Shown here piece by piece: positions 1-64,000 of a DNA stretch of 64,000 bases. The translations under genes were made by a program, and so were the position numbers. The stretch is taken from assembly GCF_025643255.1 (NCBI RefSeq), contig NZ_CP087112.1:2666001-2730000 (forward strand), in the 5' to 3' direction. This DNA comes from Halomonas sp. 7T (GTDB taxonomy: Bacteria; Pseudomonadota; Gammaproteobacteria; Pseudomonadales; Halomonadaceae). Under the pieces are notes generated by a model that worked only from the letters and a program-made list of their open reading frames with translations, made no database searches and was not told the origin of the DNA. Numbering within the stretch: position 1 is the first letter of the stretch; each line of letters opens with the position of its first letter.

Positions 1-2897
1 AGAGAACGGGCGACTTCGATAATCCCCTGCTTGTCCGGCTCACGCACCGAGAGAAACGCTTTACGGTCGCCCTCTAGCGCGGGAATTGCCTCACCTGCAC
101 CTAGTTGCGCCTTGAAGAAGGCTTCGGCAAAAGTATCGCCTGATCCCATGACCTCACCGGTCGACTTCATCTCGGGCGAGAGAATCGGGTCTACGCCCTG
201 GAACTTGTTGAACGGGAAAACCGCTTCTTTGACGCTATAGAAGTGCGGCACGATTTCACGCTCGAAACCCTGCTCGGCCAACGTTGTACCGGCCATGCAG
301 CGGGCGGCAATTTGTGCCAACGACGTGCCAATGCACTTGGACACAAACGGCACCGTACGTGAGGCACGGGGGTTCACCTCGATCACGTAGATCTCGCCAT
401 CCTGCCAGGCCAGCTGCACGTTCATTAAACCTTTGACGCCCAGCTCCACAGCCATCTGTTTAACTTGGTCGCGCATCGCATCCTGCACATCGGCAGGCAG
501 CGAGTAAGGCGGCAGTGCGCAGGCGGAGTCGCCGGAGTGAACGCCTGCTTGCTCGACGTGCTGCATGATGCCGCCGATCACCACCTGCTGACCATCCGAG
601 ACGGCATCAATATCGACCTCTACCGCGGCACTCAAGAAGTGATCCAGCAGCACCGGAGAGTCGTTAGAGACTTTCACCGCGTGGGTCATGTAATTTTCAA
701 GCTCAGAGGCGTCGTAGACAATTTCCATCGCACGGCCACCCAGTACGTAACTGGGGCGAACCACGAGCGGATAGCCAATCGCTTCTGCCTTAGAAAACGC
801 TTCTTCAAAGCTGCGCGCCGTGGCGTTGGGTGGCTGCTTCAGGCCTAACTTATCGATCATCACCTGGAAGCGCTCGCGATCTTCGGCGCGGTCAATGGCA
901 TCCGGCGTGGTGCCAATAATCGGCACGCCTGCGGCTTCCAACTCGCGGGCCAATTTCAGCGGGGTTTGGCCGCCAAACTGCACAATCACGCCCACCGGCT
1001 TCTCTTTGTCGGCGATTTCGAGCACGTCTTCCAGCGTCACCGGCTCAAAGTAGAGGCGATCAGAGGTGTCGTAGTCAGTAGAAACGGTTTCCGGGTTGCA
1101 GTTGACCATGATGGTTTCGTAGCCGTCGTCGCGCATGGCGAAGGCGGCGTGAACACAGCAGTAGTCAAACTCAATGCCCTGGCCGATACGGTTCGGGCCA
1201 CCGCCTAGCACCATGATTTTCTGGCGATCCGATACGTCCGCTTCGCACTCTTCTTCGTAAGTGGAATACATATACGCAGTATCGGACGCAAACTCAGCCG
1301 CACAGGTGTCCACACGCTTATAGACCGGGCGAATCCCTGCCGCCTGACGGGTTTTGCGGAACTCTTTTTCCGACACGCCCAAGAGCTTGGCCAAGCGCGC
1401 GTCGCCAAAGCCCTTGCGCTTAAGCTGGTAAAGCTCACGGGTGGAGAAATCGGACAGCGCCCGCTTGGCCACCGCGTTTTCAGTCAGCACCAGATCTTCC
1501 AGCTGGACCAGGAACCATGGGTCGATATTGGTCAGCGCAAATACCTCATCGACGCTCATGCCTGAGCGCATGGCATCCGCCACGTAGAAGATACGCTCGG
1601 CACCGGCGGCCTGCAGCTCGCCCTGAATGATCGCCATATTGTCCGGCGTGAAATCAGTGATGATGGGGTCAAGGCCATCGTTACCGGTTTCCAGGCCGCG
1701 CAGGGCTTTCTGCAGCGACTCTTGGAAGGTACGGCCAATCGCCATCACCTCGCCCACCGACTTCATTTGTGTCGTCAGGCGGTCGTTAGCCTGGGGGAAC
1801 TTCTCGAAGGTGAAGCGCGGGATTTTGGTGACGACGTAATCGATGGACGGCTCAAACGATGCCGGTGTACGACCACCGGTAATATCGTTCTGCAGCTCAT
1901 CCAGGGTATAACCCACCGCCAGCTTCGCGGCGATTTTAGCAATCGGGAAACCGGTCGCTTTTGATGCCAGCGCAGAGGAGCGAGATACGCGGGGATTCAT
2001 CTCGATAACCACCAAGCGACCGGTTTTCGGGTCCATACCAAACTGTACGTTGGAGCCGCCTGTCTCCACGCCGATTTCACGCAGTACCGCGAGGCTCGCG
2101 TCCCGCATGATCTGGTACTCTTTATCGGTCAGCGTTTGCGCAGGGGCCACGGTAATCGAGTCGCCGGTGTGTACGCCCATGGGATCGAAGTTTTCAATCG
2201 CGCAGACGATAATGCAGTTATCGTTTTTGTCGCGCACCACTTCCATTTCGTACTCTTTCCAACCCAGCAGCGACTCATCAATCAGCAGCTCGTGGTTATT
2301 GGAAAGTTCGAAACCGCGGGTGCAGATCTCTTCGAACTCTTCCTTGTTGTACGCCACGCCGCCGCCGGAGCCGCCCATGGTGTAGGAAGGACGAATAATG
2401 GTCGGGAAGCCCAGCTCTGCCTGAATCTCCCACGCCTCATCCATGGTGTGCGCCACTTTGGCTTTCGGGCACTCAAGGCCGATGCGCTTCATGGCTTGGT
2501 CAAACAGGTCGCGGTCTTCGGCCATATTAATGGCATCGGCATTCGCGCCAATCATCTCAACGCTGTACTTGGCCAACACGCCGTGCTTTTCAAGATCTAG
2601 CGCGCAGTTCAGCGCGGTTTGGCCGCCCATGGTCGGCAGAATGGCATCGGGGCGCTCAGCTTCAATGATTTTCTCAACCGCCTGCCACGTAATCGGCTCG
2701 ATGTAAGTGGCATCGGCCATGGCGGGGTCGGTCATGATGGTGGCCGGGTTGGAGTTGACCAAAATAACCCGGTAACCCTCTTCACGCAGCGCTTTACACG
2801 CCTGGGCGCCAGAGTAGTCGAATTCGCAGGCCTGGCCGATGACAATCGGGCCAGCGCCAATGATAAGAATGCTGTTGATATCGGTACGCTTAGGCAT
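1..2897 (-). CDS. carB: Carbamoyl-phosphate synthase large subunit (partial, 3' end outside window)
   Basis: Large subunit of carbamoyl-phosphate synthase, which makes carbamoyl phosphate for arginine and pyrimidine synthesis using ammonia supplied by CarA. The reverse-strand reading frame opens with [18 protein letters not shown] and is open to the left edge, about 965 codons. The family is usually about 1075 residues, so roughly the last 110 residues (the allosteric MGS-like domain) lie outside the window. The glycine-rich start ([10 protein letters not shown]) and two tandem ATP-grasp halves are evident. It lies 75 bases downstream of carA on the same strand, so a carAB operon is expected. 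The start ATG is at 2897. Identity is very secure. Confidence 0.97.
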
Positions 2898-2972
2898 AAC
2901 GGTTCCCGCAAAAAGTGGTGACGATGAGCATCAAAACGGCGTAACTAGGCAATGAGAGGCCGCGCGGCTAAC

Positions 2973-4133
2973 TTAGCGGCGCGCCTGCATCATGGCGATA
3001 AAGCGATCAAACAGCGGCGCTACATCGCGCGGGCCGGGGCTGGCTTCCGGGTGGCCCTGGAAACTAAACGCCGGGCGGTCGGTACGCTCAATGCCTTGCA
3101 GGGTGCCGTCGAACAGCGAACGGTGCGTGGCGCGCACGTTGCTGGGCAGCGTCGCTTCATCGGCCGCAAAGCCGTGGTTCTGGCTGGTGATCATCACCGT
3201 ACCGGTGTCTAAATCCTGTACCGGGTGATTGGCACCGTGATGGCCGTGACTCATCTTGACCGTTTTGGCACCGGAGGCCAGCGCCAGCAATTGGTGGCCT
3301 AGGCAAATACCAAACACCGGGGTGTCGGTTTCCAGCACTTCTTGGATCGCTTTAATGGCGTAATCGCAGGGCTCGGGGTCACCCGGGCCGTTGGCCAGGA
3401 ACACGCCATCCGGATTCATCGCCAGCACTTCTGCCGCAGGCGTTTGCGCGGGCACCACCGTTAAACGACAGCCGCGTGCCGCCAGCATGCGCAGGATGTT
3501 GAATTTGACCCCGTAATCAAACGCGACCACGTGGTAAGGGCGCTCCCCTTGGGTGGTATCGGCGTAGCCTTCGCCTAGCGTCCACTCGCCTTCCGTCCAC
3601 TCATACGCTTCTTTACAGGAAACTTCTTTGGCTAAGTCCATGCCTTTCAAGCCCGGAAATGCTTTCGCCGCTGCCAGCGCCCGCTCGACAGCATCATCGC
3701 CTTCTGCATCGGCACCCGCCAAAATCGCACCGTTTTGCGCACCTTTATCACGCAGAATGCGCGTCAGGCGACGGGTGTCGATATCGGCGATGCCCAGCAC
3801 GTTTTGGCTCTTCAGGTAATCAGAAAGGGTTTGCTCAGAGCGGAAGCTGCTGGCTAACAGCGGCAAATCGCGGATGACCAAGCCCGCCGCCGCAATAGAA
3901 GCAGACTCAATATCTTCAGAGTTAATGCCGGTATTGCCGATATGAGGGTACGTCAGCGTGACGATTTGGCGGGTATAAGAGGGGTCAGTGAGGATTTCTT
4001 GATAGCCGGTCATGGCTGTATTGAACACCACCTCACCGCTTGTCATTCCCTCCGCGCCAATGGCCGTTCCATGAAACACACTGCCATCTTCCAAGGCCAA
4101 TATCGCGGGTTTGCTCAATGCGGGGTTATTCAA
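2973..4133 (-). CDS. carA: Carbamoyl-phosphate synthase small (glutaminase) subunit
   Basis: Glutamine amidotransferase subunit that delivers ammonia to CarB. The N-terminal CPSase small-chain domain is followed by a class I GATase domain with the nucleophile motif FGICLGHQ (near residue 275) and the HPE of [11 protein letters not shown] near the C terminus. I place the start at a TTG at 4133 ([14 protein letters not shown]), because GGAGA sits 8 bases upstream. An ATG five codons earlier (4148) lacks a good ribosome site, and a further in-frame extension to 4259 has no family resemblance. This gives 386 residues, normal for the family. Upstream lies an attenuator-like hairpin (4222-4266). 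Confidence 0.95.
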
Positions 4134-4502
4134 AACACGTTCTCCCATGCTGGTGGGAGCCTGTGGGCGCAGGCTCGGCGATCCGGTTACGGCGTTTATA
4201 AGCAAACGTCGGGTCGTAAAAAAGCGGGACGAAGCCGATAGTGAAAAAATCGGTTTCATCCCGCTTGTTGTTCTCTTTCCATGGCGTTTGTGACGGTGTT
4301 GACCATGGCGCAGCTTTTAGCTGACTATTTTTTTCCAACGTAACGGCCAGTGCAACAAGCGCGGTGCTTTTTTGCAGACTTTCCTGCAGATATTTTGCTG
4401 CTTTTTGCAGCCACTGGGCCAAAATTTTTGGAATGTTACAGGATTTACCGACTTTCGGCTAGCCCTTTATGATCAGCGCTGCGCCAAAGGCCGCTTTGCT
4501 GA
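4134..4502 (-). other. carA leader region with possible leader ORF
   Basis: This stretch between dapB and carA holds no recognised gene. On the reverse strand a 98-codon frame starts at a TTG near 4422, runs through the terminator-like hairpin at 4222-4266 and stops at 4126, eight bases inside carA. Its first part could be an amphipathic helix, but I recognise no family. The layout (leader frame through a terminator, ending at the first structural gene) resembles the E. coli pyrBI attenuator. No clear promoter was identified. Whether the frame is translated is unknown. Confidence 0.4.
4218..4266 (-). terminator. Intrinsic terminator / candidate carAB attenuator
   Basis: Arms at 4249-4266 and 4222-4239 pair over 18 positions on the reverse strand (16 Watson-Crick, one G-U, one mismatch), around a 9-base loop that is itself T-rich. 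The second arm runs directly into a T tract (six T in all). Polarity fits transcription from dapB toward carA. It is 85 bases before the carA start and about 240 bases after dapB ends, which suits an attenuator better than a simple dapB terminator. Confidence 0.75.
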
Positions 4503-5342
<840 letters not shown>

Positions 5343-5351
5343 CTAGAAACA

Positions 5352-5382
5352 AAAAAGGTGGCCGCGATTATAGCAGACCACC
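5352..5382 (-). promoter_or_regulatory. dapB extended -10 promoter overlapping a terminator-like hairpin
   Basis: On the reverse strand 5367-5375 reads TGCTATAAT, a perfect extended -10, with no convincing -35. The same stretch lies in the loop of a GGTGG/CCACC hairpin followed by six T, which could terminate the DUF2218 gene. Promoter and terminator therefore appear to be superimposed. The -10 element is the stronger of the two calls. Confidence 0.6.
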
Positions 5383-5423
5383 CCTATGGATGCGGCGATA
5401 AAGGCAGCATCCACAACGCACAC

Positions 5424-5705
5424 TTAGTTCTCCCAAACGATCTCCAGCGGCTCGTCGTTTGCCATACGTACTAGATGGCTCTCCACCACCCCTTCCAGTT
5501 GATCCAGATGCTCCTCTTCCAGCGTTTCGATGGACACCAGCAGACGCTCAGGCTCAGCGTGAAGTAAACAGGTGCCGGTCTCAAAAGTGATCGTTGCTTG
5601 CTGCTCGCTTTGCTCAACGTTCAGCTTATGCGCCCAGTGTTTGCAGAGACGGTTGATCAACCGCTCACCAGAGGGGGTAACAATTTCAGCGCGGGATAAA
5701 GGCAT
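5424..5705 (-). CDS. DUF2218 family protein
   Basis: A 93-residue soluble protein matching the DUF2218 pattern: an N-terminal strand with R-x-I/L-x-x-L-C-K-H-W-x-H-K, a central two-strand section (TITFETGTCLLHAEPERLLVSIE) and a C-terminal L-x-x-V-V-x-S-H-L-x-R motif. The molecular function of the family is not known to me. GGAGAGA six bases before the ATG at 5705 fixes the start. It lies between dnaJ and dapB in the same orientation, but dnaJ has its own terminator, so it is probably an independent unit. There is no signal peptide or membrane segment. Confidence 0.85.
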   Translation of the reverse strand: MPLSRAEIVTPSGERLINRLCKHWAHKLNVEQSEQQATITFETGTCLLHAEPERLLVSIETLEEEHLDQLEGVVESHLVRMANDEPLEIVWEN

Positions 5706-5851
5706 AGAGATCTCTCCATATAGGTGGCGGGTGAGTACCCACTAGCCTAATCCCCACCGCGATAAGAGCCAAGCGTTGAATGAGAATTCATTGCAACGGT
5801 GTGTTCAGCTATCTTCCCTCAGGCGCACTTCATACTAGGACGCTTATAACC

Positions 5852-5882
5852 AAAAAAGCCAGCACCCTTGGGCACTGGCTTT
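5852..5882 (-). terminator. Intrinsic terminator after dnaJ
   Basis: On the reverse strand AAAGCCAG and CTGGCTTT form the base of a hairpin with a 12-base interior, followed by a run of six T. It lies 40 bases downstream of the dnaJ stop and ends the dnaK-dnaJ transcript. Confidence 0.85.
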
Positions 5883-5922
5883 AGCATCGCTACACAAACG
5901 ACATAGCGTTAGATGACACTTA

Positions 5923-7074
5923 TTACGGCTTCATCTCTTCAAAGAACTTCTTCACGCTGTCGAAGAAACCGGTCTTCTTCGGCGAGTGGCTGTGGCTGTT
6001 GCTGCCATCGAAGCTCTTTTGCAGTTGGCGAAGCAGGTCTTTCTGCTCGTCGTTGAGGTTGACGGGCGTTTCCAACACCACTTTGCACAGCAGGTCGCCG
6101 GGGGCACCGCCGCGTACCGGCTTCACGCCTTTGCCGCGCAGTCGGAACAGCTTGCCGGTTTGCGTTTCCGGCGGAATTTTCAGCTTCACGCGGCCATCAA
6201 GCGTAGGCACTTCCAGCTCGCCACCGAGGGCTGCATCAACAAAGTTGATCGGCACATCACATTGGAGGTGCTTACCATCCCGCTGGAAGATATGGTGCGG
6301 TTTAATGGCCACCTGGACGTACAGATCGCCAGGCGGGCCACCATTCACGCCACTCTCGCCTTCGCCGTTTAAGCGAATGCGATCACCGGTATCCACACCC
6401 GGTGGAATCTTCACGGACAGCGTGCGGGTTTCGCGAACGCGGCCTTCACCGTTACATTTGTGGCACGGCACTTTGATGTGCTGACCACTGCCGTGACAGG
6501 TAGGGCAGGTTTGCTGAACCGCAAAGAAGCCCTGCTGCATACGTACCTGGCCGTGACCATGGCAGGTGGGGCAAGTCTCTTTAGTGGAGCCAGGCTCGGC
6601 ACCGCCGCCATCACAGCGGTCACACTCGATATGACGCGGCACGCGAATATCGACCGTGGTACCAGCTACCGCGCTCTCTAGATCAAGCTCTAGATTGTAG
6701 CGCAGGTCTGAGCCACGGGCGGGTGCGTTAGGCCCACGACGACGGCCTCCGCCACCACCGAAAATATCGCCAAACACATCGCCAAAAATGTCGCCGAAAT
6801 CACCAGCGCCACCACCGAAACCACCACCGCCAAAGCCGCCGCCCTGGCCATCCACACCGGCATGACCAAATTGGTCGTAGGCCGCGCGCTTTTCGCCATC
6901 GCTTAATATTTCATAGGCTTCTGACACTTCACGGAATTTTTCCGCTGCGCTGTTATCGTCCGGGTTTCGATCAGGGTGGAATTTTTGCGCCAAGCGGCGA
7001 TAGGCCTTTTTGATCTCTTTCTGATCGGCCCCTTTTTCGACACCCAGGACTTCGTAATAATCGCGTTTGGACAT
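5923..7074 (-). CDS. dnaJ: Chaperone protein DnaJ (Hsp40)
   Basis: Co-chaperone that delivers substrates to DnaK and stimulates its ATPase. In order it has a J domain with the HPD triad (about residues 33-35), a Gly/Phe-rich linker (about 75-112, repeated GGGFGGG), four CxxCxGxG zinc repeats ([32 protein letters not shown], about 150-220), and the C-terminal substrate-binding beta domains. At 383 residues it is a full-length class I DnaJ. AGGAGG lies nine bases before the ATG at 7074. It follows dnaK by 111 bases, with an RNA hairpin in the gap. Confidence 0.98.
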
Positions 7075-7134
7075 GGGTCCTACGCCTCCTGGTTAGCTAC
7101 GCACTGAATAGGCGTCTCGGCCCTGGAAACAGCA

Positions 7135-7156
7135 ACGCGGGAGTTGCCTCCCGCGT
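7135..7156 (-). other. dnaK-dnaJ intergenic RNA hairpin (GNRA tetraloop)
   Basis: The perfect 9-bp arms at 7135-7143 and 7148-7156 read ACGCGGGAG-GCAA-CTCCCGCGT on the transcript strand, so the loop is a GNRA tetraloop. No T tract follows, so this is more likely an mRNA-stabilising or differential-expression element that favours dnaK over dnaJ than a terminator. Confidence 0.7.
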
Positions 7157-7185
7157 CACCGCTTTCCTTGGCAGAAAGAGGTTAA

Positions 7186-9120
7186 TTACTGCTTTTTCTG
7201 ATCGTCGTTGACTTCTTCGTACTCGGCGTCAACTACATCGTCTTCCTGCTTGGCATTGGCGTTTTCCGCGCCTTCGCCTTCTGCCTGCTGGGCGGCTTCA
7301 GCCTGCTCGGCATACATTTTCTGGGCCAGCTTGCCAGAGGCTTCGGTCAGTGCATCCAGCTTCTGCTGAATAGCGTCCTGATCGTCAGTTTTCAGCGCTT
7401 CTTCCAGCTCGGTGATAGCGGTTTCGATGGCCTGTTTCTCGTCATCGGTCGCTTTGTCACCTGCTTCTTGAACGGTTTTGCGCGTCGCGTGAATCATGCC
7501 GTCCGCTTGGTTACGCAGCTGTACCAACGCTTCGAATTTTTTATCTTCGTCCGCGTGGGCTTCGGCGTCGCGCACCATTTGTTCGATCTCATCATCCGTG
7601 AGGCCGCTAGACGCTTTAATGACGATAGACTGCTCTTTACCGGTCGCTTTATCTTTGGCCGATACGTTAAGAATACCGTTGGCATCCAGGTCAAACGCTA
7701 CTTCAATTTGCGGCACACCGCGCGGTGCCGGCGGAATGTCAGCGAGGTCGAAACGGCCCAGCGACTTGTTCTGCGACACTTGCTTGCGCTCACCCTGTAC
7801 GACGTGAATCGTTACAGCCGTTTGGTTGTCATCCGCGGTTGAGAAGGTTTGTGTCTTCTTGGTCGGGATGGTGGTGTTTTTGTCGATCAGCGCGGTCATC
7901 ACGCCACCCATGGTTTCGATACCCAGGGTCAGCGGCGTCACGTCGAGCAGCAGAACGTCTTTCACGTCACCGCCCAATACGCCGCCCTGAATCGCCGCAC
8001 CCACGGCCACTGCTTCATCCGGGTTAACGTCTTTGCGTGCCTCTTTACCGAAGAAGTCAGCGGCTTTCTTCTGCACCATCGGCATGCGGGTCTGACCACC
8101 GACCAGAATCACTTCGTCGATTTCAGAAGCCGACAGGCCCGCGTCTTTCAGCGCTGTTTTGCACGGCTCAAGCGAACGCTGCACCAGCTCTTCAACCAGT
8201 GATTCCAGCTTGGCGCGTGTCACCTTCACATTAAGGTGTTTCGGGCCAGTGTTATCCGCCGTGATGTAGGGCAGATTCACGTCGGTCTGCTGGGCGCTGG
8301 AAAGCTCAATCTTGGCTTTCTCGGCAGCTTCTTTCAGACGCTGCATGGCGAGGTTGTCGCCAGACAGATCCATACCGCTGTCCGCTTTGAACTGGTCAAC
8401 TAAGTAGTTGATCAGCGCCAGATCGAAATCTTCGCCGCCCAGGAAAGTGTCGCCATTGGTGGCCAACACTTCAAACTGGGTTTCACCGTCAACGTCAGCG
8501 ACTTCGATGATGGAGATATCGAAGGTACCGCCACCCAGGTCGTAGACCGCGATGGTTTTATCACCGCGAGACTTGTCCATGCCGTAAGCAAGCGCAGCTG
8601 CGGTCGGCTCGTTGATAATACGCTTAACATCTAAGCCAGCAATGCGGCCCGCATCTTTCGTTGCTTGGCGCTGGCTGTCGTTAAAGTAAGCCGGCACGGT
8701 GATGACCGCTTCAGTCACTTCTTCACCGAGATAGTCTTCGGCGGTTTTCTTCATTTTCTTCAGCACTTCCGCGCTTACCTGCGGCGGTGCCATTTTTTTG
8801 CCTTTTACTTCTACCCACGCATCACCATTGTCGGCTTCGGCGATTTTGTACGGCACCATTTTGATGTCTTTTTGTACAACGTCGTCTTTGAAGCGACGGC
8901 CGATCAGACGCTTGATCGCGTAGAGCGTATTTTCCGGGTTAGTAACGGCTTGGCGTTTTGCCGCCTGACCTACCAGTGTCTCACCGTCGTCGGTGTAGGC
9001 AATAATGGAAGGCGTGGTACGACCGCCTTCGGCGTTTTCAATAACTTTAGCGCTATCACCATCCAGCACGGCCACACAAGAGTTGGTGGTGCCTAGGTCG
9101 ATACCAATAATGCGTCCCAT
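7186..9120 (-). CDS. dnaK: Chaperone protein DnaK (Hsp70)
   Basis: ATP-dependent Hsp70 chaperone. The nucleotide-binding domain starts with GIDLGTTNS (residues 5-13) and carries [20 protein letters not shown] and VGGQTRMP. The linker region [12 protein letters not shown] leads into the substrate-binding domain and a charged, Gln/Glu-rich C-terminal tail. At 644 residues it has normal length. It lies 144 bases downstream of grpE, and a near-consensus heat-shock promoter in that gap (9207-9236) shows dnaK can be transcribed separately from grpE. Confidence 0.99.
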
Positions 9121-9206
9121 AGCAAAAACCTCGAATTCAGTTGTTACAAAACTAAAAAATTTGTTCTTTAAACAAGTTGCGGGCTTATCCCGCGGGATTG
9201 ACCTTT

Positions 9207-9236
9207 ATCTGGGGGCCGCCAGCAGCATTTCAAGGG
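9207..9236 (-). promoter_or_regulatory. Sigma-32 heat-shock promoter of dnaK
   Basis: On the reverse strand, -35 CCCTTGAAA (9228-9236), a 13-base spacer and -10 CCCCAGAT (9207-9214) match the RpoH consensus CTTGAAA / CCCCATNT with one clear difference. It lies between grpE and dnaK, about 87 bases before the dnaK start. Confidence 0.9.
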
Positions 9237-9264
9237 CTTTTTTACGCTTAGCGGCAACCTTTTT

Positions 9265-9894
9265 TTACTTAGCTTTTTGACTTACGACGACCATGGCTGG
9301 ACGCACTAGGCGTCCGTTCAGCAGATAACCCTTCTGCATCACGTCCATCACCGTATTGGGCTCAAGCTCCGGGTTCGGCACCATCGTCATTGCTTCATGC
9401 ACCTGCGGGTCGAAGGGCTCGCCCTGGGGTTCAATACTTTCAACGCCAAATTTGTTCAGCACGTCTAACTGCATTTTTAGCGTCATGGAAACCCCTTCGC
9501 GGTGAGCGTCGGAAGCGCCTTCCTGCATGCTTTCCTGGGCTTTTTCCAGGCTATCTACGACAGGCAGAAGCTCTTTAACAAACTTTTCGAGCGCAAACTT
9601 ACGCGCTTTTTCAGCTTCTTGCTCGGCACGACGGCGAACATTTTGGGCTTCCGCAGCAGCACGCAAGGCTTGGTCTTTAGCCTCTGCCAAACTTAACTCT
9701 AGCTCTTCTACCTTAGCTGCCAACACGTCGGCTTCAGGGTCGCCCTCTTCATTTTCCAACGGCGCTTCATCGTTAATCAGGCCGTCTAATTCGCCATCAA
9801 TCAAACGCTCTTCTGCCGCCTGCTCCGTCATTTCGGCTTCTTGCTCACGGCGGGCCAACTCATCGTCCATGGGGGTTTGCGGTTCTTTAGCCAT
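9265..9894 (-). CDS. grpE: Nucleotide exchange factor GrpE
   Basis: Exchange factor that releases ADP from DnaK. The 209-residue protein has an acidic, Glu-rich N terminus, a long coiled-coil helix (about residues 60-115), then the C-terminal beta domain with [29 protein letters not shown] and the closing [23 protein letters not shown] precedes the ATG at 9894. It heads the grpE-dnaK-dnaJ order and has its own heat-shock promoter upstream. Confidence 0.98.
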
Positions 9895-9976
9895 GCCTTG
9901 CTCCTAAACATATACAGCGGTGCCTGAACGCGGCACATCAGAATTAAAGATGGAGTATTAACTACGTATGCACGCT

Positions 9977-10006
9977 ATATGGGGGCCATAAAGAGCATCT
10001 CAAGAG
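9977..10006 (-). promoter_or_regulatory. Sigma-32 heat-shock promoter of grpE
   Basis: On the reverse strand, -35 CTCTTGAGA (9998-10006), a 13-base spacer and -10 CCCCATAT (9977-9984). The -10 fits the RpoH consensus CCCCATNT exactly. It lies about 80 bases upstream of the grpE start and shares the spacer length of the dnaK promoter. Confidence 0.9.
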
Positions 10007-10029
10007 GGGCATTGAAGTGAGTTATCGAC

Positions 10030-10049
10030 TACTGTATAAAACAACAATT
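10030..10049 (+). promoter_or_regulatory. Candidate LexA (SOS) box before recN
   Basis: TACTGTATAAAACAACAATT: CTGT (10032-10035), eight bases, then ACAA (10044-10047). This differs from the CTGT-N8-ACAG core at one position. recN is a classic SOS gene and the box lies 50 bases upstream of its start, so the call rests on both sequence and context. Confidence 0.7.
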
Positions 10050-10096
10050 ATTGGATAAGTATCCAGCTTCTGTGCCGCACCGCCTCAGGAGGCCCT

Positions 10097-11770
10097 ATGC
10101 TTACGCAGCTAGCGATTCAAGATTACGCTATTGTTACCCGCCTTGAACTCGACCTCACCCGCGGCATGACCGCGATTACCGGCGAGACCGGAGCGGGAAA
10201 ATCGATCCTACTAGGTGCCTTGGGCCTCTGTTTGGGCGAGCGTGCCGAGGCGGGCAGCGTGCGCCATGGCTGCGAACGCACCGATCTTTCAGCCCGCTTT
10301 GATATTCAGCATCTTCCTGGTGCCACAGAGTGGCTTAACGCACGCGACCTCCCCTCCGAGGAGTGCCTGCTGCGCCGTGTCGTGACGGCTAGCGGCCGTT
10401 CTAAAGCGTGGATTAACGGCCACCCTGCGACTATCGCTGATCTAAAATCGCTGGGCGAACAGCTGATCCAAATTCATGGGCAGCACGCGCATCAAGCCTT
10501 GATGCGTGAAGAGACCCACCTTGCGCTGCTGGATGACTACGCCGGATTGCGCGAACGCAGCCAGCAGCTCGCCGAGACATTCCGTGAATGGCGCAGCGCT
10601 CGACGCCGCTTAAAAAAGCTCAGCGAAGAAGGCAGCGAAGTGGAGGCCAAACGGCAGCTATTGCGCTATCAAGTAGAAGAACTCGATCAATTAGGCCTCG
10701 CAGAAGGCGAGCTGCAAACGCTTGAAGAGGAGCAGCACACGCTTGCCCATGCCGAAGAGACGCTGCGTGAAACCCAGTTTGCGGCCGACTGCTGCGAAAG
10801 CGATGAAGGCGGCGCGCTATCGCTGTTGAACCAAGCGTATGCCCATTTAAGTGCTTTACCTGGCAGCGATAAGGGCACGCTCGCCAATACATTAGCGATG
10901 TTAAGCGATGCGCGCATTCAGGTTGAAGAGGCCACCAGCGAGCTTAACCGCCTGGCCAGCACAACCGAACTAGACCCCGAGCGCTTGGCTTGGGTGGAAG
11001 AGCGTATGGGCGATGTTCATCGTGTTGCCCGTAAGCATCACGTTGCCCCAGAAGAAATTTGTGCGCTGCACACTCAGTTGCAGCAGGAAGTAGCCCAGCT
11101 CGAAGCCAGCGACGACGATCTTGAATCGCTGAGCACCCAAGTGGCTGAATACCGAGAACGCTATCGCAGTGAAGCGAAACAGCTCAGCGAGGCACGCCAG
11201 AAAGCCGCGCTGCGCTTGGGTAAAGAAGTGCAACAACAGCTCGCTTTCTTAGCCATGGGTAAAGCGCGCTTTGAAGTTGACGTGACCCCACGCGAAACGC
11301 CGACGCCAGAAGGCTTGGATCACGTGCAGTTCTTAATTAGCGCCAACCCCGGCCAGCCTGCTCGCCCGCTTACTAAAGTCGCCTCAGGCGGTGAGCTGTC
11401 GCGCATTAGCCTGGCCATTCAGGTGGTAGCGGCCTCCCACTCGACCATTCCAAGTCTTGTGTTTGATGAAGTGGACGTAGGCATTTCGGGGGCCACGGCT
11501 GAAATTGTTGGCCAACTGCTGCGCAAGCTAGGGGAAAATGGCCAAGTGATGACGGTAACTCACCTGCCCCAAGTGGCCGCCCAGGCACACCAGCATCTGC
11601 ATATTGAAAAGCGCTCCAAGCGGGATACCACGTTGACTCACATGGCGCTGCTGGATGAGCGTGGGCGCATTAGCGAGCTGGCGCGCATGCTAGGCGGCAT
11701 AACGCTTTCAGACCAAACGCTCGCCCACGCCCGTGAAATGCTCCATGCCAGCCAACGCCCACCGCATTAG
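10097..11770 (+). CDS. recN: DNA repair protein RecN
   Basis: SMC-like ATPase of double-strand break repair. Walker A GETGAGKS is at residues 29-36. The middle is two coiled-coil arms (about 155-365, rich in Glu, Gln, Leu), and the C terminus has the signature ASGGELSR (about 427-434) and Walker B LVFDEVDVGISG. At 557 residues it has the usual length. AGGAGG lies before the ATG. It is divergent from grpE, with a LexA-like box in the shared gap, so SOS induction is expected. Confidence 0.98.
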   Translation: MLTQLAIQDYAIVTRLELDLTRGMTAITGETGAGKSILLGALGLCLGERAEAGSVRHGCERTDLSARFDIQHLPGATEWLNARDLPSEECLLRRVVTASGRSKAWINGHPATIADLKSLGEQLIQIHGQHAHQALMREETHLALLDDYAGLRERSQQLAETFREWRSARRRLKKLSEEGSEVEAKRQLLRYQVEELDQLGLAEGELQTLEEEQHTLAHAEETLRETQFAADCCESDEGGALSLLNQAYAHLSALPGSDKGTLANTLAMLSDARIQVEEATSELNRLASTTELDPERLAWVEERMGDVHRVARKHHVAPEEICALHTQLQQEVAQLEASDDDLESLSTQVAEYRERYRSEAKQLSEARQKAALRLGKEVQQQLAFLAMGKARFEVDVTPRETPTPEGLDHVQFLISANPGQPARPLTKVASGGELSRISLAIQVVAASHSTIPSLVFDEVDVGISGATAEIVGQLLRKLGENGQVMTVTHLPQVAAQAHQHLHIEKRSKRDTTLTHMALLDERGRISELARMLGGITLSDQTLAHAREMLHASQRPPH

Positions 11771-11782
11771 GCGTGCCACAAA

Positions 11783-11808
11783 GCAGCGCCCTCACTCTTG
11801 GGCGCTGC
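11783..11808. terminator. Hairpin between convergent recN and argP
   Basis: Perfect 9-bp arms (GCAGCGCCC / GGGCGCTGC) with an 8-base loop. No T run follows on either strand, so it is a weak or factor-assisted terminator shared by the convergent genes. Confidence 0.55.
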
Positions 11809-11812
11809 TCCG

Positions 11813-12679
11813 TTAACGTAATACTTGGCAAGCATAATTCATAACGGCGTGCCTCAACGCCGTCAGCGATGCGCTCTCTGTTTGCCAGAAGTGCCAATGC
11901 AGCGGTACATCCAGTATAAATTCTGGCCCCACATCCACTAACCCTCCGTTGGCTAGGTACTCCTCTACCTGAAGCTCTGGCAGCATGCCGTACCCCAGGC
12001 CCTGCAACGCCATCTGAACGAATCCTTCAGAAGAGGGAACGCGATGTTGACGGGCAGGCGGAGGCAGCCCCTGCGCCTCTAAAAACTGGTGCTGCAAGCG
12101 GTCATCGCAATTAAAAATCAGGCAGGGCGCATCAACCAGCCGGGCAATGTCGATACGCGTTTGATAATGCTCAACAAAGGCGGGACTCGCCAGCGCCCGA
12201 TAGCGTAAAACGCCCAGCGGGCTGACCGCCCCGCCATTAACCGGCTGCGCTTCAGCGCAGATACACGCCATCACCTCGCCATTGCGCATTCGGCCAAGGC
12301 CCACTTCTTGATCTTCCACCACAAGATCAAAATCCATTTGGTGGCTTAATGGGCACGCCGCTAGCGCCTGCGCCAGCCATGTGGCCATTGAATCCGCGTT
12401 GACCGTTACACGCACCTTAAGTGGCTCGCCCTGCGCTTCGTCTAACAATCCCAACTCTAACTGTTTGACCTGCTGCAAGTGGTTATTCAAACGGCGTCCC
12501 AGCGCGGTCGCCACTGGCGGCGAACGCCTTAGCAACACCGGCTGGCCTAAGCGGTGCTCCAACTGGCGAATACGCTGACTAACCGCTGACTGCGTGATAT
12601 GCAGCTTCTGGGCGGCTTTTTCGAACCCCCCTGTTTCAATAACAGCACTCAGCGCTTCCAATAGCCGGTAGTCCAGCAT
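11813..12679 (-). CDS. argP: LysR-family regulator ArgP (IciA/LysG type)
   Basis: DNA-binding regulator that in E. coli senses arginine/lysine and activates the exporter gene argO. The N-terminal winged helix-turn-helix (LLEALSAVIETGGFEKAAQ, HITQSAVSQRIRQLE) is followed by a LysR effector domain; 288 residues. I start at the ATG at 12679 (MLDYRLLEAL), with GAGGA seven bases upstream, rather than at 12703. It is divergent from argO at 12968, the classical argP/argO arrangement, which strongly supports the name. Convergent with recN. Confidence 0.9.
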   Translation of the reverse strand: MLDYRLLEALSAVIETGGFEKAAQKLHITQSAVSQRIRQLEHRLGQPVLLRRSPPVATALGRRLNNHLQQVKQLELGLLDEAQGEPLKVRVTVNADSMATWLAQALAACPLSHQMDFDLVVEDQEVGLGRMRNGEVMACICAEAQPVNGGAVSPLGVLRYRALASPAFVEHYQTRIDIARLVDAPCLIFNCDDRLQHQFLEAQGLPPPARQHRVPSSEGFVQMALQGLGYGMLPELQVEEYLANGGLVDVGPEFILDVPLHWHFWQTESASLTALRHAVMNYACQVLR

Positions 12680-12774
12680 TTCGTCATCCTCTTCACAGCA
12701 CATTGAGAAAGCATAAGTTCAGCACACCTTTTCACCAGCTTGCTCACCGGCTGCACACACACTTAGTCACAAAC

Positions 12775-12783
12775 TTATCCACA
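12775..12783 (+). promoter_or_regulatory. Perfect DnaA-box sequence in the argP-argO gap
   Basis: TTATCCACA matches the strong DnaA-box consensus. It is single; no cluster or AT-rich unwinding region accompanies it, so this is not an origin. It may be a coincidence or a DnaA titration/regulatory site. The 288-base gap between argP and argO otherwise holds AT-rich promoter sequence (12885-12950) where ArgP would bind. Confidence 0.4.
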
Positions 12784-12967
12784 ACCGATCTCTGTATTGA
12801 GAAAGCGTTCGCAGCCATTACCCATGCGCTTAAAGCCGACTTACCCGCTGCATTGGCCCATCACTTCATAAGCCTTGCTTATGTCACATAAATATTATTC
12901 GTTAGATTAATAAACAAACTCGCCTTTATTGTAAAAAGCTCATTTACCTGCACGAGAGGCACCCAGC

Positions 12968-13579
12968 ATGACAGCATCGCTACTGACGGGCTTTGGCATT
13001 TCTCTTGGTTTGATTGTGGCCATTGGCGCCCAAAACGCCTGGGTACTTAATAAAAGTATGCGCCGAGAGTATCCCTGGGTAGTGGCGGCTATTTGCGCCA
13101 GTCTCGATGCCGTCTTGATTACGCTAGGTGTTTATAGCATCGATTCACTTCAACAACGGCTGCCCACGCTGGTCCCTGTAATGACATGGCTAGGCATCGC
13201 CTTGTTGTGCTGGCTGGGTGGGCAGGCTTTCAAACGCGCTTGGCAAGGTAACAGTGGATTATTAACCAGCCAACAGCGTAGTGTTTATAACGGGTGGCAA
13301 ATTGCGGGCCAAGCTATTGCTATTTCGCTTCTCAATCCACATGTCTACTTAGACACCGTTGTGCTGATTGGCAGCGTCGGCGTCCAGCAAGCCAACACGG
13401 TTGCGTTCGTGGTGGGAGCCGCTTCTGCATCACTGCTGTGGTTTTTCTCCCTGGCAGGCTTCGGGCGTTTCCTTGGTCCCAAATTGCAATCACCTCGCGC
13501 GTGGCGAATCTTCGACACACTAATTGGCATGATTATGCTGCTGGTAGCGATATCACTTGTTTCCACTGCAACGAGTTGA
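12968..13579 (+). CDS. argO: LysE/ArgO-family basic amino acid exporter
   Basis: Inner-membrane exporter of the LysE family, expected to export arginine and/or lysine. The 203-residue protein opens with the family motif GFGISLGLIVAIGAQNAWVLNKS (shown in part) and has about six hydrophobic segments: 4-24, 39-58, 64-82, 112-130, 143-165 and 178-198. The LNPHVYLDTVVLIG motif before the fifth segment is characteristic. It is divergent from argP, its probable activator. GAGAGG upstream supports the ATG at 12968. A bidirectional terminator follows. Confidence 0.92.
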   Translation: MTASLLTGFGISLGLIVAIGAQNAWVLNKSMRREYPWVVAAICASLDAVLITLGVYSIDSLQQRLPTLVPVMTWLGIALLCWLGGQAFKRAWQGNSGLLTSQQRSVYNGWQIAGQAIAISLLNPHVYLDTVVLIGSVGVQQANTVAFVVGAASASLLWFFSLAGFGRFLGPKLQSPRAWRIFDTLIGMIMLLVAISLVSTATS

Positions 13580-13603
13580 CGTAAGCATAAGGTGCTGGAT
13601 ATA

Positions 13604-13656
13604 AAAACGCCCCCAAGACGCCAGTGACATGCTACTGACGACCAGAGGGCGTTTTT
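13604..13656. terminator. Bidirectional terminator between argO and fur
   Basis: AAAAACGCCC (13604-13613) pairs with GGGCGTTTTT (13647-13656), with an inner CAGT/ACTG pairing. T runs are present on both strands, so it can end both argO and the convergent fur transcript. Confidence 0.85.
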
Positions 13657-13671
13657 AAGCGAAGTGGACGA

Positions 13672-14124
13672 CTACTTTTTGTTGGTAGGGCCACTATCCT
13701 GGCGCGTAATGTCCGACCCGCGAGGGCGCACATACAGCACAAGGGCGTGATCCACTAGCTCGTAGCCGTGCTCTTCCGCTATTTCTTGCTGGCGACGCTC
13801 GATGATGTCATCAAGAAACTCGATGATTTCACCGCTTTCTAAACACACCATGTGGTCATGGTGATCTTCTTGGGTCATCTCAAATACCGCATGGCCACCG
13901 TCAAAATTGTGACGAATCACCAAGCCTGCTGATTCAAACTGAGTCAGCACGCGGTAGACAGTAGCCAAACCAACATCCTCGCCCGCATCTATCAGTGTTT
14001 TATACACTTCTTCTGCGCTAAGGTGGTGTTGGCCCGAAGCATTTTCGAGAATCTGCAGGATCTTGACGCGCGGCAGGGTCACTTTCAGCCCGGCTTTGCG
14101 CAGTTCATGGTTCTGATCGGCCAT
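13672..14124 (-). CDS. fur: Ferric uptake regulator Fur
   Basis: Iron-responsive repressor. The 150-residue protein has the winged helix (LRKAGLKVTLPRVKILQIL, VGLATVYRVLTQFESAGLV) and the metal-binding segment HHDHMVCLESGEIIEF followed by the dimerisation domain. Only one Cys of the classical CxxC pair is seen in the MVCLESG stretch, as in some Pseudomonas-type Fur proteins. Start at the ATG at 14124 (MADQNHELRKAG); an in-frame upstream extension to 14202 would overlap bamE. Divergent from bamE, a common gammaproteobacterial arrangement. Confidence 0.96.
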   Translation of the reverse strand: MADQNHELRKAGLKVTLPRVKILQILENASGQHHLSAEEVYKTLIDAGEDVGLATVYRVLTQFESAGLVIRHNFDGGHAVFEMTQEDHHDHMVCLESGEIIEFLDDIIERRQQEIAEEHGYELVDHALVLYVRPRGSDITRQDSGPTNKK

Positions 14125-14196
14125 GGTTGCTCTTCGCAGTGACAGGTTAGGTCGGGTATCATCGACCGAAACCACGATAGTGAAGAACAGGCTCAA

Positions 14197-14688
14197 ATGC
14201 AAAAATTGACTCGTATCATTACTCTTTCCGTTGCTCTAACCGTTGTTAGTGGCTGCAGCTACGTTGGCGTTTACAAGCGCGACATTCCCCAGGGCAACCT
14301 GATCACCCAAGAAATGGTAAGCCAGCTGCAACCGGGGATGACCCAGGAACAAGCAGCCTACATCATGGGCCGCCCGTTGCTGGAAGCGCCTTTCGACTCT
14401 CGCGAGTGGGATTACGTTTACCGCCTCGACAAAGCTTACGGCGATGTTGAACAACGCCGCGTGACTCTTACCTTTGATAACGCAGGGCGGCTGGTCAATA
14501 TTGATCAGCAGGGCGATTTATCAGGCGACATTCCAGTCAGCACCGACAGCGGCGTAGGCCCGGCAGTAGAGGGCACCGACCCGCTAGATGCACTGCCGGC
14601 ACCTACACAGCAAGCCACTACCCCTGCACAGCAAGCCACTACCCCTGAAAACGCCCCAACGCCGCAGCCAGTGATTATGGCCGAGTAA
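14197..14688 (+). CDS. bamE: Outer membrane assembly lipoprotein BamE
   Basis: Small lipoprotein of the BAM complex. The signal peptide ends in the lipobox VVSGC with Cys20. The BamE/SmpA core follows, with GNLITQEMVSQLQPGMTQEQ, IMGRPLL and WDYVYRL. At 163 residues it is longer than E. coli BamE because of a Pro/Thr/Gln-rich C-terminal tail that includes a perfect tandem repeat (QQATTPAQQATTPEN, encoded at about 14607-14646). The tail is probably disordered. Divergent from fur. Confidence 0.93.
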   Translation: MQKLTRIITLSVALTVVSGCSYVGVYKRDIPQGNLITQEMVSQLQPGMTQEQAAYIMGRPLLEAPFDSREWDYVYRLDKAYGDVEQRRVTLTFDNAGRLVNIDQQGDLSGDIPVSTDSGVGPAVEGTDPLDALPAPTQQATTPAQQATTPENAPTPQPVIMAE

Positions 14689-14694
14689 GGCGTA

Positions 14695-15006
14695 TTATTG
14701 GCCCTTGGCTTGGCGCTTTGCGCGCTCAAGCCTTGCGGCTTTGGGGTCAATCTGCAGCGGGCGATACACCTCTATGCGGTCGCCCGCGCGTACTGTTTCT
14801 TTTTCAGGTTGGCGCAGCGCTTTGCCAAAAATGCCCAGCGGCGCCTGTTCAAAGGTAGTGCTAGGCAGCTCAGGAAACAGGCTTGGCAAATCAGCCGCAG
14901 CAACGGCTTGGCGTGCCGTTGTCCCTTGAGGCACTACAACTGCCACAAGGCGCTGCTTTTGCGGCAACCCAAAGGCAACCTCTACGGTAAGCGTCTCAAC
15001 GTCCAT
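14695..15006 (-). CDS. rnfH: RnfH family protein (UPF0125)
   Basis: A 103-residue ubiquitin-like-fold protein of unknown biochemical role. The family pattern is visible: TVEVAFGLPQKQRLVAVVVP, then PLGIFGKALRQPEKETVRAGDRIEVYRPL near the C terminus. Start at the ATG at 15006; its first 11 bases overlap the end of ratA, so the two are translationally coupled. The ratA-rnfH pairing is conserved in gammaproteobacteria, and it lies here next to smpB, also as usual. Confidence 0.92.
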   Translation of the reverse strand: MDVETLTVEVAFGLPQKQRLVAVVVPQGTTARQAVAAADLPSLFPELPSTTFEQAPLGIFGKALRQPEKETVRAGDRIEVYRPLQIDPKAARLERAKRQAKGQ

Positions 15007-15430
15007 AGAGATCGTTGGCACGCTTAGTAAAGGCATCCACCAGCTGCCCGGCAATTTGCTGGAAGAGCTTGCCAAACGCCATGCCTAACAGTCGATTGGC
15101 GAATTCAAAATCCATTTCCAGGCTAACTTTGCAAGCGTCCTCCCCCATGGGAGTAAATAGCCAGCGACCTTTAAGCCGTTTAAAAGGCCCTTTAACGAGA
15201 GACATCTCGATCCGCTCCGGCTCAAACAGGTCGTTGCGGGTGATAATAGTTTGTTCAACACCAGCGCGCCCGAGGGTCATTTCGCCGATTAAGTGAACAT
15301 TATCGCGCTCATGCAGGCGCGCGCGGCGACACCCCGGCAGAAATTCAGGATAGCGTTCGAAATCATTGACCAAATCGAACATTTGTTGGGGGGTGTGCCG
15401 CACCAAGGCGGTACGATTAACGGTTGGCAT
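14996..15430 (-). CDS. ratA: RatA/COQ10-like START-domain protein
   Basis: Type II toxin-antitoxin RatA family protein, also seen as a coenzyme Q-binding (COQ10-like) protein. The 144-residue SRPBCC fold is evident from TALVRHTPQQMFDLVNDFERYPEFLPGC, the central beta strands and the C-terminal helix GKLFQQIAGQLVDAFTKRA. GGAGAGG before the ATG at 15430 fixes the start. The real function is debated; a ubiquinone chaperone role is as plausible as ribosome-association toxicity. Divergent from smpB. Confidence 0.92.
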   Translation of the reverse strand: MPTVNRTALVRHTPQQMFDLVNDFERYPEFLPGCRRARLHERDNVHLIGEMTLGRAGVEQTIITRNDLFEPERIEMSLVKGPFKRLKGRWLFTPMGEDACKVSLEMDFEFANRLLGMAFGKLFQQIAGQLVDAFTKRANDLYGR

Positions 15431-15555
15431 TGACCTCTCCGCTGACTTCACAGTGCCCAAAGCGTATCATGGGAAATATTTTTTAGATTTTAAATGGTAT
15501 CACGCCTCCTCCGATAACGAAGGAGCTGCTACCGACAGATTAATAATGAGGTTCC

Positions 15556-16047
15556 ATGGCCACTAAGAAAGGTAAGAGCAAGGGCCCCAGCAGCAGCGTA
15601 ATTGCCCAAAACAAGAAGGCGCGGTTTGAGTACCACATCAACGAGGTGCTTGAAGCCGGTTTGGTGCTTGCTGGCTGGGAAGTAAAGAGCTTGCGCGCCG
15701 GTAAGGCGCAGCTGACGGATACCTATATCCTAGTGCGTAACGGCGAGGCATTTCTGCTGGGTAGCCACATCATGCCGCTTAATACGGCAAGCACCCACGA
15801 GATTGCCGATCCCACTCGCACCCGCAAACTGCTGCTTCATCGCAAAGAGATTGCTAAGATTTTTTCGGTGACTCAGGACAAAGGCCATACGTGCGTACCG
15901 CTTAAGCTCTACTGGAAACGCAATAAAGTAAAATGCGAGCTAGCCTTGGTAACCGGTAAACAGCTGCATGATAAACGTGCAACAGAAAAAGACCGCGATT
16001 GGAGCCGTCAAAAAGGCCGAATTATGCGGGAACATAACAAGGCATAG
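15556..16047 (+). CDS. smpB: SsrA-binding protein SmpB
   Basis: Protein partner of tmRNA in ribosome rescue. The 163-residue protein starts with a Lys-rich segment, then shows the OB-fold hallmarks [38 protein letters not shown] and KLLLHRKEI, with the basic C-terminal tail that sits in the mRNA channel. GAGG precedes the ATG at 15556. ssrA begins 45 bases after its stop, so both trans-translation partners are encoded together. Confidence 0.97.
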
Positions 16048-16048
16048 C

Positions 16049-16077
16049 TGGTCAATTAGCAACGAGCACGTTAGAAT
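16049..16077 (+). promoter_or_regulatory. Probable ssrA promoter
   Basis: TGGTCA (16049-16054), a 17-base spacer, then TAGAAT (16072-16077). The expected start site is a few bases before the mature tmRNA 5' end at 16092. The -10 is good and the -35 weak. Confidence 0.5.
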
Positions 16078-16091
16078 ACTTGCTGCAATCA

Positions 16092-16472
16092 GGGGGCGAC
16101 ATGGTTTCGACGCCGGTAACAACCCTTGCGGTGCATGCCGAGAGCGTGATGTATCTCGTAAATCCCACATCACGATAAAATAGTCGCAAACGACGAAAAC
16201 TACGCTCAAGGCGCGCTAGCAGCTTAAACACTGTTAGCTTCTTGTCTGGCCCCAAGGTGATGTGCCTATTCATCACTGCGGGGATATGAGCTAAAGCTGA
16301 TAGGACCGCGGTTGGTGGTGTCTTCTCGTCAACCGTTAAACTTTAGAAGGCTCGCGTGGCTGAATCCTGACCGTCGGAGTCAGTCGCGCTAAAGCAAATG
16401 ACGGAATCTAAGCATGTAGAGCCAATAGGCGCGTGCTGGCGGACGCGGGTTCAATTCCCGCCGCCTCCACCA
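16092..16472 (+). ncRNA. ssrA: tmRNA (ssrA)
   Basis: Transfer-messenger RNA for ribosome rescue. The 5' GGGGGCG pairs with 3' CGCCTCC (one G-U) to form the acceptor stem, followed by ACCA at 16469-16472. The T arm GGTTCAATTCC is near the 3' end. The mRNA-like part encodes the tag ANDENYAQGALAA (GCA at 16186 to TAA at 16225-16227), flanked by pseudoknot-forming sequence. It is about 381 bases long, directly downstream of smpB. Confidence 0.97.
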
Positions 16473-16487
16473 GACACCCCACAAATC

Positions 16488-16512
16488 AAGCACCTCCGGG
16501 TGCTTTTTTTGT
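16488..16512 (+). terminator. Intrinsic terminator after ssrA
   Basis: AAGCACC-TCC-GGTGCTT-type hairpin (arms about 16488-16494 and 16499-16505) followed by a run of seven or more T. Confidence 0.9.
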
Positions 16513-16835
16513 GCCATCACTTTGATGCCATGTCTCCTCCACGGCTGCATATTGCTCTTAATAAGTCTCAGCATTGCGAGCAATCTTCTTATGCATCCAG
16601 ACAGTATTGCTTCACTTTTTAGCGTTGGCTGCTCAGATTTCTCAGCTAACAGGCAACACGCAAAAACGATAACGCCCATTGAAAAATTCAATGTTTGGCA
16701 ATCAGAGAATAACGATACAATAGAAACGAATAAAAAAATCAACTGGTTACAACAAATCAGTGGGCATACCAGCCCGCCCCCTCCCTGGCATTTGCAGCAA
16801 GCCGTTAACTACTCCCTCACTCCTAGGAAGTTTGG
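16513..16835. other. Intergenic region with no gene seen
   Basis: A stretch of 323 bases between the ssrA terminator and the chemoreceptor gene. It is AT-richer than its surroundings toward 16700-16760. I looked for a flagellar sigma-28 promoter and found only a weak partial -10 (AACGATAA near 16669) without a matching -35. No RNA gene or plausible small gene was recognised. Confidence 0.5.
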
Positions 16836-18551
16836 ATGTCCCTTACTATTAAAGCGCGCCTGATCCTTTTGATCGCCTTGTTAATTGCCCTAATTGCCGT
16901 TGTTGGCGGCTTTGGCATACGCGGCATGACCGCCATGGACGGCGCCATAGAAACTATTTATGAAGATCGGTTAGTTCCCGTGCAGCAGCTCACCCGCATT
17001 GATGAGTTAATGCGTGACAGCATCATAGAGCTCAACCAAATCAGCTTGACCCATGAGGCCGCTAGTGGTGAGCCTACCCACAGCGCTAACCGTCAGTCCC
17101 ACTTAGACACCGTAGCCGCCAACACTGAGACGATGGAGCAGCTTTGGTCAGCTTATATGGCTACCTTCTTAACCCCCCAAGAGGCAGAGCTAGCCGAACG
17201 CTATAGCAACCAACGTCGTGCTTTCTTTCAGCAGGGTATCGCGCCAGCCATCGCTTTCTACGAGGCAGGTCGTATTGATCGCGCGACAGCCCACATGGTC
17301 GAGGTCGCCCGCCCCGCGTTCACGTCTGCCAACCAAACGCTGCACAATTTGATTGACCTACAAAGCGAAGTAGCACGTAGCGAGTATGCCTCGGCACAGT
17401 CAACGTTTACCTTTATGCGCACGCTAACCGCCGCCATGATCATTCTGGCGCTGCTGATTGGCTCCCTGGGCGGATGGCTGTTGATTCGTGTTATTACCCA
17501 CCCCCTCGGCCGGATGATTGGCTACTTTAAGGCGATTGCCGCTGGCAACCTGAATAACCATATTGAGATCGAACGCCGTGATGAGCTCGGCCTTGCCCTT
17601 GAATCGCTGAGCGAAACACAGGTGCAGCAGCGCGAGCTGGTCTCGCGGATTCAGCACGCTTCCAACGCTATCCATACTGCTTCTGGTGAGATTTCCTCAG
17701 GTAACTACGACCTCTCTCAGCGTACTGAAGAGCAGGCCGCCAGCCTTCAGGAAACCGCGACTAGCATGGAGCAGGTTGCCGCAACGGTTAAACAGAACGC
17801 CGACCATACCCGTCAAGCAAACGACCTAATACTCAGCGCTCGTCAGTTGGCCGATAACGGAGGCGAAAAAACCGCCCAGGCCATGGGCAAAATGAATGAG
17901 CTGGAAGAGAGCGCCGCGAAAATAGGCAGCATCATTTCGGTCATCGACAGCATTGCCTTCCAAACAAACATATTAGCGTTGAACGCCTCAGTGGAAGCTG
18001 CCAGAGCGGGCGAACAAGGGCGCGGTTTTGCCGTGGTTGCCAGCGAGGTTCGCAACCTTGCCCAGCGCTGCGCTTCGGCGGCTAAAGAGATTCAGACACT
18101 CGTTACTCACGACGGTGAACTGGTCAAAGACGGCAGCGCCTTAGTGCAACAGGCTGGCAAGGCAATGGAGCAGGTGGTTGGCAGTGTGCGGCAGGCCTCC
18201 GAACTGATGGCGGACATCAACGCCGCCTCAGAGGAGCAGTCCCAAGCGGTCGAGCAAGTCAGTGTCGCGGTGAGCCAAATGGATCAAGTCACTCAGCAGA
18301 ATGCTGCCTTGGTAGAACAGTCTGCAGCGGCAGCATCGGCACTGAAGTCCCAGGCAGACCTGCTCGCCGACACGGTGAGCGCATTTCGCATGAATAATCA
18401 TACGACGGCGCTACCCGCAAGCGCTGCTGTATCACAAACCTTGACCACCGCTAGCCGCCTTGCCGTCCCGGTGGCAGCCGATCCCTCGGCCGCTCGTGCT
18501 AATCACTACCGCAAGGTAGTCGAAGCAGAACCCGAATGGGAAGCCTTCTAG
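16836..18551 (+). CDS. Methyl-accepting chemotaxis protein (4HB-HAMP-MA type)
   Basis: Transmembrane chemoreceptor of 571 residues. TM1 is at about 7-29, a four-helix-bundle periplasmic sensor at 30-190, TM2 at about 194-217 and HAMP at 218-270. The signalling domain carries the invariant hairpin tip ([20 protein letters not shown]) near residue 380, with several Gln/Glu methylation-type sites. The last residues are EWEAF, which fit the C-terminal pentapeptide that tethers CheR/CheB in high-abundance receptors. The ligand cannot be read from sequence. No che genes lie nearby, so it is an orphan receptor. Confidence in the class is very high. Confidence 0.96.
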
Positions 18552-18647
18552 GCGCTGGCGATTCTGACAAGCGCGGTGGGTGGCTATCGGTTTGAACCTT
18601 GCGGTATGAATCGAGCAGGCTTATCAGTTAGGATACATTCAATAAAC

Positions 18648-18729
18648 GACACGGGGTGTCCTGGCGTTACGCCAGGGCTGAGATAAGACCCGCTGAACCT
18701 GATCCAGTTCATACCGGCGAAGGGATGTC
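18648..18729 (+). promoter_or_regulatory. TPP riboswitch (THI element) 1
   Basis: Conserved thiamin pyrophosphate aptamer. It contains ACGGGGTGTC, the core GCTGAGATAAGACCC, CTGAACCTGATCCAGTTC, then ATACCGGCGAAGGGA. GACA (18648-18651) and TGTC (18726-18729) can close P1. It lies upstream of the dehydrogenase/monooxygenase pair on the same strand, so those genes are expected to be repressed when TPP is plentiful. Confidence 0.97.
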
Positions 18730-18759
18730 ACACTCATGACCCGCAATGGGGTCGGTATG

Positions 18760-18781
18760 CATCCCTCGCTTTTACGAGGGA
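18760..18781 (+). promoter_or_regulatory. Ribosome-site sequestor of TPP riboswitch 1
   Basis: TCCCTCG (18762-18768) and CGAGGGA (18775-18781) form a perfect 7-bp hairpin whose second arm is the Shine-Dalgarno of the gene starting at 18791. CATCCCT (18760-18766), overlapping the first arm, is also fully complementary to AGGGATG (18721-18727) at the aptamer 3' end. The two pairings exclude each other, so TPP binding should free the sequestor and block translation. Confidence 0.75.
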
Positions 18782-18790
18782 ACTACCACA

Positions 18791-19573
18791 ATGCCAACAA
18801 CACCCACCGCACTTCCGCTTTCCCAGCAACTTGTATTGATTACCGGCGCTAGCCGTGGACTAGGCGAGTGCCTAGCGCACGCCTTTTTAGCCCAAGGCGC
18901 GCGGGTTGTCGTAAACTACTTAAACAGCGCTGATGCGGCGAAAGCCCTAGCGGCAGAAACTCCTGACCACGCTCTGGCGATACAAGCAGACGTACGTGAC
19001 CCTGACGCCGTGAAAGCGATGTTCGCCACCGCGCAAGCCCATTTCGGCATGCCGGTGACAACACTTATCAATAATGCCCTGCCAGATTTTTCGTTTAATG
19101 GCGATGCGCGCCCCTCTCCGGACACCCTTACCTGGGAAAACCTCGACCAGCAGTTGCAAGGCGTGGCACGCGGCGCCCTCAATACTATTCAAGCAGCACT
19201 ACCTGGCATGCGTGAACAGAGGTTCGGACGGATCATTAACATTGGCACTAACCTGTTCCAAAACCCGGTCGTGCCGTATCACGATTACACCGCTGCCAAG
19301 GCGGCACTGCTGTCGCTCACCCGTACTTTTTCTAACGACCTGGGGCCTGACGGCATTACGGTGAATATGCTCTCGGGCGGGCTGCTGCGCACCACTGATG
19401 CCTCAGCGGCGACGCCTGAAGCGGTGTTTGATCTCATCGCGGCCAATACGCCGCTGCGCCGTGTCACTACCCCTGAAGAGTTTGCGGATGCAGCACTGTT
19501 TTTCGCATCGCCTTGGAGCCGGGCTGTCACCGGCCAAAACTTAGTGGTCGATGGCGGCCTGGTTAAAAACTGA
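18791..19573 (+). CDS. TPP-riboswitch-controlled short-chain dehydrogenase/reductase
   Basis: A 260-residue SDR oxidoreductase, presumably NAD(P)H-dependent. The cofactor motif TGASRGLG is near residues 18-25, an INNA stretch near 94, and the catalytic YTAAK at about 168-172. The residue 13 before the catalytic Tyr, normally Ser, is Thr here. The C terminus has VTGQNLVVDGG, as in FabG-like enzymes. Start at the ATG at 18791, next to GAGGGA lying inside the riboswitch hairpin; the in-frame ATG at 18746 would sit in the expression platform. The stop overlaps the next start (TGATG), so the two are coupled. TPP control suggests a role in thiamin salvage; the substrate is unknown. Confidence 0.88.
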   Translation: MPTTPTALPLSQQLVLITGASRGLGECLAHAFLAQGARVVVNYLNSADAAKALAAETPDHALAIQADVRDPDAVKAMFATAQAHFGMPVTTLINNALPDFSFNGDARPSPDTLTWENLDQQLQGVARGALNTIQAALPGMREQRFGRIINIGTNLFQNPVVPYHDYTAAKAALLSLTRTFSNDLGPDGITVNMLSGGLLRTTDASAATPEAVFDLIAANTPLRRVTTPEEFADAALFFASPWSRAVTGQNLVVDGGLVKN

Positions 19574-20865
19574 TGGCTACTCAGATGCATCTCAATCTTT
19601 TTATCATGGGCTGCGGCCACCATAAGGCAGCCTGGCGCGAGCCAAACTCAGCCGCTGAGCGCATGGGGGATATTGGCTACTACGAGTCGCTGGCACGTAC
19701 CGCTGAACGCGGGAAGCTGGACGCCGTCTTCTTTGCCGATGGCCATGCCGCAGGCAACGTAGCCGGAGGGCCGCAGTGGTTTTTAGAACCGTTGACGGCG
19801 CTATCCGCTATGGCGCGGGCTACCGAGCATATCGGCCTGATCTCTACCATATCCAGCACGTTTTTTACCCCGTTTCATGCGGCCAGGATGCTCGCTTCGT
19901 TAGACCATATTTCTAACGGCCGTATGGGGTGGAACTTAGTCACCTCAATGTTTGATAGCGAAGCGCGCAACCATGGTTGGGAGGCTATGCCCCCTCAAGA
20001 GGTGCGCTATGCGCGGGCCGAAGAGTTTGCGCAAACGGTGTTAGCGCTATGGGATTCGTGGGCGGATGATGCGCTGCGCTGCGACCGCCAGGGCCAGTTT
20101 GCCGATCCCAGCAAAGTGCGGCCGATTGATCATTATGGCGCACACTTTTTGGTGGATGGCCCACTCACCGTGCCACGCTCTCCCCAGGGGCACCCCGTCC
20201 TGTTTCAAGCGGGAGCTTCTGAACCGGGGCGCAACTTAGCAGCGCGGTATGCAGAAGCGATTTATGCGGTGGCCTACGACCTCCCCTCGGCGCAAGCCTA
20301 CTACCAAGATATTCAAGCCCGCGTCCGCGCCGCTGGCCGCGCGCCCGTGGCGATTATGCCTGGGTTGGTAACGTATGTAGCATCCACCGAGGACGCCGCA
20401 AAGGCGAAGCAGCGCGAACTGGATGAACGCTTGCCCACCGAGGACTCGCTGCATCAGTTGAGCCAGTTTATCGGCCAAGATTGCCGTCACTGGGAATTGG
20501 ATGCACCACTACCAGAATTGCCACCGCTAGAGGCATTCGCGGGCCCTAAAGGTCGCTATGCCACTATTTTGCGCATTATCGAAAGTGAAACACCCACGCT
20601 ACGACAACTCTTAGGCAGGCTCGCGGCGGGCGGGGGCCACTGCACCATGGTCGGCACGCCAGAGCAGATCGCTGACGAGATGCAGCGCTGGGTAGAGGGA
20701 GGTGGTGCCGACGGCTTCAACCTGATGCCGCCGACGCTGCCAGGCAGCATTGAAGACTTTATTGAGCAGGTCGTCCCACTGCTACAGGCACGCGGGCTAT
20801 TTCGCCGCGAGTATACGGGTAGCACCCTGCGTGATCATTTGGGGCTGGCACGCCCAGCAGCGTAA
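19573..20865 (+). CDS. LLM-class flavin-dependent monooxygenase (NtaA/SnaA/DszA type)
   Basis: A 430-residue luciferase-like-fold monooxygenase that would use FMNH2 and oxygen. Family signs are the N-terminal HHKAAWREP, a FADGHA segment, SLDHISNGRMGWNLVTS, the FQAGASEPGRNLAARYAEAIY core, and a C-terminal DGFNLMPPTLPG. Relatives open nitrogen- or sulfur-containing rings or oxidise amines. Its start overlaps the dehydrogenase stop by one base, so both respond to TPP riboswitch 1. A role in processing a thiamin precursor or breakdown product is inference. A separate flavin reductase would be needed and none is adjacent. Confidence 0.9.
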   Translation: MATQMHLNLFIMGCGHHKAAWREPNSAAERMGDIGYYESLARTAERGKLDAVFFADGHAAGNVAGGPQWFLEPLTALSAMARATEHIGLISTISSTFFTPFHAARMLASLDHISNGRMGWNLVTSMFDSEARNHGWEAMPPQEVRYARAEEFAQTVLALWDSWADDALRCDRQGQFADPSKVRPIDHYGAHFLVDGPLTVPRSPQGHPVLFQAGASEPGRNLAARYAEAIYAVAYDLPSAQAYYQDIQARVRAAGRAPVAIMPGLVTYVASTEDAAKAKQRELDERLPTEDSLHQLSQFIGQDCRHWELDAPLPELPPLEAFAGPKGRYATILRIIESETPTLRQLLGRLAAGGGHCTMVGTPEQIADEMQRWVEGGGADGFNLMPPTLPGSIEDFIEQVVPLLQARGLFRREYTGSTLRDHLGLARPAA

Positions 20866-20869
20866 GCGA

Positions 20870-20911
20870 TGCCGGGCGGCTATATGATGAGCGCGTATTG
20901 CTAGCCCGGCA
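20870..20911. terminator. Hairpin between convergent monooxygenase and symporter genes
   Basis: TGCCGGGC (20870-20877) pairs with GCCCGGCA (20904-20911). No T tract follows on either strand, so termination strength is uncertain. Confidence 0.45.
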
Positions 20912-20912
20912 C

Positions 20913-22358
20913 TTACCCTTTAAAGCGGCGCACCGCCGTATGTAACAGGCCAAAATCGTAGGCTGGGCGTGACGGCAGTATACGCAGTAGCAGTAACGAG
21001 GCCGCCACGGGCACCAGTGCCGCCAGCAGGAAAGACTCCAACAGTGTTGCCGTACTTCCACCGGGGGCAGGGAACATCGCTAGCCCCGCCACCAGCCCCA
21101 GCGCGGTGCTGATGACGGCATTAAGGCCCGTGTAACGGCGATAAAAAAGCCCGAAAAACACCGGAAACGCCGCTGCCGAACAGAGCAAATCAGCCAGCAA
21201 AAATAGGTAAAGCACGCTATAGCCCTGGGAGGCGACCCAGGTAATGGGGATAGCGGCTAACACAATTAACCAACGCGCCAAACTCATCAAGGTGGTATCG
21301 CTGGCCGTGGGAATCAGCCGCCCCATATCCACGGCGATAATGCTGGATGTCGCGCTAATGGTGGAGTCGGCGCTGCTCATCACTAACGCCAAGCCTAGTG
21401 GCACCAACGCTAACGCGAACCATAACGGCACATCCGTCAATAGCACGCTGAACAGCGCCACAGAGCCATCGCCTTCAAGACCCAGCCCCACAAACGCCAG
21501 CCCAAACAGCCCCATCAACGCCACCACGATGAAGCTACACACGCCGCTAATCCAGAAGCCACGGCGCAGCACTTGGGTGTCTTTAGCCGCATAAATACGC
21601 TGCCACGTGCCTTGATAAAAGAGCCCGGTAAGCGCGACGGCAAGAAAGAACGTTAACCCCGCGCGGATACCGCCTATATCGCTCACCTGCAGCAGCTGGG
21701 GCGCACTGTCAGCAAGCCCTGCCAGCGTCGGCGCAACGCCGCCAGCCGCCTGCCAGCCAAACACCAGCAGTAGCCCCAGCAGCGGCATAATCACCAGCAT
21801 CTGGAGCTTGTCAGTATAAATAGACGCGCGCAGCCCGCCATAAAAGGTGTAGATCAAGGTAGCGATCATGACCACGCTGGCGGTTAACCACAGCGGAATA
21901 GGCGCAAGCAACCCCACCATACGCGCCACGGCGGTCAGCCCAGCGGCCAGCAAAATGAACAGGTAAAACAGCATAATCACCAGCGTAAACGCATACATAG
22001 CACGGCCGTACCGATGGATCACGAACTCCGTTAAGCCGTGGCCTTCGGGAATCAGTTCACGCATGCGTCGGCCAAGGGGAATCATCACTAGCCTGGGAAC
22101 CATCGAACCAAACGCGTAGCCGAGTATCGCCCCAATCCCCCCCCAGGTCGCGGCCTGAGCCGGGCCAAACAGAATCCAAGTACCCAGCGTGGTGGCCACC
22201 AGCGTCAGCACCGTGGCGCGGGTATTCTGGCTATTGCGGGCAATGATGTAATCTTCAAGATTATCGCGATGGCGACGAGCATAAAGCAGGCCGGGGAGAG
22301 CCAGCGCAATGGCGCATAGCGACAGCCACAGGCCAGTCCAGATAGGGTCAAGCATCAT
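20913..22358 (-). CDS. TPP-riboswitch-controlled sodium/solute symporter (SSS family)
   Basis: An integral membrane symporter of 481 residues with about 12-13 hydrophobic segments, of the SSS family (PanF/PutP type). Recognisable segments include FGPAQAATWGG in the second region, LFYQGTWQRIYAAKD mid-protein and MSSADSTISATSSI, the sodium-site helix. GAGGA nine bases before the ATG supports 22358 as the start. The gene is controlled by its own TPP riboswitch (22447-22549), so the transported compound is probably thiamin or a precursor. TPP-regulated SSS transporters resembling PanF have been predicted to carry thiamin precursors in other bacteria; the match to them here is inferred. Confidence 0.9.
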   Translation of the reverse strand: MMLDPIWTGLWLSLCAIALALPGLLYARRHRDNLEDYIIARNSQNTRATVLTLVATTLGTWILFGPAQAATWGGIGAILGYAFGSMVPRLVMIPLGRRMRELIPEGHGLTEFVIHRYGRAMYAFTLVIMLFYLFILLAAGLTAVARMVGLLAPIPLWLTASVVMIATLIYTFYGGLRASIYTDKLQMLVIMPLLGLLLVFGWQAAGGVAPTLAGLADSAPQLLQVSDIGGIRAGLTFFLAVALTGLFYQGTWQRIYAAKDTQVLRRGFWISGVCSFIVVALMGLFGLAFVGLGLEGDGSVALFSVLLTDVPLWFALALVPLGLALVMSSADSTISATSSIIAVDMGRLIPTASDTTLMSLARWLIVLAAIPITWVASQGYSVLYLFLLADLLCSAAAFPVFFGLFYRRYTGLNAVISTALGLVAGLAMFPAPGGSTATLLESFLLAALVPVAASLLLLRILPSRPAYDFGLLHTAVRRFKG

Positions 22359-22368
22359 GAAAGCGGAT

Positions 22369-22436
22369 CCTCTTTGCCTGTATTGTTAGGCCGGGGTGTG
22401 CGGTGAGCGCACGGCAGGCAGGCGAAAGCAAAGAGG
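22369..22436 (-). promoter_or_regulatory. Ribosome-site sequestor of TPP riboswitch 2
   Basis: On the transcript strand CCTCTTTGC (22428-22436) pairs perfectly with GCAAAGAGG (22369-22377), and the second arm contains the AGAGG ribosome site of the symporter gene. A GTGCG/CGCAC hairpin is nested between them. No T tract follows, which points to translational rather than transcriptional control. Confidence 0.7.
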
Positions 22437-22446
22437 GTGTATTGGT

Positions 22447-22549
22447 TGGCTACATCCTTCCCTTCGCCGGCATGACCCGGATCAGGTTCTAAGGGTTACC
22501 AACGCCAAATGGCGGTGGAGTCTCAGCCAGTGCAGGCTCCCCTAGGACA
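22447..22549 (-). promoter_or_regulatory. TPP riboswitch (THI element) 2
   Basis: On the reverse strand: AGGGGAGCC, then GGCTGAGACTCCACC, an extra CGCCATTTGGCG-type P3a hairpin, ACCCTTAGAACCTGATCCGG and CATGCCGGCGAAGGGAAGG. These are the canonical TPP-aptamer cores. GTCCT and AGGAT can close P1. It precedes the symporter gene and is about 30 bases from a 17-base-spaced promoter. Confidence 0.97.
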
Positions 22550-22555
22550 GCCGCT

Positions 22556-22584
22556 ACCGTAGGTGCTGAGCCGGGCGTTGTCAA
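22556..22584 (-). promoter_or_regulatory. Promoter of the riboswitch-symporter transcript
   Basis: Reverse strand TTGACA (22579-22584), a 17-base spacer, TACGGT (22556-22561). The -35 is perfect, the -10 weak. The predicted start near 22549 coincides with the beginning of the TPP aptamer, as is usual for riboswitch transcripts. Confidence 0.7.
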
Positions 22585-22645
22585 TTGGTGCTACTGATGA
22601 AACACCTTCCAACGACCGACACAGCGACGCTTCACGTAGGCGTCA

Positions 22646-23587
22646 CTACCCCAATATTCGCTCGATAAGATAGTGATAAAGAGGAATGCCCAGCATAACG
22701 TTGAGCGGAAAGGTGACACCGAGTGATGCCAGCATCGCGAGACCAATATTGGCTTCGGGAATAGCGGCACGCATCGCTGCCGGGGCGGCAATATAAGAAG
22801 CGCTTGCCGCCAGTGCTGCCAAAATAACCACTGAGCCTAACGGCAGCCCTAGCGCAGCACCCAGGCCTATGCCGAGGAGCGACAACAACACTGGCATCAC
22901 CAGGGCGAATGTCACCAAACGCCATTGATGCCAAGGCATCGGCCGTAAGGTTTGCGCAGCGGTAAGCCCCATCTCCAGCAAAAATAGCGCCAGTACGCCT
23001 TTGAAGGCGCCGGTGAAGAGCGCGGTGACCTCCTCTCCTTGAAAAGGCCCATAAAGTGCTCCGATCACCACCCCGCCTGCGAGCAAAATCACGCCCCGAT
23101 TGGTCAACGTTTCATGCCAGAGCTTGCGGGTGCTCTCTTTAACCGCAGCACCTTGGTAACGCCTATAGAGCGCGATAGCCACCATAATCGCCGGCAGCTC
23201 CATAGCCACTAAATAGAGAGTGACCTCGCTACCGACCGCTAGCTGGCGCGCTTCCACATAGGCCAGCGCCACGGCAAACGTACCTGCACTTACCGAACCA
23301 TAGTGCGCGGCAATACTCGCACTATCCGCCGCAGAAAGGCGAACCCAGCGCCGCAGTGCAGGCATCAGCATTAGCGATGTGATTGCCGAGAGTAGCGCGA
23401 CGCCTAACAGTTCGGGCACCAATCCCCAATGAATATTACCGTGCAGCGCCATGCCCCCCTTTAAGCCAATCGTCAGCATTAACAGTAGGCTTAACGTATC
23501 GTAAGTCGCTTTGGGCACCTGCAGGTCGGACTTCACCGCGCCTGCGATGAGCCCCAGTAAGAAAAACATCACCACAATATCTGGCAT
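22646..23587 (-). CDS. sbtA: SbtA-type sodium-dependent bicarbonate transporter
   Basis: Predicted inner-membrane sodium/bicarbonate symporter (SbtA, DUF897 family), 313 residues with about ten hydrophobic segments. The hallmark KSDLQVPKATYDTLSLLLM lies at the start of the second segment, and LLAGGVVIGAL and AASASYIAAPAAMRAAIPEAN appear in the C-terminal half. The start is the ATG at 23587 (MPDIVVMF): TGGAG lies eight bases upstream, whereas the GTG three codons earlier overlaps that site. It is divergent from a LysR regulator, as often seen for this family. No carboxysome or RuBisCO genes are in the window, so a heterotrophic bicarbonate-supply or pH role is likely. Confidence 0.88.
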   Translation of the reverse strand: MPDIVVMFFLLGLIAGAVKSDLQVPKATYDTLSLLLMLTIGLKGGMALHGNIHWGLVPELLGVALLSAITSLMLMPALRRWVRLSAADSASIAAHYGSVSAGTFAVALAYVEARQLAVGSEVTLYLVAMELPAIMVAIALYRRYQGAAVKESTRKLWHETLTNRGVILLAGGVVIGALYGPFQGEEVTALFTGAFKGVLALFLLEMGLTAAQTLRPMPWHQWRLVTFALVMPVLLSLLGIGLGAALGLPLGSVVILAALAASASYIAAPAAMRAAIPEANIGLAMLASLGVTFPLNVMLGIPLYHYLIERILG

Positions 23588-23668
23588 TGCCGACACTCCA
23601 CAGCTTTTAAAGAGGCTGCATTTTGCGAGGATTTACGTGAGACAACTAATAATAACTTGTAAGATAGT

Positions 23669-23686
23669 CATAGATAATCATCTATG
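23669..23686. promoter_or_regulatory. Inverted repeat between sbtA and its LysR regulator
   Basis: CATAGAT-AATC-ATCTATG, 7-bp perfect arms with a 4-base centre, lying in the divergent promoter region 43 bases before the regulator start. This is a good candidate operator for the LysR protein or another regulator of sbtA. Confidence 0.5.
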
Positions 23687-23728
23687 CGAGTCGCTATAAA
23701 AACGCGTGCTTCAGGAGAAGTTGGGTTC

Positions 23729-24679
23729 ATGAACATCCGCCATCTAACCTTTAGGTTGCTACAAGTTTATGTCACCGTCGTGCGCTGCGGGTCAATCAGC
23801 GAAGCTGCAAGACAGCTGCATCTCACCCAGCCGACCGTATCACAACAGTTAAAACGACTGAGCGAAGCGGTTGGCATGCCTTTGCTAGAGCACCATTTAC
23901 AAGGGTTGACGATGACGGCCACTGGGCAGGCGCTGTATCACGTTAGCCGCGATGTATTAGGCCGCTTTGATGACTTTGCCGATCAGCTAAGTGAATTTCA
24001 GCAAGGCAGCAAAGGCCGCTTTAGCATTGCTCTAGTGAATACAGCTCAATATGTGTTGCCACGTTTGTTAGGCCCGTTTAGCCAAGCGTTTCCCGACGTA
24101 GATGTCACGGTTCACATTGGCAACCGCCGCCAAGTGTTAGCAAGGTTTGAACGCCAAGAAGACGATCTTTATGTCTTTAGCCACCCACCAGCGCTCGCCC
24201 ATGCAGTGGCAGCACGCTTTATGCGCAATCCTCTGGTGGCCATCGCGGCGACAGACCACCCGCTTACACAGCACGCCACCCTATCCATGGAACAGTTGCT
24301 AAATGAGCGCTTGCTGCTGCGCGAACCAGGCTCAGCCACGCGCATGCTATTAGAAAGTTGGCTTCAAGAGCATGGTTTAACCATGAAAAAGACCCTGCAA
24401 ATGGCCAGCAATGAAGCGATTCGCGTGGGCGTCGCAGCAAGAATGGGGGTCGCTGTCTTATCCGAGCATGTGCTGCCCAAAGAGCACCCTGAAATTTCGA
24501 TACTGCCAATCGAAGGGTTCCCGATTGAAAGCCACTGGCAGATGATTGCGCGCAACGACCAGCGGCTTCCCCAGTCTGCTCAGCGCTTTCTCCACTATGT
24601 GCACGAACATCTCGTCCATTGGATTGAACCACGCTTTCTCTGCAATGAATTAGATACGTTGCTTTCAAAAAGCGCATAA
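23729..24679 (+). CDS. LysR-family regulator (probable sbtA regulator, CbbR/CysB-like)
   Basis: A 316-residue LysR-type transcription factor with an N-terminal winged helix-turn-helix (LLQVYVTVVRCGSISEAARQ, LTQPTVSQQLKRL at about 20-60) and a C-terminal effector domain. I prefer the ATG at 23729 (MNIRHLTFRLLQ) to the frame opening at 23684, because family similarity begins there and AGGAG lies upstream, although at an 11-base distance. It is divergent from sbtA with a palindrome between them, so it probably controls that transporter. The effector is not readable from sequence. Confidence 0.88.
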   Translation: MNIRHLTFRLLQVYVTVVRCGSISEAARQLHLTQPTVSQQLKRLSEAVGMPLLEHHLQGLTMTATGQALYHVSRDVLGRFDDFADQLSEFQQGSKGRFSIALVNTAQYVLPRLLGPFSQAFPDVDVTVHIGNRRQVLARFERQEDDLYVFSHPPALAHAVAARFMRNPLVAIAATDHPLTQHATLSMEQLLNERLLLREPGSATRMLLESWLQEHGLTMKKTLQMASNEAIRVGVAARMGVAVLSEHVLPKEHPEISILPIEGFPIESHWQMIARNDQRLPQSAQRFLHYVHEHLVHWIEPRFLCNELDTLLSKSA

Positions 24680-24837
24680 ACATGGATAAAGGACATAACC
24701 ATAGGCTTAGCTAGCCGCAGCACACCGTCAGCCGCCGCTATTTGAATAAAAATTATCTTTACTATTAGCGAAATGGGTAGTTTCTAAAAAAAGACGTAAT
24801 CACTTGCTTATTAACAGTTTTCATTCGTTTTTATTCC

Positions 24838-24854
24838 GTATTGCAATGCAATAC
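24838..24854. promoter_or_regulatory. Perfect 17-bp palindrome upstream of nhaD
   Basis: GTATTGCA-A-TGCAATAC, 8-bp arms around one central base, 65 bases before the nhaD start, in an AT-rich 240-base gap that otherwise shows no gene. Probably a dimeric regulator operator. Confidence 0.5.
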
Positions 24855-24919
24855 AGATTGTTAAACTAGCCGCGATTTAAAACCCTCCTCTTCTCATCAT
24901 TATTAGGACAAAGCCCATC

Positions 24920-26398
24920 ATGTTGATGTTGCATCAATCCCCTGGCCAGCCACGAGTCTCTCGTCGCTGGCTTTTTCTGTTTGCTGCTTTATTACTCGGC
25001 ATAAGCCCAGCGACGTTCGCCGTGACGGGTGATATTGACTTAACCAGTTCAGCCGTTGGCTTTTTTGCGCTGGCGATTTTCGTTTTGGCCTATGCATTAG
25101 TCATGGCTGAAGAGAAAATTCACATGCGCAAGTCTAAGCCTGTACTGGTCGCAGCCGGTATCATTTGGGGACTCATTGGCTGGGTGTACGTCCAAAATGG
25201 CATGTCGGAAACATCAGAGTATGCGTTCCGCGTGACCCTTTTAGAGTTCACCGAGCTAATGCTGTTCCTGCTGGTCGCGATGACCTATATCAACGCCATG
25301 GAAGAGCGTCGCGTATTCGATGCGCTGCGCTCGTGGATGTTGCGCAAAGGCTTTAGCTACCGCCAGCTGTTCTGGCTGACGGGTGGGCTCGCATTTGTGC
25401 TATCACCGATTGCCGATAACTTAACCACGGCGCTACTCATGTGCGCCGTCATTACTAAAGTGGCAGAGGGTGATAAGCGCTTTATTAATCTCGCCTGTAT
25501 TAACGTTGTCGTGGCCGCCAATGCCGGCGGCGCCTTTAGCCCCTTTGGCGATATCACCACACTGATGGTTTGGCAGGCGGGGCTTATTCAGTTCCAAGAG
25601 TTTTTCATCCTGTTCTTACCCTCGCTGGTTAACTTCTTGATTCCTGCTGTCATCATGAGCCTCTTTATCAAGGATCAGAAACCCAGCAGCGTTTATGAAG
25701 ATGTGTGGTTAAAGCGCGGTGCTCGGCGCATTATTGCGCTATTTTTGATCACCATCGCCACGGCGGTTATGTGTCACACGTTGCTGCATTTGCCGCCGGT
25801 ACTCGGCATGATGACCGGGCTTGGCTACTTGCAGTTCTTTGGCTATTACCTGCGTCGGACGCTCCCCCGCTCGCTGGAGCGTAAACGTGAGCGCTACAGC
25901 CGCCGGGGCGACAATAAGAAGCTTGAGCAACTAGGTGGCGTCGTACCGTTCGATGTGTTTAACCGCGTAGCGCGAGCCGAGTGGGACACACTGCTGTTCT
26001 TCTACGGGGTGGTTATGTGCGTGGGCGGGTTGGGCTTTATGGGCTACCTAGGGCTGCTTTCTGAAGCGCTCTACACCGGCTGGAATGCTACCTGGGCCAA
26101 CATCGTACTCGGGGTTGTCTCAGCGGTCGTGGATAACATTCCCGTAATGTTTGCCGTGTTGACCATGGAACCAGAAATGTCTCACGGGCATTGGCTGCTG
26201 ATTACACTAACGGCTGGCGTAGGGGGTAGCTTGCTCTCTATTGGTTCTGCAGCAGGGGTCGCCGTTATGGGCCAAGCCCGAGGCGCTTACACCTTTATGG
26301 GCCACCTGCGCTGGGCGCCGGTGATACTTCTAGGCTACATCGCCAGCATCATTGTGCATATGTGGCTGAACGCCGATAGCTTTACTGTCTTTAGTTAA
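24920..26398 (+). CDS. nhaD: NhaD-type sodium/proton antiporter
   Basis: Inner-membrane Na+/H+ antiporter of the NhaD family (ion transporter superfamily), 492 residues with about 12-13 membrane segments. Recognisable conserved parts are LEFTELMLFLLVAMTYINAMEERRVFDALR, here cited in part, SPIADNLTTALLM, ANAGGAFSPFGDITTLMVW and VVDNIPVMFAVLTM, the last two holding the ion-site Asp residues. An N-terminal hydrophobic leader ends near AVTGDID. NhaD is typical of halophilic and alkaliphilic proteobacteria. A strong terminator follows. Confidence 0.95.
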   Translation: MLMLHQSPGQPRVSRRWLFLFAALLLGISPATFAVTGDIDLTSSAVGFFALAIFVLAYALVMAEEKIHMRKSKPVLVAAGIIWGLIGWVYVQNGMSETSEYAFRVTLLEFTELMLFLLVAMTYINAMEERRVFDALRSWMLRKGFSYRQLFWLTGGLAFVLSPIADNLTTALLMCAVITKVAEGDKRFINLACINVVVAANAGGAFSPFGDITTLMVWQAGLIQFQEFFILFLPSLVNFLIPAVIMSLFIKDQKPSSVYEDVWLKRGARRIIALFLITIATAVMCHTLLHLPPVLGMMTGLGYLQFFGYYLRRTLPRSLERKRERYSRRGDNKKLEQLGGVVPFDVFNRVARAEWDTLLFFYGVVMCVGGLGFMGYLGLLSEALYTGWNATWANIVLGVVSAVVDNIPVMFAVLTMEPEMSHGHWLLITLTAGVGGSLLSIGSAAGVAVMGQARGAYTFMGHLRWAPVILLGYIASIIVHMWLNADSFTVFS

Positions 26399-26423
26399 TA
26401 AACGGCTGACTTAAAAACCGCAG

Positions 26424-26462
26424 GCCCGCGTATAGCGCCCACTGGCGCTGCGCGGGCTTTTT
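26424..26462 (+). terminator. Intrinsic terminator after nhaD
   Basis: GCCCGCG (26424-26430) and CGCGGGC (26451-26457) with an inner AGCGCC/GGCGCT pairing, followed by six T. Confidence 0.9.
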
Positions 26463-29079
26463 AGTACTCCTCAAACAGATATTCAATGGGGGTTGGCCTA
26501 CCCAGCAGATACCCTTGGTAGCGGTAACATCCATGACCGCGCAGCCACTCTAACTGCTCTTTCTTTTCGACACCCTCGGCTACCACGGTTAAACCTAGGC
26601 TTGCGGCTAGCAGAATGGTCGTATCGACAATCGCTGCGTCGGTCTTTTCGGACAGCAGCTCACGGATAAATGATTGGTCAATTTTAAGCTCATCCAGTGG
26701 CAAGCGCTTTAAATAACTTAACGATGAATAGCCCGTGCCAAAATCATCCAGCGCGAAACGAATGCCTTGGGCACGCAGTTTTAGCATGGTATTGCGTACC
26801 CGGGTCGGTTCTCGCATCAGCAAGCTTTCCGTTACTTCCAACACCAAACGGTTTGGCGGCGCCTGGGTTTCGGCTAATAGCCCTTCTAAATCCCGCACAA
26901 ACTCAGGCTGTTGAAATTGCACCGAACTGACGTTGACCGAAATCGTCAGTGATGCATAGGCAGGCTGAGAGGCCCACTTGGCCAACTGCTCACAGGCCGA
27001 TTTAAGCACCCAATAGCCAATCAGCAAAATGAGGCCATTCTCTTCGGCAATAGGAATAAAGGTGGCGGGCGATACCCAGCCGCGCTGGGGGTGGTACCAG
27101 CGTAGCAGCGCTTCCACTCCGACCGTCTCGCTGCGGTGGTCAACTTGCACCTGATAGTGAAGCGCCAACTCATTGCGCGCCAACGCATGGTGAAGGTCGC
27201 CTTCTAAACTAGCGCGTTCTAGTACGCTGGTTTGCATATCGTGGTTAAAGAAACAGAGCTTATTACCACCCGCCACCTTAGCCTGCTGCAGGGCGATATC
27301 CGCCTGCTGTAATACGCTATTCATACTGTGGCCTGCCCCTTTAAATAGCGTAATACCAATACTTGCACTGACCGGCAGCGCCCGGTCATTGCGCAGTTGC
27401 GACACAGCATCCAGCAGTTTACTCGCGACACGCTCGGCGCTCATCGCGGCCATTTCTTGCTGCTCGCCCAGCGTATTTAACAGTACAACAAACTCATCGC
27501 TACTCACCCGTGCAACGGTCGTTTCGTGAGTGGAGTTATAAAGCGACTCCTGCAGCCGCACCGCGACATTAATCAGTAGCTGATCGCCGCTTTCATGGCC
27601 TTGGATATCATTAACCAACCGGAAGTTATCCAGGTCAATAATCAGCACGGCACTAAACGTCGATGCGTTGCTCTCTTGCTCAGTGACCAGCGCGAGTGAG
27701 TCCATCAACAGGCGTCGGTTTGGCAATCCCGTCAAGGCATCGTAAAAAGCCAAATGATGGGTACGCGACTGCATCTCCAGGTATTCCGTTAGCTCGGTTG
27801 AAATACCACAGATGCACGGCGCTTCCCCCTTGCGCATCACAAGAGGCATTTTTATGGATAAAAACGTACGCACCTGCTCTTCACCTTTGAGCAGGTTGTG
27901 CTCTTCCAGCGTCGTTTTTTTGCCCGATGCTAATACCTGACGATCTATTTGATGCATTTCCGCTGCGCTTGCCGCATCAAAAAATGCTTCGTCACGCTGG
28001 CCAATAATTTTCTCAGCAGGGATGCCAAACAGCTCGCTAACTTGACGGTTAACGAAACGATACTCTAAGGAAGGCGATTTGATATAAATATGCGCATCGA
28101 CACTGTCTAAAATGGTGGCCAAGAGCGCCTCATGAGCAACAAGCTGCTCGTAGTTGTCCGCTACGCGGCGCTTTAATAGCGCATTACGGCCCAAAGCGAA
28201 TGCCAGGAAAAACGCAAGCAGACCAACGCCCCACCACACCCAGGTAGGCACCAGGGGAGAAGATGGCGTTGAGACGCGCCAAGCACGTAATATATCAAAA
28301 TAGAGCGAATTACTATCTTGCTTCCACGCTCTGAGCGTTGTGTCGACAGGCTCTAATACACGATCGGCAGCCTGATAAGATACGGCATAAAATAGCTGCG
28401 CTGGCTGGAAAACAATCGGGGTCTCACGCAGGCCATATTCGCGCGCTCGCCAATCACCGTATAAGTGATTGGACGCCACCAAATCCGCCTCATCACGTGC
28501 AACGGCTTCAAAGCCCTCTGAAAAACTATTAACAGAGACCCACGTCACCGGGACATTAAAGCGCTCAGTAACGGCCGCTAAATAACGTTGCTGTATCGCA
28601 TCTTCAACCACCGCCACCCGCATCTGGGCCAGATCTAAAATCGCCTCAACGCTCATTTCTTCACGCTGATAGAGCAGTGACCAGCTATGCAGCACCGGTT
28701 CATTATGGAAAGCAAAGCGCTGGGCACGCTCTTCACTCCACGCAACGTCAGGCAGCAGGTCAATCTCGCCCTGCTCTAGCAGCGTTAAGCAGTGTGAAAA
28801 CTCACAGTGAAGGGTCGCTAACTGCCACTGCTGCTGCTCAGCGATCGCGTTAAGCAGCTCACCCAACACACCGCGCAGCTGGCCTTGGCTATCAGCAAAT
28901 AGCTTCGGCGGATTATGGTAAACCCCAACACGCAAAGCGTCATTCGCGAGGCTAGCAGAAGCCCACAAACAGGTGCTTAGCGCCATGGCGCCGGTAAGCC
29001 AGCGGCAAGGTAAACACCGGGCCCCAAACCTAGTGTGCGAAACGCGAACGCCGAAGGGTTGCCGCCTGCGCGATATCAT
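26461..29079 (-). CDS. Periplasmic-solute-binding/PAS/GGDEF(degenerate)/EAL c-di-GMP phosphodiesterase
   Basis: An 872-residue membrane signalling protein. After an N-terminal signal segment (ending near SASLAND) comes a periplasmic SBP_bac_3 domain (about 30-250, starting LRVGVYHNPPKLF), a TM helix (about 275-297), a PAS domain (about 320-425), a GGDEF domain and an EAL domain. The GGDEF signature is SSDEF (near 526), so cyclase activity is unlikely. The EAL side is intact: EALLRW near 657, NVSS, EVTES, DDFGTG, LKID and EGVE. It is therefore probably a ligand-sensing phosphodiesterase. I choose the ATG at 29079, just after the GST stop; a frame to 29136 would overlap that gene. Confidence 0.9.
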   Translation of the reverse strand: MISRRRQPFGVRVSHTRFGARCLPCRWLTGAMALSTCLWASASLANDALRVGVYHNPPKLFADSQGQLRGVLGELLNAIAEQQQWQLATLHCEFSHCLTLLEQGEIDLLPDVAWSEERAQRFAFHNEPVLHSWSLLYQREEMSVEAILDLAQMRVAVVEDAIQQRYLAAVTERFNVPVTWVSVNSFSEGFEAVARDEADLVASNHLYGDWRAREYGLRETPIVFQPAQLFYAVSYQAADRVLEPVDTTLRAWKQDSNSLYFDILRAWRVSTPSSPLVPTWVWWGVGLLAFFLAFALGRNALLKRRVADNYEQLVAHEALLATILDSVDAHIYIKSPSLEYRFVNRQVSELFGIPAEKIIGQRDEAFFDAASAAEMHQIDRQVLASGKKTTLEEHNLLKGEEQVRTFLSIKMPLVMRKGEAPCICGISTELTEYLEMQSRTHHLAFYDALTGLPNRRLLMDSLALVTEQESNASTFSAVLIIDLDNFRLVNDIQGHESGDQLLINVAVRLQESLYNSTHETTVARVSSDEFVVLLNTLGEQQEMAAMSAERVASKLLDAVSQLRNDRALPVSASIGITLFKGAGHSMNSVLQQADIALQQAKVAGGNKLCFFNHDMQTSVLERASLEGDLHHALARNELALHYQVQVDHRSETVGVEALLRWYHPQRGWVSPATFIPIAEENGLILLIGYWVLKSACEQLAKWASQPAYASLTISVNVSSVQFQQPEFVRDLEGLLAETQAPPNRLVLEVTESLLMREPTRVRNTMLKLRAQGIRFALDDFGTGYSSLSYLKRLPLDELKIDQSFIRELLSEKTDAAIVDTTILLAASLGLTVVAEGVEKKEQLEWLRGHGCYRYQGYLLGRPTPIEYLFEEY

Positions 29080-29084
29080 CGACC

Positions 29085-29756
29085 CTACCCACCGGGCATG
29101 GTAAGCGGGCCAGCTCGCGTTACGACGCGTTGCCAAGCAGCGTCATGCTCGATACGGTCCACAAAGGCAGCAATATGCGGATACTTTTCCAACGATTGTG
29201 TAGCCGCCACCGCTTGCAGTGGGAAACTCATTTGAACATCGGCACCACTTGGCCAGTCTCCAGCAAAGTTACCCTTTGACCCCAGATGCGCGTTAATAAC
29301 ATCTAAATGCTGATTCATTTGTGGCTGAATAAAACGCTGGCGCACCGTTGAGCTAATGCCTTTCGCCAGGGGCTTGATTAACCATGGCGACTGTTTCGGG
29401 ATTTGGCTAAATACTAAGCCCATCACTAGCAGCGGCATCAAGGAGCCTTCTGCATAGTGCAACCAGTAACGATAATCTACCCACTGATGGGTATCCCCCT
29501 CCGCAGGCTGCAAACGCCCTTCACCATACCGGCCCACAAGATAATCAATAATAGCCCCGGACTCTGCAACGGTAAGATCGCCATCGGTAATAACAGGAGA
29601 TTTACCCAGCGGATGGATTTTTTTCAGCGCATTTGGCGCCTGCTGGGTCTTACTATCGCGTTGATAAAAATGAACTTCATACGCAACGCCTAATAGTTCA
29701 AGAAGCCATAAAACTCGGTGGGAACGGGACTTTTCCAGATGGTGGACGTGAATCAT
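29085..29756 (-). CDS. Glutathione S-transferase family protein
   Basis: A 223-residue GST. The N-terminal thioredoxin-like domain shows HHLEKSRSHRVLWLLELLGV and the glutathione-contact region GKSPVITDGDLTVAESGAI; the C-terminal domain is all-helical. The ATG at 29756 has GGAG five bases upstream; the GTG two codons earlier sits too close to that site. The downstream c-di-GMP gene begins six bases after its stop, so they may be co-transcribed. The substrate is unknown. Confidence 0.93.
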   Translation of the reverse strand: MIHVHHLEKSRSHRVLWLLELLGVAYEVHFYQRDSKTQQAPNALKKIHPLGKSPVITDGDLTVAESGAIIDYLVGRYGEGRLQPAEGDTHQWVDYRYWLHYAEGSLMPLLVMGLVFSQIPKQSPWLIKPLAKGISSTVRQRFIQPQMNQHLDVINAHLGSKGNFAGDWPSGADVQMSFPLQAVAATQSLEKYPHIAAFVDRIEHDAAWQRVVTRAGPLTMPGG

Positions 29757-29899
29757 AAACACTCCATAGGGCGACTTGTCACGCAGGCAAATGGCCAGCG
29801 CCAGTTATCCTTTTACTGCAAGCTTATATAGCGTAGCACCCTTGCAGCGTTGAACCCTATGGAAGTGTTAAGCAAAGCTTAGCTTTTGACTAAAGACAA

Positions 29900-29926
29900 C
29901 TATTTGCACGATATAAGTGCAAATAG
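29900..29926. promoter_or_regulatory. 10-bp inverted repeat upstream of the GST gene
   Basis: CTATTTGCAC (29900-29909) and GTGCAAATAG (29917-29926) are perfect complements around 7 bases. It lies 144 bases upstream of the GST start and 35 bases past the end of the gene before it. No T tract follows on the transcribed strand, so an operator is more likely than a terminator. Confidence 0.5.
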
Positions 29927-29960
29927 CGCACCACTTTGGCCATATTGACGACCTACTCGC

Positions 29961-30539
29961 TTATGCTTTGTGCTCGTGCCGCCACTTTGCCAAGAGGTCC
30001 GCGAATGACCACTTACCCTGCAGCCAAGGCGCCAATAAACGCATTGAAAGCGGGATAAACACAAACACCATCACCGGGGTCAGCATCAGCGTGCTAACGA
30101 CAACTCGGGGAACGAGCGCCCACTCAGCGATCACACCTCCGAATAGCAATTGAAACAGCAGTGAGATGGGGAAAAATGCCAGCCAAACAGCCACCGCCTG
30201 TTTCCAACGCGGTGGCGTGATACCTGGATTCACCTGAAACCAAGCATCCAGACCCGTCGCGCGATGCTCGTGAGGCGCGTCATAAAGGTCTTTTCCACGG
30301 GCAAGCCACGCGTGGCGTGAAGCGGAGTGTTCCCAGGCGTTTAGCGTATCGCTACTGCTAAAGCGGAAAATAATTTGATACTCATCGTCATCTTTTGGCG
30401 GTGCCAACACGCCTGACCCCAGGTATCCCGGAAAGTCAGCCGCTAGTTCACGGCCTTCATTTAACCAACGATTAAAATCCTGATAGCGGCCATTTGCCAC
30501 GCGGCGGGCCACCATTAAAGTGACAGGTGAGGCAGACAT
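29961..30539 (-). CDS. Antibiotic biosynthesis monooxygenase (ABM)-domain membrane protein
   Basis: A 192-residue protein with an N-terminal ABM-like ferredoxin fold (about 5-100: VTLMVARRVANGRYQDFNRW, FPGYLGSGVLAP, YQIIFRFSS, SRHAWLARG) followed by two hydrophobic segments (about 115-137 and 142-168) and a basic C-terminal tail. This domain-plus-membrane layout is known among proteobacterial ABM proteins of unassigned function. GGAGATAT upstream supports the ATG at 30539. Family is fairly secure, function unknown. Confidence 0.85.
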   Translation of the reverse strand: MSASPVTLMVARRVANGRYQDFNRWLNEGRELAADFPGYLGSGVLAPPKDDDEYQIIFRFSSSDTLNAWEHSASRHAWLARGKDLYDAPHEHRATGLDAWFQVNPGITPPRWKQAVAVWLAFFPISLLFQLLFGGVIAEWALVPRVVVSTLMLTPVMVFVFIPLSMRLLAPWLQGKWSFADLLAKWRHEHKA

Positions 30540-30667
30540 GGTATATCTCCTAAAAACACGACGGCCGTTGCCGGGTAGGCAGGCCGTTTACGGGAGGGCG
30601 GGTAAGCCCATTACATACACCTCAGTATACATGCAATGTTAATGCCATGTGAGCACTGATAAGATGC

Positions 30668-30895
30668 TTAGCTGCTTGGGAGGCGCCGAATACTAACAAA
30701 GCGCCCCTGATCCGAAAATTCAAGTCGATAGATGCCCTGAACCCCCTCTCTTGTCACAACACGGCGCAATGCATCAGCAGGAAAGACCACCCAGCGGCCA
30801 TCCACGCTTCGGGTCCGCACATTAGCGTAGCGCCCTTCGTAGTGGGCTAGGCATTCACTTTCAGAAAGATGTATCACCACATCGATGGCAGGCAT
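30668..30895 (-). CDS. DUF2835 family protein
   Basis: A 75-residue small protein. The DUF2835 pattern is clear: VVIHLSESECLAHYEG, NVRTRSVDGRWVVFPADALRRVVT, GVQGIYRLEFSDQGRF. I start at the ATG at 30895 (MPAIDVVIHL). A longer frame to 30973 adds a hydrophobic leader that other members lack. The function of the family is not known to me. It stands alone, about 130 bases downstream of nothing on its own strand. Confidence 0.82.
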   Translation of the reverse strand: MPAIDVVIHLSESECLAHYEGRYANVRTRSVDGRWVVFPADALRRVVTREGVQGIYRLEFSDQGRFVSIRRLPSS

Positions 30896-31094
30896 AGGCA
30901 CTCTTAAACAAGTAGCACTCAAAAATGATAAAGATAATAATAGAGCAGCTCTTGAGAGGACAGCACTCACCAAGCTAAGGCGGCTAGATAACGCAGGCGA
31001 TGGCAGAGAAAAATAGAGCGCTATATTTGCGTACCCACGCTGGCTCGCTAATACTCAAGACTATCTGACACCTTTTATACGCCGGTAACTGCTT

Positions 31095-31694
31095 ATGGAA
31101 CTCTCCTCAATGAGTGCGTTCTCTGCTTCGCACATTTCTGCTTCTCCCATAGCGGCTAGAGGCTCATCAGCACCCGCTGTTAATGACGAAGAGCCGCAAA
31201 CCAGCAAGCAGGCCGACGACACCTTACAGGTGAGCGAGGACGATCACAGCACTAACGATACCGCTGGCCCTACTCGGGCAGACGGCACGCCGATGGCGCC
31301 TGAAGAAATTCAGTATTTAGAGCAGCTAAAGCAGACAGACCGAGCAGTGCGCCAGCATGAAATGGCCCACCAGATAGCAGGTGGCGCTTATACCGGTGGC
31401 GCCTCTTATGAATACGAGGTAGGGCCCGACGGAAAACGCTACGCGGTGGCGGGCGAAGTCCCCATTGACTATGGCCCCGTGCCTGGTGACCCACAAGCCA
31501 CGGTGGAAAAAATGCAAACGGTGATTGCCGCCGCCCTAGCACCTGCCGACCCTTCCCCTAAAGATTTGCAGGTGGCTGCCCAAGCGCGGCAGTACCTGCT
31601 GGAAGCAAAGCTAGAAGCAGCGATGGAACAGAGCGAAATGAACCAAGCGCGTGATTCTGGCGCCGCCACCAGCCCACCAGAGGAAGCGGCTTAA
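31095..31694 (+). CDS. SprA-related putative metalloprotease (CJM1_0395 family)
   Basis: A 199-residue protein with a disordered Ser/Ala/Asp-rich N terminus (1-65) and a conserved core (about 66-175). The core includes LKQTDRAVRQHEMAHQIAGG with an HExxH-type zinc motif (HEMAH near 88), GASYEYEVGPDGKRYAVAGE and a C-terminal helix. Members of this family are annotated as putative zinc metalloproteases, but no activity is established as far as I know. No signal peptide is seen. It is convergent with the downstream GGDEF-EAL gene. Confidence 0.83.
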   Translation: MELSSMSAFSASHISASPIAARGSSAPAVNDEEPQTSKQADDTLQVSEDDHSTNDTAGPTRADGTPMAPEEIQYLEQLKQTDRAVRQHEMAHQIAGGAYTGGASYEYEVGPDGKRYAVAGEVPIDYGPVPGDPQATVEKMQTVIAAALAPADPSPKDLQVAAQARQYLLEAKLEAAMEQSEMNQARDSGAATSPPEEAA

Positions 31695-31743
31695 GGCTTA
31701 AATAGGCCCTCATATACAGAGCGCCGCAGTAAAGCAGTGCTAT

Positions 31744-33537
31744 TTAATGCGTTGCCAATGAGTGCCAGTCACTGCGTTGTGGCCACCGCTCCAACCACGC
31801 GGGCATCTCACACGGAGGCATGGGGCGGGCAATACCGTAGCCTTGGGCCAGCTCGCAGCCCAGCGACATTAACGCCTTCGCATGCGCTAGCGTTTCAACC
31901 CCTTCAGCCAACATCGGCCGCTTAAAGCGATTGGCCATGTAGATCACACTTTCTACGATCGCCATATCATCCTGATCGCTAAGCATATCGCGGACAAAGC
32001 TCTGGTCGATCTTGATCAAATTTACCGGCAGTTGGCGCAAGTGCGTTAGTGACGAAAAGCCCGTGCCAAAATCATCAATGGCAAATCCAACTCCCAGGTC
32101 TTGGCAATGTGCCATATTTTTCAGCGCTGCCTGAATATCGTGCATCGCCGCACTCTCGAGCACCTCAAGCTTCAGCATGGCAGGCGCAACCGTTGGGTAG
32201 CTTGCGAGCAGCTCGGCCAGCCGCTCGCTAAACCCCTTACCCAACAAGTGCGCAGGGCTGATATTGACGTTGATAGGCAGGGCAATACCCACGTTTTGCC
32301 ACTCCGTCAGCTGCTGCAACGCCTGCTTAATCACCCACTCGCCAAGATCAACTTCTAGCGGCGTGGCGTCAATAATGGGTAAAAATTGAGCCGGTGAGAG
32401 CAGTCCTTCGTCTGGGTGCTGCCAGCGAATTAATGCCTCAACACCCACCACGCGTCCGCTGGCCATATCCACCTGAGGCTGATAAAACAGGCGAAGCTCG
32501 TCGTGGTTAAGGGCATCCATAAAGCGCTGACGCTGCTCATGGCGCACTTGTAACAGCCGATCTTGGGTGGGGTCAAAAAAGTGGTAGGTATCCCGCCCCC
32601 GCTGCTTTGCTCGGTACATCGCTTGGTGCGCATGGCGCAGCAGCACATCGCCCTGAGCATGATCATTCGGGTAGCGTGTGATGCCCAAACTCGCGGTGAG
32701 GTAGATACTTTGACCATCGATGAGTAGCGGTTTCCGGATTGTGGTCAGCAGTTTCTCAAAAAAGTGCTCGTCATCGCCGTGATGCAGTAGCAGCACGAAC
32801 TCATCGCCCCCCACCCGTGCCAGCACGTCATCGCCAAACAGCAGATGGCTAATACGCTGTGCGAAGGTGGAGAGTATGCTATCGCCGACGTGGGAGCCTA
32901 GCTGGTCGTTAATTGTTTGAAAGTGGTCGATGTCCAGCGAGCATATTGCCAGCGGTCGCTGCTTGGCTTCCGCATGCTGAATCGACTCCTGAATTAACTG
33001 GGTGAGTAACTGAAGGTTGGGTAGCCCGGTCAGCGCATCAAAAAAGACCTCGCGCTTTAGATGACGCGCGTGGGCCGGAATGGCAGACAGATCAGCCAAT
33101 ACAATCACGTGGTGGTCGACGTGACCCTGCTCGTTACGCACGCGATTTATCGACATCATGCCGGGGTAAAATTGACCATCGTGGCTGCGGTAGCTCACTT
33201 GGCATTTACTACGATCCCGCAGCTGCTGCTCATCACGCATAAAGCGCGTAGTGGGGCTGTTGTCGAGGGATAAAATGCTAAACGCCTCTAAGGATTGACC
33301 GAACACCTCTGCAAGGGTTAAGCCGGTCAGCTCACAAAACGCAGGGTTGACGTCCGCTACGCAGCCCTGGGCGTCAGTAATAATGATGGCCTCGTTGGCA
33401 AAGCTAAACGCTGACTCAGCGCGAAGAAGCGGTGCTCCGGAGGCGGTATTCAATATTGGGGTCGTCGACATCGTATTTATCGACCTTGCGGTAGTGCTAT
33501 CCATTTCAGGAGCATCATGAGTAGTGTGCTGAGGCAA
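31744..33537 (-). CDS. PAS-GGDEF-EAL cyclic-di-GMP protein
   Basis: A 597-residue cytoplasmic protein with a PAS domain (about 40-150), a GGDEF domain (about 165-325, intact GGDEF near 244) and an EAL domain (about 335-585). The EAL side has EALIRW near 367, NVNIS, EVLES, DDFGTG, LIKIDQSF and EGVE. Both catalytic motifs look competent, so it may be bifunctional; which activity dominates cannot be told. There is no membrane segment. A possible later ATG (MDSTTARS) exists 11 codons in, and the true start is not certain. Confidence 0.92.
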   Translation of the reverse strand: MPQHTTHDAPEMDSTTARSINTMSTTPILNTASGAPLLRAESAFSFANEAIIITDAQGCVADVNPAFCELTGLTLAEVFGQSLEAFSILSLDNSPTTRFMRDEQQLRDRSKCQVSYRSHDGQFYPGMMSINRVRNEQGHVDHHVIVLADLSAIPAHARHLKREVFFDALTGLPNLQLLTQLIQESIQHAEAKQRPLAICSLDIDHFQTINDQLGSHVGDSILSTFAQRISHLLFGDDVLARVGGDEFVLLLHHGDDEHFFEKLLTTIRKPLLIDGQSIYLTASLGITRYPNDHAQGDVLLRHAHQAMYRAKQRGRDTYHFFDPTQDRLLQVRHEQRQRFMDALNHDELRLFYQPQVDMASGRVVGVEALIRWQHPDEGLLSPAQFLPIIDATPLEVDLGEWVIKQALQQLTEWQNVGIALPINVNISPAHLLGKGFSERLAELLASYPTVAPAMLKLEVLESAAMHDIQAALKNMAHCQDLGVGFAIDDFGTGFSSLTHLRQLPVNLIKIDQSFVRDMLSDQDDMAIVESVIYMANRFKRPMLAEGVETLAHAKALMSLGCELAQGYGIARPMPPCEMPAWLERWPQRSDWHSLATH

Positions 33538-33735
33538 CGCCAGCTCCTTAGGCAGACTCAGAGGCCGGCACCTGAACGCGTGCTCTCTTCATCTAACTCG
33601 GTATAGGTTTGATTACATTTAGTCATACTACCACCACGCACAATCGCTATGTTTTACATGACACAGCGATTAGTCAACGCGACAGGGGTCAAGAAAATGT
33701 AAAAAACCTTGCTCCACTGAAAAATGCTTGGCTCG

Positions 33736-34215
33736 TTAAGGTGCAGGCGCCGCGGCTCCCAGAAAGCGCTGCTGCCAGTAGTCGATATCCAACGGCACGC
33801 TAACCACGGCGCGACCGCTGCCGGGAGCGTGAATCATCTGGCGGTTACCGCCATAGATGCCCACGTGGGTGGCTTTGCTGCCATCGCCAAAAAACAGCAG
33901 ATCGCCGGGGCGAGGCGCGTTGACCTGGGGAAGCGCGCGAAACTGGGCGTCGGCGGTGCGGGGCACACGAATGCCTGCGGCACGGTAGGTCATTTCAACT
34001 AACCCAGAGCAGTCCAAACCATCCGGCGAGCTGCCGCCAAAGCGGTAGGGGGTGCCAATCGCCTGCTGGGCATGGGAGAGAATCAGCGCGCGCTCCATCG
34101 AGATGCCTGTTGACGGGCTAAGCGCGGGCGTCATAGCAACGTCTTTGCTAGCACATCCGGTCAAGAACAGCAGGGTAAATAGCGCAAAAAGCGGTGAGAA
34201 ATGGGTGAACGGCAT
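33736..34215 (-). CDS. NlpC/P60-family lipoprotein (cell-wall peptidase)
   Basis: A 159-residue lipoprotein predicted to cleave peptidoglycan stem peptides. The signal peptide ends in the lipobox LFLTGC (Cys21). The NlpC/P60 domain follows with GTPYRFGGSSPDGLDCSGLV (catalytic Cys), THVGIYGG (His) and MIHAPGSG (second His). It is about as long as E. coli Spr-type enzymes. It lies downstream of the phn/histidine phosphatase operon on the same strand, about 75 bases after it, and could be weakly co-transcribed. Confidence 0.93.
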   Translation of the reverse strand: MPFTHFSPLFALFTLLFLTGCASKDVAMTPALSPSTGISMERALILSHAQQAIGTPYRFGGSSPDGLDCSGLVEMTYRAAGIRVPRTADAQFRALPQVNAPRPGDLLFFGDGSKATHVGIYGGNRQMIHAPGSGRAVVSVPLDIDYWQQRFLGAAAPAP

Positions 34216-34290
34216 GGCAACGCTCCAAGTCAGCCTAGTGCTCTTATCATGGCCTAAGCGCCGCTGACCCGCTACTGCTTACCGAGAACG

Positions 34291-34920
34291 TTAACGCCCT
34301 ACCCACTCGATAAAAGTGCTTTCGCCCAGCGCATGGCGCTCATGGCGTAGTCGGCTCATCGCCGCGTAGGGCAAATCCATCACCAAGCCGTTGCAAAGCG
34401 GCTGCTCCAACACTTGGCGCAGCAGCGCGTTGCACACAAACAGGTGCGCAACCACCAGTACATGCTTACCAGGGGGATTGGTCAGCAGCTGCTGCCAGGA
34501 TTCGCTAACCCGCACATCTAGCTCGGCGAGAGTTTCACCGCTGGGTGGCGCACCGCGAGCGGGGTCGTACCAGAAAGCACTCATCTGCTCGCTGCCTTCC
34601 TGTTCGTACACCTGGGCGTAGGTTTTGCCTTCCCACCCGCCCAGGTGCAGCTCGGCCAGGTCGTCATCGATTTGTACCGGCACATCAAACTCTTCACCTA
34701 ACCACAGCGCAAATTCTCGACACCGTAGCAGAGGTGAGCTGATCACCGCATCGTAGGGCGGCCTGCCATCCACAGTGTGGCGCATCACCGCATCGGTCAT
34801 CTGCTTCCAGCCCACTTCACTCAGCGGATGGTCAGTGCTGCCACGCAACATGCGCCCGCCCACCGGTTCACCGTGGCGCATAAGGTCAATGGTGGTGATG
34901 TCGGCATGTGGAAAGCGCAT
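34291..34920 (-). CDS. Histidine phosphatase family protein
   Basis: A 209-residue phosphatase of the phosphoglycerate-mutase-like superfamily. The catalytic LMRHGEP is at residues 13-19, and ISSPLLRCREFA (second Arg) and VAHLFVCNAL (second His) complete the site. It is the last gene after phnDCEE, 24 bases past the second phnE on the same strand. With the upstream PhoB sites this suggests it releases phosphate from an imported organophosphate, but that is inference. Confidence 0.88.
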   Translation of the reverse strand: MRFPHADITTIDLMRHGEPVGGRMLRGSTDHPLSEVGWKQMTDAVMRHTVDGRPPYDAVISSPLLRCREFALWLGEEFDVPVQIDDDLAELHLGGWEGKTYAQVYEQEGSEQMSAFWYDPARGAPPSGETLAELDVRVSESWQQLLTNPPGKHVLVVAHLFVCNALLRQVLEQPLCNGLVMDLPYAAMSRLRHERHALGESTFIEWVGR

Positions 34921-34944
34921 GGCGGTTCTCCTGTCTTGAACGGG

Positions 34945-35760
34945 TTAAATAATGGCGTGACGCACGCGAGCAGAGACCCACTCCGATACCAGCACCGTGG
35001 CGAAAATCAGCGCGAAAATCACGCTGACCTGATTCCAGGCCAGGCTGTTGATCGAGGCATTCAGCTGCAAGCCAATGCCGCCCGCGCCGACCAGCCCCAG
35101 CACCGTCGATTCGCGAATATTGATGTCCCAGCGGTACACGCTGATCCCCGCAAAGGCGGGCATAACTTGCGGCAGCACGCCGTAGTTCATCACCTGCAGG
35201 CGGCTAGCACCGGTGGCGCTGATGGCTTCCACAGGCGTGGGGTGAATCTCCTCGATGGCCTCGTAGAGCAGCTTGCCCACAAAACCAATCGAGCGCAGTG
35301 CGATGGCAATAATGCCCGCCAGTACGCCAGGGCCCAGAATGGTCACCAACAGCATGGCCCAAATCAACGAGTTAATGGAGCGCGAGGAGACAATGATGGT
35401 CAGCGCCAAGCTGCGCACGAGCGGATGCGGTGTGGTATTACGCGCGGCCAAAAACGCCACGGGAAATGCCATCATAATGCCCAGTGCCGTGCCCAGCGTG
35501 GCAATATTAACGGTGTCCCACATCGGCTTCCACAGCACGCTGGCATACTCCCAGCGGGGCGGCATCATACGGCTAATCAGGTCGCTGCCCTGGCGGCCAG
35601 CGTCTTCGACAAACACCCACATGGTGTTGTCAGAGATCACTTTCCAGCAAAGCAAGAACAGGCTAATGCCCGCCAGCCAGCCAAGATACTGCAGCCACTG
35701 GGCACGGGTGGTGCGCCGCTGCCACTGCGGCACGCCTTGGGGGGAAGTTGAAACCGGCAT
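34945..35760 (-). CDS. phnE: Phosphonate/phosphite-type ABC transporter permease 2
   Basis: A 271-residue inner-membrane permease of the PhnE type with about six hydrophobic segments. The coupling-helix signature EEIHPTPVEAISATGASRLQVM, cited here in part, and the GAGGIGLQLN motif are characteristic, as is the DINIRESTVLG segment. It is paralogous to the permease immediately upstream (35818-36645), so the transporter is built from a PhnE heterodimer. Expected substrate range: phosphonates, phosphite or phosphate; not resolvable here. Confidence 0.92.
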   Translation of the reverse strand: MPVSTSPQGVPQWQRRTTRAQWLQYLGWLAGISLFLLCWKVISDNTMWVFVEDAGRQGSDLISRMMPPRWEYASVLWKPMWDTVNIATLGTALGIMMAFPVAFLAARNTTPHPLVRSLALTIIVSSRSINSLIWAMLLVTILGPGVLAGIIAIALRSIGFVGKLLYEAIEEIHPTPVEAISATGASRLQVMNYGVLPQVMPAFAGISVYRWDINIRESTVLGLVGAGGIGLQLNASINSLAWNQVSVIFALIFATVLVSEWVSARVRHAII

Positions 35761-35817
35761 GGAGAATTCCTTTGGCTTAAAGGCCGTACAAAAAGGGTTG
35801 GCAACAGGCGTGCGGCG

Positions 35818-36645
35818 CTACTGCGTCCAACGACGCACATGGCTCGACGCATACTCACTCATCAACACAATCGCGATGATAATCAGCAAGATGGCGGCCG
35901 ACGTGCCGTACTCGTAGCGGCTGAGCGAGGTGTTGAGCGTGGCGCCAATGCCACCGGCCCCGACAATGCCAATCACCGATGACTCGCGGAAGTTGATATC
36001 CAGCCGATACATGGAAAGCCCAATCAAGCGCGGCATTACCTGCGGCTGTACGGCATGATTCATGGTTTGCCACCAGCTCGCGCCGGTGGCGCGCACGGCT
36101 TCTACCTGCTTCCAATCGAGGTCTTCAATATCTTCCGCCAGCAGTTTGGCCATAAAGCCGATGGTGGCAAAGGCCAATGTGAGCATGCCCGCAAAAGGGC
36201 CAAAACCGAACATCACCACAAACAGAATGGCGATAATGATCTCTTGAAAGGTACGCGAGACGGCAATGATGGCCCGGCAGACGGCATAGATTGGCAACGG
36301 CGCAATGTTTTTGGCAGCCCCTAAGCCCACGGGAATGGCCAACAACACGCCGATCACTGTGGACGTCAGCGTCATGGTCAGACTTTCCATCAAGCCCGCC
36401 AGAATATCGTTTTGACGGCTGAAAAAATCCGGCTGCAAAAACGCGCCGAGAAAGTTCAGCGCCCGCCCCGAGCCTTCCGCGACGCGCGCCCAGTTCACTT
36501 CCACCGATGCCAGCGCCAACACCAGGTAAACCACGCCACCCAACACCAGCGCCCAACGCAGCCGAGGGCTTTCAATCAGCGGCAGCCGCCGCCACTGGCC
36601 TTGACGGGCACGCTGTTGTCGCGCTGAAGAGTTCGCCATACTCAT
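35818..36645 (-). CDS. phnE: Phosphonate/phosphite-type ABC transporter permease 1
   Basis: A 275-residue PhnE-type permease with a basic N terminus, about six membrane segments, the coupling motif [13 protein letters not shown] and the [10 protein letters not shown] and [11 protein letters not shown] segments. Its ATG overlaps the phnC stop by four bases (ATGA at 36642-36645), so it is translationally coupled to the ATPase gene. It is paired with a second PhnE 57 bases downstream. Confidence 0.92.
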
Positions 36646-37514
36646 TGTGCGCCTCCACTCGCCAGCAGGCTTTGGCGCGGCGAGGGATGAGAGTGGGACG
36701 CACGCAACGGCTCAGCGGAGTGCTTCACTTGCTCGCCATCTTCTTCCTCATCGGCGGGTTCGGGCGTGGTGTCCCAATCTTCCTCACCGTAAATAGTGGT
36801 GAGAATATCGCTGGTGAGTTCACTGGGCTTGCCGTCGAATACAATTTTCCCGGCGCGCAGGCCCACAATGCGATCCGCAAACTGCTGGGCCAGCGCCACA
36901 TCGTGAATATTGATAATGGCGGCCAGCTCGCGTTCGGCGCACAGCTCGCGAATCAAACGCATAATTTGGCGGGATGTTTTCGGGTCCAGGCTCGCGGTGG
37001 GTTCATCCACCAACAGCAGTTTGGGGCTTTGCAGCAGCGCACGGGCAATGCCTACCCGCTGGCGCTGGCCACCGGAGAGCGCATCGGCGCGCTTATCAAT
37101 GGCGTGAGGCAGGCCAACACGCTCCAACAGGCGAAACGCTTCTGCCACGGCTTCCTGGGGGTAGCAGCGCAAGAAGCTGCGCCAGAACCCTACATAGCCC
37201 AGCTGGCCAGAGAGCACGTTCTCCATCACGCTCAGGCGATCTACCAGCGCGTACTCCTGGAAAATCATCCCCATGGAGCGGCGCGCATGGCGCAGACGGC
37301 TGCCGGAGAGCTTGGTCAGCTCTACCTCTTCCAGACGAATGCTGCCTTGGGTGGGTTCGACCAAGCGGTTCACGCAGCGAATCAGGGTGCTCTTCCCTGC
37401 GCCAGATGGGCCAATCAGCGCCATAACCTGCCCTTTCGGCAGCGAGAGTTGGATATCGGTCAGCGCACGGTCGCCGGTGGGGTAACGTTTTCCAACGCCG
37501 GTGAGTGTCAACAT
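36642..37514 (-). CDS. phnC: Phosphonate/phosphite-type ABC transporter ATP-binding protein
   Basis: A 290-residue ABC ATPase energising the PhnE pair. Walker [10 protein letters not shown] is near residues 36-44, the signature is [15 protein letters not shown], and Walker B is [12 protein letters not shown] followed by the H-loop. Unusually, it has a C-terminal extension of about 50 residues that is first acidic ([10 protein letters not shown]) and then Ser/His/Pro-rich, beyond the normal PhnC end. The ATG at 37514 has GAGG upstream. Confidence 0.94.
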
Positions 37515-37585
37515 GGGAAGTGCCTCAGTGTCTGATACTCAAGTGCTTATATGAATAAGGACTTATGTATTGAGCTACATAGCGG

Positions 37586-37615
37586 CTCGGCCAGAAGGTC
37601 GCCCTCCTGGCCGAG
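37586..37615 (-). other. RNA hairpin in the phnD-phnC gap
   Basis: CTCGGCCAG (37586-37594) and CTGGCCGAG (37607-37615) are perfectly complementary with a 12-base loop and no T tract after. Hairpins after binding-protein genes commonly protect the upstream mRNA, letting PhnD be made in excess over PhnC and PhnE. That role is inferred. Confidence 0.65.
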
Positions 37616-37639
37616 AAAACTAACGGGATGACCGATCGA

Positions 37640-38617
37640 TTAATCGCAGTCGTACGTCACACCGTTGGCATCGGCGATAGTACGAATGACCGACCAGTTT
37701 TCCTGATAGGTGATCGGAATAAACTGCGCTTCGCCGGAGTTAGCGAACTCGGCTTCCAGCGCAGTGCCTTCCCAGTCGTAGCTGAAGAACGCATCCTGAA
37801 TCTGCTGGGCAAGCTCTGGGTTCAGGTTGTGCGCCAAGCCGTAGGCCGTGGTGGGGAAGGTTTCCGAGGTGTAGATGACGTTGTAATCGCCTTCGCTCAC
37901 CACATCGCGTGACAGCATGCGCTTGGCCACAGAGTTTGCAATGGCGGCCGCGTCGTAGTCTTTGTTCACCACGCCCAGGATGGAGTTGTCATGGGAGCCA
38001 GAGAAGGCCGTCTCAAAGTCTTCGCCCGCTTCCAGGCCGTACTCAGAGCGCAGCAGCGCGGAGGGGGCGCGGAAGCCCGAGTTGGACGTTTCCGAGGTAA
38101 ACGCCAGCTGACGACCGGCTAAGTCTTCTACCGACTCAATGCCACTATCGGGGTAGGTGATGATTTCCATCTCGTAACCGAAGCTACCGTCTTCAGCAGC
38201 CATCATGGCGAAGGGACGGAAGCCACCGCAATTGACCGCCACCGGCACACCGCCGGTATTGAAGCCCGCCACATGCAGACGGCCCGCGCGCAGGGCTTCC
38301 TGCTGGGCAGCGTTAGACTGCACCGGGAAGAACTGGACGTTTTTACCGGTCGCATCGCTCAGGTGATCCAGGAAATCGGCCCAAACGTCGGCATAAACCG
38401 CGGGGTCTTCTACCGGCGTGTAAGCAAATACCAGCGTATCCGGGTCGGCCCACTGCGACTCGTCGCTGGGTATGTCGGCGATCATGTCACCGTCGTTATC
38501 CGTATAGCGCGAGGAGAGATCAGCAGAGGCCGTCACCGCTGCCAGCGCAAACGTGCCTGCCACGGCGGTGCTCAGCAGCGTACGAGAGAAAGGGCGGGTG
38601 TGTATGAGAGAGTGCAT
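37640..38617 (-). CDS. phnD: Phosphate/phosphite/phosphonate ABC transporter substrate-binding protein
   Basis: A 325-residue periplasmic binding protein with a signal peptide (cleavage near TASADLS). The PhnD-like core shows LVFAYTPVEDPAVYADVWADF, AGFNTGGVPVAVN, a GIESVEDLAGRQLAFTSETSNSGF segment (cited in part) and DYDAAAIAN. It heads the phnD-phnC-phnE-phnE-phosphatase operon. Six PhoB half-sites lie directly upstream (38670-38729), so it should be induced by phosphate limitation. No C-P lyase or phosphite dehydrogenase gene is in the window. Confidence 0.92.
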   Translation of the reverse strand: MHSLIHTRPFSRTLLSTAVAGTFALAAVTASADLSSRYTDNDGDMIADIPSDESQWADPDTLVFAYTPVEDPAVYADVWADFLDHLSDATGKNVQFFPVQSNAAQQEALRAGRLHVAGFNTGGVPVAVNCGGFRPFAMMAAEDGSFGYEMEIITYPDSGIESVEDLAGRQLAFTSETSNSGFRAPSALLRSEYGLEAGEDFETAFSGSHDNSILGVVNKDYDAAAIANSVAKRMLSRDVVSEGDYNVIYTSETFPTTAYGLAHNLNPELAQQIQDAFFSYDWEGTALEAEFANSGEAQFIPITYQENWSVIRTIADANGVTYDCD

Positions 38618-38669
38618 GGATCACCTAAACGGGTTGTGAAACGTTAGGCGTCATCATGATGCCAAGATA

Positions 38670-38729
38670 TGACAGCGGCGGGACACTCTTATGACGGCTA
38701 GGTGACGAATAAGTGACGCGTTAATGACA
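38670..38729 (-). promoter_or_regulatory. Array of six PhoB half-sites (tandem Pho boxes) before phnD
   Basis: On the reverse strand TGTCA-like 5-mers begin every 11 bases exactly: at (plus coordinates) 38725-38729, 38714-38718, 38703-38707, 38692-38696, 38681-38685 and 38670-38674, reading TGTCA, CGTCA, CGTCA, CGTCA, TGTCC, TGTCA. An 11-bp direct repeat of TGTCA is the hallmark of Pho boxes. The array is oriented toward phnD and ends 53 bases before its start. Its first unit overlaps the stop of the upstream gene. Confidence 0.88.
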
Positions 38730-40475
38730 CTCCCCCACGCAGCAGCCGCGACGCTCTACAAATAGGCTATTGCCCGTGATTTTCTTGGCTTGATGCTTGA
38801 GCTCTGACAGCTGTGCGGCGATATCCAGCGCCTTGCAGGGGGCGGGGTCAGTAATCGGTTTGACCGCAATCGAGACGCTCACAAAGGGGAAGAACGTCAC
38901 ACCTCCCTGGCGGCTCTCAATGGAAATTCCTCCCAGCAGGCGGTCATGCTCTTCGTAAAAACCAGGCGCCATCACTGCAAACGAGTGGAGAATCTGCTGG
39001 CACACGCTTTCCCAGTGCTCCAGCGGCAGCAGCATCATAAAATCGTCGCCGCCGATATGGCCGATAAAGCCCCCCGCGCTCTCCACCTGGGCCTGCAGCA
39101 GGCGCGATAGCGAAATGATCACGTGGTCGCCACGGGCGTAGCCATAGGCATCGTTAAACGCTTTGAAGTTGTCCAAGTCCACGTAGGCCGCCGCAAATCC
39201 GCGGCCTTGAGCCAAATAGGAGGCCAGGGTTTCGTTGATCAGTATGTTGCCGGGCAGCCCGGTGAGCGGGTTGGCATGGCGCGCTTGGCGCACTTGAATC
39301 GCGGTAATTTCCCGCAGCAGGTCGACGATATTGCCCATGCCAAGGTAGTGACCGTCGCTGTCGACGATGACGAAATCTTCCTGTTCGATATCGCGGCTGT
39401 CGGTGAGCTGCTGGCTCAGTGCCTCCAAGGAGAGCTCCGCCTCCGCCACGATCATTTTGGGGTCGGCAATCTCCAACACGCAGCGCTTCGCGTACAGCGC
39501 GTGGCTGTACTGGTTGGTGAACAGCGTTAGAAAAGCGTTGCGACGCACCACCGCCACGGGCACGCCCTTTTCAATCACCGCCACGCAGCGCAGGCGGGGG
39601 TCTTCGCGAAAACGCTCAGCCAGCGCCGGTACCGAGCAGGTAGCCGACACACTCTCAATCGGGCGCAAAATAGAGTGCGCGGTGCGCCCCGCCGGGCTTT
39701 TGAGCTGAGTAGTCGCAGGCAGTAGCGTATTGAGCTGCATGGGCGGCTGAAGGCTTGGCCGGGCAAAGTAGAACCCCTGCAACAGTGCCAGCCCACGATC
39801 TAGCTCCCACAGGCAGAGATGCTCGGCGGCTGTCTCCACCCCTTCTGCAATCAGCTGACAATCTAGGCTACGTGCGACATCTAAAATGGAGCGCAAAAAC
39901 TCCCGCTTGGCAGGCTCTTTATCGATCCCCGAAATAAAGTGGCGGTCGAGTTTAACGAAATCGGGCCGTAGCTCCGACCAGTGGCGCAGGCTCGAATGCC
40001 CGGCACCCAAGTCATCCAGCGCCACCTGAAACCCCATATCGCGGTAGTGGTCTACCGCTTGGCGCATCAGTTCGTAGTCGTGAATTGGCACATGCTCGGT
40101 CAACTCAATGACCACACGCTCAGGGGGCAGGCCGCTCTCTTGAATAAAGCGCATCGTCAGCCCCTCGCGGAAGTCGCGCTCCACGATGGTCAGCGGCATC
40201 ACGTTGAGAAACAGCAGCCCCGGCAGCTCAAGCTCGGCAAATCGGCGAATGGCGAGCCGCCGACAGAGCAGATCCAGTTCGACCAGCAGCCCCGCCTGGG
40301 TGGCCACCTCAAATAACCGCAGCGGCGAGTGAAGCGGGGACGTTTTTGGCCCGCGAATCAGCGCTTCATAGCCATATATGGCCTGCTGGGTGGCGTCTAC
40401 AATCGGTTGGAACAGCACGTGCAGCTCTTCTGCCGCAATAATGTGATTTAGCCACTGCGCTTCTTGTGCGGTCAT
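38721..40475 (-). CDS. EAL-CBS-GGDEF cyclic-di-GMP protein
   Basis: A 584-residue cytoplasmic protein with the reversed order EAL (about 1-245), a CBS-pair region (about 270-395), then GGDEF (about 405-575). The EAL motifs are YEALIRG, NVMP, ELTEH, DDLGAG, FVKLD and EGVE. The cyclase signature is GGDDF (near 474), a Glu-to-Asp change at the fourth position that may weaken or alter activity. CBS pairs usually bind adenine nucleotides. The C terminus is Cys-rich (RGCCVGECH). A candidate Pho box lies about 90 bases upstream, and its 3' end overlaps the phnD Pho array. Confidence 0.9.
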   Translation of the reverse strand: MTAQEAQWLNHIIAAEELHVLFQPIVDATQQAIYGYEALIRGPKTSPLHSPLRLFEVATQAGLLVELDLLCRRLAIRRFAELELPGLLFLNVMPLTIVERDFREGLTMRFIQESGLPPERVVIELTEHVPIHDYELMRQAVDHYRDMGFQVALDDLGAGHSSLRHWSELRPDFVKLDRHFISGIDKEPAKREFLRSILDVARSLDCQLIAEGVETAAEHLCLWELDRGLALLQGFYFARPSLQPPMQLNTLLPATTQLKSPAGRTAHSILRPIESVSATCSVPALAERFREDPRLRCVAVIEKGVPVAVVRRNAFLTLFTNQYSHALYAKRCVLEIADPKMIVAEAELSLEALSQQLTDSRDIEQEDFVIVDSDGHYLGMGNIVDLLREITAIQVRQARHANPLTGLPGNILINETLASYLAQGRGFAAAYVDLDNFKAFNDAYGYARGDHVIISLSRLLQAQVESAGGFIGHIGGDDFMMLLPLEHWESVCQQILHSFAVMAPGFYEEHDRLLGGISIESRQGGVTFFPFVSVSIAVKPITDPAPCKALDIAAQLSELKHQAKKITGNSLFVERRGCCVGECH

Positions 40476-40564
40476 ATACTTGCTGCCCTATCAAACGTCG
40501 ACTATCCCTATGATGTGTAACGCGCCATAAGGAAGGTATTTGGGCGGCAAGCGTGCGTTATTTT

Positions 40565-40583
40565 TGTGACATCAATGTGACAA
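40565..40583 (-). promoter_or_regulatory. Candidate Pho box upstream of the EAL-CBS-GGDEF gene
   Basis: On the reverse strand TTGTCAC-ATTG-ATGTCAC: two TGTCAC units 11 bases apart, the Pho-box geometry, oriented toward the gene starting at 40475 and about 90 bases from it. The remainder of the 352-base gap (40476-40827) is AT-rich near 40690-40760 and shows no gene. Confidence 0.55.
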
Positions 40584-40827
40584 CCCTCTGCGCAACACCC
40601 CGTTTAGCGCTCAAACGCGCATCACGACGTGAAACTGCCATCCCTAATCGATGATTTAAGCGTTAGTTAACGCAAGCCTTAGCAACAACGTGTTATTTAA
40701 TGCGTTGTATTCTTGCTATATGCAAACTAACGGTTTAAATTTTTAAAAAATTATACAAAAGCTCCCTCCCCTGGAAACTCGTGTCACTTAGAGATAGCTC
40801 TAAGGAATAGCCCTAAGGAATGGTTCT

Positions 40828-42567
40828 ATGCGCGATAACGAGCTGGTTAGCCAGCGGGAGTACCCTCTCGATGAGGATGCAGTCTTAATTTCAAAAACGG
40901 ACATAAAGGGGCATATTCTTTACGCTAATCAATCCTTTATTGACGTTAGCGGATATGAGTACGAAGAGCTTTATCGAGCGCCCCATAAGATTGTTCGCCA
41001 CCCGGATATGCCCGAGCTTGTCTTCAAGGATATGTGGGATAACTTGAATGCAGGTCAATACTGGTCGGGACTGGTTAAAAACCGGCGTAAAAACGGTGAC
41101 CACTACTGGGTTCGCGCCAACGTGGTGCCGCTTCGGGAAGCCGGCACAGTAACGGGGTTTTGCTCAATACGCGTCAAGCCTGAGCGTGACGACGTTGAAC
41201 ACGCTGAAGCCGCTTACCGTGATATACGCGAACAACGAGGCCACTTTTTCGTTAAGCACGGGGTGGCTTACCGCCGAACGCTTCGCCAGCGCTTACTACC
41301 GATTAACTTCGCGAGCATGCGCGTCCGCACAGCACTGTTTAGCCTTGTGAGTGCAGGCGTGGTGAGCGGTTTAGGTATTGGCGCGGCGGCCACGATTTAC
41401 TCGCTCTCACCAGGAAGCGTCGCTGCCCCCGCCTTTTTAACCCTTGGCCTGGGTGTTGGGTTGATGGTGGGCGCATACCAATGGCTAAGCGGTTTACGTA
41501 CTCGCCGCTTTATGTATAGCGCCAACGACTTTGCGCTTCAGCTTGCAGCCGGCAATCTCGCGGCGGATATTCCTACCATTGGCCACCGGGAGATGGACCA
41601 AACGCTTAAAACCATGAACTTTATGCGGCGCTCGTTAGACGCTCTTATTGGCGACCTTAATACGCGCGTTAGTCGGGTCGGTCCTGCTGTGGAGAGCATT
41701 GCTCTGGGTAATGATGATATGGCCTCGCGGCTTGAGCAGCAGGCCAGCGCCGTACAGCAAACCGCCGCCAGCGCAGAGGAAATTTCCTCGACAGTGGCAC
41801 AAAGTGCTGACAACGCCATACAGGCTAGCAATGCCTCCATGGGCAACGTAGGTGAAGTCGATCACACCAGCCAAGTGATGAGCAGGCTGGCCAGCGCTAT
41901 GGACGATATCACTCAGCACGCGGATAAGATGGCAGGCATTGTCAGCACCATTGACACCATCGCCTTTCAGACTAATATCCTTGCACTCAACGCATCGGTA
42001 GAGGCCGCTAGAGCAGGCGAGCATGGGCGTGGCTTTGCGGTAGTCGCCGAGGAGGTTCGTAAATTAGCACGCCAGTCGGCTGAGGCGGCGAAACAAGTGC
42101 AGTCGTTAATCGACCAAGCGCGTGACAGCATCCACGGTGGCCAGGCGCAGGCCAATGAAGCTACTGAGGCCATGGAGAAAATTCGTACGGCCAGCCATCA
42201 GGTCAATGATTTGATGGGCGAAATTACGGCGGCAGCCCGTGAGCAGAGCCAGGGGATCAGCCAAATTAGCAGTGCTATCAATGAGATTGACCAAAGCACT
42301 CAGTCAAGCGCAACCAGCATGGGCAGCTATAAAGACGCAACCTCCGAGCTGACCGAGCAGATCCGCGGGCTTTCTCACAGTGCGATGGCTTTTTTAAACG
42401 AACAGGAGCGAAATAGGTACTCACAGGCACTGCCCAGTGACAGCCATTCGCACAGCACACCCCGCTTAGGCAACACTCCCCGCCCGCTTAAGCAGAGCAC
42501 CCAAAAGGCACTGGGCGCTGCCCAAGAAAGCCAAACGCCGTTAACACACGAATGGGAAGCTTTTTAG
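40828..42567 (+). CDS. Aer-like PAS chemoreceptor
   Basis: A 579-residue methyl-accepting chemotaxis protein. The N-terminal PAS domain is of the Aer type: [23 protein letters not shown] (cited in part) and [21 protein letters not shown], which in Aer binds FAD and senses redox or oxygen. Two adjacent hydrophobic segments (about 170-195 and 200-222) anchor it, followed by the signalling domain with its tip [16 protein letters not shown] near 388. The C terminus EWEAF is the same CheR-tether-like pentapeptide as in the receptor at 16836. Two AAGGAAT copies precede the ATG, of which the nearer is the probable ribosome site. Confidence 0.93.
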
Positions 42568-42573
42568 CGACGG

Positions 42574-44511
42574 TTACTCACGCCTGGATGGGCTATACCC
42601 ACTCTCGGTCGGCGGCGGAAACACCACATCGCCGCCGCTCGCATCGAGCTGGCGAATGTCCGTTGGGTGACCCTGTTCATCCAGGCTTACCAGCCCAATC
42701 CCACTGGCATTCCATAGCCGCTCTCCGGCGCTGGCCCGGTCCGGGTCGCGGGGGTGAATACTCAGCTTGCGGCGCTTGGTGAACCAGTTAAGTGGCGACA
42801 GCGGCGCGTAGAGCCAACGGTTTAAGCGGTCAAAGGTGTTCAGCAACTGTTTGGGGAACGTATTTTTGATTCCACTGGAGGTCACTTGCCAAAGGTGTGG
42901 TGCCTGCTTTTGCCGACGCACCACAATATCGTAGGCAAACGAGTAGTGGACGTCGCCCGATAAGATCACGTAGTTACCCGGCGTTTTTGAGTGCCGCCAA
43001 ATATGCAGCAGCACATTGGCAGCCCCGCGATGCGCCATCCAATTTTCTGCGTCCACCACCAACGGTTTGCCCGCCAAGGTAAACAGCTTTTGTATGATTT
43101 CTATCAGCTTGACCCCGAACATCGGGGCTGGGGAAACGATAATGGCGCTTTTAGTCCCCAACAGCGCCTGCTGCATTTCCATCAGCGCTTCCCAGTCCAT
43201 CAAGCCCGAAGGGCGGTTGGGGTTTCTTTCGCTGCGCCAACGTCGGGTGCGCGTATCCAGCACGATTAATGCAGGCGTACCCGGCACCTGGTACTCCCAG
43301 CCCTGAAAGCGCAGCAGCTGTTCGATAAAACGATCCTGAGCGCTCGCGTTAAGCGGGCCCGCCCCTTCAAAAAGGGTCGACGCTTGCTGCAGCAACGGAT
43401 TGAGTTTCTCCGGGGCGTTGCCCCATCCCTGACACAATAGATAGGCCACCAACGCATTACCGATAATCCGCTTTGAAAACGGATGGCCATAGGCACAGCG
43501 CTCCCAGTCAGCCGTCAAGTTCCAGTCATCGGTGACATCATGATCATCGAAGATCATCAGGCTGGGAACGTGAGCCATTAGCCGTGCGCACTGGGGCAGA
43601 CCGGCAACAAAGTCATCAATCACTGCCTGCTCTTGCTGGTAAGTACCTGCTTCTTTGTCACCCAGCGCTGGCGGTTTAACGGCTACAAGTTGCCAGGGCG
43701 TCGGCGACCATACCAAGCAGTACATGGCGAGCATTTCTGCCAGTGTCATCAAGTGGTTTTGCGCATTGGCAGAGGTAAACACGGGCTTTTTAACGCCGCC
43801 AAAAAAACGCTCACGCAGCGCAGCATTGCTGGTCACATCCGGTAGCAGCGCTTCACGGTGATAATAGCTTTCAGGAGCGGCGTAAAGCGCCTGACTGTTA
43901 TCTACCGTGGCGCCTTCCAACCGCTCATCTACCAATCCCAAACGCTCAATCAGTGCGTGTACGGCGCGCAGCATCGGGCCGGCAACATCATCAACATAGA
44001 CTTGATCTCCGGTCATCAGCAGCCAAGCGGGCCACTCCTCTGGGGTGGATTGGCGCTCGGCCAACCACGCATCTGCCCGCACCAAGCCATCGGCGCTGTT
44101 GTGATGGGGCTTACGGCACGAACCGTGCATCAAGCGGTGATGCCGAGAGGCCAGCACAAAGCCTGGGTACGACTCTCCCTCGTGGCATAACCAGGGCGCC
44201 CAATCCGGCAGGCGTTGCCATTCGCCTTGCGCATCCTGTACCTGCAGATCGTAGGCAATTCGCTCATCGGTGGGCAGCGCGCTCGGCAAGCTCAGGTCAA
44301 TAAAATAGAGATAGGCGTGCTGGCCAATCGCCACACATTGATGAGACCCATCGAGTGGATGCGTCTGGGCATCCGTTTGCTCAGGGTAAAGCACCAGTTG
44401 CATGGTGAGCGGACGCGACGCGACTAGCCACAGCACTAGCCGCGTAGGCGAAAGGCGGCGCAGCAGTGGCCCCACCAGCACGTCTGGCAATGTCTTGGCG
44501 GTTTGCGTCAT
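42574..44511 (-). CDS. PhoD-like alkaline phosphatase family protein
   Basis: A 645-residue metallophosphoesterase of the PhoD-like type. The N-terminal beta domain is followed by metal-site motifs: LLMTGDQVYVDDVAG, MIFDDHDVTDDWNLT and ILSGDVHYSFAYD. There is no signal peptide or Tat motif, so it appears cytoplasmic, unlike classical secreted PhoD. I start at the ATG at 44511 (MTQTAKTLPDVLVGP), with GAGA about seven bases upstream; in-frame ATGs at 44535 and 44568 are alternatives. It is convergent with the Aer-like receptor and lies close to the phosphate island, but no Pho box was seen before it. Confidence 0.88.
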   Translation of the reverse strand: MTQTAKTLPDVLVGPLLRRLSPTRLVLWLVASRPLTMQLVLYPEQTDAQTHPLDGSHQCVAIGQHAYLYFIDLSLPSALPTDERIAYDLQVQDAQGEWQRLPDWAPWLCHEGESYPGFVLASRHHRLMHGSCRKPHHNSADGLVRADAWLAERQSTPEEWPAWLLMTGDQVYVDDVAGPMLRAVHALIERLGLVDERLEGATVDNSQALYAAPESYYHREALLPDVTSNAALRERFFGGVKKPVFTSANAQNHLMTLAEMLAMYCLVWSPTPWQLVAVKPPALGDKEAGTYQQEQAVIDDFVAGLPQCARLMAHVPSLMIFDDHDVTDDWNLTADWERCAYGHPFSKRIIGNALVAYLLCQGWGNAPEKLNPLLQQASTLFEGAGPLNASAQDRFIEQLLRFQGWEYQVPGTPALIVLDTRTRRWRSERNPNRPSGLMDWEALMEMQQALLGTKSAIIVSPAPMFGVKLIEIIQKLFTLAGKPLVVDAENWMAHRGAANVLLHIWRHSKTPGNYVILSGDVHYSFAYDIVVRRQKQAPHLWQVTSSGIKNTFPKQLLNTFDRLNRWLYAPLSPLNWFTKRRKLSIHPRDPDRASAGERLWNASGIGLVSLDEQGHPTDIRQLDASGGDVVFPPPTESGYSPSRRE

Positions 44512-44594
44512 GTCATCGTCTCTTTGTTGGGTCATACGTTGCGACCACCGGCAGCTCAACCTCCCCATGAGTGCGGCTTTCACTGGGCCATTGC

Positions 44595-44729
44595 TTAACC
44601 AGGCTCGGAGGGCGTTTCAGCGCGTAAGCGATACCCTTGGTCACGCAGCGTAGCAATCCGCCACGCACCTAGTTTACGCCGCAGCCAACTCACTTGAACA
44701 TCAATTACACGACGTGCATAGGCACTGCC
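44595..44729 (-). pseudogene. Remnant of an OmpR-family response regulator (C-terminal part)
   Basis: The reverse-strand frame ending at 44595 reads YARRVIDVQVSWLRRKLG, then RIATLRDQGYRLRAE. This is the recognition-helix and wing end of an OmpR/PhoB-type DNA-binding domain. A stop codon lies just upstream in frame (44730-44732) and no receiver domain is found, so only about 44 codons survive. It is divergent from a broken PepSY gene, as in intact PepSY/two-component loci. Confidence 0.75.
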
Positions 44730-44823
44730 TTACGCAGACGCGTACGTTTTAGGCGCTGCCAATAACGTGAAAGGGTTAGCATGAGAGGCATATTGCTCAT
44801 CGTACTAGAATGCCAAAGCCATC

Positions 44824-45191
44824 ATGAACGTTATGAAAAAAATGCCGCTGATCCCGACTTATGCGTTGCTGTTTGCCGCAAGCTGATTCACTGCCCATCG
44901 ACCAGATTGATAGCGTACTAACCCATGCCACTGACTATGGGTTCACCCATTACGAAGAGATCAGCATTAAACGCCGTGGCAGCGCCGAGGTAGGGCTGGC
45001 TTGACGACGAATGGTGCGCTGACATTGAGTTTTCTATCGATAGTGGCGAAACACTGCAAGAAAAACGTGAGCGTCTTATTACCGGCGCCTGGGGCATAAT
45101 CGATGTGGAAGGCCGTGATGAAAATGGCCGTGAGCTAGAAATAAGCCTACGCCAAGGCTCTTTTCAAGTGAGCGAAATGGATCGCGACTAA
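44824..45191 (+). pseudogene. Frameshifted PepSY-domain-type protein gene
   Basis: From ATG 44824 (MNVMKKMPLIPTYALLFAAS, then stop) the reading shifts to LPIDQIDSVLTHATDYG ... YEEISIKRRGSAEV, then shifts again to GWLDDEWCADIEFSIDSGE ... VEGRDENGRELEI and ends at 45191. The pieces resemble a secreted protein with two PepSY-like repeats, and the join near GAWGIIDVEGRDENG suggests an internal deletion. At least two frameshifts prevent a full-length product. Its terminator (45234-45260) is intact. Family assignment is by pattern only. Confidence 0.65.
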
Positions 45192-45233
45192 CTGGATAGC
45201 GCATTCCCCGCGTTAGCCAACGCCAAACATCAT

Positions 45234-45260
45234 GCGGGCCACTACGGCCCGCTTTTTTTT
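45234..45260 (+). terminator. Intrinsic terminator after the PepSY pseudogene
   Basis: GCGGGCC-ACTAC-GGCCCGC (45234-45252) followed by eight T. Confidence 0.92.
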
Positions 45261-45396
45261 GGGCTTTTCATAATGATGGACGCGACAAATAAGCAACGTA
45301 AGTGACGTTTTTAATTAGGTTAAGAGGGACATTGCTAACAACGCGTTGTAAGGTGGTATACGTCATCAATCGTCATTGACTGTGTACCTCTGGGAG

Positions 45397-46398
45397 ATGC
45401 CTTTGACGCTATCTACCACCGCAGAAGGCGTCAGCGACCGCTTAGAACACGCGGTACTGCGTGATCTTGCGTGGTTGCTAGCCACGCCTGATTTAATTGA
45501 ACTACCGGGCCCTAACGCCTACCCAGGCAGACCCACTCGCCAGGAGCTGGGCTTAGTCGATTCAGTTGATGAGTGGCTGGCGCGCATTTCGCCACTGGTG
45601 AATGCGCTAGATGGCAAACTGGCAACGCGTATGGGGCACTACCATGAGCGGCTGTGGCACCTGATGTTAGATAACGCGCCCAACACGCGCCTACTCGCCA
45701 AGAATCTGCGTATTACTCAGCGGCGCAATACCCTGGGCGAGCTGGATATGCTCTATCGAACACGTAATAACCCTGACCCTGTTCATCTCGAAGTGGCGAT
45801 AAAGTTCTATCTTGGCCTACCCGAAGGGCCTGGGGAAGCGACCAGCCAAAGCCGCTGGATTGGCCCTGGCGGGCTAGACAGTCTAGCGCTGAAATGCAGC
45901 CATCTGCGCCATCACCAGCTGCCCATTTCGCGCACCGCCATCGCGCAAGCACTTATCACCCAATGGCTAGCGCCAAGAGATTTAGGCCCCCTCCCGCCAC
46001 TTAACGGTCAGCTCACCCAACGCCTAGCAATGCCTGGCGTACTGTTTTATCCCTGGCACACGACGATGCCGCCGCCCATCGGAGCAACGGTCAATCATCG
46101 GCGCGGCACGTGGTGTTATTTAAAGGATTGGCCGACACTTGCGAACCAAAGAAGTGAGTCACTACAGATGGTGTGGTTGGAGAAACCTCACTGGCTGGCT
46201 CCGCCACCCCAAGCCGCGTTCCAACCCGCCAAGCAGGAAATGGCAATAGTGAAACCACTCATTGAACGCTATGGCCCGCAGCAGGTGATGCTTTACGACC
46301 CAGAAGTAGATACCGAAGCACAGCCAATAGAACGTCTTATCATTGTACCCAATGACTGGCCACGACAAGTGCCGCTACCGCCTCACGCTCGCGATTAA
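45397..46398 (+). CDS. DUF1853 family protein (PD-(D/E)XK-like)
   Basis: About 333 residues, a cytoplasmic protein of the DUF1853 family. The conserved core NTLGELDMLYR followed by VHLEVAIKFYLG has the D ... E-x-K spacing of PD-(D/E)XK nuclease folds, but no activity is known to me. The start is ambiguous: the ATG at 45397 directly abuts GGGAG, a TTG at 45403 has that site six bases upstream and may be the true start, and a TTG at 45376 has none. It lies after the pseudogene locus and is convergent with proB. Confidence 0.85.
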   Translation: MPLTLSTTAEGVSDRLEHAVLRDLAWLLATPDLIELPGPNAYPGRPTRQELGLVDSVDEWLARISPLVNALDGKLATRMGHYHERLWHLMLDNAPNTRLLAKNLRITQRRNTLGELDMLYRTRNNPDPVHLEVAIKFYLGLPEGPGEATSQSRWIGPGGLDSLALKCSHLRHHQLPISRTAIAQALITQWLAPRDLGPLPPLNGQLTQRLAMPGVLFYPWHTTMPPPIGATVNHRRGTWCYLKDWPTLANQRSESLQMVWLEKPHWLAPPPQAAFQPAKQEMAIVKPLIERYGPQQVMLYDPEVDTEAQPIERLIIVPNDWPRQVPLPPHARD

Positions 46399-46410
46399 AT
46401 AATCAACTGA

Positions 46411-47580
46411 TTAAACAACCACCAAGTTATCGCGGTGGATCAGCTCGTGCGCTTCCACATAGCCGAGTATTGCCTCAATTTGATGGCTCGGCTGGCCCGC
46501 TAACTGGCGGGCTTCATCAGCGCCGTAGTTAACCAACCCTTTAGCCACACGTGCACCCTGCTCATCCACGCACAGCACCATGTCCCCACGTTTAAAGCCG
46601 CCCTGCACGTCACGCACCCCCACTGCAAGCAGGCTAGAGCCTTTGCCACGCAGCACGTTTACCGCCCCGGCATCCAGCACTAAGGTGCCACGCACCTGCA
46701 GCTGGCCTGCTAGCCAACGTTTGCGAGCAGCGATGGGCGCTTGATCTGGCCGCAGCAGAGTGCCCAGTGCCTCACCCCCCATAACGCGAGCAATAACCTC
46801 TGGCTGGCGGCCACTGGCAATCACGGTGACCGCGCCAGAACGAGCGGCGAGCTGCGCCGCGCGCACCTTGGTACTCATACCACCGCGCCCCAGCACCCCG
46901 CCACTGCCCGCCACGGCTGCTAAGCGTGGATCATCAGCGCGGCCTTCGGCAATCATCTTGGCATTGGGGTCGTGACGAGGGTCAGCGTCAAACAACCCCT
47001 CCTGATCGGTGAGCAGCAGCAGTGCATCGGCTTCTAACAAGTTAGCGACCAGCGCGCCGAGGGTGTCGTTATCGCCAAAGCGAATCTCATCGGTGACCAC
47101 GGTATCGTTTTCGTTGATTACCGGCACTACGCGCATTTCAACCAACGTGCGCAACGCCGACAACGCATTGAGGTAGCGTTTTCGGTTAGAAAGGTCATCA
47201 TGGGTGAGCAGAATCTGTGCCGTTAACATACCGTGGCGAGCAAAGTGCTGCTCATAGCACTGGGTGAGGCCGTTCTGGCCCACCGCCGCCGCCGCCTGCA
47301 GCTCATGAACGGCACTGGGACGCGCTTGCCACCCCAGGCGAACCATGCCTGCCGCTACGGCACCGGAGGAAACCAGCACTACTTCTTTGCCCTGCTGATG
47401 CAGTGCGGCAATCTGGTCGACCCAGCCACCAATCGCCGCTTCATCCAAGCCGCGACCATCGTTGGTAAGCAGCGCGCTGCCAATTTTGACCACCACCCGG
47501 CGGGCGCTGCTTAACGCCTCTCGGCCCGGCAACTGCTCATTGCTTTCCACGTCGCGACTCTCCCAAGCCATTTTGCTCAC
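46411..47580 (-). CDS. proB: Glutamate 5-kinase
   Basis: First enzyme of proline synthesis, phosphorylating glutamate. The 389-residue protein has the amino acid kinase domain ([39 protein letters not shown]) and a C-terminal PUA domain (about 290-375, [23 protein letters not shown]). Proline is also a compatible solute in halophiles. The start is a GTG at 47580 or an ATG three codons later (47571). It lies 50 bases after obgE on the same strand, a conserved neighbourhood. Confidence 0.96.
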
Positions 47581-47631
47581 GCGTTCAATTCCGTTATCCC
47601 TGCGGACGCTTCCCCTGCAACCAACGGACGA

Positions 47632-48852
<1,221 letters not shown>

Positions 48853-48903
48853 CTAACTGCAATATCCCGCCCGTTGATAACGGGCAAAAGGGATCGAAAA
48901 GAC

Positions 48904-48931
48904 AAAAAAGCCCCGCCATGGCGGGGCTTTT
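48904..48931 (-). terminator. Strong intrinsic terminator after rpmA
   Basis: AAAAGCCCCGCC and GGCGGGGCTTTT (48906-48917, 48920-48931) pair perfectly, with T runs on both strands (six T on the transcript strand). It lies between rpmA and obgE. Confidence 0.92.
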
Positions 48932-48966
48932 ACTTCGTCATCTTCATCCTGCGCAACGGGTGTTGC

Positions 48967-49224
48967 TTAGGCAGAAACGATGCTAACGAATTTACGGTTG
49001 TTCGGACCTTTGGTCTCGAACTTCACGAAGCCGTCGTTCAAAGCGAACAGCGTGTGATCACGGCCTAAGCCAACGCCAGTGCCTGCGTGGAAACGCGTGC
49101 CACGCTGACGAACGATGATGCTACCCGCGCTGGCCGCTTGGCCACCGAAGAGTTTCACACCTAAGCGTTTGGACTCGGAATCGCGACCGTTACGCGTGGA
49201 GCCGGCTGCCTTTTTATGTGCCAT
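48967..49224 (-). CDS. rpmA: 50S ribosomal protein L27
   Basis: An 85-residue ribosomal protein at the peptidyl-transferase centre. It begins [20 protein letters not shown] and has [19 protein letters not shown] in the middle, both invariant. No N-terminal cleavage extension of the Firmicutes type is present. It lies 29 bases after rplU, in the standard rplU-rpmA operon. Confidence 0.98.
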
Positions 49225-49253
49225 TGCAAAATCCTCCTAAGGGAATTGACCGC

Positions 49254-49565
49254 TTACGCAGAAATTCCGGTAATTTTGACTTCAGTGAACCACTGACGGT
49301 GGCCCTGACGCTTCATGTGGTGCTTCCGGCGACGGAACTTGATGATCGTTACTTTATCGCCACGGCCGTGGGAAACGATCTCAGCGGACACTTTGGCACC
49401 GCTAATGAAAGGTGCGCCAATGTTGACGTCATCGCCGTCTGCAACCAGCAGCACTTCATCTAACTCAATCGTTTCGCCGGTAGCGACTTCGATTTTTTCG
49501 AGTTTGAGGGTTTGACCTTCTTGAACGCGGTACTGTTTGCCACCGCTTTTAATAACTGCGTACAT
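49254..49565 (-). CDS. rplU: 50S ribosomal protein L21
   Basis: A 103-residue ribosomal protein: [18 protein letters not shown] at the N terminus, [15 protein letters not shown] near the end. First gene of rplU-rpmA, with a long leader of about 130 bases from the promoter at 49704-49732. Confidence 0.98.
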
Positions 49566-49703
49566 GTCGCTCTCCGGACTTGTCGTTAATGCCGGTTACG
49601 CCCCGCGTAACCAACGCTCATCGCCTTCCGCTCTTATCGACCTGCTGCGAGTGGCGCCCCTTTTGGCAGCCATCTGACAGGGAGCATGATGAGTGGGTCG
49701 CGA

Positions 49704-49732
49704 ATTATAGCGACTATCACGGCTTACCACAA
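49704..49732 (-). promoter_or_regulatory. Sigma-70 promoter of rplU-rpmA
   Basis: Reverse strand TTGTGG (49727-49732), a 17-base spacer, then a perfect TATAAT (49704-49709). The start site should be near 49697. The 285-base gap to ispB otherwise shows no convincing gene. Confidence 0.8.
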
Positions 49733-49850
49733 GATGAGAGGGCATTGTCAATCACACCTTACGCCATGAACGCCTTCCACTACCTTGACGCCTCACAGAC
49801 AGCCCCATAGCATGGCCTCAACTACCCCACCCCCGCGATGAACGGAACCC

Positions 49851-50855
49851 ATGACAGCCAACGTCTCTCAAACCTCGCCTGCCAGCCCAACGCCTTCACC
49901 GCTGCACGCCGTGGTGGCTGATGACTTTGACGCCGTAAACCGCACCATTGTCGCGCAGCTGAACTCCAAGGTACCGCTGGTAGAAACCATCGGCCAATAT
50001 ATTATTGAAAGCGGTGGTAAACGTCTGCGCCCGCTGCTGGTGCTTCTGGCGGCCCGCTCGTTGGGCTATGAGGGCGACAAACATATTACGCTCGCTACGC
50101 TGATCGAATTTATGCACACCTCGACGCTGCTGCACGACGACGTGGTCGATGAATCGCATATGCGGCGCGGCAAAAAAACCGCCAACGACGCCTGGGGCAA
50201 TGCACCTTCTGTGCTGGTGGGCGACTTCCTATATTCACGCTCGTTTCAAATGATGGTAGACGTAGGATCGATGCGCATTATGGCCATTCTTTCCGGCGCG
50301 ACCTGCGTGATTGCCGAAGGTGAAGTACTTCAGCTCACCAACATCGGCAACCCGAGCATTTCTGAAGCGGACTACTTTGAAACCATTCAAGGTAAAACAG
50401 CCATGCTGTTTGAAGCCGCCTCCCATAGCGGTGCCGTGCTTGCCAATGCCACACCGGAACAAGAGCGCGCCCTGCAGTATTACGGCCGCTATTTAGGCCT
50501 CGCTTTTCAGCTCATTGACGACCTGCTGGATTACCAAGGCGATGCCGAAACCATGGGCAAAAATGTTGGCGATGACCTAGCGGAAGGCAAACCTACCCTG
50601 CCGCTGATTCACGCAATGGAGCGCGGCACGCCGGAACAAGCAAAGTTGATCCGCCAAGTAATTCGCAAGGGCGGGCTAGAACAGCTCGACGACGTGCTGG
50701 AGATTATCAATACCACCGGTGCACTGGAATACACCCGCGCACGGGCCGTAGAGATGGCCGATAAAGCCCTGGCCGAACTTGATAGTCTGCCACCCAGCCC
50801 CTATCGAGATAGCATGGCGAACATCGCTCGTTTAGCGGTTGATCGCAAAGCATAA
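49851..50855 (+). CDS. ispB: Octaprenyl/polyprenyl diphosphate synthase
   Basis: Long-chain prenyltransferase making the side chain of ubiquinone. The 334-residue all-helical protein carries the GGKRLRPLL motif, the first Asp-rich motif LLHDDVVDE and the second LIDDLLDYQ. It is divergent from rplU, the usual arrangement in gammaproteobacteria, which supports the IspB name. GAACGGA precedes the ATG. Chain length (eight or nine units) cannot be determined from the sequence here. Confidence 0.95.
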   Translation: MTANVSQTSPASPTPSPLHAVVADDFDAVNRTIVAQLNSKVPLVETIGQYIIESGGKRLRPLLVLLAARSLGYEGDKHITLATLIEFMHTSTLLHDDVVDESHMRRGKKTANDAWGNAPSVLVGDFLYSRSFQMMVDVGSMRIMAILSGATCVIAEGEVLQLTNIGNPSISEADYFETIQGKTAMLFEAASHSGAVLANATPEQERALQYYGRYLGLAFQLIDDLLDYQGDAETMGKNVGDDLAEGKPTLPLIHAMERGTPEQAKLIRQVIRKGGLEQLDDVLEIINTTGALEYTRARAVEMADKALAELDSLPPSPYRDSMANIARLAVDRKA

Positions 50856-50894
50856 AGTCTGCACAACAAAGCAACCCAGCGCGCAAAAAGGGGC

Positions 50895-50923
50895 TTGAAA
50901 AACCCCCTTCGCCTGCGTATGAT
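50895..50923 (+). promoter_or_regulatory. Sigma-70 promoter of tRNA-Pro
   Basis: TTGAAA (50895-50900), a 17-base spacer, TATGAT (50918-50923), followed by a GC-rich discriminator typical of stable-RNA promoters under stringent control. Confidence 0.8.
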
Positions 50924-50967
50924 TCGCTCCGTTGTTAAGCACTGTCCAGCATGCTTTTAACAATCCA

Positions 50968-51044
50968 CGGAATATAGCTCAGCTTGGTAGAGCGCTGCCT
51001 TCGGGAGGCAGAGGTCGTAGGTTCGAATCCTGCTATTCCGACCA
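50968..51044 (+). tRNA. tRNA-Pro (CGG)
   Basis: A 77-base cloverleaf. CGGAATA pairs with TATTCCG at the acceptor stem, the anticodon stem CTGCC/GGCAG encloses TTCGGGA with anticodon CGG (reads CCG), the T arm has GTTCGAATC, and an encoded CCA ends at 51044. Confidence 0.97.
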
Positions 51045-51057
51045 AAAATTCTATGAA

Positions 51058-51096
51058 AACGGCCACTTAGCTTTTAAAGCAAGTGGCCGTTTTTGT
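51058..51096 (+). terminator. Intrinsic terminator after tRNA-Pro
   Basis: AACGGCCACTT and AAGTGGCCGTT pair across a 12-base interior, followed by a T run (TTTTTG). Confidence 0.92.
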
Positions 51097-51238
51097 TTGG
51101 GCTAAAAGCATAGAGAGATCGACCAATAAACAGGTTTGAGATGGTAGCCATTAAAACCTAGTATCTAAAACCTAGTGTCGTGAGGCATGGTATCAGCGGC
51201 CTAGTAGAACCCACAAACCGATGAAAGGGCATGCGTAG

Positions 51239-52147
51239 ATGACCGCTAAAGAACGCCAGATAACCCTGCTCGATGGCGGCATGGGGCAAGAGCTGCGCAG
51301 ACGTAGCCGCTACCCCGCCTCGCCCTTATGGTCGGCACAGGTCATGCTCGATGAGCCGCACCTGGTCACCGCGGCTCATCGCGACTTCATCGAGGCCGGG
51401 GCAGACATCATAACGCTTAACAACTACAGCGCCACGCCTCAACGGCTAGCGCGGGATGGCGACCCAGCGCTGTTTGCAACACTACATGGGGCGGCACTTG
51501 CCTCAGCCCGACAGGCGCAGCAAGAGAGTGGCCGTGCTGTCCTTATTGCTGGCTGCCTGCCGCCTCTGGTGGCAAGTTACCATCATGCGGCAGTGCCTGA
51601 TGACAAGACTTGCCTGGATAGCTACCGCCAGTTAGTGGGTGCCCAAGAAGGCGTAGATCTTTTCATTTGCGAAACCATGTCGCTGGCGCGGGAAGCGCTG
51701 GCAGCCACCACTGCGGCGGTGGAGCGCGATACCCGGGTATGGACAGCGTTTACGGTTGACGATAGTGACGGGACACGCCTGCGGTCTGGCGAACTTCTGG
51801 CTGACGCGGCGCAGGCCATTATGGCTGCAGGCGCTGAGAAAATATTAGTGAACTGCTCCGTCCCCGAAGCCATTACCACGGCAATGGGCGTGCTTGCAGC
51901 CGCCAACATCCCCTTCGGTGGCTTTGCCAATGGGTTCACCTCTATCGCCGCACTTCAGCCAGGGGGCACCGTGGACACATTAACGGCGCGAGAGGATCTT
52001 GGCCCACAGGCATATGCTGATTACGCGCTTCAGTGGGTGGAACAAGGCGCGACGGTGGTCGGTGGCTGCTGCGAAGTCGGCCCTGCCCATATTGCGGCCA
52101 TCGCCACCCGCTTAATCAATGCCGGGTACACGCTGGCAACCCCCTAG
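51239..52147 (+). CDS. Homocysteine S-methyltransferase family protein
   Basis: A 302-residue zinc-dependent methyltransferase of the MmuM/BHMT type that would methylate homocysteine to methionine. It has LLDGGMGQEL at the N terminus, ITLNNYSATPQRL, and the zinc Cys residues in ILVNCSVPEA and VVGGCCEVGP near the C terminus. The methyl donor could be S-methylmethionine, SAM or betaine; betaine would be of interest in a halophile but cannot be settled. Convergent with the helicase gene, overlapping it by four bases. Confidence 0.92.
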   Translation: MTAKERQITLLDGGMGQELRRRSRYPASPLWSAQVMLDEPHLVTAAHRDFIEAGADIITLNNYSATPQRLARDGDPALFATLHGAALASARQAQQESGRAVLIAGCLPPLVASYHHAAVPDDKTCLDSYRQLVGAQEGVDLFICETMSLAREALAATTAAVERDTRVWTAFTVDDSDGTRLRSGELLADAAQAIMAAGAEKILVNCSVPEAITTAMGVLAAANIPFGGFANGFTSIAALQPGGTVDTLTAREDLGPQAYADYALQWVEQGATVVGGCCEVGPAHIAAIATRLINAGYTLATP

Positions 52148-54405
52148 GAGCCTAGCCCCCACCAACGGGGCAGCAATGCCCGCACCTTGGGCTGGGCAAA
52201 ACGATCATCCATTAACACCACCACCCCTTCATCCTCGGGGCTGCGGATCACCCTTCCGGCGGCTTGCACCACTTTGATCATGCCAGGTATGCGGTAGGTG
52301 TAATCTTCCCCCTGGCCGAAGCGAGCGTTCAAACGCTCTTTCAGTGCTTCGTTAAAATCATTAAACGGTGGTAGGCCTAAGGTGGCAATAAACGCGCCGA
52401 TTAAGCGCTCGCCAGGAAGGTCGATTCCTTCGGCGAAGGCCCCACCTAGTACGGCAAATCCAATTCCTTTACCGCCCGGAGTAAAGCGCGCCAGAAAGGC
52501 GTCGCGCTCGGCTTCCTGCATACCGCGGGCTTGGGCAAACACCGGCACGCCGGGGTGTGCCTGCTCAAACGGCGCCATCACTTGCTCCAAGTAAGCAAAG
52601 CTACTAAAAAATGCCAAATAGTGGCCAGGCTTGCGCTGATACTGTTCGGCTAACACCTTCACAATCGGCGCTACAGAGGCTTCACGGTGATGATAGCGGG
52701 TAGAGATATCCGCGCGAATACGCACGTCCAATTGACGGGCGGCAAACGGCGACGCCACTTCCCGCCACACGCTATTGTCTGGCAACCCCAGTAAATCGCG
52801 ATAGTAATGGAGAGGGCTTAGCGTGGCCGAAAATAGCACAGCGCTGTGGGCTGCCTTGAAGCGTGCCGCTAAAAAATCTGCTGGAATAACATTGCGCAGC
52901 CCCAGTAAAGCGTTGCCTCGGCCATCAAGGGCGAAGTCGCAAAGTGAGTGATCGCCAAACCGCTCCGCCAAACGGCAGAAAGCCAAGGATTCAAACAGCA
53001 GCTCTTGAAGCTCAACGCTAGCAGTATCGGGGTGCTCAACCAAATAATCGGTGATCGCGCCCGCCAGCGTTTGCAGTGCGCTCATTAGCTTGTTGGGCAG
53101 CGCATCAAGCAAATGGTAACGCTGTGACGCCGTTGCCTCGGTGGTCACGTCTTTCGTTAACGCCTGCCACTGCCTGCCCACCCGGGCCAGCGGTTTGGCA
53201 AGCGCGGGAGGTGAACGGCGCCGCAACCTGCTCAAGCGCTGCTGGGAAAGCTCGGCGCTGTACATGCCCCGTGCGCGCTCAACTAAGTTGTGCGCTTCAT
53301 CGACCAGCAGACCGACCCGCCAGTCGTTGGCTTGGGCCAATCCATGCAGCAGCGCATGGCTGTCAAACCAGTGGTTCACATCGCCCACTACTACGTCGGC
53401 CCAGCGGGCTAACTCTTGGCCTAGATAATACGGGCACACCTTGTGGGCAAGCGCCACGTTGCGTACGCCCTCGCGGTCAAGCCAATGTCGTTCTACAGCA
53501 GCGTGGCGTGCAGCAGGCAAGCGGTCATAAAAGCCTGCTGCTAACGGGCAAGCATCGCCCTGACAGGCGGTGCCCGGGTATTCACAGGCCTTATCGCGGG
53601 CCACCAATTCCAGCACCCGCAACGGCTGCGAGGGGGCACCCAGGCTGATCAGGGCATCCAATGCTAAGCGGCGGCCAGGGGTTTTCATCGTCAGAAAAGC
53701 CACCCTATCCAACGCCTGGCGGGGCATTGCAGACAGCATCGGAAACAGCGTGCCGAGGGTTTTGCCAATACCGGTCGGCGCTTGAGCGAGGAGGCACCGC
53801 CCAGTACTGGCGGCTTTGTAGACATCTTCCGCCAGCGTCCGTTGGCCAACGCGAAAATCCGGGTAGGGAAACGTGAGCGTCGCCAGCCACGCATCACGCC
53901 GCTGACGATGGGCAGACTCCTGTTCTGCCCAGGCCAAAAAGCGCTGGCACTGCTCGGTAAAAAACGTCTGCAATTCGGCTGCACTAGCCTCGTAGGTCAA
54001 CAGCGTTTCCTGGCCACTAGCGATGTCCAGATACACCAAGGCCAGCGTCAAACGCTCAAGATGCCGTTCGGCGCACAGCAGCGCGCCATATATTTTCACC
54101 TGCGCCCAGTGCAATGCACGCTGATTGGCCGCCATGCGCTCTAAATTGCCACGATAGGTTTTAACCTCTTCCAGCCGGTTAGCGCTGGGGTCAAAGCCGT
54201 CAGCGCGACCCGCCACGCGAAGCGCCTGATACTCACCGGAAAGCGGCAGTTCAGCTAGGTAATCCTCGCCCCGACGGCTAGCCACTAACCCATGCCCTTC
54301 GATACCTTCCTGAGCGCTGGGGGGTGGCGTAAAGCGGTGATCAAGATCGCCCTGCCGTGCGGTGAAATCACACAGCGTACGCACCGCTACCCGATAGCGA
54401 TTCAT
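52144..54405 (-). CDS. XPD/DinG-type DNA helicase with N-terminal PD-(D/E)XK-like region
   Basis: A 753-residue superfamily 2 helicase. Walker A APTGIGKT lies near 212, four Cys typical of the iron-sulfur domain near 272-323 (ACEYPGTACQGDACP, VCPYY), the DEAH box LLVDEAHNL near 369, and FSATLSP, QAAGRVIRS in the C-terminal half. The N-terminal 200 residues contain GRADGFD ... EEVKTYRG, which fits a Cas4-like PD-(D/E)XK nuclease site. The ATG at 54405 overlaps the stop of the upstream FAN1 gene by four bases (ATGA), so the two are coupled. A joint role in DNA crosslink repair is inferred. Confidence 0.9.
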   Translation of the reverse strand: MNRYRVAVRTLCDFTARQGDLDHRFTPPPSAQEGIEGHGLVASRRGEDYLAELPLSGEYQALRVAGRADGFDPSANRLEEVKTYRGNLERMAANQRALHWAQVKIYGALLCAERHLERLTLALVYLDIASGQETLLTYEASAAELQTFFTEQCQRFLAWAEQESAHRQRRDAWLATLTFPYPDFRVGQRTLAEDVYKAASTGRCLLAQAPTGIGKTLGTLFPMLSAMPRQALDRVAFLTMKTPGRRLALDALISLGAPSQPLRVLELVARDKACEYPGTACQGDACPLAAGFYDRLPAARHAAVERHWLDREGVRNVALAHKVCPYYLGQELARWADVVVGDVNHWFDSHALLHGLAQANDWRVGLLVDEAHNLVERARGMYSAELSQQRLSRLRRRSPPALAKPLARVGRQWQALTKDVTTEATASQRYHLLDALPNKLMSALQTLAGAITDYLVEHPDTASVELQELLFESLAFCRLAERFGDHSLCDFALDGRGNALLGLRNVIPADFLAARFKAAHSAVLFSATLSPLHYYRDLLGLPDNSVWREVASPFAARQLDVRIRADISTRYHHREASVAPIVKVLAEQYQRKPGHYLAFFSSFAYLEQVMAPFEQAHPGVPVFAQARGMQEAERDAFLARFTPGGKGIGFAVLGGAFAEGIDLPGERLIGAFIATLGLPPFNDFNEALKERLNARFGQGEDYTYRIPGMIKVVQAAGRVIRSPEDEGVVVLMDDRFAQPKVRALLPRWWGLGS

Positions 54406-56090
54406 TGTTTCCCTTCTTGCTGCCAGCGCACATGGCATACCTCAACGGGTATGCCGTGGCGGCAAAAGAAGTCGATCCAACGGCGCTGGTTATCTTGCAG
54501 ACGATCGCCCGGCCCTTTCACTTCTATCATTTTGTAGCGTGGCTCGCCGGGCAGTGCCTCCGGCATCAGCTGAATCAGGTCAGGCAAGCCCGCACGATTA
54601 TGCTTAAGATCATCTAATAGCCGCATAAAACAGGCACGCAAATGGGCAGGCGGCAAACACTTAAGCGCCAGCGTTAGCAGGTCCTCACTGACGATACCCC
54701 AGTGTACAAACGGCGAGGTAATGCCTTGCTTGGCGTGCCACGTGCGCAGGATCGTGTCCTGATAGCGGCCGTCATCCAGCTGGGCCAAGCAGGCGTCGAT
54801 ATCGACTTGGCGATGATGGACAAAATCTTCGCGGTATAAATCCGCTGGCCCGCTGTGAAACGGATGAAAAAACGCCCCTGGCAGCGGTTTAAAAATAGCC
54901 GGCCAAAGCAGCAAACCAAACAGCCCTGTCAGGAGGCTATTTTCCACATAAAACACGGGGGCAGTTGCCGCAGAAAAGTGCTCGGCGACAGCACGCTCCA
55001 CCGGCTGAGGTCCGGGGAGTTCTAGCATATAGGTGGGCGCATCAGCCGCGTTAGAGGTATGGGGCACAGGCTGGTTCAATTTACGCGCCAAACGCGGTAA
55101 CAGCCGCCTAAGCGCTTGCTGCTCGCCGTCGTTTGGCTGCGCGTCAAGCGCGCTGATGGTGAGCTGATAGGCCTCAGAATAACGACGCAGACGCTCCAAT
55201 ACCCGCAACCTGCGAATGCGTGCCTCGCTGTTGTTCGACTCAGCGTAAAGTGAAAGCGCCAGCTCCGCGTCACCGCTGCGCTCTGCCGTGCGACCGAGGT
55301 TAAGCAGCAGCCGCGAACGACGGGCGTCTAGCCAGCGATTGCCGAACGTGCCGGGTACTTCTTGCGCCAGCAGGTTAGGTGGTTCGCCGTCTACCAAGCG
55401 TTCGCGCAGGCGGTGCAGTGTTAAGTAAGTAGTCACTTCATCGCGATGTTGGAACGCGCGCGAGGCTGCGGTAATCGGCACTTGCTCAAAACGCTGCAGG
55501 CCAAGCTCCGTTAGCACAAACTCTGCCCAGTCCTGGCGCAGGTTGCCAAAAAACATCAACCGTAGGCGGTCGCAGAGCGCCATCACCGTTAGCCGCACAA
55601 TCTGTGTTGTCGCCGTTGGCCACCACTGCTGAAGGGGCGCGGGCGCTTGCAGCCGCTCTTCCAAGTCTGTTTGAAGCGCGGCTTTCGTGCTGTTGCGGGC
55701 TAGTCCTGCCCGGGTGATTTCGCCTGCCAATGCCTGGCGCAGCTCACTCAGCCGCAACAGGCGAAATAGCTCGCGACTGTTTAACTGAGGTGCGCTGTCC
55801 ACCCAGCCCATCGCGACCAACGGCGCCAAGGCCTGCTCGGTATCACCGATTTCCGCATAGGCCAGTTTGTCCAGACGAAACAATTCCCCTTTGCGCATCA
55901 CCATGCGCACCAATAGCGCCTGAGAGGCTTGGGGTAACGTTTCAAAATGACGAATCGTGTTGCGTTCGGAAGCGCTTAAGAGATCGTGATGGCGGGCTTC
56001 TACCCACGCCAATACGTAACGAAAATTCGTCAGGTAGTAGAAAGGATCATCTAGGGAGGCGGTCGCTGACGCGACAGGGGCACTGTTCAT
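54402..56090 (-). CDS. FAN1-type VRR-NUC nuclease
   Basis: A 562-residue bacterial homologue of Fanconi-associated nuclease 1. The N-terminal part (about 15-100, FYYLTNFRYVLAWVEARH) and a SAP-like HTH region are followed by TPR-like helices (about 245-330). The C-terminal VRR-NUC domain has GLPDLIQL (Asp, near 500) and MIEVKGPGDRLQDNQRRW (Glu-x-Lys, near 521). FAN1 removes interstrand crosslinks by cutting from 5' flaps. It is the first gene of a two-gene coupled unit with the XPD-type helicase. Confidence 0.92.
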   Translation of the reverse strand: MNSAPVASATASLDDPFYYLTNFRYVLAWVEARHHDLLSASERNTIRHFETLPQASQALLVRMVMRKGELFRLDKLAYAEIGDTEQALAPLVAMGWVDSAPQLNSRELFRLLRLSELRQALAGEITRAGLARNSTKAALQTDLEERLQAPAPLQQWWPTATTQIVRLTVMALCDRLRLMFFGNLRQDWAEFVLTELGLQRFEQVPITAASRAFQHRDEVTTYLTLHRLRERLVDGEPPNLLAQEVPGTFGNRWLDARRSRLLLNLGRTAERSGDAELALSLYAESNNSEARIRRLRVLERLRRYSEAYQLTISALDAQPNDGEQQALRRLLPRLARKLNQPVPHTSNAADAPTYMLELPGPQPVERAVAEHFSAATAPVFYVENSLLTGLFGLLLWPAIFKPLPGAFFHPFHSGPADLYREDFVHHRQVDIDACLAQLDDGRYQDTILRTWHAKQGITSPFVHWGIVSEDLLTLALKCLPPAHLRACFMRLLDDLKHNRAGLPDLIQLMPEALPGEPRYKMIEVKGPGDRLQDNQRRWIDFFCRHGIPVEVCHVRWQQEGKQ

Positions 56091-56122
56091 TTATCCATTG
56101 TAACAGCGCTTGATGGACCAGG

Positions 56123-56506
56123 TTAACCCACCCGGTGCTGATAGAGCACGTCCAGCGCATCCTGGTCATCGGGCTGCTGAGCGGGAGCCGGCACATCTAC
56201 ATTAGAAGAGGGCTTGAAGACAGCAGGCTTGCGGCCACCCACCAGCACATACCACTCCGCTTCTGTCAGGTAGTGTTGGCACCAGCGGCTTAAGCCAGCG
56301 GCTACGTCATCGCGAATACGTTCACCGCTCCGAAAAGCGTGGGCGAGATGCAGTAAGTCCTGGCGGGCAGTGCGGGCACGGGCGTTGCCGCCGTGCACTT
56401 TGGAAAGTGGGCAGCGTCGATCATAGGCCGCGTTGGTTAATGCATTTAACCAACGCTCCAATTCATGCGCCTGAATACCGCCGTAAACTGCCACACTGCA
56501 CTCCAT
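56123..56506 (-). CDS. Conserved-looking protein of unknown function
   Basis: A 127-residue protein that I do not recognise. It has a mostly helical, Arg-rich first part (about 10-90, including HELERWLNALTNAAYDRRCP and LLHLAHAFRSGERIRDD) and a proline/aspartate-rich C-terminal tail. No signal peptide or membrane segment. Codon use resembles its neighbours. It sits 33 bases upstream of the FAN1 gene on the same strand and could be transcribed with it. The ribosome site before the ATG at 56506 is weak. Confidence 0.65.
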   Translation of the reverse strand: MECSVAVYGGIQAHELERWLNALTNAAYDRRCPLSKVHGGNARARTARQDLLHLAHAFRSGERIRDDVAAGLSRWCQHYLTEAEWYVLVGGRKPAVFKPSSNVDVPAPAQQPDDQDALDVLYQHRVG

Positions 56507-56604
56507 GCTGAATGCTTAAAAGAGAGATCATAAACCATTAGCGCTTACTAAATGGGCATTAGACTGCCCGAATCTGACGCCACTGTCATCTTCTTGTCAT
56601 GCCA

Positions 56605-57639
56605 CTAGCCCCGCGCTTGCTGAAAGCCCTGCAATACATTCACCACATTGACACCAATATCCTCAACGGCATAGCCCCCCTCCATCAAAAACACGCTGGG
56701 CAGCCCGGCATCGGCCAAGCGTTTTCCTAAAGTGATAAAGTCAGCGTGTTGAAAGGTAAAAGCGCTAATGGGATCGCCTTCAAAAATATCCACGCCCAGC
56801 GAGACCACTAGCAGGTCACACTCTGCTTGCTGGATGCGGGCCAGCGCGTCATCCAAGGCCGCCATCCATGTCGCAACGGAAGTGCCTGGCGGCAGCGGAT
56901 AGTTAACGTTGAACCCAGCGCCAGGCCCTTCGCCAGTCTCATCAGCGTAGCCCGAAAAATAGGGAAACGTAACGTCGGGATCGCCATGTAACGAGGCAAA
57001 AAGGACGTCCGCGCGGCGGTAGAAAATTTGCTGGGTGCCATTGCCATGATGAAAATCTACATCCAGCACCGCTACCCGCCGCTTGCCTGCATTCAGTGCA
57101 TGCTGGGCGGCAATCGCTGCATTGTTAAAAAAACAGTAGCCGCCAAATTGATCCATCGCAGCGTGATGGCCCGGTGGCCGACACAGGCCAAAAGCGGGCT
57201 CTCCAGAGGCTAGGGTATGCTCTACCGCCGCCAGCGCGGTATTTTTACTCGCCATGGCCGCCGCAAAGGTACCTTCGGTAATCGAGGTTTCTGCTGCCAG
57301 TGCGTAATAGCCTAACTGGCCACTCACTGATTGAGGGATGCGGTCGCCGCGCATCGTTCGGGCTGGCCAGATGTTAGGGATTGCTTCACCTTGGCGCCCG
57401 GTTGACTGCCACGCTTGCCAACAGGTTTCTAAAAAGGCCACGTAGCCTGCGTCGTGGACGGCCAGCACCGGCGCTAAGCCATACTCTTTGGGCGCCTGCA
57501 CCTCAACACCTGCCTGATTCAAGGCGCTTAGCACAAGGTCCATGCGTTCAGGGCATTCAAAGGGAGCGACTAACGCGCCATCGTGTAGCTCACTCCGCGC
57601 TTGGCGACGACGGCTATCTTCTGAAAAAAACGTCCGCAT
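56605..57639 (-). CDS. Histone deacetylase-family acetylpolyamine amidohydrolase
   Basis: A 344-residue zinc amidohydrolase of the class II HDAC/AphA type. Active-site motifs are CRPPGHHA, LDVDFHHGNGTQ, SLGVDIFEGDP and LMEGGYA. The N terminus MRTFFSEDSRRRQ and RMDLVLSAL is typical of acetylpolyamine amidohydrolases, so acetylated polyamines are the likeliest substrates, with other acetyl-amides possible. It precedes the GIY-YIG gene on the opposite side with a 13-base gap, both on the reverse strand. Confidence 0.93.
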   Translation of the reverse strand: MRTFFSEDSRRRQARSELHDGALVAPFECPERMDLVLSALNQAGVEVQAPKEYGLAPVLAVHDAGYVAFLETCWQAWQSTGRQGEAIPNIWPARTMRGDRIPQSVSGQLGYYALAAETSITEGTFAAAMASKNTALAAVEHTLASGEPAFGLCRPPGHHAAMDQFGGYCFFNNAAIAAQHALNAGKRRVAVLDVDFHHGNGTQQIFYRRADVLFASLHGDPDVTFPYFSGYADETGEGPGAGFNVNYPLPPGTSVATWMAALDDALARIQQAECDLLVVSLGVDIFEGDPISAFTFQHADFITLGKRLADAGLPSVFLMEGGYAVEDIGVNVVNVLQGFQQARG

Positions 57640-57652
57640 ATCGTTTCCTTAT

Positions 57653-57937
57653 TTATAGAGAGCAGTGCCACTGGGCGGCCCATTGGCGTTTTTGCGAAGG
57701 CGATCGCTGCTTCAATTGATACTCTGCCCGACTGGCCGTGGCACGGTTGGGGAAGGGTTGTGCCCCTAGGAGTGCGATGGGTGGGTTCGCTCGCGTGTAG
57801 CGTGCACCTTTGCCGTCGCAGTGTGCTTGGTAACGTTTGGCCAGATTATTGGTAATCCCTACATAGGTGCCGCGTTTGCACTCGAGTAAGTAGACGTACC
57901 ATGAAGCCGCTGCCGCTGGGTGTAACGCCGTTACCAT
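57653..57937 (-). CDS. GIY-YIG nuclease superfamily protein (UPF0213 type)
   Basis: A 94-residue single-domain GIY-YIG protein. WYVYLLECKRGTYVGITNNLAKRYQAH carries the Y-V-Y ... Y-V-G core (cited in part), and the later Arg and Glu (SRAEYQLKQ) complete the fold. The family is common and its role in DNA repair is unproven. I prefer the ATG at 57937; a GTG two codons earlier is possible. It lies between the LOV-domain gene and the acetylpolyamine amidohydrolase gene, all on the reverse strand. Confidence 0.92.
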   Translation of the reverse strand: MVTALHPAAAASWYVYLLECKRGTYVGITNNLAKRYQAHCDGKGARYTRANPPIALLGAQPFPNRATASRAEYQLKQRSPSQKRQWAAQWHCSL

Positions 57938-57946
57938 ATTCACTCG

Positions 57947-60900
57947 CTAAGGCATGTCGGTTGAGGAAACCGCATGAACGGTTATTAAATCTTCCAACGC
58001 GGATAGCGGCATTGGCTTTGCTAATCCAAAGCCCTGGAAAAAATCGCACTGGTAAGTAAGTAGCCGTTGATACTGCGCGTCGGTCTCGACGCCTTCGGCC
58101 ACCACGCTTAGTCCCAAGTGGTGCGCCATGGAAATAATCCCCTGAACAATGGCGGCATCGTCGTTTCGATGGGTTAATTCGTTAATAAAGCTGCGATCAA
58201 TTTTAACGGCACTAATCGGCAAATGCTTCAAGTAACTCAAACTTGAAAAGCCAGTACCAAAATCATCAATGGAGACGCGGATCCCCATACTGCGTACCGA
58301 GTGCAGCGTATCAATGGCATTCGCCGTATTATCCATCAGGATGCCTTCGGTTAGTTCCAGTGTTAGCTGGGCTGGTGGCATCCCGGTACTTTTAAGCGTT
58401 GCGCACAGCGTCTCCAGGAAGCTCGCGCGATGAAACTGTAGAGGCGACAAGTTTACCGCCACGCATATCGCTCCTAGCCCTTTATCGTGTAACTGCTGCA
58501 TATCCCTGCACGCGCGTTTCAGCACCCACTCGCTAATAGGCATAATTTGCCCCGTCGCTTCTGCCAGCGGGATAAATCGTTCGGGAGAGATATAGCCCTG
58601 GATAGGGTGAGGCCAGCGCAGCAAGGCTTCTACACTGGCAATTTGACCATCGCGGTTAAAGATCGGCTGGTAGTAGAGTTCAAACGCTTGGCGCTCAATA
58701 GCGTCTTGCAGGTCATTGCGTAGCGTCACTCGCTCGCTGGCAATATCGTTGCCATTGTGATGAAACCAGGCGTAAGCATTGCGGCCCTGCTGCTTGGCCC
58801 GGTACATGGCGATATCGGCTTGTTGTATCAGCGTGTGCGGCTGGGGGGTGTCTGGCTGACTCATTGCGATACCGACGCTGGCACTTAAATGAAGCTCGCG
58901 CCCTTCGATACAGTAAGGCTTTGCCAACGCGAGCAACAAACGTTCAACGACCTCTTCTGCCTGGGCCTCATGGGGCGTGTTGGTCAGCAGCAGGACAAAT
59001 TCATCGCCACCCAAGCGCGCTACCGTATCCTCTTGGCGTAGCGTATCGCGTAAGCGCTGGGCCACTTCCACCAGCACCTGATCTCCTACCGCATGGCCTA
59101 AGCTATCGTTAATCGGCTTGAAATCATCTAAATCAACAAACAGCACGCTGATACGCTGATGATGCGTATTGGCTAGCGCAAATTGCTTACACAGCGTTTC
59201 CTCAAACAGCATACGATTGGGCAGCCGCGTTAGGTCATCGTGACTCGCGTAGTAAGATAAGCGCGCTTCAGACGCTTTCTGCTGCGAGATATCGTGCTGA
59301 ATGCCCACAAAATGCGTTACGTGTCCTTCTTGATCTCGTACAGGCGATATATAGAGTTCATTCCAAAAGGGAGTACCGTCTTGCCGATAGTTGCATATGG
59401 TAACGTGCGTTTCGCGCTGCTCTTGGATACCGCGCCTGAGCTGGGCCACTACGTCAGGGTCACTATCAGGCCCTTGTAAAAAACGGCAGTTCCGCCCAAT
59501 CACCTCTTCTTGAGAGTAACCCGTCATCCTGGCAAATGCCTTGTTGGCGTAGACGATCGGTGTATCGGGCTGGCTGGCATCCGCAATCAGCACGCCGTTC
59601 ACGCTGGCTTCCACACTGCGTTCCAGTATCCGTAAGCGAACCTGCTGTTCACGGCTGGCAGTCACGTCCTGGGCAATACAATGCACGCCCACAAAACTGC
59701 CATTGATACTGATCGGTAAGGCGACTAAGTCGAGAAGGTGGGCTTGGCCATCACGGTCTTTAAGAGTGAGCTCAAACCGGGCACTGTTGCCCGTCACCAC
59801 ATGTTTAAAATATTCACCCACACGCTCAACATCAGCCACCTCGATGAAGTGCGTAAAATGCTGGCCAATGATTTCAGCGTTGGTATAGCCGGTGATGGCG
59901 CCACAGCTATTATTCGCCGTCACAAACTGCCCCTCGGCATTCAGAGAAAACACGGCATCCGGGTGGTGTATAAACAAAGAGCGGTAGTGCTGTTCGCTCT
60001 GCTCTAATGACTCACGCGCCAGGGAAAGCTCTTTAGTACGGCTCATGCTAACGATGACGACGCCCACGCTAAACGCCAGCAACCAGCTCAGCAATAGCCC
60101 CCCTAGGGCCACCCCCACCGGTATAACCCCGACTATATACCAATTATGATGCTCGCCGGGATACGCATGGAGCGTTACGTTTATGCCACCGGGCAGCCCA
60201 ACATGGCGCGACACTATGGCCTGTGCAGGCTCCAACGTCTCATTCGCACTAAAACCAGCGGGATGAAGCACCATTAGTGTGTCGGCACCGCGGTTTATCC
60301 CCACTTGAAAAGGTCCCAGGCCTAGCCGCAGCTCATTACCTAGAAGCGTGCGCAGATCAAAGGCCGCCAGCAGCTGCTGTTCACGGCTCGCAATGGGTAC
60401 CACCATCACCACCACGCTGTCCTGCGTCTCATCGGGCTGAAATAAACGAGGGCGACTAAAGGGGACAGCTAGCCACGACTGAACCAAGGACTGGTTCAGC
60501 TGCTCGAGAAGCCAAGCATCACCGTCGTTGCTGCGCCCTTGCGACCAAACTGCCTCGCTCTGGGCATTCACTAACGCTATCGCTTGCAAGCTGGGCGTAT
60601 CAAGGAAGTAGCGCCGTGCGTCGCTCTCATGTAGCACCAGCCCCTGCTCAGCGGGTACTACATCCAAACGGTTTGCCATTCGCTGCATTAGCTGTAACCG
60701 CGCAGTCATCACCTGCTCAGCATTGAGTTGAACACTATCAAGCAAGTAGCCAGCCTGCTGCTCAATATCGTTGCGCTGGTTGATGCTCAACAACAGCCAG
60801 GCTAGGCAACTGATCACGACGCCCCCCAGCGCGACGATCACCGTGTGTTTGCCTGGGCTTAAGCGTTTAGTGTGTTCACGCCAGCTCGCCACCAACAGGG

Positions 60901-61435
60901 CCGTCCCGGTTAGAAACACAAACACCAGTGCCGCAAGGGGTGACGAGCTAAAAGGCGGACGATAAGTCACGCTTGCTTGCCACATCAACACAATGACAAC
61001 GCCACCAAACAGCCATAGGCCTAGCCCCACCGTGAGCCAAACCACACGGCTACGGGAAGACGCAATACCTAGCCAACAGCAAAGATTAATCAGCAAAAGC
61101 ATGACGGCAGACAGCGACGTCATGCGCGACTCGCCGGTTATCAAGGAGGCGCTAACGCCGTTATCCGCCTGGTTGTGTAATAAGGTATATATCAGCAATA
61201 TGGATAACAGCGTAGCGCTGGCGAGCCTGACAACGGGGGCGTGAAAAAGCGTGGCCACCAGAGCACTGCCAATCAGTACAGTGACGATAGACGCGTCGGG
61301 CACTAACATGGGCCCACCCAGAATGCCCGGAAACATCACCCAGCCGATTAATCCCGCACACCCCATCACTAGAAGCGTTGCCGCCGCCATCAGCAACAGC
61401 GTTTGTGCTGCTAAGTCTCGCGTATTTAATGGCAT
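57947..61435 (-). CDS. Membrane PAS-LOV-GGDEF-EAL protein (putative blue-light c-di-GMP enzyme)
   Basis: A 1162-residue protein. Residues 1-215 hold about seven membrane segments, 225-425 a periplasmic region, 435-465 another membrane helix, then PAS (about 480-605), a LOV domain (about 605-720), GGDEF (intact, near 809) and EAL (EALLRW near 937, DDFGTG, AVKIDRSF, EGVE). The LOV hallmark GRNCRFLQG, with the photo-adduct Cys near residue 650, and NYRQDGTPFWNELYISPV are almost canonical, so FMN binding and blue-light sensing are likely. Both catalytic motifs appear competent. Start at the ATG at 61435 or a GTG three codons earlier. It follows an orphan binding-protein gene by about 36 bases. 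Confidence 0.92.
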   Translation of the reverse strand: MPLNTRDLAAQTLLLMAAATLLVMGCAGLIGWVMFPGILGGPMLVPDASIVTVLIGSALVATLFHAPVVRLASATLLSILLIYTLLHNQADNGVSASLITGESRMTSLSAVMLLLINLCCWLGIASSRSRVVWLTVGLGLWLFGGVVIVLMWQASVTYRPPFSSSPLAALVFVFLTGTALLVASWREHTKRLSPGKHTVIVALGGVVISCLAWLLLSINQRNDIEQQAGYLLDSVQLNAEQVMTARLQLMQRMANRLDVVPAEQGLVLHESDARRYFLDTPSLQAIALVNAQSEAVWSQGRSNDGDAWLLEQLNQSLVQSWLAVPFSRPRLFQPDETQDSVVVMVVPIASREQQLLAAFDLRTLLGNELRLGLGPFQVGINRGADTLMVLHPAGFSANETLEPAQAIVSRHVGLPGGINVTLHAYPGEHHNWYIVGVIPVGVALGGLLLSWLLAFSVGVVIVSMSRTKELSLARESLEQSEQHYRSLFIHHPDAVFSLNAEGQFVTANNSCGAITGYTNAEIIGQHFTHFIEVADVERVGEYFKHVVTGNSARFELTLKDRDGQAHLLDLVALPISINGSFVGVHCIAQDVTASREQQVRLRILERSVEASVNGVLIADASQPDTPIVYANKAFARMTGYSQEEVIGRNCRFLQGPDSDPDVVAQLRRGIQEQRETHVTICNYRQDGTPFWNELYISPVRDQEGHVTHFVGIQHDISQQKASEARLSYYASHDDLTRLPNRMLFEETLCKQFALANTHHQRISVLFVDLDDFKPINDSLGHAVGDQVLVEVAQRLRDTLRQEDTVARLGGDEFVLLLTNTPHEAQAEEVVERLLLALAKPYCIEGRELHLSASVGIAMSQPDTPQPHTLIQQADIAMYRAKQQGRNAYAWFHHNGNDIASERVTLRNDLQDAIERQAFELYYQPIFNRDGQIASVEALLRWPHPIQGYISPERFIPLAEATGQIMPISEWVLKRACRDMQQLHDKGLGAICVAVNLSPLQFHRASFLETLCATLKSTGMPPAQLTLELTEGILMDNTANAIDTLHSVRSMGIRVSIDDFGTGFSSLSYLKHLPISAVKIDRSFINELTHRNDDAAIVQGIISMAHHLGLSVVAEGVETDAQYQRLLTYQCDFFQGFGLAKPMPLSALEDLITVHAVSSTDMP

Positions 61436-61471
61436 GAAACGCACTTACTCCTTTTCAACGCTTGCACGCGA

Positions 61472-62443
61472 CTAGCGCTGAAACTGTATCGCGCCGGCAA
61501 GGGCCTGCAGTTGCTGATACTGCTCTTCCAAGTAATGCTCGTAGGCATCTAAGGCTTTAAAATCAACGAAAGAGCCGTACGTTTGCTCTAGCGTTTGCAC
61601 CAAATCGGGCGCTGTCAGCGCTTGCTCGAATGCCTTCGTGACGACTTCCAACCGCTCTTTAGGTGTATTCAGCGGTGCAAATAAGCCACGGTCAGTGGTG
61701 TTTACCAGCTCAATGCCCTGCTCATGCAGTGTAGGCACATGGGGTAAATCAGCCAGGCGCTGTTCACTAGCCACGCCAAGGGGTAATAATGCGCCCGCAT
61801 TAAATAGCTCGCGCGCAGACGGGAGATTCAGCATAGCAAAGTCCAGCTCGCCTCCCAGTAATGCTTCCACTTGGGCGCTGGTGCCCGGATAGTGAACAAA
61901 TTGCACATCCGCCGCTGAAATGCCTTCTTCGGCAAAAAAGTGCAGCCAAAAAAAATGGTCCGTCGAGTGAGGGATAACGCCAAACGACAGCGGCTCGCTG
62001 TGCTGATGAATCAACTCCTTAATGTCCGCGGCCCCCATCGCAGCGTGGCCTGCCCGGGTAGCAGGAATGTTGACCGTTCGAGTAAGCAGTGCCACCGGCG
62101 CAAACGCTTGGTGAGAGTACGCGGCGACTCCCGAGAGGTAGGAAAGGTCGATGGTTTGATGGCTGCCTAGCAGCGTATAGCCATCGGGGGCACTCTCTTT
62201 GACGAACTGAGAACCCAGAATCGCCCCTCCTCCCGGCATGTTAACGGTGATGATAGGCGCGTCAAGATACGCTTGCGCTCGGCCAGCCACGGCACGAAAA
62301 ATCACATCGGTTGCCCCACCCTCGCCGTAAGGCACCACGATGGCTACCTCAGCGGAGGGATAAGGCTCATCGGCCAGTAAAATCGCGCTCACACTAAATC
62401 CCATCACCCCGATGCCAATCACGCTAAGCCAACGCAACAGCAT
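61472..62443 (-). CDS. TctC/Bug-family periplasmic solute-binding protein (orphan)
   Basis: A 323-residue binding protein of the tripartite tricarboxylate transporter family, with a signal peptide (cleavage near LLADEPYPS). Family motifs are IVVPYGEGGATDVIFRAVA, NMPGGGAILGSQFV and DGYTLLGS. The ATG at 62443 gives a proper signal peptide; an in-frame ATG at 62527 is an alternative. No tctA or tctB membrane genes are adjacent, so it is an orphan Bug protein. It lies immediately before the LOV-GGDEF-EAL gene on the same strand and may feed a ligand signal to it. Confidence 0.9.
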   Translation of the reverse strand: MLLRWLSVIGIGVMGFSVSAILLADEPYPSAEVAIVVPYGEGGATDVIFRAVAGRAQAYLDAPIITVNMPGGGAILGSQFVKESAPDGYTLLGSHQTIDLSYLSGVAAYSHQAFAPVALLTRTVNIPATRAGHAAMGAADIKELIHQHSEPLSFGVIPHSTDHFFWLHFFAEEGISAADVQFVHYPGTSAQVEALLGGELDFAMLNLPSARELFNAGALLPLGVASEQRLADLPHVPTLHEQGIELVNTTDRGLFAPLNTPKERLEVVTKAFEQALTAPDLVQTLEQTYGSFVDFKALDAYEHYLEEQYQQLQALAGAIQFQR

Positions 62444-62559
62444 TGACCAAACCCGGTAAAAGCACCTCAACCCGCGATGGCACACGCAGGCGGAATAATA
62501 GATGGGTAGTGCGTGCTGCTCGCTCATGGCTTGGCATGCCTCATCCTGCTTAGCGTTAG

Positions 62560-63021
62560 CTACTCACCGCAACATACCTTTAATTTGCGCCCGCTACCAC
62601 ATAAGCAACGCTCATTTCGACGAGGCTTCAAACGCTCGACCCGAGGCTCGCCATCCAAATACCACCAGCGCCCCTCTTCAAAACAAAAACGCGAGACTTC
62701 CTCCAACACATGCCAGCCCACTGAATCACGAAAAAAAGCCCGAAAATGTACGCTCCCCGTGGTACCGCTCGGCGGAGGTGCAGCCACAATCACCAGCGAC
62801 GCCCACTGTGTATCTAGGTCTGGCGGCAACTGTGCTGGCCGCGTGGTGGTATGCCACGTGTCTAAAAGATACCCCGTTTGGTTCAATACAAAGGCCGTGT
62901 AACGTGAACGCATCAGCACTTCTGGGGTGGGCACTTTTGCCCCTTGAAGGTACGGCTGACAGCACTCTTTTAGCGACGTACTGCGACAACAGGGGCAACT
63001 CTCGACGGTTAGTGGCATCAT
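62560..63021 (-). CDS. ychJ: YchJ family protein (UPF0225, SEC-C motif)
   Basis: A 153-residue protein with an N-terminal Cys motif (SCPCCRSTSLKECCQPYLQG), the YchJ middle domain (SRYTAFVLNQTGYLLDTWH ... FRAFFRDSVGWHVLEEVS) and a C-terminal SEC-C zinc motif (RCLCGSGRKLKVCC). Its molecular role is unknown. Divergent from the small gene at 63199. Confidence 0.93.
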   Translation of the reverse strand: MMPLTVESCPCCRSTSLKECCQPYLQGAKVPTPEVLMRSRYTAFVLNQTGYLLDTWHTTTRPAQLPPDLDTQWASLVIVAAPPPSGTTGSVHFRAFFRDSVGWHVLEEVSRFCFEEGRWWYLDGEPRVERLKPRRNERCLCGSGRKLKVCCGE

Positions 63022-63198
63022 AATAGTGCTCTAGCGTTTTATAGAGGGTGGGCGCAGTCAATAACTTGTTTCGGTATCGCCTAGCGTAGGTGTATCGGTG
63101 CCGCCCTAGAGTGGGTATAGTAGCAAAGCAACATCACCAGACAGACGGAGTACGTAACACGATCGATCATTCTTTCCAAACGCAGTGGAGGTTCTCCT

Positions 63199-63510
63199 AT
63201 GAAGGTTTACAAACCCGAATGGCAGTGCACGTTTAGCGTAAACGAAGGCGCGGAAGAATCAGCAACCTGGAAAGAGCGAATCGCGTGGCGGCTAAGAGCG
63301 TTTGCCGACCGCCTTGAAGGCGGTGGCCGCACGGTGAAGATCAACTGCAATGTCTCTCCCCACGTTAGCCGAGACGAAGTTGATACCTGTTTGGGAAAAG
63401 GGTTTGAGGTGACTCAGCGGCTGCTGACCCAACTTGCCCGCCAACAGGCCTGCGAAGATGTGATGCGCCATGTGAAAGCAGAGCTTTACGAAGAGCAGCA
63501 TCAGCACTAA
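63199..63510 (+). CDS. Small protein of unknown function
   Basis: A 103-residue protein I do not recognise. It is charged and helical, with TWKERIAWRLRAFADRLEGG as a probable amphipathic helix and a His/Glu-rich end (EEQHQH). No signal peptide is present. A strong ribosome site (GGAGG, seven bases) precedes the ATG and a strong intrinsic terminator follows 27 bases after the stop, so it looks like a genuine, independently expressed gene. Divergent from ychJ. Confidence 0.75.
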   Translation: MKVYKPEWQCTFSVNEGAEESATWKERIAWRLRAFADRLEGGGRTVKINCNVSPHVSRDEVDTCLGKGFEVTQRLLTQLARQQACEDVMRHVKAELYEEQHQH

Positions 63511-63536
63511 CAGCTAGACCGTAAGCGTCTCAAGAA

Positions 63537-63572
63537 AACACCCGCCTCTTTAACCATTGGCGGGTGTTTTTT
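63537..63572. terminator. Intrinsic terminator between the small gene and argE
   Basis: AACACCCGCC (63537-63546) and GGCGGGTGTT (63559-63568) pair perfectly, followed by six T on the plus strand. T residues on the other strand also allow it to end the argE transcript. Confidence 0.92.
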
Positions 63573-63610
63573 GGCGTATTAAGTGCTTTTTCTATGCGAA
63601 TAACGCGTCG

Positions 63611-64000
63611 TCACCTTTCTGAATATGACGTTTCCAACGCTTGGCCTAAGCGTTGCATAAACGCCGTACATGTTTGTAGCTGGGCCGTTTCAATATACTC
63701 ATCCGGCTGGTGCGCCTGGGCGATACTGCCCGGCCCCAAAATAATCGTTTGCAACCCCTGCCCCTGGAACTGCCCTGCTTCTGTAGCGTAAGCCACCGCG
63801 TGGCTGCAGCAGGCATCAGGCAAATGGTCTTTGGCCAAGCGAAGCACCTGATCGTTATCGCGGTCGGCTAGGCCCGGCACCGTGACGTTTAACGGTTCTG
63901 TGACTATCTCAACCGTTTTGCCTTTCGCGATTAACTCCTCGCTAAGCTGTGCGCAGTACGCCTCAAAACGTGCATATATTTCGCTGAACGACTCCGTTGG
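63611..64000 (-). CDS. argE: Acetylornithine deacetylase, C-terminal part (5' end outside window)
   Basis: The reverse-strand frame is open from the right edge to a TGA at 63611, about 129 codons. It shows AYATEAGQFQGQGLQTIILGPGSIAQAHQPDEYIE (cited in part as GPGSIAQAHQPDEY), the conserved C-terminal metal-ligand region of ArgE in the M20 peptidase family. ArgE removes acetate from N-acetylornithine in arginine synthesis. The N-terminal two thirds lie outside the window. DapE/CPG2 relatives are possible but the GPGSIxQAHxPDEY pattern favours ArgE. Confidence 0.9.
   Translation of the reverse strand, partial: PTESFSEIYARFEAYCAQLSEELIAKGKTVEIVTEPLNVTVPGLADRDNDQVLRLAKDHLPDACCSHAVAYATEAGQFQGQGLQTIILGPGSIAQAHQPDEYIETAQLQTCTAFMQRLGQALETSYSER

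Follow-up and report, generated by a model that had tools for sequence, protein, structure and literature searches.

The window, by which we mean the whole 64-kb stretch of Halomonas DNA analyzed here, carries 3 genes enclosed by 2 inward-facing TPP riboswitches, and we consider it probable (about 0.6) that they form a module through which the cell recovers the pyrimidine moiety of thiamin (vitamin B1) from compounds that would otherwise be unusable. The RNA elements, gene order, conservation, and co-occurrence described below are direct observations. A scan of the window with Rfam at the gathering threshold recovered, both as RF00059, the 2 aptamers on opposite strands noted in the initial annotation. 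Coordinates and family models likewise agreed with its description of SDR and LLM genes fused by TGATG (the SDR TGA overlapping the LLM ATG) behind one switch and an SSS symporter behind the other, with no classical thi gene between the riboswitches (Table 1). The SDR start was placed behind a GAGGGA ribosome site, the open reading frame listing having a longer frame from 18746.

Table 1. Features of the locus bounded by the 2 TPP riboswitches, in window coordinates.
Feature	Position	Strand	Evidence
TPP riboswitch aptamer (RF00059), SDR-LLM operon	18642..18742	+	cmscan 67.4 bits, E 4.3e-11, gathering 54.3
SDR-LLM expression platform	18722..18781	+	ViennaRNA folds, unpaired probabilities
Classical SDR, annotated 3-oxoacyl-ACP reductase	18791..19573	+	NF006393 439 bits, cut-off 292
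LLM two-component FMN monooxygenase, NtaA/DmoA/DszA branch	19573..20865	+	TIGR03860 532 bits, cut-off 280
SSS-family sodium/solute symporter	20913..22358	-	Pfam SSF PF00474 70 bits, above cut-off; TIGR00813 below cut-off
Symporter leader hairpin	22366..22437	-	ViennaRNA fold downstream of aptamer
TPP riboswitch aptamer (RF00059), symporter	22442..22553	-	cmscan 72.8 bits, E 2e-12, gathering 54.3

According to ViennaRNA folding of the SDR-LLM leader, GGGATG at the 3′ edge of the aptamer (18722–18727) is able to pair with GCATCCC, and in the alternative fold TCCCTCG (18762–18768) pairs with CGAGGGA (18775–18781), which contains the ribosome site. The mean unpaired probability of this site was 0.40 in the whole leader versus 0.01 when only the segment after the aptamer was folded. 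In the symporter leader, ViennaRNA folding downstream of the aptamer paired CCCTCTTTGC with GCAAAGAGG, the latter containing the ribosome site AGAGGA, with a mean unpaired probability of 0.42 in the whole leader versus 0.16 in the downstream part only. A scan of the symporter aptamer 3′ end against the leader detected no run of 6 or more contiguous complementary bases, so the alternative fold of this leader is drawn from the free-energy fold alone. The folds suggest that both leaders are translational OFF switches. The genome contains 4 TPP riboswitches in all, the other 2 preceding tenA-thiC (named from Pfam matches and gene order) and thiM-thiE (our reading, together with 52% and 54% matches to annotated Neorhizobium thiM and thiE). 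A third TPP riboswitch is also present in some module genomes.

The SDR gene lies directly upstream of the LLM gene in all 20 close loci (LLM 65%–95% identical), and a TPP riboswitch precedes the pair in 35 of the 37 distinct loci tested, the window not counted; 2 pairs, L020 and L186, lack a TPP riboswitch, which counts against the salvage reading. Genes at the relatives’ loci were placed by tblastn, the longest-ORF calls in GC-rich loci being shadow frames. The TPP-SDR-LLM arrangement is also present in Mesobacillus (L302; SDR 47%, LLM 52%) and Exiguobacterium (L303; SDR 49%, LLM in 2 pieces), and a simple identity threshold as the limit of the family was dropped when these loci came to light. 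Genes found near the pair in relatives include thiE, thiG, and YkoE-type genes. In 5 Marinobacter loci (L010, L012, L172, L173, and L175), thiG follows LLM on the same strand, and in the 2 of these thiG-bearing genomes that were searched (G154 and G156), it is the sole full-length ThiG match. An acetolactate synthase gene lies near the Pseudochrobactrum copy, and the distribution of the pair as a whole is patchy and partly plasmid-borne.

Co-occurrence of the 3 genes in relatives, a check set beforehand, largely held: among 120 genomes in the Marinobacter genus, the 13 that carry LLM are also the 13 that carry the symporter. However, no symporter match was present at 7 loci (L009, L017, L021, L022, L052, L083, and L186), so the module can do without the symporter gene. 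The earlier proposal of a TPP-controlled salvage unit of an importer and 2 enzymes is thus supported, except that the importer may be missing. Among the symporter-less loci examined for other transporters, L052 and L017 are the 2 in which one was found, in the form of YkoE-type genes under their own TPP riboswitch. The symporter gave only weak matches to solved structures (best 2.3e-5), and its relatives at 61%–68% in many other bacteria count against the salvage reading. It probably imports a pyrimidine vitamer in the manner of ThiV. ThiV, a SAR11 sodium:solute symporter with an upstream TPP riboswitch, provides a precedent for HMP transport (passages in PMC11452348). ThiV, which is known from HMP auxotrophs, shares family and riboswitch type with the symporter considered here, which differs in being tied to 2 enzymes and in occurring also in thiC-bearing genomes.

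Residues R22, T153, Y166, and K170 of the SDR are invariant in 18 sequences, including that from the window; by the usual motif spacing, Tyr166 and Lys170 would occupy catalytic positions, and Thr153 stands where Ser is usual. The protein is a putative aldehyde (or ketone) reductase. SDR orthologues without a nearby LLM end TPP-thiM-thiE-thiD operons in Neorhizobium and Gemmobacter, and in Rhizobium sp. 11515TR a TPP riboswitch, ThiM, and ThiE precede the orthologue; a Caballeronia SDR stands alone without a TPP riboswitch, which speaks against the salvage reading. The gene oarX, which Rodionov et al. are said to have described in 2002 as TPP-regulated and 3-oxoacyl-ACP-reductase-like, shares annotation and TPP control with the SDR, a likeness by description only, and it is not known to have an LLM partner.

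The closest solved structures to the LLM are BdsA/DszA (309 bits) and YtnJ (307 bits). Foldseek comparison of its AlphaFold model (pLDDT 82.4) gave BdsA as the top match (TM 0.86), and TM-scores to BdsA, CmoJ, 3SDO, EmoA, DmoA, and RcaE were 0.79–0.86, with 32%–40% identity in those alignments. The NtaA/DmoA/DszA proteins, including YtnJ/CmoJ and RcaE, match the same TIGR03860 model and are expected to use the same co-substrates, whereas the module LLM differs in its TPP control, its 32%–40% identity, and its own clade: in the LLM tree, the 26 module rows fall on one side of a branch with support of 100, against 10 chosen relatives. Relatives of the LLM oxidize carbon next to nitrogen or sulfur, and those named above are catabolic or assimilatory. 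By analogy, the LLM would use FMNH2 to oxygenate a position beside N or S. RcaE, a structural neighbor that we count in favor of salvage, is a riboflavin monooxygenase that oxidatively strips the ribityl chain off a vitamin (passages in PMC12746152).

Among 20 module genomes, thiC was unmatched in 8, of which 7 retain thiG; the eighth has neither gene (L014, a MAG), 1 has thiC without thiG (L020, a MAG), and 11 have both. Because module genomes lose thiC but retain thiG, the pyrimidine side is moderately favored over the thiazole side, narrowing a choice that the initial annotation had left open. Within the Marinobacter genus (n = 120), thiC is missing in 9 of 13 module genomes versus 3 of 107 others (Fisher 1.4e-8), with thiC scored as present in G204, G224, G246, and G281 despite a match in pieces or partial; none of these 4 carries the module, and if their thiC genes are broken, the contrast shrinks. 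An rpoB tree covering 110 of these 120 genomes shows 3 changes of the module and at least 5 of thiC, with thiC losses in only 2 module clades. An independent-pairs test had 3 pairs, which cannot reach 0.05, and the 2 simulation statistics gave 0/4000 and 199/4000. The association with thiC loss thus depends on a small number of changes, which weighs against the salvage reading. In G162 and G160, which lack thiC, the only TPP riboswitches found were the 2 of the module, with 113 candidates from the first look scored in each (out of 283 and 227, respectively), and in Candidimonas G160 neither thiC nor tenA was found. An argument from the Micrococcaceae was rejected: 91 of 149 of their genomes lack a ThiC match anyway, so L009 and L083 prove nothing on thiC. 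All 7 Halomonas genomes tested, including that of the window, retain thiC, which also counts against the salvage reading.

For the substrate, both reactions, and the direction of transport, we infer the following scheme. At low TPP, both leaders are predicted to expose their ribosome sites, so that importer, SDR, and LLM would be made and the symporter would import a pyrimidine vitamer. Judging from its relatives, the LLM would use FMNH2 and O2 to oxidize a carbon adjoining nitrogen or sulfur, and could thereby split a pyrimidinylmethyl-N or -S compound into 4-amino-2-methylpyrimidine-5-carbaldehyde and the remainder, the candidate substrates being FAMP, AmMP, thiaminase adducts, and oxidized thiamin. 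The freed aldehyde, probably the product of the LLM, would be reduced by the SDR to HMP, which ThiD and ThiE would then use. That the module works by O2-dependent, flavin-driven cleavage of a thiamin-derived compound at its pyrimidine methylene, with the aldehyde set free then being reduced to HMP, and that it has spread horizontally over 3 phyla and is able to make thiC dispensable, is a more tentative proposition, which we hold to be possible but somewhat doubtful.

The TenA/YlmB pathway, which salvages AmMP and FAMP hydrolytically, resembles this scheme in recovering HMP from degraded thiamin, but its enzymes are not those of the unit, which encodes SDR, LLM, and SSS proteins with tenA elsewhere in the genome; the unit instead pairs an oxygenase with a reductase, mostly with TenA also present. 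Of 28 module genomes, 25 have a TENA_THI-4 (PF03070) match above cut-off. The use of AmMP may therefore be provided for without the pair, a point against the salvage reading, and the pair as a replacement for TenA was rejected. Both AmMP and FAMP are vitamers (passages in PMC10881298). A literature search turned up no description of an LLM or SDR under TPP control in bacterial thiamin metabolism; no such gene is named in the portion of the text of PMC3766115 consulted, its gene lists being in supplements, and the corresponding portions of PMC9870897, PMC12442306, PMC10789242, and PMC7793946 contain nothing on an SDR-LLM pair. A complete route to B1 is missing from most marine microorganisms, pyrimidine auxotrophy being the commonest form (abstract of PMC11452348). 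An oxygenase-reductase pair that is conserved, mobile, under TPP control, and linked to the loss of thiC would extend the list of B1 breakdown products that can be used and, if the reading is true, would be one more enzymatic route for recovering the pyrimidine of B1; as a compact two-enzyme system, it is directly assayable.

Salvage on the thiazole side, in which LLM and SDR repair an oxidized thiazole (thiazole-acetaldehyde or an S-oxidized form, for example) to HET for ThiM, would fit the SDR genes behind thiM-thiE-thiD in Neorhizobium and Gemmobacter, the thiG genes behind LLM in 5 Marinobacter loci, and the TPP-thiM-thiE unit of the window’s genome. We nevertheless regard it as unlikely, since thiC rather than thiG is lost in module genomes (7 versus 1 of 20) and the SSS-family precedent, ThiV, is for HMP transport (passages in PMC11452348). 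Synthesis of HMP independently of ThiC, from a central metabolite with O2, would account for module genomes without thiC that retain thiG and for Candidimonas G160 with neither thiC nor tenA found; however, 2 enzymes are few for making a pyrimidine, and an importer often accompanies the pair, which leaves this the least probable of the alternatives.

The patchy, partly plasmid-borne distribution could also reflect detoxification of antivitamins, with the pair acting on bacimethrin, methoxythiamin, or oxythiamin entering by the same importer, but being ON only at low TPP would be odd control for such a function and SDR genes occur without LLM in salvage operons, making detoxification improbable. 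Capture by TPP control of an unrelated metabolism, of sulfur, amine, or TPP-enzyme substrates, is suggested by the solved LLM relatives, which carry the names of sulfur and amine monooxygenases, and by the Pseudochrobactrum acetolactate synthase. We think it highly improbable, given the repeated presence of the SDR in thiMED operons and the position of the pair near thiE, thiG, and YkoE-type genes.

Two TPP aptamers, scoring 67.4 and 72.8 bits against Rfam, lie on opposite strands of the window and face inward; the pair claimed in the initial annotation is real and strong. The gene layout also matches: the plus-strand aptamer precedes an SDR (classical short-chain dehydrogenase/reductase) gene and then an LLM (FMN monooxygenase of the NtaA/DmoA/DszA branch) gene, whose frames share a TGATG overlap, and an SSS (sodium/solute) symporter gene lies downstream of the minus-strand aptamer. 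The genome scan identified 4 TPP riboswitches, the remaining 2 upstream of tenA-thiC and thiM-thiE; the organism should therefore make the pyrimidine itself and carry the usual salvage genes. The thiamin-salvage module that had been claimed proved real and conserved; its link to thiamin is well supported, its assignment to the pyrimidine half of thiamin has moderate evidence, and the precise reaction proposed below is hypothetical. Our literature search found no description of a TPP-controlled SDR-LLM(-symporter) module.

Coordinates of the module and of features at related loci (L-handles denote loci)
Feature	Sequence	Position	Strand
Inward-facing TPP aptamers (span)	Window	18642-22553	+ and -
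SDR	Window	18791-19573	+
LLM	Window	19573-20865	+
SSS symporter, convergent	Window	20913-22358	-
Sbt_1 and divergent LysR regulator	Window	22646-23596 and 23684-24679	- and +
SDR	L083	5193-5965	
Plasmid copy with split LLM frame	L303	6815-7877	
HEARO RNA	L177	788-1021	
tRNA stretch	L011	4308-4892	
tRNA stretch	L015	4637-4921	
tRNA stretch	L019	4036-4781	
tRNA stretch	L181	5052-5412	
tRNA stretch	L182	8594-9278	
tRNA stretch	L183	9306-9590	
tRNA stretch	L184	197-269	

In a GTDB genome scan with LLM (588 relatives), the best 80 loci were retained. Among these best 80, LLM was 65% to 95% identical at 20 loci, all with SDR directly upstream; tblastn identity of SDR was 67% to 95% at 19, and the Kocuria rosea SDR (L083) was matched by 2 overlapping pieces (48% and 84%), its frame seemingly broken. 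At the other 60 loci, LLM identity was at most 52% and SDR never exceeded 32%; L035 and L038 carried an SDR directly upstream at 28% to 29%, and a TPP-like pattern was present at 3 (L035, L051, and L084), directly ahead of LLM at none. According to Rfam, a TPP riboswitch stands ahead of SDR at 19 of the 20 close loci (the exception being L020), at 15 of 16 further loci (the exception being L186), and in both plasmid copies of the pair, giving 36/38 in total, or 35/37 distinct loci with L183 and L015, which share one contig, counted once. L186 (genome G017, a member of the window's family) has SDR-LLM without an adjoining TPP riboswitch or symporter.

Judged by record names, the pair occurs in organisms that include Halomonas, Marinobacter, Candidimonas, Azoarcus, Rhizobium, Pseudochrobactrum, Kocuria and other Micrococcaceae, Cryobacterium, Corynebacterium, and Rhodococcus. 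In the LLM tree, a branch supported at 100 separates the 26 module rows from 10 chosen relatives. The pair is patchily distributed (12/151 genomes in the window's family, 13/120 in the Marinobacter genus), which, together with the plasmid copies, speaks for spread by horizontal transfer. Two Bacillota plasmids (L302 and L303) carry more distant TPP-SDR-LLM sets; in L303, from Exiguobacterium, the LLM frame following the TPP riboswitch and SDR is split in two and unannotated.

Co-occurrence of all three genes in relatives largely held. SDR and LLM stood together at all 20 close loci. Among the 120 Marinobacter-genus genomes, the 13 with LLM (E 1e-120 or better) were exactly those with the symporter (E 1e-100 or better), which was absent from the other 107. 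The symporter lay near the pair at 12 of the 20 close loci among the best 80 of 588 and at 16 of 17 in a second locus set. Symporter relatives at 61% to 68% are common outside Marinobacter. The symporter is downstream of and convergent with the pair in Halomonas relatives; Marinobacter and Candidimonas carry it upstream, in divergent orientation. At L052, from an actinobacterium, the pair instead has a divergent YkoE/CbiQ set under TPP control. At the Cryobacterium locus L017, thiE, a thiO-like gene, thiG, and thiF follow the pair, as does a YkoE-type gene under TPP control.

The pattern of ThiC (pyrimidine branch) and ThiG (thiazole branch) in module genomes moderately favors the pyrimidine half. 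ThiC was matched in 12 of 20 module genomes and full-length ThiG in 18: 11 had both, 7 ThiG without ThiC, 1 ThiC without ThiG (L020), and 1 neither (L014), the last 2 being MAGs. Within the Marinobacter genus, ThiC was absent from 9 of 13 module genomes versus 3 of 107 module-free ones (Fisher p = 1.4e-8, with genomes that are not independent). These 3 assemblies measure 2.1, 3.2, and 2.2 Mb, and one (G221) also lacks an rpoB match; 4 module-free genomes scored as ThiC-positive have ThiC in pieces or partial. An rpoB tree covering 110 genomes of the genus shows 3 changes of the module and at least 5 of thiC, with thiC losses inside 2 module clades, each retaining one thiC-bearing member. An independent-pairs test yielded 3 pairs, too few to reach significance (1.6 on average in the same direction, 0 in the opposite), and when thiC loss was simulated on the tree, 0 of 4000 runs gave the observed correlation and 199 gave the observed overlap. 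Background counts of ThiC covered the Marinobacter genus and the Micrococcaceae. ThiC was unmatched in 91 of 149 Micrococcaceae genomes, a high rate of pyrimidine-branch loss, and the 2 module cases from this family, which includes the Kocuria genome G170, therefore carry no weight. All 7 Halomonas genomes tested keep ThiC. In ThiC-less Marinobacter F3R11 and a ThiC-less Candidimonas genome, the module's 2 TPP riboswitches are the only ones among the candidates scored. Five Marinobacter loci have thiG directly after LLM, and in the 2 of these genomes searched (G154 and G156) it is the only full-length ThiG.

ThiM, ThiE, and ThiD salvage and join the two thiamin halves. On Neorhizobium and Gemmobacter plasmids, an SDR orthologue (67% and 63%) closes a thiM-thiE-thiD-SDR operon headed by a TPP riboswitch, and the 12.7-kb stretches have no LLM match; SDR without LLM in such operons provides independent evidence on SDR. 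The SDR of Rhizobium sp. 11515TR follows a TPP riboswitch, ThiM, and ThiE. Counting against this association, one of three Caballeronia records has an SDR (65%) with neither thi genes nor a riboswitch.

Sequence and structure comparisons place LLM closest to BdsA/DszA, YtnJ/CmoJ, the NtaA-like 3SDO, EmoA, DmoA, and RcaE; its structural model has a pLDDT of 82.4 and is weak in two loops, 57-63 and 167-195. NtaA, EmoA, and DmoA oxidize a carbon adjoining N or S, releasing an aldehyde. RcaE reportedly takes the ribityl chain off riboflavin by oxidation (PMC12746152). By analogy, LLM might act on a pyrimidinylmethyl-N or -S compound to give the aldehyde of HMP, the thiamin pyrimidine precursor, which would next need a reductase, the role proposed for SDR. 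All 18 SDR sequences compared have Tyr166, Lys170, and Arg22; the last, in the glycine loop, is typical of NADPH use. Pyrimidine vitamers include FAMP, AmMP, and HMP, and coastal-water measurements exist for FAMP and HMP (PMC10881298). FAMP is a candidate substrate, and AmMP a weaker one because TenA is usually present in module genomes.

The leaders are predicted from folding to act as translational OFF switches. Ahead of SDR, the GGGATG on the aptamer 3' edge can pair with GCATCCC and so loosen GAGGGA, the ribosome site (0.40 mean unpaired probability in the whole leader); when only the stretch beyond the aptamer is folded, as a stand-in for the TPP-bound state, TCCCTCG and CGAGGGA pair and hide it (0.01). 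The symporter leader follows the same trend less sharply (0.42 versus 0.16), and a scan of it found no 6-base complementary run to the aptamer 3' end.

Several neighboring features were also recorded. Just ahead of the SDR-LLM operon, one Halomonas group carries tRNA genes, most of them tandem, at what may be an insertion site. A tmRNA gene lies approximately 2.2 kb upstream in the window and in L023, and the same neighborhood in a relative of the window's genome contains a HEARO RNA (RF02033, 115.5 bits). The window also encodes an Sbt_1 (PF05982) Na+-dependent bicarbonate transporter and a divergent LysR regulator, the top NCBIfam match of which is the CbbR model, under the cut-off.
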